A stretch of 40,372 bases of DNA from an uncultured Paraglaciecola sp. Its GTDB lineage: Bacteria > Pseudomonadota > Gammaproteobacteria > Enterobacterales > Alteromonadaceae. The stretch spans positions 1-40,372 of the forward strand of contig NZ_CAJXPA010000018.1 of NCBI RefSeq assembly GCF_913058035.1, read 5' to 3'. Below the pieces are notes generated by a model, which saw only the letters and a program-made list of their open reading frames with translations, did no database searches and was not told where the DNA came from. A program made the translations under genes and the position numbers. Positions 1 to 40,372 of this stretch are shown here, in pieces; positions within the stretch are counted from its first letter, which is position 1, and every line of letters starts with the position of its first letter.

Positions 1-4
1 CAGT

Positions 5-991
5 ATGTACTCTCTTAATGTATCGTCTGAGTCTATTGAACTTGATTTTGATAGATTTGATGTTATTTATAAGAGACAACTTGGGACTACTCGTGGCTGT
101 CAAACACCTGAAAGAAACGTCTTCAGGGTCTGTTCTACACGCTTAAAAAATGATGGTAATGCGCCTTATATTTTGCATCATGATAAGGTCACTAAAAAAG
201 TAGTGGTGCTGTTCCATGGACTCAGTGATTCGCCCTTTTTTCTTCGTTCTATTGCGCAATCCATATACCAGCAAGGTAATAATGTGATTGTTGCACTCAT
301 GCCTGGTCATGGTAAAAAACAAGCTGATAAAGATATGCAAGACACAGAACTGGCGGATCGCTGGCGAGCGCATGTATCAGAAGTCATTGAGTATTCATCT
401 AGTTTAGGTGCTCAGCGTTATGTAGGAGGTTTTTCAACAGGTGGCGTACTAGCTACCGAGTATATTCTACAAAACCCAAAAACGGTTAGCGGGTTGATGT
501 TATTTTCTGGGGCGCTGGCGTTAGACTCAAATGTAGAGGCTATGGCTAATATTTGGGGGATCCAGTGGTTAGCTAAAATGTTAGATGGTGAATATGAAAC
601 GCAAGGACGTAATCCTTACAAATATCCACGTGTTGCGCGTTTTTCAGCATTTGAATTAACCGAAGTTATCTTTTCAGTTCGATATTTAATTCAACAGGGC
701 GCACTACTTAATCTACCCATTTTTGTGGCTCACTCATTGGCCGATACAACAATACCTGTAATAGGGGTTAAAAATTTAATGGCGGCGAATAGAGGACCAA
801 ATACTTTTTTTGAAATGTCCTTAGATGCTGACGTCTGTCATGCTGATGTAGTAATAAACGAAAAGCAATTATCTGATATGCATTATGATGTTTCAATGTT
901 GGATGAAATAATGCCTTGTGATGTGCCCAAAGCCAATCCTAAACATGCAGAAATGATAGATTCTTTGAGCCAGTTTTTGGTGGCTTATTAG
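5..991 (+). CDS. Alpha/beta hydrolase (serine esterase/lipase-like)
   Basis: A 328-residue cytoplasmic-looking protein with no signal peptide. It has the alpha/beta-hydrolase pattern: HG at residues 71-72 (oxyanion region), PGHG at 100-103, and the nucleophile elbow GFSTG at 142-146 with Ser144 as nucleophile. Asp247 (in HSLADTTIP) is the likely acid and His279 (in DVCHAD) the likely base, both inferred from order and spacing. The layout resembles monoacylglycerol-lipase or carboxylesterase-type hydrolases, but the substrate cannot be read from the sequence. The ATG lies four bases from the window edge, so the true start could be further upstream. The length is normal for a complete member. 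The next gene on the strand begins 337 bases later, so it is probably the last gene of its transcript. Confidence 0.85.
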   Translation: MYSLNVSSESIELDFDRFDVIYKRQLGTTRGCQTPERNVFRVCSTRLKNDGNAPYILHHDKVTKKVVVLFHGLSDSPFFLRSIAQSIYQQGNNVIVALMPGHGKKQADKDMQDTELADRWRAHVSEVIEYSSSLGAQRYVGGFSTGGVLATEYILQNPKTVSGLMLFSGALALDSNVEAMANIWGIQWLAKMLDGEYETQGRNPYKYPRVARFSAFELTEVIFSVRYLIQQGALLNLPIFVAHSLADTTIPVIGVKNLMAANRGPNTFFEMSLDADVCHADVVINEKQLSDMHYDVSMLDEIMPCDVPKANPKHAEMIDSLSQFLVAY

Positions 992-1328
992 GGCTAGCTA
1001 TCATGAATATTCTGATGGTTTTACTCAGCAGCATCGATGCCGGACCACGAAAGCATTGCACCTACAAAAACGAGAATATATAAAGGTAGGGTGAGATTGC
1101 TAGGTTGTTCAAACCATATCAATTTGGAAGTACTCACATATTGAATTTAAGGCAAGCCTTAAAAAATAGTGCATCTTTTTACTAATTGACAAGGTGTTTT
1201 ATTTTATTGCCACTGATGGCATTGGTTTTTTAAATTAGCTCATTAAGTCGAAAAATATCTGAGCATGGTAATCACTGTCAGAAACTGTAACACTGTCAAT
1301 AAACTACTCAAGCTAAGGCGACTAAATT
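992..1328. other. Intergenic region with an 18-bp palindrome and CTGT repeats
   Basis: No convincing ORF is seen. It contains a palindrome at 1146-1163 (arms TTTAAGGC / GCCTTAAA around AA) and three CTGT-beginning motifs at 1275, 1285 and 1293 (CTGTCA, CTGTAA, CTGTCA), 35-55 bases before the GST-like gene. The loop is too short and the T-tract absent for a normal terminator, so the palindrome looks more like a protein-binding site. Its role is unknown. Confidence 0.4.
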
Positions 1329-2429
1329 ATGCCAAATGAATATACGCTCTATGGTGCTCCTATGTCGTTGTATACAGGTAAGGCTAGAGCCTATTTAATA
1401 TTTAAAAAATTGCCGTATAACGAGGTGTTTTCTTCGCTTAAGGTTTACAAAAGTATTATTGTACCTAACACAGGCGTCCGTTTTGTGCCTGTGCTTAAAA
1501 CACCTAAAGATGAGTATTTGCAAGACACTGCAATGATTATTGATACGCTTGAGCAACGCCATCCAGAACGTTCGATCACGCCTGAATCTGCTAAGCAGAA
1601 GCTAGTTTCTTACTTATTTGAAACATGGGCAGATGAGTGGCTGGTTATACCGGCTATGCATTACCGTTGGAATAAAGCCAATTTCCCTTTCATTTATGAA
1701 GAGTTTGGAAAAGTTATTGTGCCGAATATGCCAAGGTTTATCCGTGCCTTTCTCGGTAAGAAAATTGGCGCTAAATTTAAGGGTTTTGTGCCCCTGTTAG
1801 GTATTACCGACAAGAGTATCCCTGCAATAGAAAGTTGGTACGAAAATCATGTGTTGCCATTATTAGATAAACATTTCTCTAAAAATGATTATCTACTAGG
1901 TAGCAAACCATGTTTAGGCGATTTTGGTTTGATGGGGCCTTTGTATGCTCATCTATACCGTGATCCTGCACCAGGTGCATTGATGAAAGAAGTTGCGCCT
2001 AATGTGGCTAGATGGGTCGAAAGAATGAATCAGCCTCAAGATGCTGAGGGCATGTTCTTGGCTGATGATGTTATACCAGATACGTTGCTAATTTTGCTGA
2101 CACGTATATTTAAAGAACAATGGCCAGTGTTGATCAACACGGTGGAAAGTATAGATACGTGGATTGTTCAAAATCCACAAGTCAAAGCAGTTCCCAGAAC
2201 CATAGGTGAACACACGTTTACTATTGGTGATATAACTGAGAAACGTGCCATTGGCACTTTTCATCAGTGGAAAGTACAGCGAATAGTAGATTGCTACCAC
2301 CAATTCGACAGTAAAGAAAAGTTATCAGTGGATGCCTTTCTACAGTCGGTTGGTGGACTACATTGCATGCAGTTAGATATTAAAAAGAGATTAAGTAGAA
2401 TTAAGAATAAATTGGTATTGAGTGATTGA
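1329..2429 (+). CDS. Glutathione S-transferase family protein with extended C-terminus
   Basis: A 366-residue protein. Residues 1-85 look like a GST N-terminal thioredoxin fold: it begins YTLYGAPMSLYTGKAR, and the VRFVPVLKTP segment carries the expected cis-proline region followed by DTAMIIDTLEQRHPE. Residues from about 95 to 235 are helical with KNDYLLGSKPCLGDFGLMGP, typical of the GST C-terminal domain. The last 120 or so residues are an extension beyond the usual 200-230 residue GST length and match no domain I recognise. The likely activity is glutathione-dependent conjugation or reduction, with the substrate unknown. The start is ATG 1329, preceded by an AAGGCG ribosome site. It is followed 46 bases later by trxC, so a thiol-redox transcript is possible. 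Confidence 0.75.
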   Translation: MPNEYTLYGAPMSLYTGKARAYLIFKKLPYNEVFSSLKVYKSIIVPNTGVRFVPVLKTPKDEYLQDTAMIIDTLEQRHPERSITPESAKQKLVSYLFETWADEWLVIPAMHYRWNKANFPFIYEEFGKVIVPNMPRFIRAFLGKKIGAKFKGFVPLLGITDKSIPAIESWYENHVLPLLDKHFSKNDYLLGSKPCLGDFGLMGPLYAHLYRDPAPGALMKEVAPNVARWVERMNQPQDAEGMFLADDVIPDTLLILLTRIFKEQWPVLINTVESIDTWIVQNPQVKAVPRTIGEHTFTIGDITEKRAIGTFHQWKVQRIVDCYHQFDSKEKLSVDAFLQSVGGLHCMQLDIKKRLSRIKNKLVLSD

Positions 2430-2475
2430 AATTAGTATTCAATTAAATTGAATTGGGCACCTTATAGGAAGATAA

Positions 2476-2907
2476 ATGCACATAGTTTGTTCCCAATGTT
2501 TTGCAATAAACCGTATACCAGAAGATAAAAGTCACACACAGGCCAAATGTGGTAAATGTCAGCAAGCCGCTTACTGTTTGAGCCCTATAGAATTATCTGA
2601 CTCTTCTTTTTATCGTTTTATTGAAAAAAATGACTTACCCGTTGTAGTCGATTTTTGGGCCAGTTGGTGTGGACCCTGTAAAGCTATGGCACCAGTATTT
2701 AAAGCAGTTGCTGGACAGTCCGACAGTCTGCTGTTTGCTAAAGTGAACACTGAAGAGGCACAAAAAGTATCGACCGATGCTCAAATTCGTAGTATTCCAA
2801 CTATTATCTTTTTTCATAAGGGGAAAGAAATAGATAGAATGTCAGGAGGTCTAAGTCAAGCACAGCTAAAAACTTGGTTATTGCAGTGTGTACAAAAACT
2901 AAGCTGA
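2476..2907 (+). CDS. trxC: Thioredoxin 2 (TrxC)
   Basis: A 143-residue cytoplasmic disulfide reductase. The N-terminus has the zinc ribbon that distinguishes thioredoxin 2 from thioredoxin 1: CSQC at residues 5-8 and CGKC at 25-28. The thioredoxin domain follows, with the active site WCGPC at 64-68 and the conserved cis-proline Pro108 in SIPTI. Length and domain order match E. coli TrxC. The ATG at 2476 has an AGGA ribosome site just upstream. In E. coli trxC belongs to the OxyR regulon; no clear OxyR site could be picked out here. It lies between a GST-like gene and a MATE exporter on the same strand. Confidence 0.93.
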   Translation: MHIVCSQCFAINRIPEDKSHTQAKCGKCQQAAYCLSPIELSDSSFYRFIEKNDLPVVVDFWASWCGPCKAMAPVFKAVAGQSDSLLFAKVNTEEAQKVSTDAQIRSIPTIIFFHKGKEIDRMSGGLSQAQLKTWLLQCVQKLS

Positions 2908-3008
2908 TATAATTTTGACACCTTGATTACTCTTTTCGAATTATGTTTCTTTTTTGCATTTGTTACGTAAACACATCCATTACTCACTTCGTTCGCCTTT
3001 ATGAAAAG

Positions 3009-3038
3009 CGGTTCAAAGAATAACGGTTCAAAGAATAA
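3009..3038. repeat. 15-bp perfect tandem duplication before the MATE gene
   Basis: Two perfect adjacent copies of CGGTTCAAAGAATAA lie at 3009-3023 and 3024-3038, ending just before the TAAGGA ribosome site of the MATE gene. The unit ends in TAA, so in the frame of a tiny ORF beginning at ATG 2944 (26 codons) the duplication repeats a stop codon. Confidence 0.9.
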
Positions 3039-3050
3039 CTAAGGAATGCC

Positions 3051-4433
3051 ATGAGTAAATCTTCTCGTGATTTAACTGTAGGGTCTTTATGGACCGCCAT
3101 TGCTGTACTAACTTTGCCCATGATAATTGGCATTATGGCAACCATGTCTGTGTCCATTGTTGACACCTACTTTGTTGGTAAGCTGGGTACTAACGAACTA
3201 GCGGCATTGTCATTTACCTTTCCAATAACGATCACTATCGCAAGTTTAGCCATAGGCTTAGGCGCAGGTGCGGCGGCAGTCGTTTCACAGGCAATTGGTG
3301 CCAAAAATGAAAAAGAAGCTAAACGTTTGTCGACTGATAGTTTAATTATTGCGACTTTAATTGTGGTGATCATTTCGATAATTGGTCTGCTCACTATTAA
3401 ACCTTTATTTATGTTGTTAGGAGCACAAGGTGATGTGCTTTCGATGATTGAACGTTATATGTGGATTTGGTACATTTCTATGCCATTTTTGGTTGTTCCT
3501 ATGGTTGCTAATGCGATCCTTAGAGCGGTAGGTGATGCGGTGTGGCCGAGCATTATTATGATTGGTGCGGCTATTATCAACATTATTACAACCCCTATTT
3601 TAGTCTTCGGTTGGGGTCCCATTCCTGCTTTTAATATTGAAGGTGCGGCATATGGCACTCTCATCGCAAGAGTATTCAGCTTGTTATTAGCCTTATACGT
3701 TGCTTATTATCGCGAAAAGATGATTGTTTTGTTTGTGCCCGCTTTATCAGAGATTGTTCATTCCTGTAAAAAAGTACTAAAAGTGGGAATACCAGCGGGC
3801 GTAGGTAGTGCCGTTAACCCCTTTGGCGTGACGATTGTGACCAGTGTTATTGCCACTTTTGGAGCTGAAACTGTTGCTGCTTTTGGTGTGGCCACGCGAA
3901 TTGAAACCTTCGCGTGTATCCCAATGTTTGCTTTGTCTGCTTCTATCGCTCCCATAGTAGGGCAAAACTGGGGCGCAAATAAGAAAAGCAGAGTACTGAA
4001 AGCCGTAAAATATTGTTACGTTATGTGCTGTGTGTGGTCAGCCTTTATATTAACGTTATTATATTTTTTGGCTGAGCCCATCAGCCAAGCGTTATCCTCT
4101 GATGCCGCAATTGCAAAAGAGTCTTCTAGTTATCTGGGTATTGCTACGATTGGACTTTGGGGGTATGGCATTGTGATTGTCTCGGCTGCGGCTTTTAACG
4201 CTTTGGGTCGTCCGATGAGTTCTTTGGGCTACTACTTATTGCGAACAGCACTCTTGTATGTGCCATTAAGTGTTTTAGCCGGAATTTATTTCGATATAAA
4301 AATGGTCTATTACGCCATTGCCGCCGCCAATGTTCTGTCAGGTTTAACGGTCGGTTGGTATACATTATGGTGGCTAAAAAAATCTAATACCTATGAGCGC
4401 CAATCAAACTTGTCGGATACACGAACTATTTAG
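3051..4433 (+). CDS. MATE family efflux transporter
   Basis: A 460-residue, very hydrophobic inner-membrane protein with about twelve predicted membrane segments in two similar halves, as in multidrug and toxic compound extrusion (MATE/NorM/DinF-like) antiporters. Recognisable features are the N-terminal LTLPMIIGIMATMSVSIVDT, with VDTYFVGKLGTNELAA after it, and the equivalent position of the second half with GIPAGVGSAVNP and AFGVATRIE. It probably exports cationic or lipophilic compounds in exchange for Na+ or H+; the substrate cannot be assigned. The start is ATG 3051 with TAAGGA upstream. The C-terminus is short and hydrophilic. The next gene is convergent. Confidence 0.9.
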   Translation: MSKSSRDLTVGSLWTAIAVLTLPMIIGIMATMSVSIVDTYFVGKLGTNELAALSFTFPITITIASLAIGLGAGAAAVVSQAIGAKNEKEAKRLSTDSLIIATLIVVIISIIGLLTIKPLFMLLGAQGDVLSMIERYMWIWYISMPFLVVPMVANAILRAVGDAVWPSIIMIGAAIINIITTPILVFGWGPIPAFNIEGAAYGTLIARVFSLLLALYVAYYREKMIVLFVPALSEIVHSCKKVLKVGIPAGVGSAVNPFGVTIVTSVIATFGAETVAAFGVATRIETFACIPMFALSASIAPIVGQNWGANKKSRVLKAVKYCYVMCCVWSAFILTLLYFLAEPISQALSSDAAIAKESSSYLGIATIGLWGYGIVIVSAAAFNALGRPMSSLGYYLLRTALLYVPLSVLAGIYFDIKMVYYAIAAANVLSGLTVGWYTLWWLKKSNTYERQSNLSDTRTI

Positions 4434-4622
4434 TGAGTGGTTTGTGCTTTTTTAGCTGGTTGATAACCCCCCAAGCAATGCCAGTAAGTAGACAACAGAC
4501 AACTAATTAGAGCAATGAGGACTGCATATAGCGTTTTCTTAAAAATGATGACCCTACTCAAATAATGCTCTGAAGGGGATGAAATAAAAATATTGTGGAA
4601 GTAAATAGAGTGACATCGAAAT

Positions 4623-4976
4623 CTACTTTTGTGCGGCGACCACCGATATTTCAACCAACAATTCAGGTCTGGCCATAGATGCCTGAACACAGGCTCTAGC
4701 AGGAGCATAACCCTCTGGCACCCAGTTATCCCAAACCGTATTCATGGTTGTAAAATCCTGCATATCTTTGATATAAATAGTGGCTGATAGCATATGCTGT
4801 CTATCGCTGCCCGCATCTAATAACAATTGGTCCACTTTATCGAGCATAGTTTGGGTCTGATGTTCAATACTTTGGGTAGCATCAGCACACACTTGTCCGC
4901 AAAGGTAGATGATCCCTTGGTGGATCACAATTCGGCTCATGCGTTGTTTGGTTTCTTTGCGCTGTATCATTGTCAT
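4623..4976 (-). CDS. RidA/YjgF family protein (imine/enamine deaminase-like)
   Basis: A 117-residue protein of the RidA/YjgF/UK114 family, which hydrolyses reactive enamine/imine intermediates such as 2-aminoacrylate in the canonical RidA. The segment [19 protein letters not shown] carries the family arginine (Arg94) and the conserved glutamate (Glu109) of the trimer-interface pocket. The N-terminal pattern KRETKQRMS-type followed by [13 protein letters not shown] is typical of the shorter RidA-like subgroup, not the archetypal RidA, so the substrate may differ. ATG 4976 and ATG 4970 are both possible starts; the first has AAGTGA upstream. It is a single gene, convergent with the MATE exporter. 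Confidence 0.85.
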
Positions 4977-5100
4977 TTTTCACTTAGTTCATTGTATTAT
5001 TTTGTATTTTTCGGCGTCGGATTATAACAAGATTAAGATTAATGATGCATTTTAAATAATAACGCTGTCATAAGAATCAGATATGACACATATCATTACT

Positions 5101-5135
5101 AAAAAAAACGCCATTGCTTGTATCAAGAAATGGCG
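5101..5135 (-). terminator. Rho-independent terminator of the molybdenum hydroxylase operon
   Basis: Read on the minus strand, the stem CGCCATT / AATGGCG is extended by an inner CTTG / CAAG pair around an ATA loop, with one T-C mismatch, and is followed by eight Ts. It lies about 30 bases beyond the stop of the large subunit gene. Confidence 0.85.
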
Positions 5136-5165
5136 CTGAAAATATGTACTTAGTCAAAAATGTAA

Positions 5166-7445
5166 TTATATTAAAGCTTTGACAGCCTTAGGTGTGATGG
5201 GTAAGTCACGCACTCTTGCGCCAACTGCATTAAATATTGCATTACCAATAGCAGGGGCAACCGCAATTAAACCAGGTTCACCTAATCCAGTTGGAAACTC
5301 GGTATTTTGTATAAAACTGATATCCAATTCTGGGACATCAGCCATGCGTAATGGCGTATAGCTATTTAAATTTGTATCAGCAACTTGACCATCTTTAATG
5401 GTTGTTCCTTCATGCAATGCAAGGCTCAGTCCCCAAAGCATTGCGCCTTCCGTTTGAGCTAGGGCGCCATCAGGATGTATTACAGTGCCACAGTCCATTA
5501 CATTGGTAAGCTTTAACACTTTAACCGAGCCAGTGGCAGGATCAACTCTAACATGTGCGACACAAGCACTCCATGTAGGCATCGCGCGCTCTTGTCCTGC
5601 GGCAATTGCCACACCCAAGCCTTCATTTTTAGGTAAGGTCTTACCCCAACCAGATTTTATTTTTGTTTCATTTAACACATGAGCAAGACGTTTTGCTCCG
5701 CCTACGGCCTCGGGTGCTTTACTTGCATTTTTACCTTTAGCGTCGAGTAGTTGCATTCTAAAGTCAATAGGATCTATATTTTGTGCATGAGCGATTTCAT
5801 CCATAAACGATTCTACCCCCCAACCAATCCAACCTGGTCCAACAGCACGTAAATAACCCGGTACAAAGGTTTTTTGAGCAAGTGGGTTGTTGATTGCTCG
5901 CACTCTATGGTTGTTTAGGCTGTACCAATGATCTGAACCACTGATAGAAAAAGCATCGACTTTGCTTTTTTTGTCTACGCTATCTGGCATAAAACCTGGC
6001 GCCATAGTCAAGGATGGCCAACCCGCTGCAGCGGCATGATCAATGCCTTGTAACGCATCTTCGCCATCCCAGTAGGCAGCAAAATGTTGTACCGAAGGTG
6101 AGCGGATACAGTCGAAGCGTGAGTCGTCTTCGCGAGTAAATACTAGCTTAACCGGTTTACCAATGGCCTTGGCCGTTAGTGCTGCCGGTATCATGTAGTC
6201 ACCGGCTAAACGCCTACCAAAACCACCACCTAAGTAATATTGATGAATAATAACTTGGTCATCGCTGAGTCCAACAGATTTGGCCACAACGGGTAAAAAT
6301 AATGATTGCCATTGGTTACCCGTATGTACATGACAAATACCGTCTTTGAATTCGACTGCTGCATTGACTGGCTCTAATGCAAAGTGAAGAGCAGAGGCAG
6401 TTCTGTATGTGGAGTCGATAGATTTTTTGGCTTCTGCAGCTGTTTTATCAATATCACCATGGTCGACAAAAAGCCCACCTGTAGATTTGTCAGCAACCAG
6501 TTTTTCACCTTCACTAATTAAATCTTGTTCACTGACATTGGCTGTTTCACCGGCCTGATATTCTACTTCTATGACTTGTGCAGCACTAATTGCTCCATAG
6601 TAAGTATCTGCTAGAACAGACACCCAACCTTGTAAGAGATTGCTGGGATCTTGCAAAATCTCGAAGCCTAAGTAGCCTTTAACACTATTCGCTTTGCTAT
6701 CGTTTACCTTTAGCACTTTTGAACCATAACGAGTAGGAGGTATCAACGGTCGGGCATATACCATACCTTCAATTTCTACATCAATGCCATACTCTGCTGT
6801 TCCTGTTGATTTTGCCGGTATATCCAATGCTTTACTTGGTTTAGATATAAGCTGCCTATCTTTTGGATCCTTAGGAGTGAACTGAGCTAGCTCTTCAGGA
6901 CTAAATTTTCTATCTATATGACCTTTATTGATGATGTTGGCGAAGCTAATCGACTGGTCACCACATGTCACCTGGCTATTTTGTGCTTTACAATCACCTG
7001 CCTGAACGCCAAGTAATTTTGCTGCTGCTTCAATCAAAACTTTTCGACCCGCGGCTCCTGCTTGAGACATGGGCACGTAAGATTGGAAAACAGACCATGA
7101 ACCCCCCGTTACCATATAACCCCATCTAGGGTCAGTATCCACATGTTTGATGGTGACTTTATTCCAGTCTGCACCTAATTCATCTGCGACAATTCGTGCC
7201 AGTGCAGTACCTACGTGTTGACCCATTTCCGCTCGCGAAACATTAACTAAAATCGAGCCAGCGTGATCGATCTCAAACCAGACTGTTGGATTGAAAAGTT
7301 TTTTAACTAGAGAGGAAGAGGCAGATTCTGATGAACATGAGGTCAACACCGGAGCAAAGGCCATAACCAAGCCTGTGCCTACTGTGCCTATCAAAAATTG
7401 ACGACGACTTTGTTCAATTTTTTCCGTTTTATTGAGGCGAGTCAT
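5166..7445 (-). CDS. Molybdopterin-binding large subunit of an IorB-type hydroxylase
   Basis: A 759-residue subunit of the xanthine dehydrogenase family, closest in layout to isoquinoline 1-oxidoreductase beta subunit and related aldehyde dehydrogenases. Residues 13-18 are a twin-arginine motif (SRRQFL) followed by a hydrophobic stretch and LTSC at 34-37, so it may be a Tat-exported lipoprotein anchored through Cys37. The molybdenum-cofactor domain includes GGGFGRRLAGD and, near the C-terminus, GEPGLIAVAPAIGNA, where Glu723 is the likely catalytic glutamate. It would oxidise an aldehyde or N-heterocycle in the periplasm, with the substrate unknown. The start is ATG 7445 with a strong AGGAGG site. 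It begins one base after the stop of the iron-sulfur subunit gene. Confidence 0.88.
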   Translation of the reverse strand: MTRLNKTEKIEQSRRQFLIGTVGTGLVMAFAPVLTSCSSESASSSLVKKLFNPTVWFEIDHAGSILVNVSRAEMGQHVGTALARIVADELGADWNKVTIKHVDTDPRWGYMVTGGSWSVFQSYVPMSQAGAAGRKVLIEAAAKLLGVQAGDCKAQNSQVTCGDQSISFANIINKGHIDRKFSPEELAQFTPKDPKDRQLISKPSKALDIPAKSTGTAEYGIDVEIEGMVYARPLIPPTRYGSKVLKVNDSKANSVKGYLGFEILQDPSNLLQGWVSVLADTYYGAISAAQVIEVEYQAGETANVSEQDLISEGEKLVADKSTGGLFVDHGDIDKTAAEAKKSIDSTYRTASALHFALEPVNAAVEFKDGICHVHTGNQWQSLFLPVVAKSVGLSDDQVIIHQYYLGGGFGRRLAGDYMIPAALTAKAIGKPVKLVFTREDDSRFDCIRSPSVQHFAAYWDGEDALQGIDHAAAAGWPSLTMAPGFMPDSVDKKSKVDAFSISGSDHWYSLNNHRVRAINNPLAQKTFVPGYLRAVGPGWIGWGVESFMDEIAHAQNIDPIDFRMQLLDAKGKNASKAPEAVGGAKRLAHVLNETKIKSGWGKTLPKNEGLGVAIAAGQERAMPTWSACVAHVRVDPATGSVKVLKLTNVMDCGTVIHPDGALAQTEGAMLWGLSLALHEGTTIKDGQVADTNLNSYTPLRMADVPELDISFIQNTEFPTGLGEPGLIAVAPAIGNAIFNAVGARVRDLPITPKAVKALI

Positions 7446-7446
7446 T

Positions 7447-7965
7447 TTACACTACCTCCTGTTTATTATTTTTTTCTAAAATACTTTCTCTCAGAGGATC
7501 ATAAATTTCTACTACACCGGCACTAGCTGAAGATACTTGTTTGATAGCTTCTTTAATGCGTGAATAAGACATGCAGCGGCATAAGTTTCCAGTCATATAA
7601 TTAACAATTTCTGTATCTGAGGGATTTGCGCTAGTAGCCAATAATGCAGAAGCTTGCATGATTTGACCTGATTGGCAGTAACCACATTGAGGAACCTGAT
7701 TTTCAACCCAGGCATGTTGTAATGGATGTTTATTTTCAAGTCCTTCGATGGTCCTTATCTGAGTTCCATCAAGGGCGCTAATCGGCAAAGAACAGGATCT
7801 AATTGGACTACCATTTAAATGAACAGTACAGGCACCACACATGGCGATCCCGCAGCCAAATTTTGTGCCTTTAAGTCCAAATTCATCTCGAATGACCCAT
7901 AATAATGGTGTGTCTGAGGGTGCATCGGTGCTCATCTCGTTACCGTTAAGTGTAAATGTAATCAT
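7447..7965 (-). CDS. (2Fe-2S) small subunit of an IorA-type hydroxylase
   Basis: A 172-residue electron-transfer subunit with two [2Fe-2S] clusters. The N-terminal plant-ferredoxin-type cluster uses Cys38, Cys43, Cys46 and Cys58 (GCGIAMCGAC), and the C-terminal cluster uses Cys94, Cys97, Cys129 and Cys131 (CGYCQSGQ, NLCRCM). The start was set at ATG 7965 because GGCGGA lies just upstream and the protein then begins MITFTLNGNE, as in the family; the frame stays open up to 8028. It is co-transcribed with the molybdopterin subunit. No cytochrome c subunit, FAD subunit or XdhC-like maturation gene is adjacent, so the pair is of the minimal two-subunit type. Confidence 0.9.
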   Translation of the reverse strand: MITFTLNGNEMSTDAPSDTPLLWVIRDEFGLKGTKFGCGIAMCGACTVHLNGSPIRSCSLPISALDGTQIRTIEGLENKHPLQHAWVENQVPQCGYCQSGQIMQASALLATSANPSDTEIVNYMTGNLCRCMSYSRIKEAIKQVSSASAGVVEIYDPLRESILEKNNKQEVV

Positions 7966-8327
7966 AATTCCGCCCATTGAGCGACTTAGCAATGTGCCTC
8001 GTCTTGGTACTTTACAGTGTAACAACAAAAAATCAGGTTGATACCCGAACTATGAAAATCTATCTAAAGATATCAGTGTGGGTCCATTATATTTTGATTT
8101 AAATAACGAGTAAGTTTGGCTGTTTTTGAGGTAAATAGAATATTATATTGAATAATTACAGTTGCTTGTACGCGGGTGATTGATATTATTCGATTTTTGA
8201 TTAGGTCGTGTTTTGTTTATTGCCTATGTGTCGAAAATAATGTCAAAAATAATGTCAAAAATAATGTCAAAAATAATGTCAAAAATAGTGTCAAAAATAG
8301 TGTCAAAAATTACTAATAAGGCCAAAT
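7966..8327. other. Divergent promoter region between iorA-like and GH16 genes
   Basis: This region must hold the promoters of both the molybdenum hydroxylase operon (minus) and the GH16 gene (plus). It is AT-rich and ends in a 12-bp tandem array described separately. No other gene was seen. Confidence 0.5.
8233..8312. repeat. 12-bp tandem repeat array upstream of the GH16 gene
   Basis: There are six consecutive 12-bp units and a partial seventh. The first is GAAAATAATGTC (8233), followed by three AAAAATAATGTC (8245, 8257, 8269), two AAAAATAGTGTC (8281, 8293) and a partial AAAAATTA. The array ends 15 bases before the GH16 start codon and abuts the AAGG ribosome site. Two variants in blocks suggest growth by repeated duplication. 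Copy-number change would alter the 5' leader or promoter spacing. Confidence 0.95.
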
Positions 8328-9269
8328 ATGTCAGCCATTAAACAGATTGTGAATCTACCCCTTTTTTTACTCGTGTTGAGTAGTTGCACGGGCGGGTCTT
8401 TAACACGACACACCGATGGTGAGAATTTACCCGTAGCTTATGTTGGTTTTACAGGCCAATACAATGGATTTAGTCTAGTACTGGACGAACGTTTTGACTT
8501 TTTAAATCAAGATATTTGGGAAATAGGTGACGGTGCAGTAGGTGGTGAAGCAGCCTGCCGTTTTCAACCTCAAGGAGTACAAGTAAATAATGGGCTACTG
8601 AATTTAATCATTCGTGAGGAACCCATCGCGGCGGGGTGGTCTGATGACCATAACATGGACAAGTCGACTTACGAGTTTTCCTGTGGCGAGCTTAGAAGTG
8701 TTGACAACAAAAGGATCAAGTATGGCCGTTTTGAAACCCGCATGAAAGCCCCTAATAGAGAAACCGCATCGGGCTATATTTCTTCACTTTTTACCTACAC
8801 CAATGAGGGTACTCCTAGAGAATGGGAAGAAATAGATGTGGAGTTGGAAGGTGGTAGGCCAGATAAATTTCAAGCTAACTTAATTTATGGAAATGATGTA
8901 TGGGCTTGGTGGGCCACCAGACAATGGGGTGCATGGGAAGACAAAATTGAAATAGCCCCGGCTGATGAATGGAGGGTATATGCCATCGAATGGTTGCCGA
9001 CAGTTATTAATTGGTACGTTGATGGAGAATTAACTAAATCCTTAAAAGCGACCGATTTAGATTGCAAACCTAGTTGTGTTGGTAATCAGGTCTACGCAAC
9101 CCCTATCCCAGATAACCTTACTCAATTAATGATGAATTTTTGGATCCCTAAAGATCATATACAAAATAATTTTGGTGGCAATAAAGAGCGCAATCGTTAT
9201 CCCATGTATGCGCAATATGATTGGATCCGTTTTTATGAATTAGACTCAGAGCCTTTTACACAGTGGTGA
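8328..9269 (+). CDS. Glycoside hydrolase family 16 lipoprotein (beta-glucanase-like)
   Basis: A 313-residue enzyme with a lipoprotein signal (lipobox LSSC, Cys20), so it is probably anchored in the outer membrane. The GH16 catalytic motif is EEIDVELEG: Glu168 would be the nucleophile, Asp170 the assisting residue and Glu172 the acid/base. The EXDXE spacing without an inserted residue is the form seen in lichenases and xyloglucan-active enzymes, not in most laminarinases or agarases. Substrate-side aromatic residues are plentiful (WAWWATRQWGAW, WLPTVINWYVDG). It probably cleaves a beta-glucan or related marine polysaccharide. No SusCD/TonB gene or sulfatase is next to it, so this is not a full polysaccharide utilisation locus. 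An unusual 12-bp repeat array precedes it. Confidence 0.87.
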   Translation: MSAIKQIVNLPLFLLVLSSCTGGSLTRHTDGENLPVAYVGFTGQYNGFSLVLDERFDFLNQDIWEIGDGAVGGEAACRFQPQGVQVNNGLLNLIIREEPIAAGWSDDHNMDKSTYEFSCGELRSVDNKRIKYGRFETRMKAPNRETASGYISSLFTYTNEGTPREWEEIDVELEGGRPDKFQANLIYGNDVWAWWATRQWGAWEDKIEIAPADEWRVYAIEWLPTVINWYVDGELTKSLKATDLDCKPSCVGNQVYATPIPDNLTQLMMNFWIPKDHIQNNFGGNKERNRYPMYAQYDWIRFYELDSEPFTQW

Positions 9270-9437
9270 TTTTGTCACGAGATTAAATCAGAAAGTATCT
9301 CCAGGCTTTCTAGTGACCCTACTCAGTTAATCTTTAAAATATTCAGTATATTGATACAACAACATCTTGAAAGACTATTGTCGGTTTTTATCTGCGGCTG
9401 ATAATCTGACAAATATTAATAATTGAGAGTGTATTAC

Positions 9438-10202
9438 ATGGATATTCAAGGACAATTCAATGACAAAGTAGTGTTAGTGACTGGTGCTGCTAATGGAATC
9501 GGTGAAAATGCCGCTCAGGCATTTGCTATTCAAGGTGCCGAGGTGGTGTTGGCGGATATAGACACAACTGGTCAACAAGTTGCAGAACGTCTGTGTGCCC
9601 AAGGTCATAAGGCTGTTTTCCATGTCTGTGATGTGAGTGATCCAGAGTCAGTGGCATCACTTTTTACGTTTATCCAAGATACTTTTGGCCGGTTAGACAT
9701 TGCTTTTAACAACGCAGGTATAGATATTGAGTCGAGTAAATTAGCCGAGGGCAGTGAGCATGTTTTTGATAAAATTATGGATGTTAATGTCAAAGGGGTG
9801 TGGCTGTGTATGCAACATGAAATCCAGACTATGCTCAAAACTGGTGGTGGAGCAATCGTAAATACTGCGTCTGTTGCGGGTTTAGGTGCTGCGCCGAAAA
9901 TGAGTATTTATGCTGCGAGTAAACATGCAGTAGTGGGACTGACTAAGTCAGCTGCGGTTGAATATGCTAAAAAAGGCATCAGAGTCAATGCTATTTGTCC
10001 TGCTGTAATTGATACGAAGATGTATCGTCGAGCTATAGCGGGTGATGAAAAAAAGGCCCATGCTATTGGCTCTATGCACCCCGTTGGCAGAATAGGAAAA
10101 GTGGAAGAAGTTGTTGGTGCTGTTTTGTATTTGAGCTCCGATGCAGCAGGCTTCACCACAGGAGCAACCCTACCCGTTGATGGCGGCTCAACTGCTATTT
10201 AG
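9438..10202 (+). CDS. SDR family NAD-dependent oxidoreductase
   Basis: A 254-residue classical short-chain dehydrogenase/reductase. The cofactor motif is TGAANGIG at 15-22, and Asp40 at the end of strand beta-2 favours NAD(H) over NADP(H). NNAG lies at 91-94, and the catalytic set is Ser145, Tyr158 and Lys162 (YAASK). The C-terminal GGSTAI ending is typical. The substrate is unknown (glucose/3-hydroxyacyl/cyclohexanol-type SDRs look alike). ATG 9438 was chosen because GAGAG precedes it; a TTG five codons upstream is also in frame. The gene stands alone between the GH16 gene and a convergent Nudix gene. Confidence 0.88.
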   Translation: MDIQGQFNDKVVLVTGAANGIGENAAQAFAIQGAEVVLADIDTTGQQVAERLCAQGHKAVFHVCDVSDPESVASLFTFIQDTFGRLDIAFNNAGIDIESSKLAEGSEHVFDKIMDVNVKGVWLCMQHEIQTMLKTGGGAIVNTASVAGLGAAPKMSIYAASKHAVVGLTKSAAVEYAKKGIRVNAICPAVIDTKMYRRAIAGDEKKAHAIGSMHPVGRIGKVEEVVGAVLYLSSDAAGFTTGATLPVDGGSTAI

Positions 10203-10213
10203 TCGTTGAGCAA

Positions 10214-10249
10214 ACTAATAAGGCCGAATATATCATCGCCCTTATTAGT
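10214..10249. other. Long inverted repeat between convergent genes
   Basis: Perfect 10-bp arms ACTAATAAGG (10214-10223) and CCTTATTAGT (10240-10249) sit between the SDR gene and the convergent Nudix gene. There is no T-tract on either side, so it is at best an imperfect terminator for transcripts from both sides. Confidence 0.5.
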
Positions 10250-10328
10250 CCTAACACTAAAACTTAACAAGTTCGTAAATAGGGAAGAAATGCTAAGATG
10301 TTATAACTTTTGCGTGAACCAAACGTTG

Positions 10329-11075
10329 TTAGGATTCATTATCTGCTAAAAAAATTTCATGCTTTAGTTTGGAAAATTGACTGAAATCTAGAGTCGATTT
10401 ACCTAAACCTGTTGTATTGAGTAAAGATTTAATCAAATATTTATTAAACTTACTATTGTTGTCATCGGCTAAGAAATGTTCAGGTAATGTCCATTTTGCG
10501 TCGTCAATTTCGTGGGTATCTTGAATATCGATTTGCGTTGATAACGGGGCTAGCTTACACACTATGTATATGTTAGATTTTCCAAATCGGTAAGGGTGAG
10601 TACTGGCCATGCCTAAAACAGAATTAAATGTGGTTTGGATACCTGTTTCTTCCAGTACTTCTCGGATCACCGCATCCTCAATTTTTTCACCTAACTCAAT
10701 GTGGCCACCGGGCAGTTTATAAGTAGTGGCTTCGCGCTCACGTATCACCAATATTTCTCCCTGTGGGTTTTGCACTAGACCGCCTGCGCCAAGCGAGTGT
10801 GTGGGCACAAAAGGAACAAAGTCCTGTGGTTGAGATTTAAAAATTAAGGTGACTTCGGTGGATAAACAATTATGAAAAGTGAAACCTTGTGTGGTGGCTG
10901 CAGCTATCAAATGCGCTAAACTAATAGATAATGTTAACCAGATAACTGATTTTTCCTGAAGTTTGGCATGGCTCAATAAAGCGTTTAATTGTGGTGAAAA
11001 TACATCTATGTCTTCAGGTATTTGATTGCTGTTGATAATGATGCCGTTGAATTTGTTGTACTCAAATGCTAACAA
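10329..11075 (-). CDS. Nudix hydrolase with NUDT6-like N-terminal domain
   Basis: A 248-residue protein. The Nudix box spans 124-146 (GHIELGEKIEDAVI then REVLEETGI), fitting GX5EX7REUXEEXGU with all metal-binding glutamates present. Residues 1-90 form the pre-Nudix domain known from human NUDT6 and its bacterial relatives (NGIIINS near the start, then SVIWLTLSISLAHLIAAATT and GFTFHNC). A tail of about 50 residues follows the Nudix fold. It should hydrolyse a nucleoside diphosphate linked to another moiety, with the substrate unknown. The start is probably TTG 11075: a stop codon lies just upstream in frame, no ATG is available, and GAGAAG precedes it. Confidence 0.85.
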   Translation of the reverse strand: MLAFEYNKFNGIIINSNQIPEDIDVFSPQLNALLSHAKLQEKSVIWLTLSISLAHLIAAATTQGFTFHNCLSTEVTLIFKSQPQDFVPFVPTHSLGAGGLVQNPQGEILVIREREATTYKLPGGHIELGEKIEDAVIREVLEETGIQTTFNSVLGMASTHPYRFGKSNIYIVCKLAPLSTQIDIQDTHEIDDAKWTLPEHFLADDNNSKFNKYLIKSLLNTTGLGKSTLDFSQFSKLKHEIFLADNES

Positions 11076-11601
11076 AACTTCTCACTTATAAATAAATATG
11101 TTTCATTTTAAAGGACATTATAGAACATATAAGTAATGACTACAGTGTTAAGGTGTTGATTCACATAAAATATGAGGCAGTCAATTGAACTTTTTATCTC
11201 TGTCATCTAGCAACAGCCATAACGGAATTACAATTACCCAAATTTGTTATAAATATTATGTGTATGTGATCAATTTATGTGGAGTTATACGCATGATGTA
11301 AACAAAGGTTAGAAGAGAATAGAGAATAGAGAATAGAGAATAGAAATTAGAAATAGGGAATGATTACCTAGATAGCAGCAAACCTATCAATCGCAAGACA
11401 AGGCTTTGGACTCAATACTGACTATTAAGGAGAATGACTCTAGCTTATCTAATATGACAGAGTAATAAAAATAGGTTAAAAGCTTAAGAACTCTCTATTC
11501 GAATTTAAATGATAATGTTGGGCAAAATTACGTAGCTTAAAACAATGTCACGCAAAAATACGGCTTTGGTATTTGCTTGAATAATTATTTATTCACTCAA
11601 C
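11076..11601. other. Intergenic region with heptanucleotide repeats
   Basis: It lies between the Nudix gene and the yceH-like stop, both on minus, so it should contain the Nudix promoter at its left end. A 7-bp repeat block lies at 11314-11355 and half of a 13-bp duplication at its right end. No ORF with a ribosome site was seen. Confidence 0.5.
11314..11355. repeat. Heptanucleotide tandem repeat (AGAGAAT)
   Basis: There are four perfect copies of AGAGAAT (11314, 11321, 11328, 11335) followed by two degenerate units, AGAAATT and AGAAATA. The period is exactly seven and the block is non-coding. Confidence 0.9.
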
Positions 11602-11613
11602 TTATTCACTCAA
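11589..11613. repeat. Duplicated yceH stop-codon segment
   Basis: TTATTCACTCAA occurs at 11589-11600 and again at 11602-11613, separated by one C (a 13-bp unit). Read on minus it encodes the last codons LSE and stop of the YceH-like protein, and the second copy lies just after the stop, so the C-terminus and its stop are duplicated. Confidence 0.85.
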
Positions 11614-12285
11614 TATATCCACCAGTTCTTTTAATTCTACTAATTGGTTAGTTAATTCAGCTACTTGTTGTTCCAATAGTGTAATACGTTCACAGGCCTG
11701 AAGGCTGTTCTGTGCTGTCTTGTGATACACGTTGGAAGAATTTTCTGTTGCTTTTGAAACCACTTGCAACCCATCTTCACCACTAAATAAATGTGCATAA
11801 CGAGAGTCACGTTTACCGGGTTCACGGTCTAGCTTAACGACTAATTGTTCATCGTTTAAATCGTATAACTTATTTAATGTAGCTTCTACTTCTTCAACAT
11901 TATTAAATTCAGCTAAGCGATTAGTGCGTGTCTTGAGTTCACCGGGTGTTTGTGGTCCGCGCAATAACATGGCACAGATAATTGCTAATTGTTGGCGACT
12001 AAATTTTAAGTCACTAAATTCAGTATTGCAGAAGCGGTGTTTGTATTTTACAACTCGACTTCCAACACCAGTTTGTTCAAAAATTAGTTTCTTATCTTTT
12101 AGCTCATCTAAACCAATTATCACATCAGATTCACTTAGGAGCATAACAGGGTCACGGTTACTTTTCTGATTGCAACCTAACGTTAAACCATTGAGAGACA
12201 AAGGATATTGGTCAGGCGTAGTGACTTCTTTTTCAAGTAATACACCGATAAGTCGTGCTTGGATTAGGGTGAGTTGAATGAGCAT
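11602..12285 (-). CDS. yceH: YceH/UPF0502 (DUF480) family protein
   Basis: A 227-residue protein of the conserved YceH family, whose known fold is two winged-helix domains. The N-terminus matches well (LTLIQARLIGVLLEKEVTTP, then QYPLSLNGL and CNQKSNRDPVM). The last 30 or so residues form a leucine-heptad helix (ERITLLEQQVAELTNQLVEL), likely a coiled coil for oligomerisation. The function is not established; DNA binding is possible from the fold. It starts 23 bases after the stop of the ABC1-kinase gene, so it is probably translated from the same mRNA. The stop region is tandemly duplicated. Confidence 0.9.
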   Translation of the reverse strand: MLIQLTLIQARLIGVLLEKEVTTPDQYPLSLNGLTLGCNQKSNRDPVMLLSESDVIIGLDELKDKKLIFEQTGVGSRVVKYKHRFCNTEFSDLKFSRQQLAIICAMLLRGPQTPGELKTRTNRLAEFNNVEEVEATLNKLYDLNDEQLVVKLDREPGKRDSRYAHLFSGEDGLQVVSKATENSSNVYHKTAQNSLQACERITLLEQQVAELTNQLVELKELVDILSE

Positions 12286-12308
12286 TTAAGCGTCCTTGAT
12301 GTTGCTAA

Positions 12309-13628
12309 TTAAGCTTTATTATACGGCGCAAATAGGCTTTGCATATCCACTTTGGCTTTCAATTTTATCGCTAACAAAAATAGCCCACCTAGTTTACGAT
12401 GTAAAAATATCGCATTAGCTGAAGGAGTGTGAGCGTATTGCTTTTCTAATCCTAACTGCATCCCTTCTTGTTGTAATCTGGAAGTCAGGTCTGAACCAGC
12501 AAAGTCGTAAGGTGATTCACCGTATAATGGCTCACAAGCCACATAAGCCAAATCAGTGATATCTTGCTGAAGCTTTTCAGGTAAATCCTGCCTGATTAAA
12601 CCTATATCTAAGATTGCTTGTCGTATCTCAGATTTTTTATGATTTCGGGCGCCTTGCATAAGTTGGCGATAACTTTCGGCCATTTTTAACGTGTAAACGC
12701 GAGTTGCGCCAAAATCTAAAAGCACAATTTTTTGAGATTCTTCATCGTATTGGTAATTGGCAAAATTAGGGTCTGTTTGTACCAGTTGAAAGTCGAATAG
12801 TTCTTTAAAAAATAAGCGCATCAGTTGGCTCATAACATGGTCGCGTGTTTCTTGCGGTGCATTTACTAACTGCTCTATTGGTATGCCATCAACAAAACTC
12901 ATTGCAAGGATTGTGTCTGAACTGAATTCTTTATCCAAAACAGGCATTATAAAGGCATCATCATTTTTAATAACAGCGGCATATTGTTCTAGGTAACGAC
13001 CTTCGAGGGCGTAATCAGCTTCATCGTGAAGCTGTTTCTTGGCTTCGGTTAACAAGGGTTTAAGATCCAGCCCTTTGGGTAATAGTCCGCTCATTTTCAC
13101 TAGAGTCGAAACATTATCGACGTCACTATCAATACTTTGTTTAATGCCTGGGTATTGGACTTTAATAGCTAAACGTTGTAGATCTCCGGTTATGACTTTA
13201 TGCACTTGACCTATTGATGCGGCAGCAATGGGTTGGAGTGGAAACTGGATAAACTTTTTTTGCCAACCGTCTCCCCATTGAGCTCCTAATAAACGAATCA
13301 GTTCTTTCTCTGGCATGGACTTAGCATCTGATCGCAGTCGGGCAAGTAAATCAGTTAGCTCAGCAGGCAATATATCTCCTGCGTCCATAGATATCATTTG
13401 GCCCACTTTCATCGCGGCACCCCGCATTTGAGCAAGTTGATCTGCCACACGTTTAGCATTAGAAGGTGTCAGCAACAAATCTTTAATTTTAGGCCTATTA
13501 CCTTTAACTAATTCGCTAACCCCTTCGGTAAGTATGTTTCCAGCCACACGACCTGCTAAGGAACCAAGTTTTCCGAAACGACTTAATCTACCTTTAGGTA
13601 TGGCTGCTGTATCAGCTTTTTTTTGCAT
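12309..13628 (-). CDS. ABC1/UbiB (AarF) family atypical kinase
   Basis: A 439-residue protein of the ABC1 (ADCK/UbiB) kinase-like family. Hallmarks are present: the family KxGQ motif (KVGQMIS, Lys74-Gln77), the alanine-rich nucleotide loop PIAAASIGQVH at 133-143, Lys156 in AIKVQYPG, the helix glutamate in DEADY (about 203), QTDPNFANY at 284-292 as the catalytic loop, and DFG at 305-307. It lacks the two C-terminal membrane helices of UbiB, so it is more like the soluble members (ADCK3-core or YbiB-like groups). A role in quinone or lipid metabolism is a family-level inference. The gene follows a marR gene by 48 bases and precedes yceH by 23. Confidence 0.88.
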   Translation of the reverse strand: MQKKADTAAIPKGRLSRFGKLGSLAGRVAGNILTEGVSELVKGNRPKIKDLLLTPSNAKRVADQLAQMRGAAMKVGQMISMDAGDILPAELTDLLARLRSDAKSMPEKELIRLLGAQWGDGWQKKFIQFPLQPIAAASIGQVHKVITGDLQRLAIKVQYPGIKQSIDSDVDNVSTLVKMSGLLPKGLDLKPLLTEAKKQLHDEADYALEGRYLEQYAAVIKNDDAFIMPVLDKEFSSDTILAMSFVDGIPIEQLVNAPQETRDHVMSQLMRLFFKELFDFQLVQTDPNFANYQYDEESQKIVLLDFGATRVYTLKMAESYRQLMQGARNHKKSEIRQAILDIGLIRQDLPEKLQQDITDLAYVACEPLYGESPYDFAGSDLTSRLQQEGMQLGLEKQYAHTPSANAIFLHRKLGGLFLLAIKLKAKVDMQSLFAPYNKA

Positions 13629-13676
13629 AAATATTAACTCTAAATGTCTTAAGTACGTTAGATTCTGAATTCCAGA

Positions 13677-14162
13677 CTACTCTATTGGCGTTATTTCTTG
13701 GATTGCACCCACCTCTAGCATGGGCGCTGCATCTAAGTTTTCTGCATCCATCATGTATGCAATACGTTGCATAGTTGAGACTAACTGGGTTTGCTCCCAT
13801 TCCTGAAGTTTTTCAAAACGGTCAATAAAATGCGCTTGTAGCGGCCTTGGAGCGTCTTTAACTACATCCTTTCCATGGCTAGTAAGGTACAAACCAACTT
13901 TTCGTTTATCTGTAACTGAGCGCTCTCGAATGACATAGGCACGTGCCTCAAGTCGGTCTAAGATACTGGTCACTGTGGCCGAACTAAGATTAATGCTTTT
14001 AGCTATATCTTTGACCATACAACCGCCATTTTGTTGAATTTCGTTAAGAACAATAAGCTGGGGACTGGTCAACCCACTTTCTTTAGATAACTTTTTCGAA
14101 TACAGACCAATAGCTCTAGTCACTTTTCTTAAGGAAACCAATAACTCTTCATATTTTTGCAT
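13677..14162 (-). CDS. MarR family transcriptional regulator
   Basis: A 161-residue winged-helix repressor-type protein. The recognition region is VKDIAKSINLSSATVTSILD at about 50-69, followed by the wing ERSVTDKRKVGLYLT (79-94) with the family D-x-R motif. The N- and C-terminal helices form the usual dimerisation domain. It probably senses a small phenolic or oxidant ligand; the ligand is unknown. The gene heads the marR - ABC1 kinase - yceH group on minus, so autoregulation of the whole cluster is plausible. The upstream region carries AT-rich inverted repeats that may serve as its operator. Confidence 0.88.
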   Translation of the reverse strand: MQKYEELLVSLRKVTRAIGLYSKKLSKESGLTSPQLIVLNEIQQNGGCMVKDIAKSINLSSATVTSILDRLEARAYVIRERSVTDKRKVGLYLTSHGKDVVKDAPRPLQAHFIDRFEKLQEWEQTQLVSTMQRIAYMMDAENLDAAPMLEVGAIQEITPIE

Positions 14163-14352
14163 AACTCTTCCGTATATATATTTTAAATTTGGCTGATGCT
14201 ACTGCTAACAGGGCCCAATAATAGGGGCCAAAAAATTGATGGCTAATGTATGCGTAATTAACGTAGAATTCAATTTTTATATTCGGAAATAACAGCTTAA
14301 TTATGGGCGTTTAAAAGTTCAATTCTATCTAATAATCCTAAGCGCGGACTAT

Positions 14353-14369
14353 GCTAATCGATTATTAGC
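14353..14369. promoter_or_regulatory. Inverted repeat upstream of marR (possible operator)
   Basis: Arms GCTAAT (14353-14358) and ATTAGC (14364-14369) around CGATT lie in the 287-base gap before the marR gene, about 190 bases from its start. GGACTA just left of it and TAGTCC about 60 bases further right form an outer pair. MarR-type proteins bind such short dyads, but this assignment is only positional. Confidence 0.3.
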
Positions 14370-14449
14370 TGGATTTTCAATGAAAAATTAGTTAGTATAC
14401 GAATTATTAGTCCACTACGTTATTTTAGTTCACATATCTAAAGGTTAAT

Positions 14450-14692
14450 ATGCAGTCCCTAAATCAATCAGAAACTTTACAGGTCAACAATAGTTCGAGC
14501 AACAGCCAAGAAATCTTTTCTGCTGTCGGTCAATCTTTTTGCCTTAAGTTAATGGTAGTTTTGGAGTTGCTAGTAGTGCTAATACAAAAGACCAGAAGCA
14601 TACTCCTCGAACAACATACCAATATTCAACAGCATAATTGGTACTTAAGCACCAAAGCCACAAGCTTTACCCACCAAGAAAACAAGCCCTGA
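14450..14692 (+). CDS. Small hypothetical ORF upstream of proB (doubtful)
   Basis: An 80-codon ORF from ATG 14450, preceded by AAAGGTTAAT. The residues are rich in N, Q and S at the ends with a hydrophobic middle (LKLMVVLELLVVLIQ), and no family is recognised. The gap to proB is 118 bases. It may be a short leader or a chance ORF. A weak hairpin AAGCC / GGCTTTT overlaps its stop and could terminate or attenuate before proB. Confidence 0.25.
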   Translation: MQSLNQSETLQVNNSSSNSQEIFSAVGQSFCLKLMVVLELLVVLIQKTRSILLEQHTNIQQHNWYLSTKATSFTHQENKP

Positions 14693-14810
14693 CGAACTAG
14701 GCTTTTCAACAAAATAAACTTATAAATTAACGAAATAAATTAGTAAAACAGGCACTCATGCCTAAATTAATATTTAAGCGTTTAATGACGCAAGGTAAAT
14801 AATTATTCAC

Positions 14811-15920
14811 ATGAATAAATTAGAATGGAAACGTATTGTCATAAAAGTTGGAAGTGCTTTGATAGCACCACATGGAAAAGGCTGTAGTAGTCAATATTTG
14901 ATAGGTATTGCACAATTTATCGTGAGCTGTCGTAATCAAGGTATCGAGGTGGTGTTAGTATCATCAGGCTCTGTTGCTGCAGGTTCACATTTGTTTCCAG
15001 ATGAATTACAACAGACTATAGCAATCAAAAAGGCCATGGCTGCAGCTGGACAAGCTGAAATGATGGCGACCTGGGATAAGTTATTTTGTTTTCCAACTGC
15101 ACAAATGTTGTTAACTCGTTGTGATTTGCGTGACAGAGAACGTTATGTAAGTGTCAGAGAGACCATATTTACGTTGTTAGAACATGATGTACTGCCGATT
15201 ATTAACGAAAATGACACCATTGTAACCGATAAGTTAAAAGTAGGAGACAATGATAATTTATCCGCGATAGTCGCTGCTGCCGCTGACGCCGATGCCTTGA
15301 TCATTTGTTCTGACATTAACGGCTTGTACAACAAAAATCCCAATAAACACGATGATGCTGTACTAATTCCGAATATCTCTGAAATAAATGCTGATATTTT
15401 TGCTATGGCTGATGGTGCAACAAGTGCAGTTGGCACAGGCGGTATGATAACAAAAGTAGAAGCAGCTCAAAAAGCGACGCTTCACGGCATTGATACATTT
15501 ATAGTTAATGGCTTTACTGACTTATCATTTGATAAATTATTAAAGGGCGAAAATCCAGGGACCCATTTCTCGTCAGACCCTTCTCCTATGAAAGAGCACT
15601 TGCACTGGATGACACACACATCTACCGCACAGGGTGAAGTCATCGTTGAAGATGACTTTACCACTAAATTAGATGCACACAGTGAAGAGCTTACCAGTGA
15701 AGATTTGGTCGGAGTCAGTGGTGAATTTGCTGTCGGTGATACAATATTAATACGTAAACATGACGGCACTAAGTTGGCAAAAGCTAAATCAAATTACAGC
15801 AGTTGTTTGTTGAATTTCATTACGAGTCAAGATGATAAAAACCTTGCTAATGATTATCAAGAGCAAACAGGACCTATTATTTCAGACAAAAATGTTGCCC
15901 TTTTGGAGGAGACTTTATGA
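14811..15920 (+). CDS. proB: Glutamate 5-kinase (ProB)
   Basis: A 369-residue enzyme catalysing ATP-dependent phosphorylation of glutamate, the first step of proline synthesis. The amino-acid-kinase domain spans 1-255 with IKVGSALI at the start, VSSGSVAAG at 50-58, INENDTIVTDKLKVGDNDNL at 131-150 (glutamate/proline-feedback region) and VGTGGMITKVEAA at 207-219. The C-terminal PUA domain occupies about 275-369. The length fits E. coli ProB (367). The start is ATG 14811; AAGG lies rather far upstream (about 15 bases), suggesting modest initiation. It overlaps proA by four bases (ATGA), so translation is coupled. Confidence 0.93.
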   Translation: MNKLEWKRIVIKVGSALIAPHGKGCSSQYLIGIAQFIVSCRNQGIEVVLVSSGSVAAGSHLFPDELQQTIAIKKAMAAAGQAEMMATWDKLFCFPTAQMLLTRCDLRDRERYVSVRETIFTLLEHDVLPIINENDTIVTDKLKVGDNDNLSAIVAAAADADALIICSDINGLYNKNPNKHDDAVLIPNISEINADIFAMADGATSAVGTGGMITKVEAAQKATLHGIDTFIVNGFTDLSFDKLLKGENPGTHFSSDPSPMKEHLHWMTHTSTAQGEVIVEDDFTTKLDAHSEELTSEDLVGVSGEFAVGDTILIRKHDGTKLAKAKSNYSSCLLNFITSQDDKNLANDYQEQTGPIISDKNVALLEETL

Positions 15921-17164
15921 GCTTAATTAGTACGCTAACATTAGGCGCGGTAAAAGCATCCAAAATATTAGCCACTTTAGAAGAATCGGTTAAAAACCAA
16001 GTATTAGCTGCTATGGCAGAGGCTTTACGTGAGAAAAAACAAAGTATTTTTATAGCCAATAAACAGGATCTGGCTCAAGCAAAACAAAATAACCTGAGCC
16101 ATTCTATGATTGACAGGCTCACTTTAAATGATGAAAGAATTGAAGCAATGGCATCAGGCATCGAAGTTATTGCTGGTTTGGCCGACCCGGTTGGCGCTGA
16201 ACGAGTTGTTAGTGAACGTCCTAATGGATTACAAATTCGCAAGATGCGAGTACCTCTTGGTGTTGTTTGCATGATTTTTGAAGCAAGACCTAATGTGACA
16301 GCAGATGCGGGTGCGTTGTGTTTTAAATCAGGCAATGCCGTTATTTTACGTGGCGGTAAAGAGGCACTAACTTCTAGTTTAGCCATCGCACAAGTTCTAC
16401 AAGATGTACTAACAAAATTTGATTTACCTGAAGAGCTTATTACAGTTGTACCTGATCCTAGCCGTGACTTAATGTTTGAGTTGATGCAGCAGCGAGGCAG
16501 TATTGATGTGATTATCCCAAGAGGTGGTGAAGGCCTGATTAATTATGTAACTGATAATAGTAAAATACCTGTTATTCAGCATTACAAAGGGGTCTGCCAT
16601 TTGTTTATAGACAAAGATGCTGACCTAAATGTTGCGTTAGACTTGTTAATTAATGGTAAAACTCATCGAACTGGGGTGTGTAATGCGATTGAAGGCTTGC
16701 TGGTAGACAAATCAATTGCTGCGGTATTTTTACCTAAAGTTGCAGAAAGACTCATAGAAAAACAGGTGAAAATAAATGCTTGTGTCGATTCTAGCCAATT
16801 TTTTAGCGATGCTACTGTTTTAGGGCTAGACGATTTTGGTCAGGAATACCTAGACCTGGAGATTGCTATTCGAATTGTTGATGGTGCTGATGAAGCTATG
16901 GTACACATTGATAGATTTGGAAGTCATCATACTGAAGTTATCTGTACTAAAAATGAATTAACAGCTAAGCGTTTTCAACGTTCTGTAGATGCTTCTGTGG
17001 TGATGGTAAATGCATCTTCACGCTTCTCTGATGGTAGTGAACTCGGATTAGGTGCAGAAATTGGTATCGCTACAACCAAGTTGCATGCATATGGCCCTAT
17101 GGGAGTAGAATCCCTGACCACCGAGAAATACTTGGTTATGGGCAACGGCCAAATACGTGCTTAG
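15917..17164 (+). CDS. proA: Gamma-glutamyl phosphate reductase (ProA)
   Basis: A 415-residue NADPH-dependent enzyme that reduces gamma-glutamyl phosphate to glutamate semialdehyde, the second step of proline synthesis. It has the aldehyde-dehydrogenase-like fold with FEARPNVTADAGAL at 121-134 and FKSGNAVILRGGKEA at 136-150; the catalytic cysteine is Cys255 in TGVCNAIEGLL. The C-terminal LGAEIGIATTKLHAYGPMG is strongly conserved in ProA. The ATG overlaps the proB stop and has GGAGGA ten bases upstream, inside proB. A strong terminator follows. Confidence 0.95.
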   Translation: MSLISTLTLGAVKASKILATLEESVKNQVLAAMAEALREKKQSIFIANKQDLAQAKQNNLSHSMIDRLTLNDERIEAMASGIEVIAGLADPVGAERVVSERPNGLQIRKMRVPLGVVCMIFEARPNVTADAGALCFKSGNAVILRGGKEALTSSLAIAQVLQDVLTKFDLPEELITVVPDPSRDLMFELMQQRGSIDVIIPRGGEGLINYVTDNSKIPVIQHYKGVCHLFIDKDADLNVALDLLINGKTHRTGVCNAIEGLLVDKSIAAVFLPKVAERLIEKQVKINACVDSSQFFSDATVLGLDDFGQEYLDLEIAIRIVDGADEAMVHIDRFGSHHTEVICTKNELTAKRFQRSVDASVVMVNASSRFSDGSELGLGAEIGIATTKLHAYGPMGVESLTTEKYLVMGNGQIRA

Positions 17165-17189
17165 TTAAAATAACTCATATGCATTAATA

Positions 17190-17226
17190 AAAACAGAGTG
17201 AGTTAAAAGACCACTCTGTTTTGTTT
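17190..17226. terminator. Bidirectional terminator between proA and the M28 peptidase gene
   Basis: Stem AAAACAGAGTG (17190-17200) / CACTCTGTTTT (17212-17222) with an 11-base loop, flanked by A-rich sequence on the left and T-rich on the right. It can serve proA on plus and the convergent peptidase gene on minus. Confidence 0.85.
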
Positions 17227-17255
17227 CTAAAGTCTGATTTTCTGATCCTGTTTTA

Positions 17256-18656
17256 TTATTCCCCAAAAGCTCCTGCCGCGCCAGGAAACACAACTGGACT
17301 CTCAAAACCTTCTTGATTGACACTGGCAACACCAAAAAAGTAGTTGTCTATCACCACATTTTCTAAAGTATAGTTGGTAACGTCGCCTACAAACTTACTG
17401 AACTGCCATTGCGGTGCGTCGGTGTATCGCCAATAAATTTTATATCCAGCTAGTTGTTTATTTTGGTCTTTGTCTAGCGCCTCCCAGCTCAATGTGGTGC
17501 TTGGTTGGACTGCACCTTTTATGGTTACCTCTGCCGGTGGAGAGGGAGCCCATGCCATAGATGCTAGCGATACTGCGTTTAAGGACGTAAGTTTTGCTGC
17601 ATAATCAAAATTTACACCGTCTATGGTGTCGCCATATGTCACACCATCCTCAACTCGTAAATCTTGATGTTGACGTTCGTAATGTTCGTTGGTTTCCATG
17701 ATCCTCACTCCAGGAAAGCCTAAATCATTGAATGGGCGATGATGACCGCCGCGACCGAATCTGTCCAAACGGTAAACAACCATCGTATCTAAGTTAGGAA
17801 TGTAGCGATCAGCCATCAAATCGATATAACGTGCCAAATTTCGACTAGGGGAGTCAACTTCGCCACCTGTATACCTGCGGTTACGTGCCTCAGCATCAGT
17901 TTCAGTATAGCGAGTACCTTCGGCAAAAATACGGGCCGTAGTGTTATTGATCACGCCATTGATCCCAGAAATATTGCCAATCATGTCATTATTTAAAACT
18001 GCTTTTAAGCGCCATCCATCTTTTTTCGCTGTTTCAGCTAGTATTTTTCCACCGAATAAACCTTGTTCTTCACCTGCCAAAGCCGCAAAAACGATACTGC
18101 CGTTAAACTTGTATTGACTAAGTATACGCGCTGCCTCTAGTGTGCCGGCAACACCAGAAGCATTGTCATTGGCACCCGGTGAATCATCGGTATAATTCAT
18201 CACATCTGAGATGCGTGAGTCGATATCACCAGACATCATGACGTAACGGTTAGGATCAGTGGCACCTGTTTGTACAGCAATGACACTAATGACTTCAGTC
18301 GCATCAGGAATACGTTTTTCATCTTGAATAGTTTGTGACTGAAAGTACACTTCTAAACAGCCACCACAAGCTTTAGAAATATTATCAAACTCGGACTTGA
18401 TCCAGCGTCTTGCCGCACCTATACCGCGAGTTTCAGATTGTGTTTCTGACAAAGTATGGCGTGTGCCAAAGCTAACTAACTTACGAATATCTTTCTCAAT
18501 ACGTTCTGCAGACACTTGTCGCTGAATATCATGTAATTGCTGTTGATCCTGATACTTTAATTCTTGTGCTTGCGTTGTTGAGGCAAAAATAAAAAATAAA
18601 AATGCATATAAAAAAATATACAAGAAGGGATATATTGTTGGCTGAAGTGTTCTCAC
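17256..18656 (-). CDS. Secreted M28 family metallopeptidase with FN3-like C-terminus
   Basis: A 466-residue protein with a signal peptide (hydrophobic 8-25, cleavage likely after TQA at 30). The M28 di-zinc aminopeptidase core spans about 50-365: SGDIDSR (142-148), GANDNASG (161-168, bridging Asp164), AGEEQGLFGG (194-203, Glu196/Glu197), NNDMIGN (Asp224) and GRGGHHRPF (His305/His306). The first ligand position, usually His in an HxD motif, is Asp144 here. Residues about 372-460 look like a fibronectin type III domain (PSPPAEVTIK, LAGYKIYWR, NYFFGVASVNQEG). It is probably a periplasmic or secreted aminopeptidase. The start is GTG 18656 with AGGAA upstream; no nearby ATG is in frame. Confidence 0.88.
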   Translation of the reverse strand: MRTLQPTIYPFLYIFLYAFLFFIFASTTQAQELKYQDQQQLHDIQRQVSAERIEKDIRKLVSFGTRHTLSETQSETRGIGAARRWIKSEFDNISKACGGCLEVYFQSQTIQDEKRIPDATEVISVIAVQTGATDPNRYVMMSGDIDSRISDVMNYTDDSPGANDNASGVAGTLEAARILSQYKFNGSIVFAALAGEEQGLFGGKILAETAKKDGWRLKAVLNNDMIGNISGINGVINNTTARIFAEGTRYTETDAEARNRRYTGGEVDSPSRNLARYIDLMADRYIPNLDTMVVYRLDRFGRGGHHRPFNDLGFPGVRIMETNEHYERQHQDLRVEDGVTYGDTIDGVNFDYAAKLTSLNAVSLASMAWAPSPPAEVTIKGAVQPSTTLSWEALDKDQNKQLAGYKIYWRYTDAPQWQFSKFVGDVTNYTLENVVIDNYFFGVASVNQEGFESPVVFPGAAGAFGE

Positions 18657-18767
18657 AATCTGTTCCTAAATGGTTCGTTTATTAATTTGAAATACTTTAA
18701 CGTGTTTTGAACTGATATTGTGCATTATTAGTATTCATTATCCTTGCAGTAACAATCGAGTAACATT

Positions 18768-19664
18768 ATGATCCCATTAGTATTTCACCCCATTTATAGT
18801 CAACTCGACTTGCCTGCACGACATCGCTTCCCCACTGAAAAGTACCAAGGGATCCGAGATGGTTTGGCAGCTAAGGGTGTTGCAGATAATTGTTTTAATG
18901 AACCAGCACCCATTTCGCCAGAACACTTACGGCAAGTATTTAATCCGCAATATATCCAACATCTTGTTAACGGAACTCTAGATGCTAAAGCAATGCGGCG
19001 TATCGGTTTCCCTTGGTCGGCACAACTTATTCAGCGTTCATTAACGGCAGTGGGTGGCACGGTGTTAACCGCTAAATTGGCCTTGGAGCATGGTAAAGCG
19101 CTAAATCTGACAGGGGGCTATCATCATGCATTTGCAAATTACGGATCAGGTTTTTGTCTATTTAATGATTTATATTTAGCCGCCTTGACCATGCTACAAA
19201 ATCCTAATATCGATAAAATACTGATTTTCGACTGTGATGTGCATCAAGGTGACGGTACTGCGAAGTTAGCCGAAAATAATCTGCAAATTTATACTGTATC
19301 GATCCATGGTGAGAAAAATTTTCCACACCGTAAACAACAATCAGATATGGACTTTAACTTAATGAAAGGAACACAAGACACTGAATATTTAGAAACAGTC
19401 GACAGTGCTTTGCATTTGGCTATTAACACTTATCAACCTGACGCAGTGATCTATGATGCTGGGGTAGACATTCACATAGATGATGATTTAGGGCATTTAG
19501 ACATCAGTACTGAAGGGGTATACCAAAGAGACCGTTTGGTTTTTGATACTTGTAAACAAAAGGGTTTGCCTGTCGCGGCGGTAATAGGCGGTGGATATCA
19601 ACGAAATATAAATGCGTTAGTAGATGTGCACCTTCAGTTATACAAAGCCGCAGGAGTGATATAA
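18768..19664 (+). CDS. Histone deacetylase-like amidohydrolase (class IV-like)
   Basis: A 298-residue zinc amidohydrolase of the HDAC/AcuC/acetylpolyamine amidohydrolase superfamily. GGYHHA carries the paired catalytic histidines (His119, His120). Zinc ligands are Asp157 and His159 in FDCDVHQGDG and Asp234 in DAGVDIHIDD; VIGGGYQRN near the C-terminus contains the transition-state tyrosine. The compact size resembles class IV (HDAC11-like) bacterial members. The substrate could be acylated protein, an acylpolyamine or another acyl amide; nothing nearby decides it. The start is ATG 18768 with GAGTAA upstream. It is divergent from the peptidase gene, sharing a 111-base promoter region. Confidence 0.9.
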   Translation: MIPLVFHPIYSQLDLPARHRFPTEKYQGIRDGLAAKGVADNCFNEPAPISPEHLRQVFNPQYIQHLVNGTLDAKAMRRIGFPWSAQLIQRSLTAVGGTVLTAKLALEHGKALNLTGGYHHAFANYGSGFCLFNDLYLAALTMLQNPNIDKILIFDCDVHQGDGTAKLAENNLQIYTVSIHGEKNFPHRKQQSDMDFNLMKGTQDTEYLETVDSALHLAINTYQPDAVIYDAGVDIHIDDDLGHLDISTEGVYQRDRLVFDTCKQKGLPVAAVIGGGYQRNINALVDVHLQLYKAAGVI

Positions 19665-19709
19665 CCACAATAATCATATATTTAGACATATTTTGACTCG
19701 GTGTCTTCC

Positions 19710-19740
19710 GGCTAAGCAATGGACTTGGCCAAAATTTTTT
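19710..19740 (+). terminator. Probable terminator of the HDAC-like gene
   Basis: Stem GGCTAAG (19710-19716) / CTTGGCC (19724-19730) with one G-T pair, then AAAATTTTTT. It sits about 45 bases after the HDAC-like stop codon. Confidence 0.5.
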
Positions 19741-20358
19741 AGTCTTAACTGAAACAATGACCAAAAATTATTATCGAAATAGTCAGTTGAAACAATATCA
19801 ATCTGCTGCATTTTTAAAGACTAAACGTGTTGCAGGATGTTGTCAGTGTGCCAGTGTGCCAGTTTGTCAAAATGAGGTTCTTACCTGTTAAAATTTTTTA
19901 GGAGTCAATAAAAACCTTGATGTCCGCAGTGTTTTAAACAAATTACATCGTAATGTGATTAATCACTTATTGAATTTTATCGACTGATTATTTACTAACT
20001 AGTGTTATCAACTAGAGTTTGTTGTGCTGTCAGCACCTATCTCAGCGGATACCTAATTTTAGTAAAAGCGTTGATTAATATATTTTTATCGTACTATTAT
20101 GTTTTAAGATTTTGATTAGGTTAGCCATATTTGTGTTTATTCAAAGATTAGTTTTTTAAATATAGTTAAAAGTTGTCTTAAATACGTGTATTGCATTTTG
20201 TTTAACGTGTTTGTCATCGTAAATCATGATTCTGAGCTTTACAGAAGTTAGTATTTACGTTTTAGATAAAATTTGATCCGCACACGTTCTTTATTTCGAA
20301 CACAGTAACTAATGCCATGATATTTGATTTGAAGGGGAAATTAACCAAAGAAAGGTGT

Positions 20359-20371
20359 AATCATAATGATT
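20359..20371. promoter_or_regulatory. Palindrome AATCAT-A-ATGATT, possible operator
   Basis: A perfect 13-base dyad 59 bases before the GTG start of the BrxR/CapW-type gene. The same half-sites occur without the central base at 20222-20231. BrxR and CapW proteins are known to bind inverted repeats upstream of their own genes; linking this dyad to the protein is inference. Confidence 0.4.
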
Positions 20372-20429
20372 GCATTGCATGTAAAACTCATCTAATCTGC
20401 TAGAAACTAGTTATTACGAGTCTATCCTA

Positions 20430-21326
20430 GTGGAATATCAGAATAATTTAAATGCATTACAAATAGATAAAAAATTAGCAGAATTAACTCATGCTCAAAA
20501 AGATCGTTTAGCATTCATTGATTTTAGTTTACAGTTTTTTGGGCATGTTGCTCGTAACGATCTTATCAAGCGTTTTAAAACGGGGCTAGCTGCAAGTACA
20601 CGTGACTTTAGTACTTATAAGGAGCTTGTCCCATCCAATCTCATTCTGCGACATCAAACAAAAAATTACTACCGCACAGACAACTTTCAGCCAATATTTA
20701 CACACGATCCTGAGGTTATTTTGACTTCCTTGAGTCGTGGATTTGGTAACGGTATATCCACTGGTGTACAACCTTCTGAGCAATGTTTCGATGCGGTCAG
20801 GCTGATACATCCTAATGTCGCTATCATTGCCAGTATTATGCGGGCAATTCACAATAAACAAGCAGTCAGGTGTGGTTATGTATCAGTATCATCAGGTGAA
20901 ACAAAACGCGCCTTAGTACCACATTCAATTGTCAACAATGGTCATCGTTGGCACGTGCGTGCTTATGATCGCAAAGGCAATCGTTTTCGTGATTTTGTAT
21001 TTACTCGTTTTACCTTTATTGATTTATTGCAAGGGCCTGTGCATGTGCACGAAGCCAGCCCATATGATCAGCAATGGCAACAAATTGTGAATATTATACT
21101 TATTCCTCATCCCAACATTAAGCAGTCAAAGGCGATTGAGATGGATTACAATATGTCGGATGGGATGCTTTCAATACAACTTAGAGCTGCCGTTGCGGCT
21201 TATGTGTTGAGGCAATGGCAAGTGGATTGTTCAACTAACCATATTAAAAACGACCAAGGGTTCCAGTTAGCACTTGCTAACCCCGAGGTATTAAATTTGA
21301 TTGACAATTTTTTATTAGTTTCCTAA
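20430..21326 (+). CDS. BrxR/CapW-type WYL-domain transcriptional regulator (orphan)
   Basis: A 298-residue protein. Residues 25-90 form the N-terminal winged helix of the BrxR/CapW family (DRLAFIDFSLQFFGHVARND, then LIKRFKTGLAASTRDFSTYK), residues about 130-205 the WYL domain (GHRWHVRAYDRKGNRFRDFV at 171-190), and 215-298 the WCX dimerisation domain. Known relatives repress BREX and CBASS defence operons and may respond to a nucleic-acid-type ligand. No defence gene lies beside it: serA and an HDAC-like gene are the nearest, each across about 0.8 kb of non-coding DNA. The start is GTG 20430, since no ATG precedes the conserved region; the ribosome site is weak. Family assignment is firm; the target is unknown. 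Confidence 0.85.
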   Translation: MEYQNNLNALQIDKKLAELTHAQKDRLAFIDFSLQFFGHVARNDLIKRFKTGLAASTRDFSTYKELVPSNLILRHQTKNYYRTDNFQPIFTHDPEVILTSLSRGFGNGISTGVQPSEQCFDAVRLIHPNVAIIASIMRAIHNKQAVRCGYVSVSSGETKRALVPHSIVNNGHRWHVRAYDRKGNRFRDFVFTRFTFIDLLQGPVHVHEASPYDQQWQQIVNIILIPHPNIKQSKAIEMDYNMSDGMLSIQLRAAVAAYVLRQWQVDCSTNHIKNDQGFQLALANPEVLNLIDNFLLVS

Positions 21327-21382
21327 TCTAATCTGAATTATTCAATGGCATTCGGCATCTGCAAATTGTGATGACGTTATCT

Positions 21383-21410
21383 AAGACACATTTGATAAGA
21401 CACATTTGAT
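21383..21410. repeat. 14-bp perfect tandem duplication
   Basis: AAGACACATTTGAT occurs twice back to back (21383-21396 and 21397-21410), in non-coding sequence 57 bases after the WYL regulator stop. Confidence 0.9.
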
Positions 21411-21653
21411 GATTTATGGGTCGGATTTTTATATCAGTGGGAATATCACAAGGCCATTGTGTTGAGATGAACGTTTGAACATAAAATAATATTCTAGATA
21501 AATAGATAAGCATGTATGCCAGATTTAATTTTTACTTGATCGCGATTTGTGACTAATACATCCGTATCGTAAAAAATAATATCAAGTTTTGATTCAGTCT
21601 AAAGTATTCATCTTGACAAGTATTTTTCGGTTTCTTGAATATACTAAATAACC

Positions 21654-21674
21654 AATTATTGACAATCAATAATT
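21654..21674. promoter_or_regulatory. Perfect 9-bp inverted repeat with 3-base centre
   Basis: Arms AATTATTGA (21654-21662) and TCAATAATT (21666-21674) flank CAA. There is no T-tract, so it is unlikely to be a terminator. It has the size of a dimer binding site. Position between the WYL regulator and serA suggests an operator, but no target promoter is evident. Confidence 0.4.
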
Positions 21675-22120
21675 AAGCTGTCGGTTTAGTAAAACAAGAA
21701 AGGTAATTGAATTGATTGACATTTTGACTGTTGTAAAAAAAACAGCTTAGTGCTGATACATAACTATCATCTTGACGGATTGCTGCATCGCGTTTAGCTG
21801 CAAGTGACTAGGATGATATGTGGATAAATGACGCAGAAGTAATGTGATATTGATTAAATAGACTTCTGTGGTCTGTCATTGGTAAAATCATTGTTCTGAG
21901 TGAATGGTTTTATAAAACGATTTACAATTAATGCTTTTATCATAATAGAATCCATTGTTTGGCAACGCTTGCTAACTTTTCAAGCCCATATGGCTGGTAG
22001 TGAAATAAATGATTAAACATTTTGTATATAAACAATAACTATAAATCCACTTTTTTAATATGGCTTAAGTCACAATTGGCTTTATATGTAAGTCGATTTC
22101 TGCTATTTTCTCCATCAAAT

Positions 22121-22136
22121 AGACGTCCAGATGTCT
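22121..22136 (+). promoter_or_regulatory. Tandem MetJ boxes upstream of serA
   Basis: AGACGTCC (22121-22128) followed directly by AGATGTCT (22129-22136); each matches the MetJ consensus AGACGTCT at 7 of 8 positions in the required tandem 8-bp phasing. It lies 27 bases before the serA ATG. MetJ, with S-adenosylmethionine as corepressor, binds two or more such boxes. Confidence 0.7.
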
Positions 22137-22163
22137 TAAATTAAACTGCCACGTGGGAATATA

Positions 22164-23393
22164 ATGAGCAAAGTATCGTTGCCGAAAGAAAAAATCAAAA
22201 TATTACTACTTGAAGGTCTTCATCAAAGTACCTTGGATACACTTCATGCCAGTGGTTATGAAAATATTGAGTACCTGAAAACATCATTACCAGAAGATGA
22301 ACTGATTGCCAAGATTAAAGACGTGCATTTTGTTGGTATCCGTTCCAGAACACAGCTGAATGAGAACGTAATTGCCGCTGCTAGTAAATTAGTGGCGGTA
22401 GGTTGTTTTTGTATTGGTACTAACCAGGTTGACTTGGTCGCTACACAAATACGTGGCATACCTGTTTTTAATGCGCCTTTTTCAAATACACGTTCAGTGG
22501 CAGAGTTAGCGCTTGCTCAAATTATTTTGCTTTTGCGTGGCGTGCCAGCCAGAAATGCCAAGGCACATAAGGGCATCTGGGATAAAAGTGCAGTGGGCTC
22601 TTTTGAAGCGCGTGGCAAAACCTTGGGTATTATTGGTTATGGACACATTGGTACCCAATTAAGTATTTTGGCTGAGCATCTTGGAATGCGAGTGCAGTTT
22701 TTTGATGTTGAAAATAAATTAGTCTTAGGTAATTCAACACAAACTAAAACCTTAAAACAATTGTTAAATACTTCAGATGTAGTCACTCTTCACGTGCCTG
22801 AGACAGTACAAACACAAAATATGATCAGTGCCAAAGAGTTAAGTATGATGAAAGATGGTGCAATCTTAATAAATGCTGCCAGAGGCACTATCATTGACAT
22901 TGATGCTTTGGTTGATGCATTAAAAAGTGGAAAGTTAGCTGGTGCAGCGATTGATGTATTCCCAGTGGAACCGAAGTCTAATGACGAACCATTTGAATCA
23001 CCATTGACTCAGTTTGATAATGTTATTCTGACTCCTCACGTAGGAGGCAGTACTCAAGAAGCCCAGCAAAATATTGGTATCGAAGTTGCCGGTAAGCTTG
23101 CCAAGTACAGTGATAACGGTTCGACGTTGTCAGCAGTTAATTTTCCAGAAGTATCTTTGCCTGAACAAACTGAGCGCTCACGTTTATTGCATATTCATAA
23201 AAATGCACCGGGTGTACTAACACAAATAAACCAAGCATTTGCTCAAAAAGGGTTAAATATTGCTGCTCAATACCTACAAACTAATGCAAATATTGGTTAT
23301 GTGGTGATTGATGTTGAAACTGATGATGCAGAAGAAGCATTCGAGCAACTTCAAAAAATTGACGGCACAATCAAAACAAGGATATTGCATTAG
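22164..23393 (+). CDS. serA: D-3-phosphoglycerate dehydrogenase (SerA)
   Basis: A 409-residue enzyme oxidising 3-phosphoglycerate with NAD+, the first step of serine synthesis, of the short E. coli type. GIIGYGHIGTQ at about 155-165 is the NAD-binding motif. The catalytic triad is Arg240 (NAARGTII), Glu269 (VEPKSND) and His292 (TPHVGGSTQEA). The C-terminal ACT domain (337-409, NAPGVLTQINQAF) binds serine for feedback inhibition. The ATG at 22164 has a GTGGGA-type site. It is a single gene closed by a terminator, with two MetJ-like boxes in its leader. It draws 3-phosphoglycerate produced by the pgk pathway encoded 10 kb downstream. Confidence 0.95.
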   Translation: MSKVSLPKEKIKILLLEGLHQSTLDTLHASGYENIEYLKTSLPEDELIAKIKDVHFVGIRSRTQLNENVIAAASKLVAVGCFCIGTNQVDLVATQIRGIPVFNAPFSNTRSVAELALAQIILLLRGVPARNAKAHKGIWDKSAVGSFEARGKTLGIIGYGHIGTQLSILAEHLGMRVQFFDVENKLVLGNSTQTKTLKQLLNTSDVVTLHVPETVQTQNMISAKELSMMKDGAILINAARGTIIDIDALVDALKSGKLAGAAIDVFPVEPKSNDEPFESPLTQFDNVILTPHVGGSTQEAQQNIGIEVAGKLAKYSDNGSTLSAVNFPEVSLPEQTERSRLLHIHKNAPGVLTQINQAFAQKGLNIAAQYLQTNANIGYVVIDVETDDAEEAFEQLQKIDGTIKTRILH

Positions 23394-23887
23394 TTTATTT
23401 ACTATTTCCAACACCAAATTATGAAAATGCCTGCCAATTTAGGTGGCATTTTTATTGACGAGTGATGAAATATTAAGCACATAAATAGACGAGTAACAAA
23501 CAGAATTGGAAACACTGTCTCTGTGATACCCATTTTATCTAACTATACCTAATTGAGATCCAATTTAGACCAACTATTTATAGTTCCTAGAAGTTGCTTC
23601 ATTATGTTGTTGATACAGATATGCATGCAAAGCAAATAGCTTTTAGTGTTTTTGGCAAGGGGCAAAGATGGTTTATTCACATGCAAAATCATTTTGTATC
23701 AATAATGACAATACCAATATTGTCCTTTCAATATGCTGGGGTAGGTTATTGTTTTTTTAATGATGCCTACTCAATATTGGTCATCACATTCATTCAGCAC
23801 ATAAAAGCTGATACGAAAATAAATATTAGCTATGCAGATTAATACTTAAATCAAAATATTTTTATTAATAACAATATACTCAGATGT
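23394..23887. other. Intergenic region between serA and rsmE
   Basis: Contains the serA terminator. An 82-codon TTG-start frame (23594-23842) is present but has no ribosome site or recognisable protein character. Nothing else was seen. Confidence 0.5.
23424..23454 (+). terminator. Rho-independent terminator of serA
   Basis: Stem AAAATGCC (23424-23431) / GGCATTTT (23445-23452) with extra CC / GG pairing inside, followed by a T-rich stretch. It starts about 30 bases after the serA stop. Confidence 0.85.
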
Positions 23888-24616
23888 CTATAGATCTCCG
23901 TGTATTGCCTGTAGAGCTGATATGGCTGTGATTGCAGCGGTTTCTGTACGTAGCACTCTTGGTCCTAATTGAATAGTCTGAAACCCATTTTGTTCAGTTT
24001 GGTAAATTTCTTTATCTGAGAAACCACCTTCGGGGCCTATTAATAATTTGGCACCCGCTGGAGGCATAGCTACGTGTCTAAACGCTTTTTCAGCTCTTGG
24101 GTGAAGTGTGAGGCGGACCTGGTTAGTTGATAAGTTTACCCAGTCACTAAATAAACTGGGCGCATGCAATACTGGTAGTACGTTTCTGCCACACTGTTCG
24201 CAAGCTGCAATAGCTAATTTTTGCCATTGTTCGTGTTTTTTTGACCATCTTTCATTGCTCAGCTTAACACCGCACCGTTCAGTGATAAGAGGAGTAATTT
24301 CAGTTACGCCTAATTCAACTGACTTCTGGATCACCCATTCCATTCTGTCGCCTCGAGAAATTCCTTGTCCCAAATGAATACTTAATGGTGATTCTATGCT
24401 GATAGAAATTTTTGAGTCAACGCGAACAACTACTTTACGTTTAGCGACTTCAAAAAGCTGAGCACTATATTCATTTCCGTCACCATTAAATAGCACTACG
24501 GCTTGCCCAGTTTTTGCTCGTAAAACATTGGCTATATGATTAGTCGCGTCATCAGTCAATGTGACATAATTGTCAGTGGATAAGGTAAAAGGATAATAAA
24601 TTCTGATAAGACGCAT
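23888..24616 (-). CDS. rsmE: 16S rRNA (uracil(1498)-N3)-methyltransferase RsmE
   Basis: A 242-residue SPOUT-class methyltransferase that places m3U1498 in the small ribosomal subunit, using S-adenosylmethionine. The N-terminal PUA-like RNA-binding domain is followed by the trefoil-knot motifs: LIGPEGGFSDKE at 192-203 and LGPRVLRTETAAI at 217-229. ISRGDRMEWVIQKSVELGV at 86-104 is also typical. The start is ATG 24616. A short membrane peptide gene lies 130 bases upstream on the same strand. It is probably transcribed alone. Confidence 0.93.
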   Translation of the reverse strand: MRLIRIYYPFTLSTDNYVTLTDDATNHIANVLRAKTGQAVVLFNGDGNEYSAQLFEVAKRKVVVRVDSKISISIESPLSIHLGQGISRGDRMEWVIQKSVELGVTEITPLITERCGVKLSNERWSKKHEQWQKLAIAACEQCGRNVLPVLHAPSLFSDWVNLSTNQVRLTLHPRAEKAFRHVAMPPAGAKLLIGPEGGFSDKEIYQTEQNGFQTIQLGPRVLRTETAAITAISALQAIHGDL

Positions 24617-24745
24617 TTTCGTTACTTAGACATAATTTTATAAATGGTATCAACACGGTGAAGTTTAAGAAGGTATAAGAAGATAAATAACTAAAATATT
24701 AAGTATAGGCGGATGGTTTAATTCCACCTAACTTTGAATTATTGT

Positions 24746-24916
24746 TCAATTAGTTTCAATTCCTTCCGAGGTGTCAATAGGGTGAGCAGTCTTTTGCTCT
24801 TGGGCTATGGCGTAAACGCCTCTTCGAGCGAATTTAGTGTTTTTGCCATTTTCTCCAGACATCGAATAAACTAAAAGAAACACTAAAGACATAACTAATA
24901 AACAAACTAATATCAT
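24746..24916 (-). CDS. Small single-span membrane protein, 56 residues
   Basis: An ORF read on minus from ATG 24916 to TGA 24746. The ribosome site AAAGGA lies eight bases before the ATG, which is better than many genes here. Residues 2-17 are almost wholly hydrophobic (MILVCLLVMSLVFLLVYS), giving one membrane helix, followed by a basic-to-polar tail with KFARRGVYAIAQEQK. No family is recognised. The N-terminal helix followed by Arg/Lys suggests the tail is cytoplasmic. The ribosome site, clean helix and tail support a real gene, though it is too short for most gene callers. Confidence 0.6.
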   Translation of the reverse strand: MILVCLLVMSLVFLLVYSMSGENGKNTKFARRGVYAIAQEQKTAHPIDTSEGIETN

Positions 24917-25220
24917 TTTCAATTCCTTTGAAATATCAGACTACCAAATAGCCCTCGAATTATTATAGCATCAATTTTTTTTGAAATTCAAGTCTACCAA
25001 TTTGACTAAATAAGTGTGTTATAGCTTTAAGGAGTAAATAAATTAGCTGGAGTTATAAAATTGATGTTATTTTTTAAACATTCCGAACTAAGTTAAAAAG
25101 TTTATTAAAGCTGGATTTTACCTTATTGATTAACTTATCCTTTTATTCATGGTGATAATGCAGTGAATTCCGGCATGCTGTTAAACATGCTTCTTAATTA
25201 TTAAAATGTTGGAGTGAAAA
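24917..25220. other. Divergent spacer before mscS
   Basis: About 300 bases between the small membrane protein gene (minus) and the mscS-like gene (plus). It is very AT-rich. One short dyad GCATG / CATGC lies at about 25172-25190, close to the mscS-like start. No gene seen. Confidence 0.4.
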
Positions 25221-26045
25221 ATGTTCAGATTTAATACGGAACAAATGTCCCAGGTCATGGATACTTATATTATTCCTTGGGGAATTGATATTGTAATGGC
25301 TATTGCTATATACATTATTGGTAAGTTTACTGTGGGTATCTTAGTTAATGTCTTTGGTAAAGTGATGGCTCGTTCAAAGTATGACGAGATGTTGATTGAT
25401 TTCATCAAAGCTATTGTTAACTCGATTCTTATGTTGTTTGTTATTGTTGCATCGTTAGATAAGCTGGGTGTAAACACAAGCTCAATGGTTGCTATTTTTG
25501 GTGCTGCGGGCTTAGCTATTGGCCTCTCTTTACAAGGGTCTCTACAGAACTTTGCAGCAGGTGTGATGTTACTTGTATTTAGACCCTTTAAGTCCGGTGA
25601 TTTTATTGATGCGGGTGGAGAAATGGGAACTGTTATGAGTATTAGTATTTTTACTACCATCATGACGACACCTGACAATAAGCAAATCATTGTACCAAAT
25701 GGTAAAGTTTACGGTGGCAACATCACAAATTTTTCAGCTAATGCAACTCGTCGGGTAGATATGGTAGTAGGTATTAGCTACGACAGTGATTTAAAAAAAG
25801 CCAAGGAAATTTTAAATGAAATGGTAGCAGCAGATGAGCGCATTCTAAAAGACCCAGCGCCTACAGTTGCTGTTTCTGAGTTGGCCGAAAGCAGTGTTAA
25901 TTTTGTGGTGAGACCATGGGTGAAATCCGCTGATTTTTGGGCCGTTAAGTTCGACTATACAGAAGCAGTTAAATTACGCTTTGACTCCGAAGGAATTGGC
26001 ATTCCATTTCCGCAAATGGATGTACATGTCCATAAGAATGATTAG
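25221..26045 (+). CDS. mscS: Small-conductance mechanosensitive channel (MscS family)
   Basis: A 274-residue inner-membrane channel opened by membrane tension on osmotic downshock. Three membrane segments (about 19-42, 62-80, 88-120) precede the beta and alpha-beta cytoplasmic vestibule. The pore helix has the Ala/Gly packing pattern of MscS (FGAAGLAIGLSLQGSLQNFA, about 93-112), and FRPFKSGDFID begins the beta domain. The C-terminal PFPQMDVHVHK end is typical. Length is close to E. coli MscS (286). ATG 25221 has GGAG upstream. A strong terminator follows directly. Confidence 0.92.
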   Translation: MFRFNTEQMSQVMDTYIIPWGIDIVMAIAIYIIGKFTVGILVNVFGKVMARSKYDEMLIDFIKAIVNSILMLFVIVASLDKLGVNTSSMVAIFGAAGLAIGLSLQGSLQNFAAGVMLLVFRPFKSGDFIDAGGEMGTVMSISIFTTIMTTPDNKQIIVPNGKVYGGNITNFSANATRRVDMVVGISYDSDLKKAKEILNEMVAADERILKDPAPTVAVSELAESSVNFVVRPWVKSADFWAVKFDYTEAVKLRFDSEGIGIPFPQMDVHVHKND

Positions 26046-26058
26046 TGTAATTAATTGT

Positions 26059-26090
26059 AAAAAAAATGCCGCCATTAGCGGCATTTTTTT
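26059..26090. terminator. Bidirectional terminator between mscS and the M48 gene
   Basis: Stem ATGCCGC / GCGGCAT with loop CATTA, flanked by eight As on the left and seven Ts on the right, so it works for both convergent genes. Confidence 0.93.
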
Positions 26091-26101
26091 ATTTTTTTTA
26101 A

Positions 26102-26902
26102 TTAAATTTTACAATTGGGCTTGTTCTTTGCCAAACGATAACCTTTCATGGCATTTGGCATATTGTTAGCTAAATTTTGTATACGAGTTGCAGGCAAAGG
26201 GTGCGTTGATAAAAACTCTGGCTGACGATTGTCACCGTCGATTTTAGCCATGTTATGCCATAAATTGACCGACTGCTGTGGATTGAAGCCTGCTTTAGCC
26301 ATAAGGTCTAGTCCAATTAAATCAGCTTCTGATTCATGAGTGCGCCCGAATGGTAATTGTACGCCAACTTGCACACCTAAACCCAAACCAGCCATGATCA
26401 TATTACTACTAGCAATTTCATTTGTTTCCAACAACTGGTTAGTGACTTTCATTCCCGCACCAATTAAAGCACTACTCGACATTCTCTCATTACCGTGTTC
26501 AGCAATCACATGACCCACTTCATGGCCGATAACAGCAGCAAGCTGATGTTGATTTTCGCTGAGTTCAATTAACCCTGTGTACACCCCAATTTTACCCCCT
26601 GGCAAGGCAAACGCATTAATTTGCGGTGAATCAAATACCACCAGCTCCCAATCACCTGTAAAAACTGATTTTGGTACATGTTGTGTAATAGCATCGGCAA
26701 TACATTTCACATACTGATTTGACACTGGTTGACTGGAAATTTTTTGTTCTGTCTTCATTCCAGCAAAAGCCTGTTCGCCCATACCTGCCAACTGAGAGCT
26801 TGAATAGAGTTTAAGTTGATTGCGCCCTAAAGGAGATTTAGCACATGATGAAACAAAGATAGTGATGACAAAAATTAAGCACAAGTAATGATTTTGGCGC
26901 AT
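26102..26902 (-). CDS. M48 family metallopeptidase lipoprotein
   Basis: A 266-residue zinc protease with a lipoprotein signal (hydrophobic 7-17, lipobox VSSC, Cys20), so membrane-anchored in the periplasm. The zinc motif HEVGH is at 127-131, and the third ligand is probably Glu190 in THESEADLIG. PQINAFALPGGKIGVYTGL before the motif and STHPLPATRI near the C-terminus are standard for the LoiP/YcaL/BepA-like M48B/C group. It lacks TPR repeats, so it is like LoiP and YcaL rather than BepA. It likely degrades misassembled outer-membrane proteins. The start is ATG 26902. Confidence 0.9.
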   Translation of the reverse strand: MRQNHYLCLIFVITIFVSSCAKSPLGRNQLKLYSSSQLAGMGEQAFAGMKTEQKISSQPVSNQYVKCIADAITQHVPKSVFTGDWELVVFDSPQINAFALPGGKIGVYTGLIELSENQHQLAAVIGHEVGHVIAEHGNERMSSSALIGAGMKVTNQLLETNEIASSNMIMAGLGLGVQVGVQLPFGRTHESEADLIGLDLMAKAGFNPQQSVNLWHNMAKIDGDNRQPEFLSTHPLPATRIQNLANNMPNAMKGYRLAKNKPNCKI

Positions 26903-27112
26903 GGAAATTATTCGTTTAGTCTAAATGAAAGTTTATTATACCCGATTTAGTTAATCGATTAAGCTCCTGTTCAATTCAAAACAGCTAATTTATTCATTCA
27001 TTAATAAATTTTTAAGATAAAACTAATATCTACAAATTCTATGTTGTTGCTTCAACAATATTAGGATGCTGTTTCCCATCTGCATGTGCCAATTCAAACT
27101 AAGTCGATCATC

Positions 27113-27388
27113 ATGAAAAAAAAATTTGTTACAGCGTTTTGTGCGTGAGGTGAAAACGTTGAGAAACTTAAACTGAAGCCATATGTGGGTCAGGGCGCTG
27201 CAATAGTTACGGTGGATGGATTACTCGATAACGCAAGTGGTAATCGCCAGAATATGTTTGTTGGAGGTGTTATTAGTGGATTATTTGGTGGCCTACTCAC
27301 TACTTTGTTTGAGGTTAAAGACAATGGTTATGAATACCAACTGGCAGCATTGAATGGTGATCTTGTTAGTGTGATTGTAGAAGAATAA
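27113..27388 (+). pseudogene. SlyB-like outer-membrane lipoprotein remnant with in-frame stop
   Basis: From ATG 27113 the frame reads a short lysine-rich, signal-like start (MKKKFVTAFCA), meets TGA at 27146-27148, then stays open to the TAA at 27388, reading GENVEKLKLKPYVGQGAAIV and on. The middle has a glycine-zipper membrane segment (FVGGVISGLFGGLLTTLFEV) followed by DNGYEYQLAALNGDLVSVIV, as in SlyB/Pcp-type lipoproteins. The signal is too short and lacks a lipobox, so sequence was lost around the stop. An internal GTG at 27185 could start a 67-residue product lacking a signal. I read it as a decayed gene; the SlyB relation rests on short motifs. Confidence 0.55.
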
Positions 27389-27408
27389 GCAGCTTAAAAA
27401 GGACAATG

Positions 27409-27438
27409 TATGAGTATGAGTATGAGTATAAGTATAAG
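27409..27438. repeat. Hexanucleotide tandem repeat
   Basis: Three TATGAG units (27409, 27415, 27421) are followed by two TATAAG units (27427, 27433), non-coding, just after the SlyB-like remnant. Confidence 0.85.
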
Positions 27439-27519
27439 AGTGGACTCTGACGCACGAATTAAATTAGAACCAACGAGTGTCTGAGAGGAAGCTGCGATAG
27501 AATATCCACAGCTTTAATT

Positions 27520-27564
27520 AAAACAGAACAAATATAGACTAAATTTAAGGCTGTATTTGTTCTG
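27520..27564 (-). terminator. Terminator of metK
   Basis: Perfect 11-bp arms CAGAACAAATA (27524-27534) and TATTTGTTCTG (27554-27564). On minus the stem is followed by TTTT. It lies 12 bases after the metK stop codon. Confidence 0.75.
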
Positions 27565-27575
27565 AACGAATCTGT

Positions 27576-28721
27576 TTAAATACTTGCTTTGAGCTGTTCA
27601 GCAATATCTGTTCTTTCCCAAGGAAAATCTTCTCTGCCGAAGTGCCCGTAAGCAGCTGTTGCTTGATAAATAGGTCGCTCAAGGTCAAGCATTTTGATCA
27701 GTCCGTATGGTCTTAGTTCGAAGTTGTCACGCACCAATTTAACTAATAATGCATCTGAAACCTTACCCGTACCAAAAGTATCAATGTTGATGGATGTCGG
27801 TTCTGCAACGCCAATGGCATATGACAATTGAATTTCACATTTATCTGCAAGTCCTGCGGCTACAATATTTTTTGCTACGTAACGTCCAGCATAAGCGGCT
27901 GATCTATCAACTTTTGATGGATCTTTTCCAGAAAATGCACCACCACCATGTCTTGCCATACCCCCGTATGTGTCGACAATAATTTTACGTCCTGTCAGAC
28001 CACAGTCACCCATCGGTCCACCAATGACAAACCGACCTGTTGGGTTAATAAAATATTTAGTTTTTTTACTCAAAAATTTTTCAGGCAATACAGGTTTGAT
28101 TATTTCTTCCATAACCGCTTCGCGAAGATCAGCTGTGCTGATGCTCTCATCATGTTGCGTTGATAACACTACTGCATCGATCGCTACGGGTTGATTGTTT
28201 TCATAAATAAAAGTGACTTGGCTTTTTGCATCTGGTCGTAACCATTTCAAAGTGCCATTTTTACGTACTTCAGACTGGCGTTTAACTAAGCGATGAGAAT
28301 AAGTAATAGGCGCAGGCATTAATACATCTGTCTCATTACTAGCATAACCAAACATTAGACCCTGATCGCCTGCTCCTTGTTCTTCTGGAGAAGAACGGTC
28401 AACGCCTTGGTTGATATCAGGAGATTGTTTGCCTATAGCATTTAATATGGCACATGAGTCTGCATCAAACCCCATATCCGAATGTACATAACCTATTTCT
28501 CTGACTGTTTTACGGGTAATCTCTTCAATGTCTACCCAAGCTGATGTTGTGACTTCGCCACCGACTAACACCATACCTGTTTTGACAAAGGTTTCGCAGG
28601 CCACTCTAGCTTTTGGATCTTGGGTCAAAATGGCGTCTAAAACGGCATCAGAAATTTGATCTGCGATTTTATCAGGGTGTCCTTCAGAGACAGATTCAGA
28701 AGTAAAGAGATGTGAGGTCAT
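27576..28721 (-). CDS. metK: Methionine adenosyltransferase (MetK)
   Basis: A 381-residue cytosolic enzyme making S-adenosylmethionine from methionine and ATP. Diagnostic motifs are [20 protein letters not shown] at about 11-30, [16 protein letters not shown] (about 116-131) and the phosphate-binding loop [19 protein letters not shown] (about 256-274). Length is that of E. coli MetK (384). The start is ATG 28721. A MetJ-type operator sits in its leader about 85 bases upstream, as expected for the methionine regulon. It is divergent from tkt. Confidence 0.96.
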
Positions 28722-28803
28722 AAAAGGGCCTTGATTTAAAAAGTCATTATAAAAATTTAGTGTATTTTAACTATTCAAATATAAAATACCAGTATTTACT
28801 TCT

Positions 28804-28819
28804 AGACGTCCAAACGTCT
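28804..28819 (-). promoter_or_regulatory. Tandem MetJ boxes upstream of metK
   Basis: On plus, AGACGTCC (28804-28811) and AAACGTCT (28812-28819); on minus these read AGACGTTT and GGACGTCT. Each differs from AGACGTCT by one or two bases in correct 8-bp phase. Repression of metK by MetJ-SAM is established in enteric bacteria. The site lies in the metK-tkt divergent region. Confidence 0.75.
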
Positions 28820-28988
28820 GTTATTGTTATTCTACTAAGCTGTAAAAAAAAGTCATATACAAATGACTATTCATAATGGATTTAGCATTGCAGTTAGATG
28901 CTAGCTAATACAAAATACACAGCTATCTTAGGTAACTGTAATTTCGAGTTACGGAAAGCCATAATTATTGGATCAGTCAGGAGAACAC

Positions 28989-30986
28989 ATGTCTTCATCA
29001 CGTCAAGAACTCGCCAACGCCATTCGCGCCCTTAGTATGGATGCTGTTCAACAAGCTAATTCAGGTCACCCAGGTGCTCCCATGGGTATGGCAGATATAG
29101 CGCAAGTGTTGTGGGCAGATCATATGCAACATAACCCAAGCAACCCAGATTGGGCCAACAGAGATAGATTTGTCTTATCTAATGGCCATGGCTCGATGCT
29201 TATTTATTCGTTGTTACATTTAACCGGTTATGCATTACCTATTGAAGAGTTAAAAAATTTCCGTCAGTTGCATTCTAAAACTCCAGGACATCCAGAATAT
29301 GGTTATGCACCGGGTATTGAAACCACTACTGGACCTCTGGGACAGGGATTAAGTAATGCAGTGGGCATGGCTATTGCTGAAAAAACCTTAGCTGCGCAGT
29401 TTAATCAACCAAATTTTGATGTGGTCGATCATTTCACTTATTGCTTTTTAGGCGATGGTTGTCTGATGGAGGGTATTTCTCACGAAGTGAGTTCATTAGC
29501 AGGCACATTGGGCTTAGGTAAATTAGTCGCATTCTGGGATGACAACGGTATTTCAATTGATGGTCATGTTGAAGGTTGGTTCACCGATAATACTCCCGCT
29601 CGTTTCGAAGCGTATGGCTGGCATGTCATTGCCAATGTCGATGGACACGACTCTCAAGCTGTTGCCGATGCGATTACAGCTGCCAAAGCTGAAACATCTA
29701 AGCCAACATTAATTTGTTGTAAAACCGTTATAGGTTTTGGTTCACCGAACAAATCAGGAAGCCACTCCAGTCATGGAGCACCTTTAGGTGAGGAAGAAAT
29801 TAAAGCCACTCGCGATTTTCTAAACTGGCCTCACGCTGCTTTTGAAATTCCGGCTGACGTTTATGCTGGTTGGGATGCAAAAGTGTCTGGCGCAGAAAAA
29901 GAGCAAACCTGGAATGAGACATTTGCTGCCTATCAACAAGCATACCCAGAACTTGCAGCAGAGCTAACTCGTCGTTTGGCTGGTGAGCTACCTGCTGATT
30001 TTACTGAAAAAGCGGATGCATTTATCCAGCAATCGCAAGATAAATCTGAAAATGTGGCCAGCCGAAAGGCCTCACAAAACTCGATAGAAACTTTTGCTAC
30101 TTTGCTACCAGAAGTGTTAGGTGGCTCAGCAGATTTAGCTGGTTCTAATCTTACCATCTGGTCTGGTACCAAAGGTATTTCAGCCGATGATGCTAGCGGT
30201 AACTATATATATTATGGTGTGCGTGAGTTTGGTATGAGTGGCATCATGAATGGTATTGGTTTACATGGTGGTTTCCGTCCATTTGGCGCTACTTTCTTAA
30301 TGTTTATGGAATACGCGCGCAACGCAGTGCGCATGGCCTCGTTAATGGGCATTCCAAATATATTTGTGTATACCCATGACTCTATCGGTCAAGGTGAAGA
30401 CGGGCCTACTCACCAACCCATTGAGCAAGTAGCCAACTTGCGTCTTACTCCAAACTTAGCGACATGGCGCCCTTGCGATGCAGCAGAAACTGCGGTTGCA
30501 TGGAAATCAGCGCTTGTGCGTAAAGATGGTCCATCGGCATTGATTTTCAGTCGTCAAGGCTTACCTGCTCAAACGCGTAATGCCGAGCAGTTAGCCAATG
30601 TCTCTAAAGGCGGTTACATATTAAAAGATTGTAACGGTACCCCTGAAGTCATTTTAATTGCCACAGGCTCTGAAGTAGGGATCACTGTTGAAGCTGCTGA
30701 ACAATTGTCTGCGGAGGGTAAGGCAGTGCGTGTTGTATCTATGCCAAGTACCACAGTTTTTGATAAGCAAGATGCTGATTATCGCGAGTCTGTGTTACCA
30801 CGAGCTGTGACTAAGCGCGTAGCGGTCGAAGCTGCTCATGTTGATTTTTGGCACAAGTATGTCGGTTTTGATGGCGCTGTAGTTGGTATGTCCACCTTCG
30901 GTGAATCTGCCCCGGGTGCTGCCTTGTTGAAATACTTTGGTATCACTACAGAAGCAGTAGTTGAAGCTGCCAAAGGCTTAAAGTAA
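28989..30986 (+). CDS. tkt: Transketolase (Tkt)
   Basis: A 665-residue thiamine-diphosphate enzyme transferring two-carbon units between sugar phosphates in the pentose phosphate pathway. His27 (SGHPGAPMG) and His67 (NGHGSM) are active-site histidines. The ThDP motif starts at GDG 154-156 ([10 protein letters not shown]) and ends near [23 protein letters not shown] in the pyrimidine domain carries the conserved catalytic-region residues. ATG 28989 was chosen because AGGAG lies seven bases upstream; a TTG seven codons earlier is also in frame but has no ribosome site. It heads the tkt-epd-pgk-fba run. Confidence 0.95.
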
Positions 30987-31002
30987 AAGCTTATTCAATA
31001 CC

Positions 31003-31030
31003 CAAAGGCGTTTATTAGCGCCTTTGTTCT
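31003..31030 (+). terminator. Weak hairpin between tkt and epd
   Basis: Stem CAAAGGCG (31003-31010) / CGCCTTTG (31019-31026) with an 8-base loop, but only TTCT follows, so it may give partial termination or stabilise the tkt mRNA 3' end rather than separate tkt fully from epd. Confidence 0.5.
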
Positions 31031-31093
31031 AAGGTGTTTAATAGTAGAAGTATTAGGTGGGGGTGCTCACCTTAAATCAAATTAAAGAGTGTT

Positions 31094-32110
31094 ATGTTAC
31101 GAATTGCAATTAATGGTTTTGGCCGTATCGGTCGCAACGTTGTGAGAGCTTTATATGAAAGTGGACGTAATTCTGACATTAAAGTTGTGGCAATCAACGA
31201 ATTAGCCGAGCCAAAAGGCATTGCACACTTGCTCAAATACGATACGTCCCATGGGCGCTTTGGTTTTTCTGTCGATTTACAAGAAAAATACCTAATTGTG
31301 GCTGGTGATAAAATTCAGCTATTGCAGCATGAAAATATCGCTGCTCTTCCTTGGCAGCAACTCGATATTGATTTGGTACTTGAATGCACGGGTGTGAATA
31401 ATGACAGAGCGGCTGGTCAAGCACATTTGGATCAGGGTGCCAAAAAAGTGTTGTTCTCTCAGCCTTGTGGATCGGATATGGATGCAACGGTGATTTATGG
31501 GATCAATGACCACCAGTTAAAAATTGACGACCTTATTGTGTCTAGTGGCTCGTGCACAACCAATTGCATTGTGCCAATAATACAGGTGTTGGATGATGCA
31601 TTTACCGTATTAAGTGGAACCATAACCACTATACATTCTTCAATGCATGACCAACAAGTCATCGATGCATACCATACTGATTTGCGACTTACTCGAGCAG
31701 CCAGCCAATCGATTATTCCTGTTGATACCAAGTTAGCGGTTGGGATAGAACGAATTTTACCTAAATTTGCTGGCAAGTTTGAAGCGATAGCGGTGCGTGT
31801 ACCTACTATCAACGTTACAGCAATGGACTTGAGTGTTACGTTAGAAAAACATGTGTGCATTGATGAGGTTAACCAAGCTCTGAAAGACGCGAGAGTAGGT
31901 CGTTTAGAAGGTATTTTAGACTATACTGAAGAACCTTTAGTATCGGTTGATTTTAACCACGATCCGCATTCTTGCATAGTAGATGGCAGCCAAACGCGCG
32001 TCAGCCATAAACAATTGGTTAAAACCTTAGTCTGGTGTGACAACGAGTGGGGTTTTGCTAATAGAATGATTGATACTGCAATAGTGATGTTCAATACAAA
32101 TGAAAGCTAA
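31094..32110 (+). CDS. epd: D-erythrose-4-phosphate dehydrogenase (Epd)
   Basis: A 338-residue GAPDH-family enzyme. The active-site cysteine is Cys154 in SGSCTTNC and the base is His181 in [17 protein letters not shown]. Several stretches follow Epd rather than Gap[13 protein letters not shown] after the cysteine, [12 protein letters not shown], and [20 protein letters not shown]. Epd oxidises erythrose-4-phosphate to 4-phosphoerythronate for pyridoxal phosphate synthesis. It is located between tkt and pgk, as in E. coli epd-pgk. Start ATG 31094. NAD-binding GFGRIGR at 8-14 is intact. Activity on glyceraldehyde-3-phosphate remains possible. Confidence 0.92.
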
Positions 32111-32140
32111 ATTCAGAAGTTATTAATTACAAGGTAAAAT

Positions 32141-33304
32141 ATGTCTATATTGAAAATGACCGAGCTTGATTTAGTCGGTAAAAGAGTATTAATACGCCAA
32201 GATTTAAATGTACCAGTCAAAGATGGTGTTGTGACCTCTGCCGCTCGCATTCGTGCTTCATTGCCCACTATCGAAGCTGCTTTACAGCAAGGCGCTAAAG
32301 TGATGATTATGTCACATTTAGGTCGACCTGTAGAAGGCGAGTTTGCAGATGAGTTTTCGTTGCTACCCATAGTCAATTATCTAAAAGAAAAAACCAACTT
32401 GAAAGTTCGGTTAGTGAAAGATTACTTAGATGCTGTAGACGTCAATGATGGGGAAGTGGTGGTATTAGAAAACGTACGCTTTAATGTTGGCGAAAAGAAA
32501 GACGATGCAACACTTGCTAAGCAATATGCTGCATTGTGTGATGTATATGTAATGGATGCTTTCGGGACTGCCCATCGCGCCCAAGCCTCAACCCATGGTG
32601 TCGGTGTGTACGCTCCTGTAGCTTGTGCTGGGCCTTTACTCGCCGGTGAGCTTGATGCCTTAGGTAAAGCGTTAAATAACCCACAACGTCCTTTGGTTGC
32701 AATCGTTGGCGGTTCAAAAGTATCGACAAAATTAACCGTATTAGATGCCTTATCTAAAATTGCTGACCAACTTGTGGTGGGAGGTGGCATTTCAAATACC
32801 TTTATTGCAGCCCGTGGTCATAACGTTGGCCGGTCGTTACATGAAGCTAATTTAATCCCAGAAGCTAAACGTTTAATGAACTCCCTAGATATACCAGATG
32901 CTGTTGATGTGCGTGTTGGCAAAAACTTTAATGAGTCAGAACCGGCTGTGATAAAAAATGTAAGCCAAGTATTAGACGACGAAGAAATTATGGACTACGG
33001 CCCTCAAACTGCTGAAAATGTAGCATCAGTATTGAAAGGTGCAAAGACTATTTTATGGAATGGCCCTTGTGGCGTTTTTGAATTTGATAATTTTGCTAAA
33101 GGCACAGAAGTGGTGGCTCGAGCCATCGCTGATAGCGATGCGTTTTCAATAGCGGGTGGCGGTGATACGCTTGCAGCGATAGATAAATGGAATTTGAGTG
33201 ATAAAATTTCTTACATTTCTACCGGTGGTGGTGCGTTTCTTGAGTTTGTTGAAGGCAAAGTGTTACCTGCCGTTGCGATGTTAGAAGCCAGAGCGTCAAA
33301 ATAG
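32141..33304 (+). CDS. pgk: Phosphoglycerate kinase (Pgk)
   Basis: A 387-residue glycolytic enzyme converting 1,3-bisphosphoglycerate and ADP to 3-phosphoglycerate and ATP. The substrate loop [11 protein letters not shown] at 19-29 and SHLGRPVEG bind the phosphoglycerate; the C-terminal nucleotide domain has GGSKVSTK and the late [12 protein letters not shown] and [10 protein letters not shown]. The length is as in E. coli (387). The start ATG 32141 has AAGG upstream, and the gene lies 30 bases after epd without a terminator, so they are co-transcribed. Confidence 0.96.
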
Positions 33305-33427
33305 TTAATCGGTGTAAAACATTGTAAAGTGTAATAACGAGAAGAGCTTGAGCTCTCTATTAAATACTTTTAACCCCACGAGCCGTTATGCTCATCAGCT
33401 TCAACATAATAAAAAGGAATGTTGCAC

Positions 33428-34327
33428 ATGGCATCACAAACACAAATAGATATGCTTGCAAAAGTTAAAAAACAAAGTGGATTTATTGCTGCACTTGATC
33501 AAAGCGGCGGCAGTACACCTAAAGCTTTAGGTTTGTATGGTGTAGATGAGACTGAGTATCAAGGTGACGAAGAAATGTTCACCAAAGTACATGACATGCG
33601 GACCCGTATTATCACCTCCAGTGTGTTTAACGGAGAACGTGTTTTAGGAGCGATCTTGTTTGAAAACACCCTTGATAGGAACATTCAAGGCCAAAGCACC
33701 TCTAGTTATTTATGGAATGTAAAACAAGTTGTGCCTTTTTTGAAAGTTGACAAAGGTTTAGAAACTGAAGTAAATGGTACCCAGTTATTAAAAGTGATAC
33801 CTGATTTAGATAACTTGTTAGCCAAAGCTAACCTACAAAATGTGTTCGGGACTAAAATGCGTTCAGTGGTTAAGTTGGCTAATGTACAAGGTGTTGATGA
33901 TTTGGTTGAGCAGCAGTTTACAGTGGCTAAACAAATTTTAGCTGCGGGCCTAATGCCAATTATTGAGCCAGAAGTGGATATTTATAGTCCTGAAAAAGCA
34001 GCAGCTGAAACTTTACTTAGAGCTTCGATCCTTAAACACCTAGACAGTCTGGCAAACGATCAACAAGTGATGTTGAAACTGACCTTACCCGAGACGGCTA
34101 ACTTTTACCAAGACTTGGTTGAGCACCCTAAAGTGTTAAAAGTCGTCGCGTTATCTGGCGGATATTCAAGAGAAGAAGCGAATAACAGATTGACAGAAAA
34201 TAATGGCATGATTGCAAGTTTCTCCCGTGCATTATCTGAGGGACTCAGTGCTAAACAAAGTGATACTGAGTTTGATGCAACTATGGATACGTCTATTGAA
34301 AGCATTTATCAAGCCTCAAAAACATAG
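33428..34327 (+). CDS. fda: Class I fructose-bisphosphate aldolase
   Basis: A 299-residue Schiff-base (class I) aldolase. The lysine that forms the imine is Lys217 in VMLKLTLPE; Lys106 in FLKVDKGL and Glu180 (IIEPEVDI) are also conserved. ALDQSGGSTPKALGLYGVD at 22-40 is diagnostic. It lacks class II zinc motifs. ATG 33428 was chosen because AAAAGGA lies nine bases upstream; an ATG three codons earlier touches the ribosome site. It follows pgk by 123 bases, in the position of class II fbaA in E. coli. A terminator follows. Confidence 0.92.
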   Translation: MASQTQIDMLAKVKKQSGFIAALDQSGGSTPKALGLYGVDETEYQGDEEMFTKVHDMRTRIITSSVFNGERVLGAILFENTLDRNIQGQSTSSYLWNVKQVVPFLKVDKGLETEVNGTQLLKVIPDLDNLLAKANLQNVFGTKMRSVVKLANVQGVDDLVEQQFTVAKQILAAGLMPIIEPEVDIYSPEKAAAETLLRASILKHLDSLANDQQVMLKLTLPETANFYQDLVEHPKVLKVVALSGGYSREEANNRLTENNGMIASFSRALSEGLSAKQSDTEFDATMDTSIESIYQASKT

Positions 34328-34348
34328 TTATATTCTGTGATGACATTG

Positions 34349-34373
34349 GTCGAGCATATGCTTGACTTTTTTT
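34349..34373 (+). terminator. Terminator of the tkt-epd-pgk-aldolase run
   Basis: Stem GTCGAGC (34349-34355) / GCTTGAC (34360-34366), with a G-T pair and an ATAT loop, followed by seven Ts. Confidence 0.8.
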
Positions 34374-34411
34374 GCTCGGAAGATCGGAACGATTAGGCTA
34401 TTATTTATTTT

Positions 34412-34780
34412 TTGACCTTAGATGGACGAGAACTAAAAAAGATGATCCATGATCTGCCCTTACCTATGTATAAAAAACTTACAGTGACATTTAGAGTTGA
34501 ACCCGGATGTTTAGGCCCTGATGGCATTGATCATATTGAAGGTTTTTGTAAATTTGCCAAAAAAGAAGTGGCTGGACTAGATTCGGATTTTATACGCTGG
34601 GTCATTACGCCTCGTTATGATAAATCCTTGCTCGAAGCAGAATACAAAACTAATAATAAACGTCTCGATCATGACAAGGCTGAGAAATATCTGAGGGTGT
34701 TTGGGAAAGAGCTTGTCGATTTTGAAGAGCACCTACAAGACAAATTATCAATCTTAATTGATCAATATCTTGGCCGCTAA
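34412..34780 (+). CDS. Conserved-looking hypothetical protein, 122 residues
   Basis: A soluble acidic protein without signal or membrane segments. MIHDLPLPMYKKLTVTFRVE, PGCLGPDGIDHIEGFCKFA and DFIRWVITPRYDKSL read like a well-conserved small bacterial protein, but I cannot name a domain or function. The start is uncertain: TTG 34412 gives a plausible LDGRELKK lead, while ATG 34442 gives 112 residues; neither has a strong ribosome site. It lies just beyond the aldolase terminator, so it is likely to have its own promoter. Confidence 0.7.
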   Translation: MTLDGRELKKMIHDLPLPMYKKLTVTFRVEPGCLGPDGIDHIEGFCKFAKKEVAGLDSDFIRWVITPRYDKSLLEAEYKTNNKRLDHDKAEKYLRVFGKELVDFEEHLQDKLSILIDQYLGR

Positions 34781-34895
34781 TTAAGTCTTTAATTGTACAA
34801 ATAACAAGGGAGCATCCAATAAACAGTAAACAAGTAGTCTCAATAGCATTATGTTTGGCGGCTGATTAATATACTGAATAGATTAAGGTTGTCAT

Positions 34896-35189
34896 GTGGC
34901 AATCTGTATTTTTAAGACTTCGTTACAGTTCGCGCAGAATAAACAATTTCATCACTTTTTTATCACTATTTTTATCACTATTTTATTCTTTAATATTGTG
35001 GTGCTGATGATAAATCATGTCTTTGTTATGCAGTGGAGCAATGACATGATTGGGTATGTATATAAACAAGGGCTCAATGTATTGTGCGGTGTTGCTGCTT
35101 CATTATTGGACATTTATTTAAAAGACGGCACTTGGCAACAAATCAATGGCAAACATCGTTGTTTTAAAACATTATTGGTAGATGTTTAG
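34896..35189 (+). CDS. Doubtful hypothetical ORF, possibly a decayed membrane protein
   Basis: A 97-codon frame from GTG 34896. Residues 17-45 are hydrophobic with a repeated FITI (caused by a 12-bp tandem repeat at 34957). An overlapping frame from ATG 34894 begins MWQSVF and ends after about 35 codons. The join of MWQSV with KTSLQFAQNKQ then a membrane span is a little like DUF2970 small membrane proteins after a frameshift; this is weak. There is no ribosome site worth the name. Confidence 0.2.
   Translation: MAICIFKTSLQFAQNKQFHHFFITIFITILFFNIVVLMINHVFVMQWSNDMIGYVYKQGLNVLCGVAASLLDIYLKDGTWQQINGKHRCFKTLLVDV
34957..34980. repeat. 12-bp tandem duplication (TTTTTATCACTA)
   Basis: Two perfect copies at 34957-34968 and 34969-34980, with a partial copy just before them (ATCACT at 34951). 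Confidence 0.85.
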
Positions 35190-36071
35190 CTGACTCAGAG
35201 TCTAGTCCTGTGCAAGGTGACACCTCATCAGCTCAAAGGACAGCATACAAGCTTTGACCAACGTTTATTGCAGAGAAACGTTCTACTGATTAAACGTTTT
35301 TAGTAAGACCGTGTTCGACTGATTTAAGCTTTAGTTATATCGACCTCCTAGTTGAGGAAGTCACATTAGACCACTTGGTTATTTGTAAACGAGATCAACT
35401 TACTACCGATTGTGAGTTATATTTATTAAGCAGCAACAGTATAGTAGTCGAAGGCTTTTTGGTTGGTTCTGGTTACAATGTTTATAGCGAAACTTCTCAC
35501 TTCTCACTTCTCACTTCTCATTGATCCTTAGCCATATTTTAATCTGGTGCATGATTCAGATTTAATCTTTTGTCGTTTGGCTTAGTCAGTAACACACAGA
35601 TTTTATTTTGTTAGATAAAAATATTGCCGAGTAAAAATTGAATTGAAATTGGTAGGGTGATCCGCCGGTCAAGCTCAATAACTATTATCGAAGTCCACAA
35701 AATGGCTATAGAACACCAGCCATAAAAGTCACTTCACTAGAGCTCTAAACGTTGTTTTTACTAAGTGCTGAACCGAGCAGGATGTTTTTCATGGGCAGTT
35801 AATGATCAGTCGATAAACATTAGCTACAAAGATGACTGTATTGTAAGACCTCACAATATCGATAGCCATATTTTAAAACCTAGAAAGAAATTGCCATGAT
35901 GGGCCAAGACAGCTGGAAGCAGTCACTTTATGGCTTGGGTAACCAATTAGTTGTTTAAGCTTGGGCAGGAAAGAGTTTAAGTGATTTACACTTCTATCAA
36001 CTAATATTGACGTCTCCCGATTAATCAGAGTTTAGGTGGTCTAGATGATGTTATGACATAAAAAGTTGTTT
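35190..36071. other. 880-base non-coding region with repeats and possible decayed coding
   Basis: No intact gene. It holds three AACGTT motifs at 35260, 35277 and 35293, the last two pairing into a 7-bp stem followed by Ts (35276-35301, terminator-like), the heptamer block at 35492, and a 20-codon frame from ATG 35896 (begins MMGQDSWKQSLYG). Short protein-like runs appear in different frames between 35650 and 36000, which would fit a long-decayed gene, but no family could be recognised. Confidence 0.4.
35492..35519. repeat. Heptanucleotide tandem repeat (ACTTCTC)
   Basis: Four perfect ACTTCTC units at 35492, 35499, 35506 and 35513. The reverse complement GAGAAGT shares the GAGAA core with the GAGAATA phase of the other heptamer block at 11314. 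Confidence 0.92.
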
Positions 36072-37613
36072 TCATTTGTAGCTTAATTTTAAACCTAACT
36101 CTAGGATATAGTTACTTTCACGTTCAATATCCGCACTAAATACTGGCTTTTGCTCAAGCCATTCATCAGGAAGTTGAAGCTGAAATGTATCACCATTTGC
36201 TTTAAGCAAAATAATGGGCAAAATGTCGTCTTGACGTTTTATGTTAAGCAATACGCCTAAACGTAATAATGCGATAAGTCTATAAACTTGATCCTGGGCT
36301 AAAAGAGTGAATTCTGGTATGTCTGCCACTCTAATTTTTTTACGATAAAATCTGGTTAACGTTGCCAATAAGTTTTGTTGTTCTAGCCCAAATCCGGGTA
36401 ATTCGATATTTTGTAGTATATAACCTGAGTGGCGCTGTATGCCTCTGGTATTAATTTGTAAACCCACCTCATGCAACAAGGCAGACCAAGCCAACATATT
36501 TTTAAGTTCTTCATTATCAATTTTCCATGCTTTTTTGCACTGTTGATAAAGTTCCATAGTAGTGGCAAGCACTCGTTTGGCTTGTTCCACGTCAACGTCA
36601 TAACGAGTCGCTAAGCTTTCAGCACTGCGCTGCCTGATATCGGGATGGGTTAAATGGGTTTCCATCTCATATAGAACCCCTTCACGAAGGGCGTCTTGTG
36701 AAAATTCCATCTCCTGAATATCCAGACTTCTGAACGTTGCAATTAAAATAGCCAGACCCGCTGCAAAAACTGAACGGCGGTCATCAGTTAGACCATGTAT
36801 CTGCAAGTCATTGCTATTACCAGCTGCACAGCATAAGTTCATCAATGTAAGCAAGTCAGTCAAGCACACATGGTTTTCTCTATTTGTACTATCAAGTTGA
36901 GCTGCTAATTCGATAATAATTTTGATGGTACCTGATGTTCCAATACACGTGTTCCATCCAATTTGTTTATATTTTTTATCGATCATCTCCAATTCTTGTT
37001 GGGCGCTGGTAATGGCACGATTAAAGGCTTTTTGTTTGAGTTCACCATGCTTAAAAAAACGATTGGTATAACTGACGCAGCCCATTTGAAGGCTACGAAG
37101 TACATTAGTATTAAACCCCTCGCCAATGATAAATTCGGTTGAACCACCACCAATATCGACTACCAGGCGTCGGCCTTCTTGGTGATTGGTGTGGGCGACC
37201 CCCTGATAAATAAGCCGTGCTTCTTCTGCTCCGGATATGATCTCAATAGGAAAAGGAAATACATCTTTTGCTGCTCTCAAAAATTCCTTTGCATTACTCG
37301 CTTTTCTCAGTGCATGGGTGGCGACCACTCTTACACATTGTGGCTCAAAACCTTGTAGACTTTCAGCTATTACTTTAAGAGTATTTAAGCCCCGCTGCAT
37401 CGTCTCTTCAGATAAAGCGCCGTCTGTGCCTAAACCATCTCCTAAGCGTACTTTCTGTTTAACCCGGTGAAGTATTTGAACTGAGCCTGCGACAATACGT
37501 GCAACCACTAGATGAAAACTATTCGAACCAATGTCTAACGCAGCTACCTTAATAGAGTCTCTTATTTCTACGTTATCGAAGGTAGGATCAAACGCAGTTT
37601 TAGTTTTAGACAT
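36072..37613 (-). CDS. ppx: Exopolyphosphatase (Ppx/GppA family)
   Basis: A 513-residue enzyme that removes terminal phosphate from polyphosphate. The ASKHA-fold phosphatase motifs are AALDIGSNSFHLVVARI near the start, ATHALRKASN, GAEEARLIYQG and VVDIGGGSTEFIIG. The C-terminal 200 residues form the HD-like domain of long Ppx/GppA proteins (SALLHEVGLQI). The start was set at ATG 37613 because AAAGGA precedes it; a TTG five codons earlier is also in frame. It overlaps the ppk stop by eight bases, so the two are translationally coupled. GppA activity on pppGpp cannot be excluded. Confidence 0.92.
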   Translation of the reverse strand: MSKTKTAFDPTFDNVEIRDSIKVAALDIGSNSFHLVVARIVAGSVQILHRVKQKVRLGDGLGTDGALSEETMQRGLNTLKVIAESLQGFEPQCVRVVATHALRKASNAKEFLRAAKDVFPFPIEIISGAEEARLIYQGVAHTNHQEGRRLVVDIGGGSTEFIIGEGFNTNVLRSLQMGCVSYTNRFFKHGELKQKAFNRAITSAQQELEMIDKKYKQIGWNTCIGTSGTIKIIIELAAQLDSTNRENHVCLTDLLTLMNLCCAAGNSNDLQIHGLTDDRRSVFAAGLAILIATFRSLDIQEMEFSQDALREGVLYEMETHLTHPDIRQRSAESLATRYDVDVEQAKRVLATTMELYQQCKKAWKIDNEELKNMLAWSALLHEVGLQINTRGIQRHSGYILQNIELPGFGLEQQNLLATLTRFYRKKIRVADIPEFTLLAQDQVYRLIALLRLGVLLNIKRQDDILPIILLKANGDTFQLQLPDEWLEQKPVFSADIERESNYILELGLKLSYK

Positions 37614-39687
37614 TTTGGTCCTTTTCAAGTGCTTTTAAATAACGATAAATTTCAGTTTGAGAGCGCAGGTTCTTACGATTGCCTCTGGTCACGTAATGGT
37701 TGGTTTGTTGTTTGTCTATAACACGGGCTTTAAGTGTGTCATTAAATTGTATGTGTAATATATCCATAATTCTGCGTTTTAAATTTTCATCATAGATAGG
37801 GCATCCAACCTCAATACGAAAATCCATATTGCGGGTCATCCAATCTGCAGAAGAAATGAACATTTTAATGTCTCCGGCATTCTCAAATACCATTACCCTT
37901 GGATGTTCTAAAAAGCGGTCAACAACACTGATGACGCTAATATTCTCACTTAAACCTTTTACCCCGGGTACCAATGAACACATACCTCGGATGATTGCTT
38001 TTATTTTAACTCCTGCTTGACTGGCTTTATATAAATCATCTATTAGTAATTTGTCATCTAAATTGTTGATTTTTAATGTTATTTCAGCCTTGCGTCCTTC
38101 ATTAGCATTTTGCATTTCTTGACGTATTAAGGCTTGAATTTTGGTTCTAGCATTGAGTGGCGACACTTGTAAATGCTGAAATTTCTGCCTTCTGTAGGGC
38201 TGTTGAATAAAAGTAAAAACAGCTTCCGCTTCATTAGCGAGTTCTTGATTACGAGTAAATAAACTAAAATCGGTATAAATCTTTGCTGTCTTTTCGTTGA
38301 AATTGCCGGTACCAAAATGAGCATACTTAATTAACTGTCCTTTTTCTTCGCGAGTGACGACGCATAATTTACTGTGAATTTTCAATGCGTGCATACCAAA
38401 GACTACTTGCACACCTGCGTCGGTCATTTTTTTAGACCATTGAATGTTTGCCTCTTCGTCGAATCTAGCGCGAAGCTCAACTACTACCGTCACTTTTTTA
38501 CCATTATCTACCGCATCGATTAATGAGCTAATGACCCTTGATTGGCTAGCGACTCGATAAATATTTAAACGGATGTGTTTTACGCTGGTATCGAATGCAG
38601 CTTGTCGAATAAACTCAGTGACATGCAAAAAACGATGATAGGGGTAATGTAGCAGAATATCTTTTGCGGTAATCGCGTCAAATACGGTGTCATATTCAGA
38701 AAAGTCTTTTGATGTCAGAGCGGGTAACTCTTGGTTTTCTAAATAATCGCGGCCAATATTCGGAAACCCAATAAAGTCCTTAAAATTCCGGTAAGGACCA
38801 CTAGAGATGAGACTATCGTAAGAAGATATTTTTAAGCGTTTTTTTAAATCCTTGAGCATTTCGCTGGGCATTCTGCTGTCGTGAACCACGCGAACAGGCT
38901 CTGCAATCAATCTTTGTTTCATGCTTTCTGACATTTTATCGACATAACTTTCATCTATTTCATCATTCAAAGAATATTCTGAATCTCGGGTCATTTTAAA
39001 AGAAAATGCCTCGAGAGAATCAAACTCAATAAACCCCTTAAAAATAGTTTCCAAGTTTAATCGGATAATGTCATCTAGCAGAATAATGTACTTCTTTTTT
39101 CGGCTTTTTTCTGGCGGTATAACCACAAATCGTGACATGTTTTGGCTCGGAACCTCTATGGTTGCGTAAGCAATAGCTTTGTCATCCTTGTGAACCCCTA
39201 CATAAAGATAGGTGGCAAAGTCATTTAATCTGGAAACTAATTTAACCTTTTTGTTCAGTAAAACAGGAGCGATGTGTCTTAAAATTTTATTCTTGAAATA
39301 ATTACTTAGCCATTGAGTGTGGTAATCGTTGAGGTCTTCTTCACCGAGTAAAAAAATATTGTATCTGGCTAATCCTTTCGCCACATTGGAATGAATACGA
39401 TCAAAATTTTTGGTCATACCCAAGACTTTCTCTTGTATCTTCTCCATTAATAATTTTGTTTGATCAGCTTCTTCAAATTCACCTTCATTCAAGTGAATAT
39501 ATATTTTGCGCTTTACATCAGCCACTCGAACACGATAAAACTCATCCATATTGTTTGAATAAATACCAAGGAATCGAATACGTTCAATAATAGGATTGTT
39601 TACATCAGCCGCCTCTTGTAAAACTCGTTGGTTAAAAGATAACCAACTGAGTTCTTTGGGATAATATATATTAACGGTACCTGGCAT
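37606..39687 (-). CDS. ppk: Polyphosphate kinase 1 (Ppk1)
   Basis: A 693-residue membrane-associated enzyme that polymerises the gamma-phosphate of ATP into polyphosphate. The N-terminal domain begins KELSWLSFNQRVLQEA. The two phospholipase-D-like catalytic domains carry the histidines His438 (HALKIHSK), which by position is the phosphorylated one, and His595 (DRFLEHPRV). HYPYHRF at 347-353 and SSADWMTRNMD near the C-terminus are also family hallmarks. The length is as in E. coli (688). The start ATG 39687 has AGAGTGA upstream. It is followed by ppx, and a Pho-box-like element lies upstream. Confidence 0.95.
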   Translation of the reverse strand: MPGTVNIYYPKELSWLSFNQRVLQEAADVNNPIIERIRFLGIYSNNMDEFYRVRVADVKRKIYIHLNEGEFEEADQTKLLMEKIQEKVLGMTKNFDRIHSNVAKGLARYNIFLLGEEDLNDYHTQWLSNYFKNKILRHIAPVLLNKKVKLVSRLNDFATYLYVGVHKDDKAIAYATIEVPSQNMSRFVVIPPEKSRKKKYIILLDDIIRLNLETIFKGFIEFDSLEAFSFKMTRDSEYSLNDEIDESYVDKMSESMKQRLIAEPVRVVHDSRMPSEMLKDLKKRLKISSYDSLISSGPYRNFKDFIGFPNIGRDYLENQELPALTSKDFSEYDTVFDAITAKDILLHYPYHRFLHVTEFIRQAAFDTSVKHIRLNIYRVASQSRVISSLIDAVDNGKKVTVVVELRARFDEEANIQWSKKMTDAGVQVVFGMHALKIHSKLCVVTREEKGQLIKYAHFGTGNFNEKTAKIYTDFSLFTRNQELANEAEAVFTFIQQPYRRQKFQHLQVSPLNARTKIQALIRQEMQNANEGRKAEITLKINNLDDKLLIDDLYKASQAGVKIKAIIRGMCSLVPGVKGLSENISVISVVDRFLEHPRVMVFENAGDIKMFISSADWMTRNMDFRIEVGCPIYDENLKRRIMDILHIQFNDTLKARVIDKQQTNHYVTRGNRKNLRSQTEIYRYLKALEKDQNV

Positions 39688-39734
39688 ATTTCACTCTTTA
39701 TTTGGGTTTTATACGCCAATGGTGTGTGGCTATT

Positions 39735-39752
39735 GTGACAATTTAATGACAG
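39735..39752 (-). promoter_or_regulatory. Pho-box-like element upstream of ppk
   Basis: On minus it reads CTGTCAT-TAAA-TTGTCAC: two 7-base half-sites spaced 11 bases apart, as required for PhoB. The halves match CTGTCAT at seven and five of seven positions. It ends 48 bases before the ppk ATG. Confidence 0.55.
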
Positions 39753-39776
39753 CTACATACATAAATTTTCACATAA

Positions 39777-40283
39777 CTACTGAAATTCAATGTCTACCAT
39801 CAGATCATTTGCAATACTTTCTAAAGACTCTTGTAATTTTTCTAAGTCGAAATCAGCAGCAATACTAATGAGAGCATTAGCTTTAAATAGCGAACCACCC
39901 CAATTAGGAGCTGTTTCGAGGTAAGAATCAAATTTAACAATGTTCAGGTTAAATTGATTTAGAATTTGTGTTAGCTCTTGCACAATACCGGTTTTGTCAT
40001 TACCTGTAATCTCGATTTGTACTTTTTGTTGGGGCTCGTTGGGCTCTTCAACCACACCACTTAACAAATGTATTTTTAAATCAGGATGCTGTAACAAGAG
40101 TGTGATAAGTGTTTGATGTTTATCTAGGGGTAAATCAATTTGTACAAAACCAGCAAAGTGTCCTGCCATGTGCGAAAAGTTACTGCCTAACCAGTTGCCT
40201 CCCATGCCGTAAACAGTTTTGGCTAGATTGCTAATTAATCCGGGTTTGTCTTGTCCTACTAAAGTAAATATTAACGGTTTCAT
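39777..40283 (-). CDS. gcvR: GcvR-like protein with two ACT domains
   Basis: A 168-residue protein made of two ACT domains: residues 1-80 (LIFTLVGQDKPGLISNLAKT) and 90-168 (VQIEITGNDKTGIVQELTQI). This layout matches GcvR, which in E. coli binds glycine and holds GcvA in its repressor form at the gcv operon. NWLGSNFSHMAGHFAGFVQI in the first domain is typical of GcvR. No DNA-binding domain is present, as expected. The gene is upstream of ppk in the same orientation, with 89 bases between them. Some gammaproteobacteria have GcvR paralogues, so the exact role is less certain than the fold. Confidence 0.82.
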   Translation of the reverse strand: MKPLIFTLVGQDKPGLISNLAKTVYGMGGNWLGSNFSHMAGHFAGFVQIDLPLDKHQTLITLLLQHPDLKIHLLSGVVEEPNEPQQKVQIEITGNDKTGIVQELTQILNQFNLNIVKFDSYLETAPNWGGSLFKANALISIAADFDLEKLQESLESIANDLMVDIEFQ

Positions 40284-40372
40284 ATAAGTGTCACATTTCT
40301 GTAATAAAATTAAAATTATGAAAGCCTGATGCTCCCTTAAGTAGCCTAATACATTCTTTGTTAGTTGTAAGG

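Follow-up and report, generated by a model that had tools for sequence, protein, structure and literature searches.

A pair of adjacent 8-bp met boxes directly upstream of serA, the first gene of serine biosynthesis, is very likely an operator for the methionine repressor MetJ and, judging from sequence comparison, would put serA of an uncultured Paraglaciecola sp. under the control of S-adenosylmethionine (SAM). The window, i.e., the whole stretch of 40,372 nucleotides that was analysed (contig NZ_CAJXPA010000018.1), contains this site and a second MetJ-type operator next to metK (Table 1). The reading of the serA leader as a MetJ operator is supported by the presence of metJ in the genome and by the conservation of the boxes among relatives.

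Table 1 Features of the window that relate to the predicted MetJ control of serA
Feature	Position	Strand	Description
Probable extended -10 element	22101-22109	+	TGCTATTTT; TG at 22101-22102, hexamer TATTTT at 22104-22109
MetJ-type operator of serA	22121-22136	+	Adjacent met boxes AGACGTCC and AGATGTCT
serA	22164-23393	+	Phosphoglycerate dehydrogenase, 409 aa; NCBIfam NF008759, 682.8 bits (cut-off 404)
metK	27576-28721	-	Methionine adenosyltransferase; NCBIfam TIGR01034, 655.6 bits (cut-off 309.4)
Possible third, weaker met box	28796-28803	+	TTACTTCT; adjoins the metK operator, pair 28796-28811 scores 12.0
MetJ-type operator, metK-tkt intergenic region	28804-28819	+	AGACGTCC and AAACGTCT; 6,683 bp from the serA site

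The predicted operator and the serA leader

Each of the two serA boxes differs from AGACGTCT by one mismatch, and 27 bases (22137-22163) separate the pair from the ATG of serA. Two hallmarks of MetJ operators are found at this site, namely at least two adjacent 8-bp boxes resembling AGACGTCT and a position at the promoter, the operator starting 43 bases before the ATG within a putative promoter region. We count against the site that it has two boxes only and that both are mismatched. No RNA family of Rfam was matched in the window, and thus no riboswitch was recognised in the serA leader. The leader is part of an 837-base gap (21327-22163) without a long open reading frame or Rfam match, which lies between a WYL-domain gene (20430-21326) and serA. 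Unlike in the window, rpiA is located upstream of serA in many relatives.

metJ and other MetJ-type sites of the genome

The genome encodes a single copy of metJ (PF01340, E 1.8e-58, 196.6 bits, cut-off 25). Its product aligns over residues 6-102 (97 residues) closely to the Met repressor structure of E. coli (E 8.9e-49), and the solved relatives found for this MetJ were Met repressors only. The initial annotation had described paired boxes 27 bases before serA and a like pair 6.7 kb away at metK, and had concluded that a MetJ-like repressor is probably present in the organism; both pairs are where it placed them, and the repressor gene has now been found. Four sites with two or fewer mismatches occur in the genome, namely those upstream of serA and metA and those in the metF-metJ and metK-tkt intervals. 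Two overlapping sites with three mismatches precede a thrA-type gene, which matches ThrA over the 437 residues covered. The remaining four three-mismatch sites (L006, L009, L010, L011) look like chance matches, because no adjoining methionine gene was recognised by the starts of the neighbouring open reading frames, part of which were also covered by a family scan.

The transketolase gene tkt (plus strand, start at 28968 or 28983) is divergent from metK and the operator between them is common to both, so MetJ might also act on tkt. In genome G009, a Na+/H+ antiporter family protein (PF03553; locus L132, positions 131-1489, minus strand) is encoded beside a met box pair with two mismatches; it could be the methionine transporter MetT, a name used by Leyn et al. 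(PMC4239095).

A pattern search with up to three mismatches returned two sites in the window (22121 and 28804) against 0.02 expected, and none of 100 shuffled windows reached two. Across the whole genome (4.9 Mb), the same search gave 10 sites as compared to 14 for the reversed control, i.e., the loose pattern is not enriched, and it was therefore rejected as stand-alone evidence. With up to two mismatches, four sites in this genome compare with two for the reversed control, and 86 sites with 19 when the 22 genomes of the genus are summed. The case for the putative serA operator is thus one of position and conservation, not of pattern alone. Scored with a matrix of 22 sites beside metJ, metK, metA, and thrA-type genes, none of them at serA, the serA site reaches 20.3, with best scores of 8.3-15.9 in 20 shuffled windows. 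The score of the pair that includes the possible third metK box falls within this range, as does that of a candidate at position 23882 at the 3' end of rsmE (score 14.2), which was set aside.

Conservation and distribution of the serA site

The third hallmark, conservation at orthologous promoters, is also found. A complete serA is present in all but one of the genus's 22 genomes (G012 was excluded for a partial serA that has no leader), and 20 of these 21 leaders have AGACGTCCAGATGTCT unchanged, located 43 to 72 bases upstream of the gene start; the odd one, from G018, carries one further change. The boxes that the initial annotation had suggested seeking in the leaders of relatives are hence conserved. 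Of 26 further related leaders, 22 carry the exact 16-mer. Over these 26 leaders it has 0.15 mismatches on average, while the median leader 16-mer has 5.73, and the operator is the best-conserved 16-mer. At conserved residues, the third codon positions of the same serA genes agree in 40-72% (i.e., 28-60% differ), with the value for L100 being distorted by a one-codon insertion. This set omits L012, a duplicate of L096, as well as L014 and L016 with displaced sites and a changed second box, and L117 (minus-strand match, first codon not ATG) entered no site count. In the two Alteromonas loci L014 and L016, the operators are located 201 and 291 bases upstream of serA, respectively, their second box is changed to AGATGGCC, and a G+C-rich palindromic stretch (about 2800-3000 in L014, about 2710-3000 in L016) separates operator and gene; an insertion in these leaders is likely.

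Within 450 bases of serA, 23 of 80 named loci have a site scoring at least 10, a cut-off that was chosen after the scores had been seen. These are all eight loci of Paraglaciecola, Glaciecola, Alteromonas, Neptunicella, and Aestuariibacter, all ten of Colwellia, Thalassotalea, Thalassomonas, and Litorilituus, and five of seven of Shewanella, whereby two AGCC-type training sites (Psychromonas metJ and Thalassomonas metJ) raise the Colwellia and Shewanella scores. Shewanella benthica has a further variant of the Shewanella serA site (score 8.6). In S. corallii, the aligned leader stretch is no longer box-like and the site seems to have been lost. By the same cut-off and distance, no serA site was found in Pseudoalteromonas (0/5), Photobacterium (0/3), Aeromonas (0/3), Psychromonas (0/3), Vibrio (0/13, one of which is a Vibrionaceae assembly), enterobacteria (0/17), and ten other groups represented by one locus each (0/10). 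For lineages that lack the serA site, a scan of 1,450 nt for MetJ sites ahead of rpiA gave best scores of 0.8-4.6 in Pseudoalteromonas. A weak common match (score 9.4) was seen in Alkalimonas, Rheinheimera, and Arsukibacterium loci about 740-785 nt upstream of serA (L024, -742; L025, -773; L031, -784), roughly at the expected beginning of rpiA.

metJ is present in 36 of 40 relatives and in 19 of the 20 genomes behind named loci; the exception is Marinobacter, which also lacks a site upstream of serA. Among the genomes tested, serA sites occur only where metJ is known, i.e., in all 11 site-bearing genomes of these 20 and in G000-G011, G013-G023, and G028. By the matrix, eight of the 19 metJ-bearing genomes have no serA site, and thus having metJ does not entail a site at serA and the link is lineage-specific.

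The boxes themselves vary between lineages. Colwellia-group serA boxes are AGATATCTAGCCATCT or close to it, whereas those of Shewanella are AGCCATCTAGCCCTCC. Searching eight genomes with the Shewanella pattern gave no match for the reversed control. Apart from serA, S. olleyana has matches in the metB-metJ interval and upstream of msrA, and S. fidelis has one next to a gene that resembles msrA, judging solely from the start of its sequence; no methionine gene was linked to the other matches (G041, G046, G047, G040). The matches at metB-metJ and msrA, together with the empty reversed control, support the Colwellia and Shewanella variants as met boxes.

These variants also bear on the alternative that some other regulator, or a leader element, accounts for the 16 conserved bases, which would then resemble a met box pair only by their wording. 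We regard this as improbable. That MetJ binding is predicted only and that the loose pattern shows no enrichment across the genome would fit such an element, but the matrix that recognises the serA site was built solely from sites beside metJ, metK, metA, and thrA-type genes, the Shewanella half AGCCATCTAG recurs beside metB-metJ and msrA, both of them MetJ targets that are known or have been predicted (PMC4239095), and AGCCATCT, one of the Colwellia-group serA boxes, is also found before Thalassomonas metJ. A functionless chance match or the plain shared ancestry of a young leader is less credible still: while 21 of the leaders come from a single genus and the reversed control yields its 19 two-mismatch matches in 22 genomes, the 16-mer is fixed in a leader that otherwise diverges and before genes that differ at many third codon positions, and it is also retained in Alteromonas, Glaciecola, Neptunicella, and Aestuariibacter.

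Promoter geometry

The probable extended -10 element starts 20 bases upstream of the serA operator. A consensus promoter scan at serA gave three matches against 2.6 expected; it did not list TGCTATTTT and revealed no clear -35 element. Among the 40 site-bearing loci that are not from Shewanella, 39 have the motif TGnTAnnT no more than 40 nt before the operator. Counted over all site-bearing loci at a matrix cut-off of 8.5, likewise set after inspection of the scores, and with L096 omitted, this amounts to 39 of 48 loci, as compared to a mean of 4.3 and a maximum of 9 in shuffles. In Shewanella and Shewanella-like loci, the motif is instead located 17-18 bases downstream of the operator (7/8), and the eighth locus, from S. 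corallii, has a spurious far match only. The downstream motif occurs in seven of seven AGCC-type loci versus a shuffle mean of 0.3 and a maximum of 3. The seven serA genes concerned have 73-80% of their bases in common, so this layout is more than recent copying. Operator and -10 motif are found together 413, 206, and 227 bases before serA in the Shewanella-type loci L056, L044, and L121, respectively, and other Shewanella-type leaders measure about 103-116 bases, i.e., leader length varies greatly.

Given the putative promoters and start points, MetJ would occupy the region just past the transcription start in Alteromonadaceae and the Colwellia group, as opposed to the -35 region in Shewanella. 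The location of the operator on the opposite side of the extended -10 element in Shewanella is a hint of separate origin. It is quite possible, if not quite probable, that serA came under MetJ control on at least two occasions in the order, with opposite promoter geometry and differently worded boxes. As an alternative to two gains, a single ancestral site could have been relocated by operator turnover.

Proposed regulation of serA

One-carbon units come mainly from serine, which also provides the carbon for cysteine. We infer MetJ binding, repression, transcription start, and physiology at serA from the sequence. When SAM is abundant, MetJ-SAM dimers would bind to both boxes just downstream of the conserved extended -10 element, with the operator at about +4 to +20 of the transcript. 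Because this element is located about 20 bases upstream of the operator, MetJ, if bound as predicted, probably blocks transcription initiation. At low SAM, repression would be lifted and serine would be made for methionine synthesis. The conserved predicted MetJ site before serA thus suggests that serine synthesis is probably lowered when methionine is plentiful.

Relation to published MetJ regulons

Leyn et al. 2014 (PMC4239095) name btuFCD, thrABC, and serA among the new predicted MetJ targets in Alteromonadales, and they list msrA as a MetJ target in Shewanella. Our analysis agrees with this prediction in regulator, target gene, and order, and both thrABC-type and Shewanella msrA sites were seen again here. 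The initial annotation had put forward serA as an unusual MetJ target; its reading of the site holds, but the surprise is smaller than it implied, as serA is already listed in that paper. The present result is thus an independent confirmation of the published prediction in a further genus. Supplementary tables aside, the main text of PMC4239095 contains neither sequences of serA sites nor a list of the species or promoter positions for serA, and what is added here to that text are leader alignments, the distribution across families, and the location of the operator with respect to the -10 element. serA was hence already known as a predicted MetJ target, whereas the difference in operator geometry is possibly new.

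Like the classical MetJ operators of E. coli, which are arrays of AGACGTCT (cf. PMC3228920), the sites described here consist of adjacent 8-bp boxes and go along with an orthologous repressor; the core targets metF, metK, and metA are also common to both systems. A difference is that 17 of 17 enterobacterial serA leaders examined are without such a site. By term search, serA is absent from the main text of PMC3228920, an earlier MetJ survey, and likewise from PMC5343134, and among the titles and abstracts listed by literature searches no experimental test of MetJ on serA was recognised.

The conserved serA sites provide genus-wide support for the published prediction, and thus for a coupling of serine synthesis to methionine and SAM demand in Alteromonadales, which contrasts with the enterobacterial, Vibrio, and Aeromonas leaders examined. 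If the proposal of two gains is true, the pairing of serine supply with SAM demand would have been selected repeatedly. A target gene whose operator is located on one or the other side of the promoter, depending on the lineage, would be well suited for studying how a regulon gains a member.
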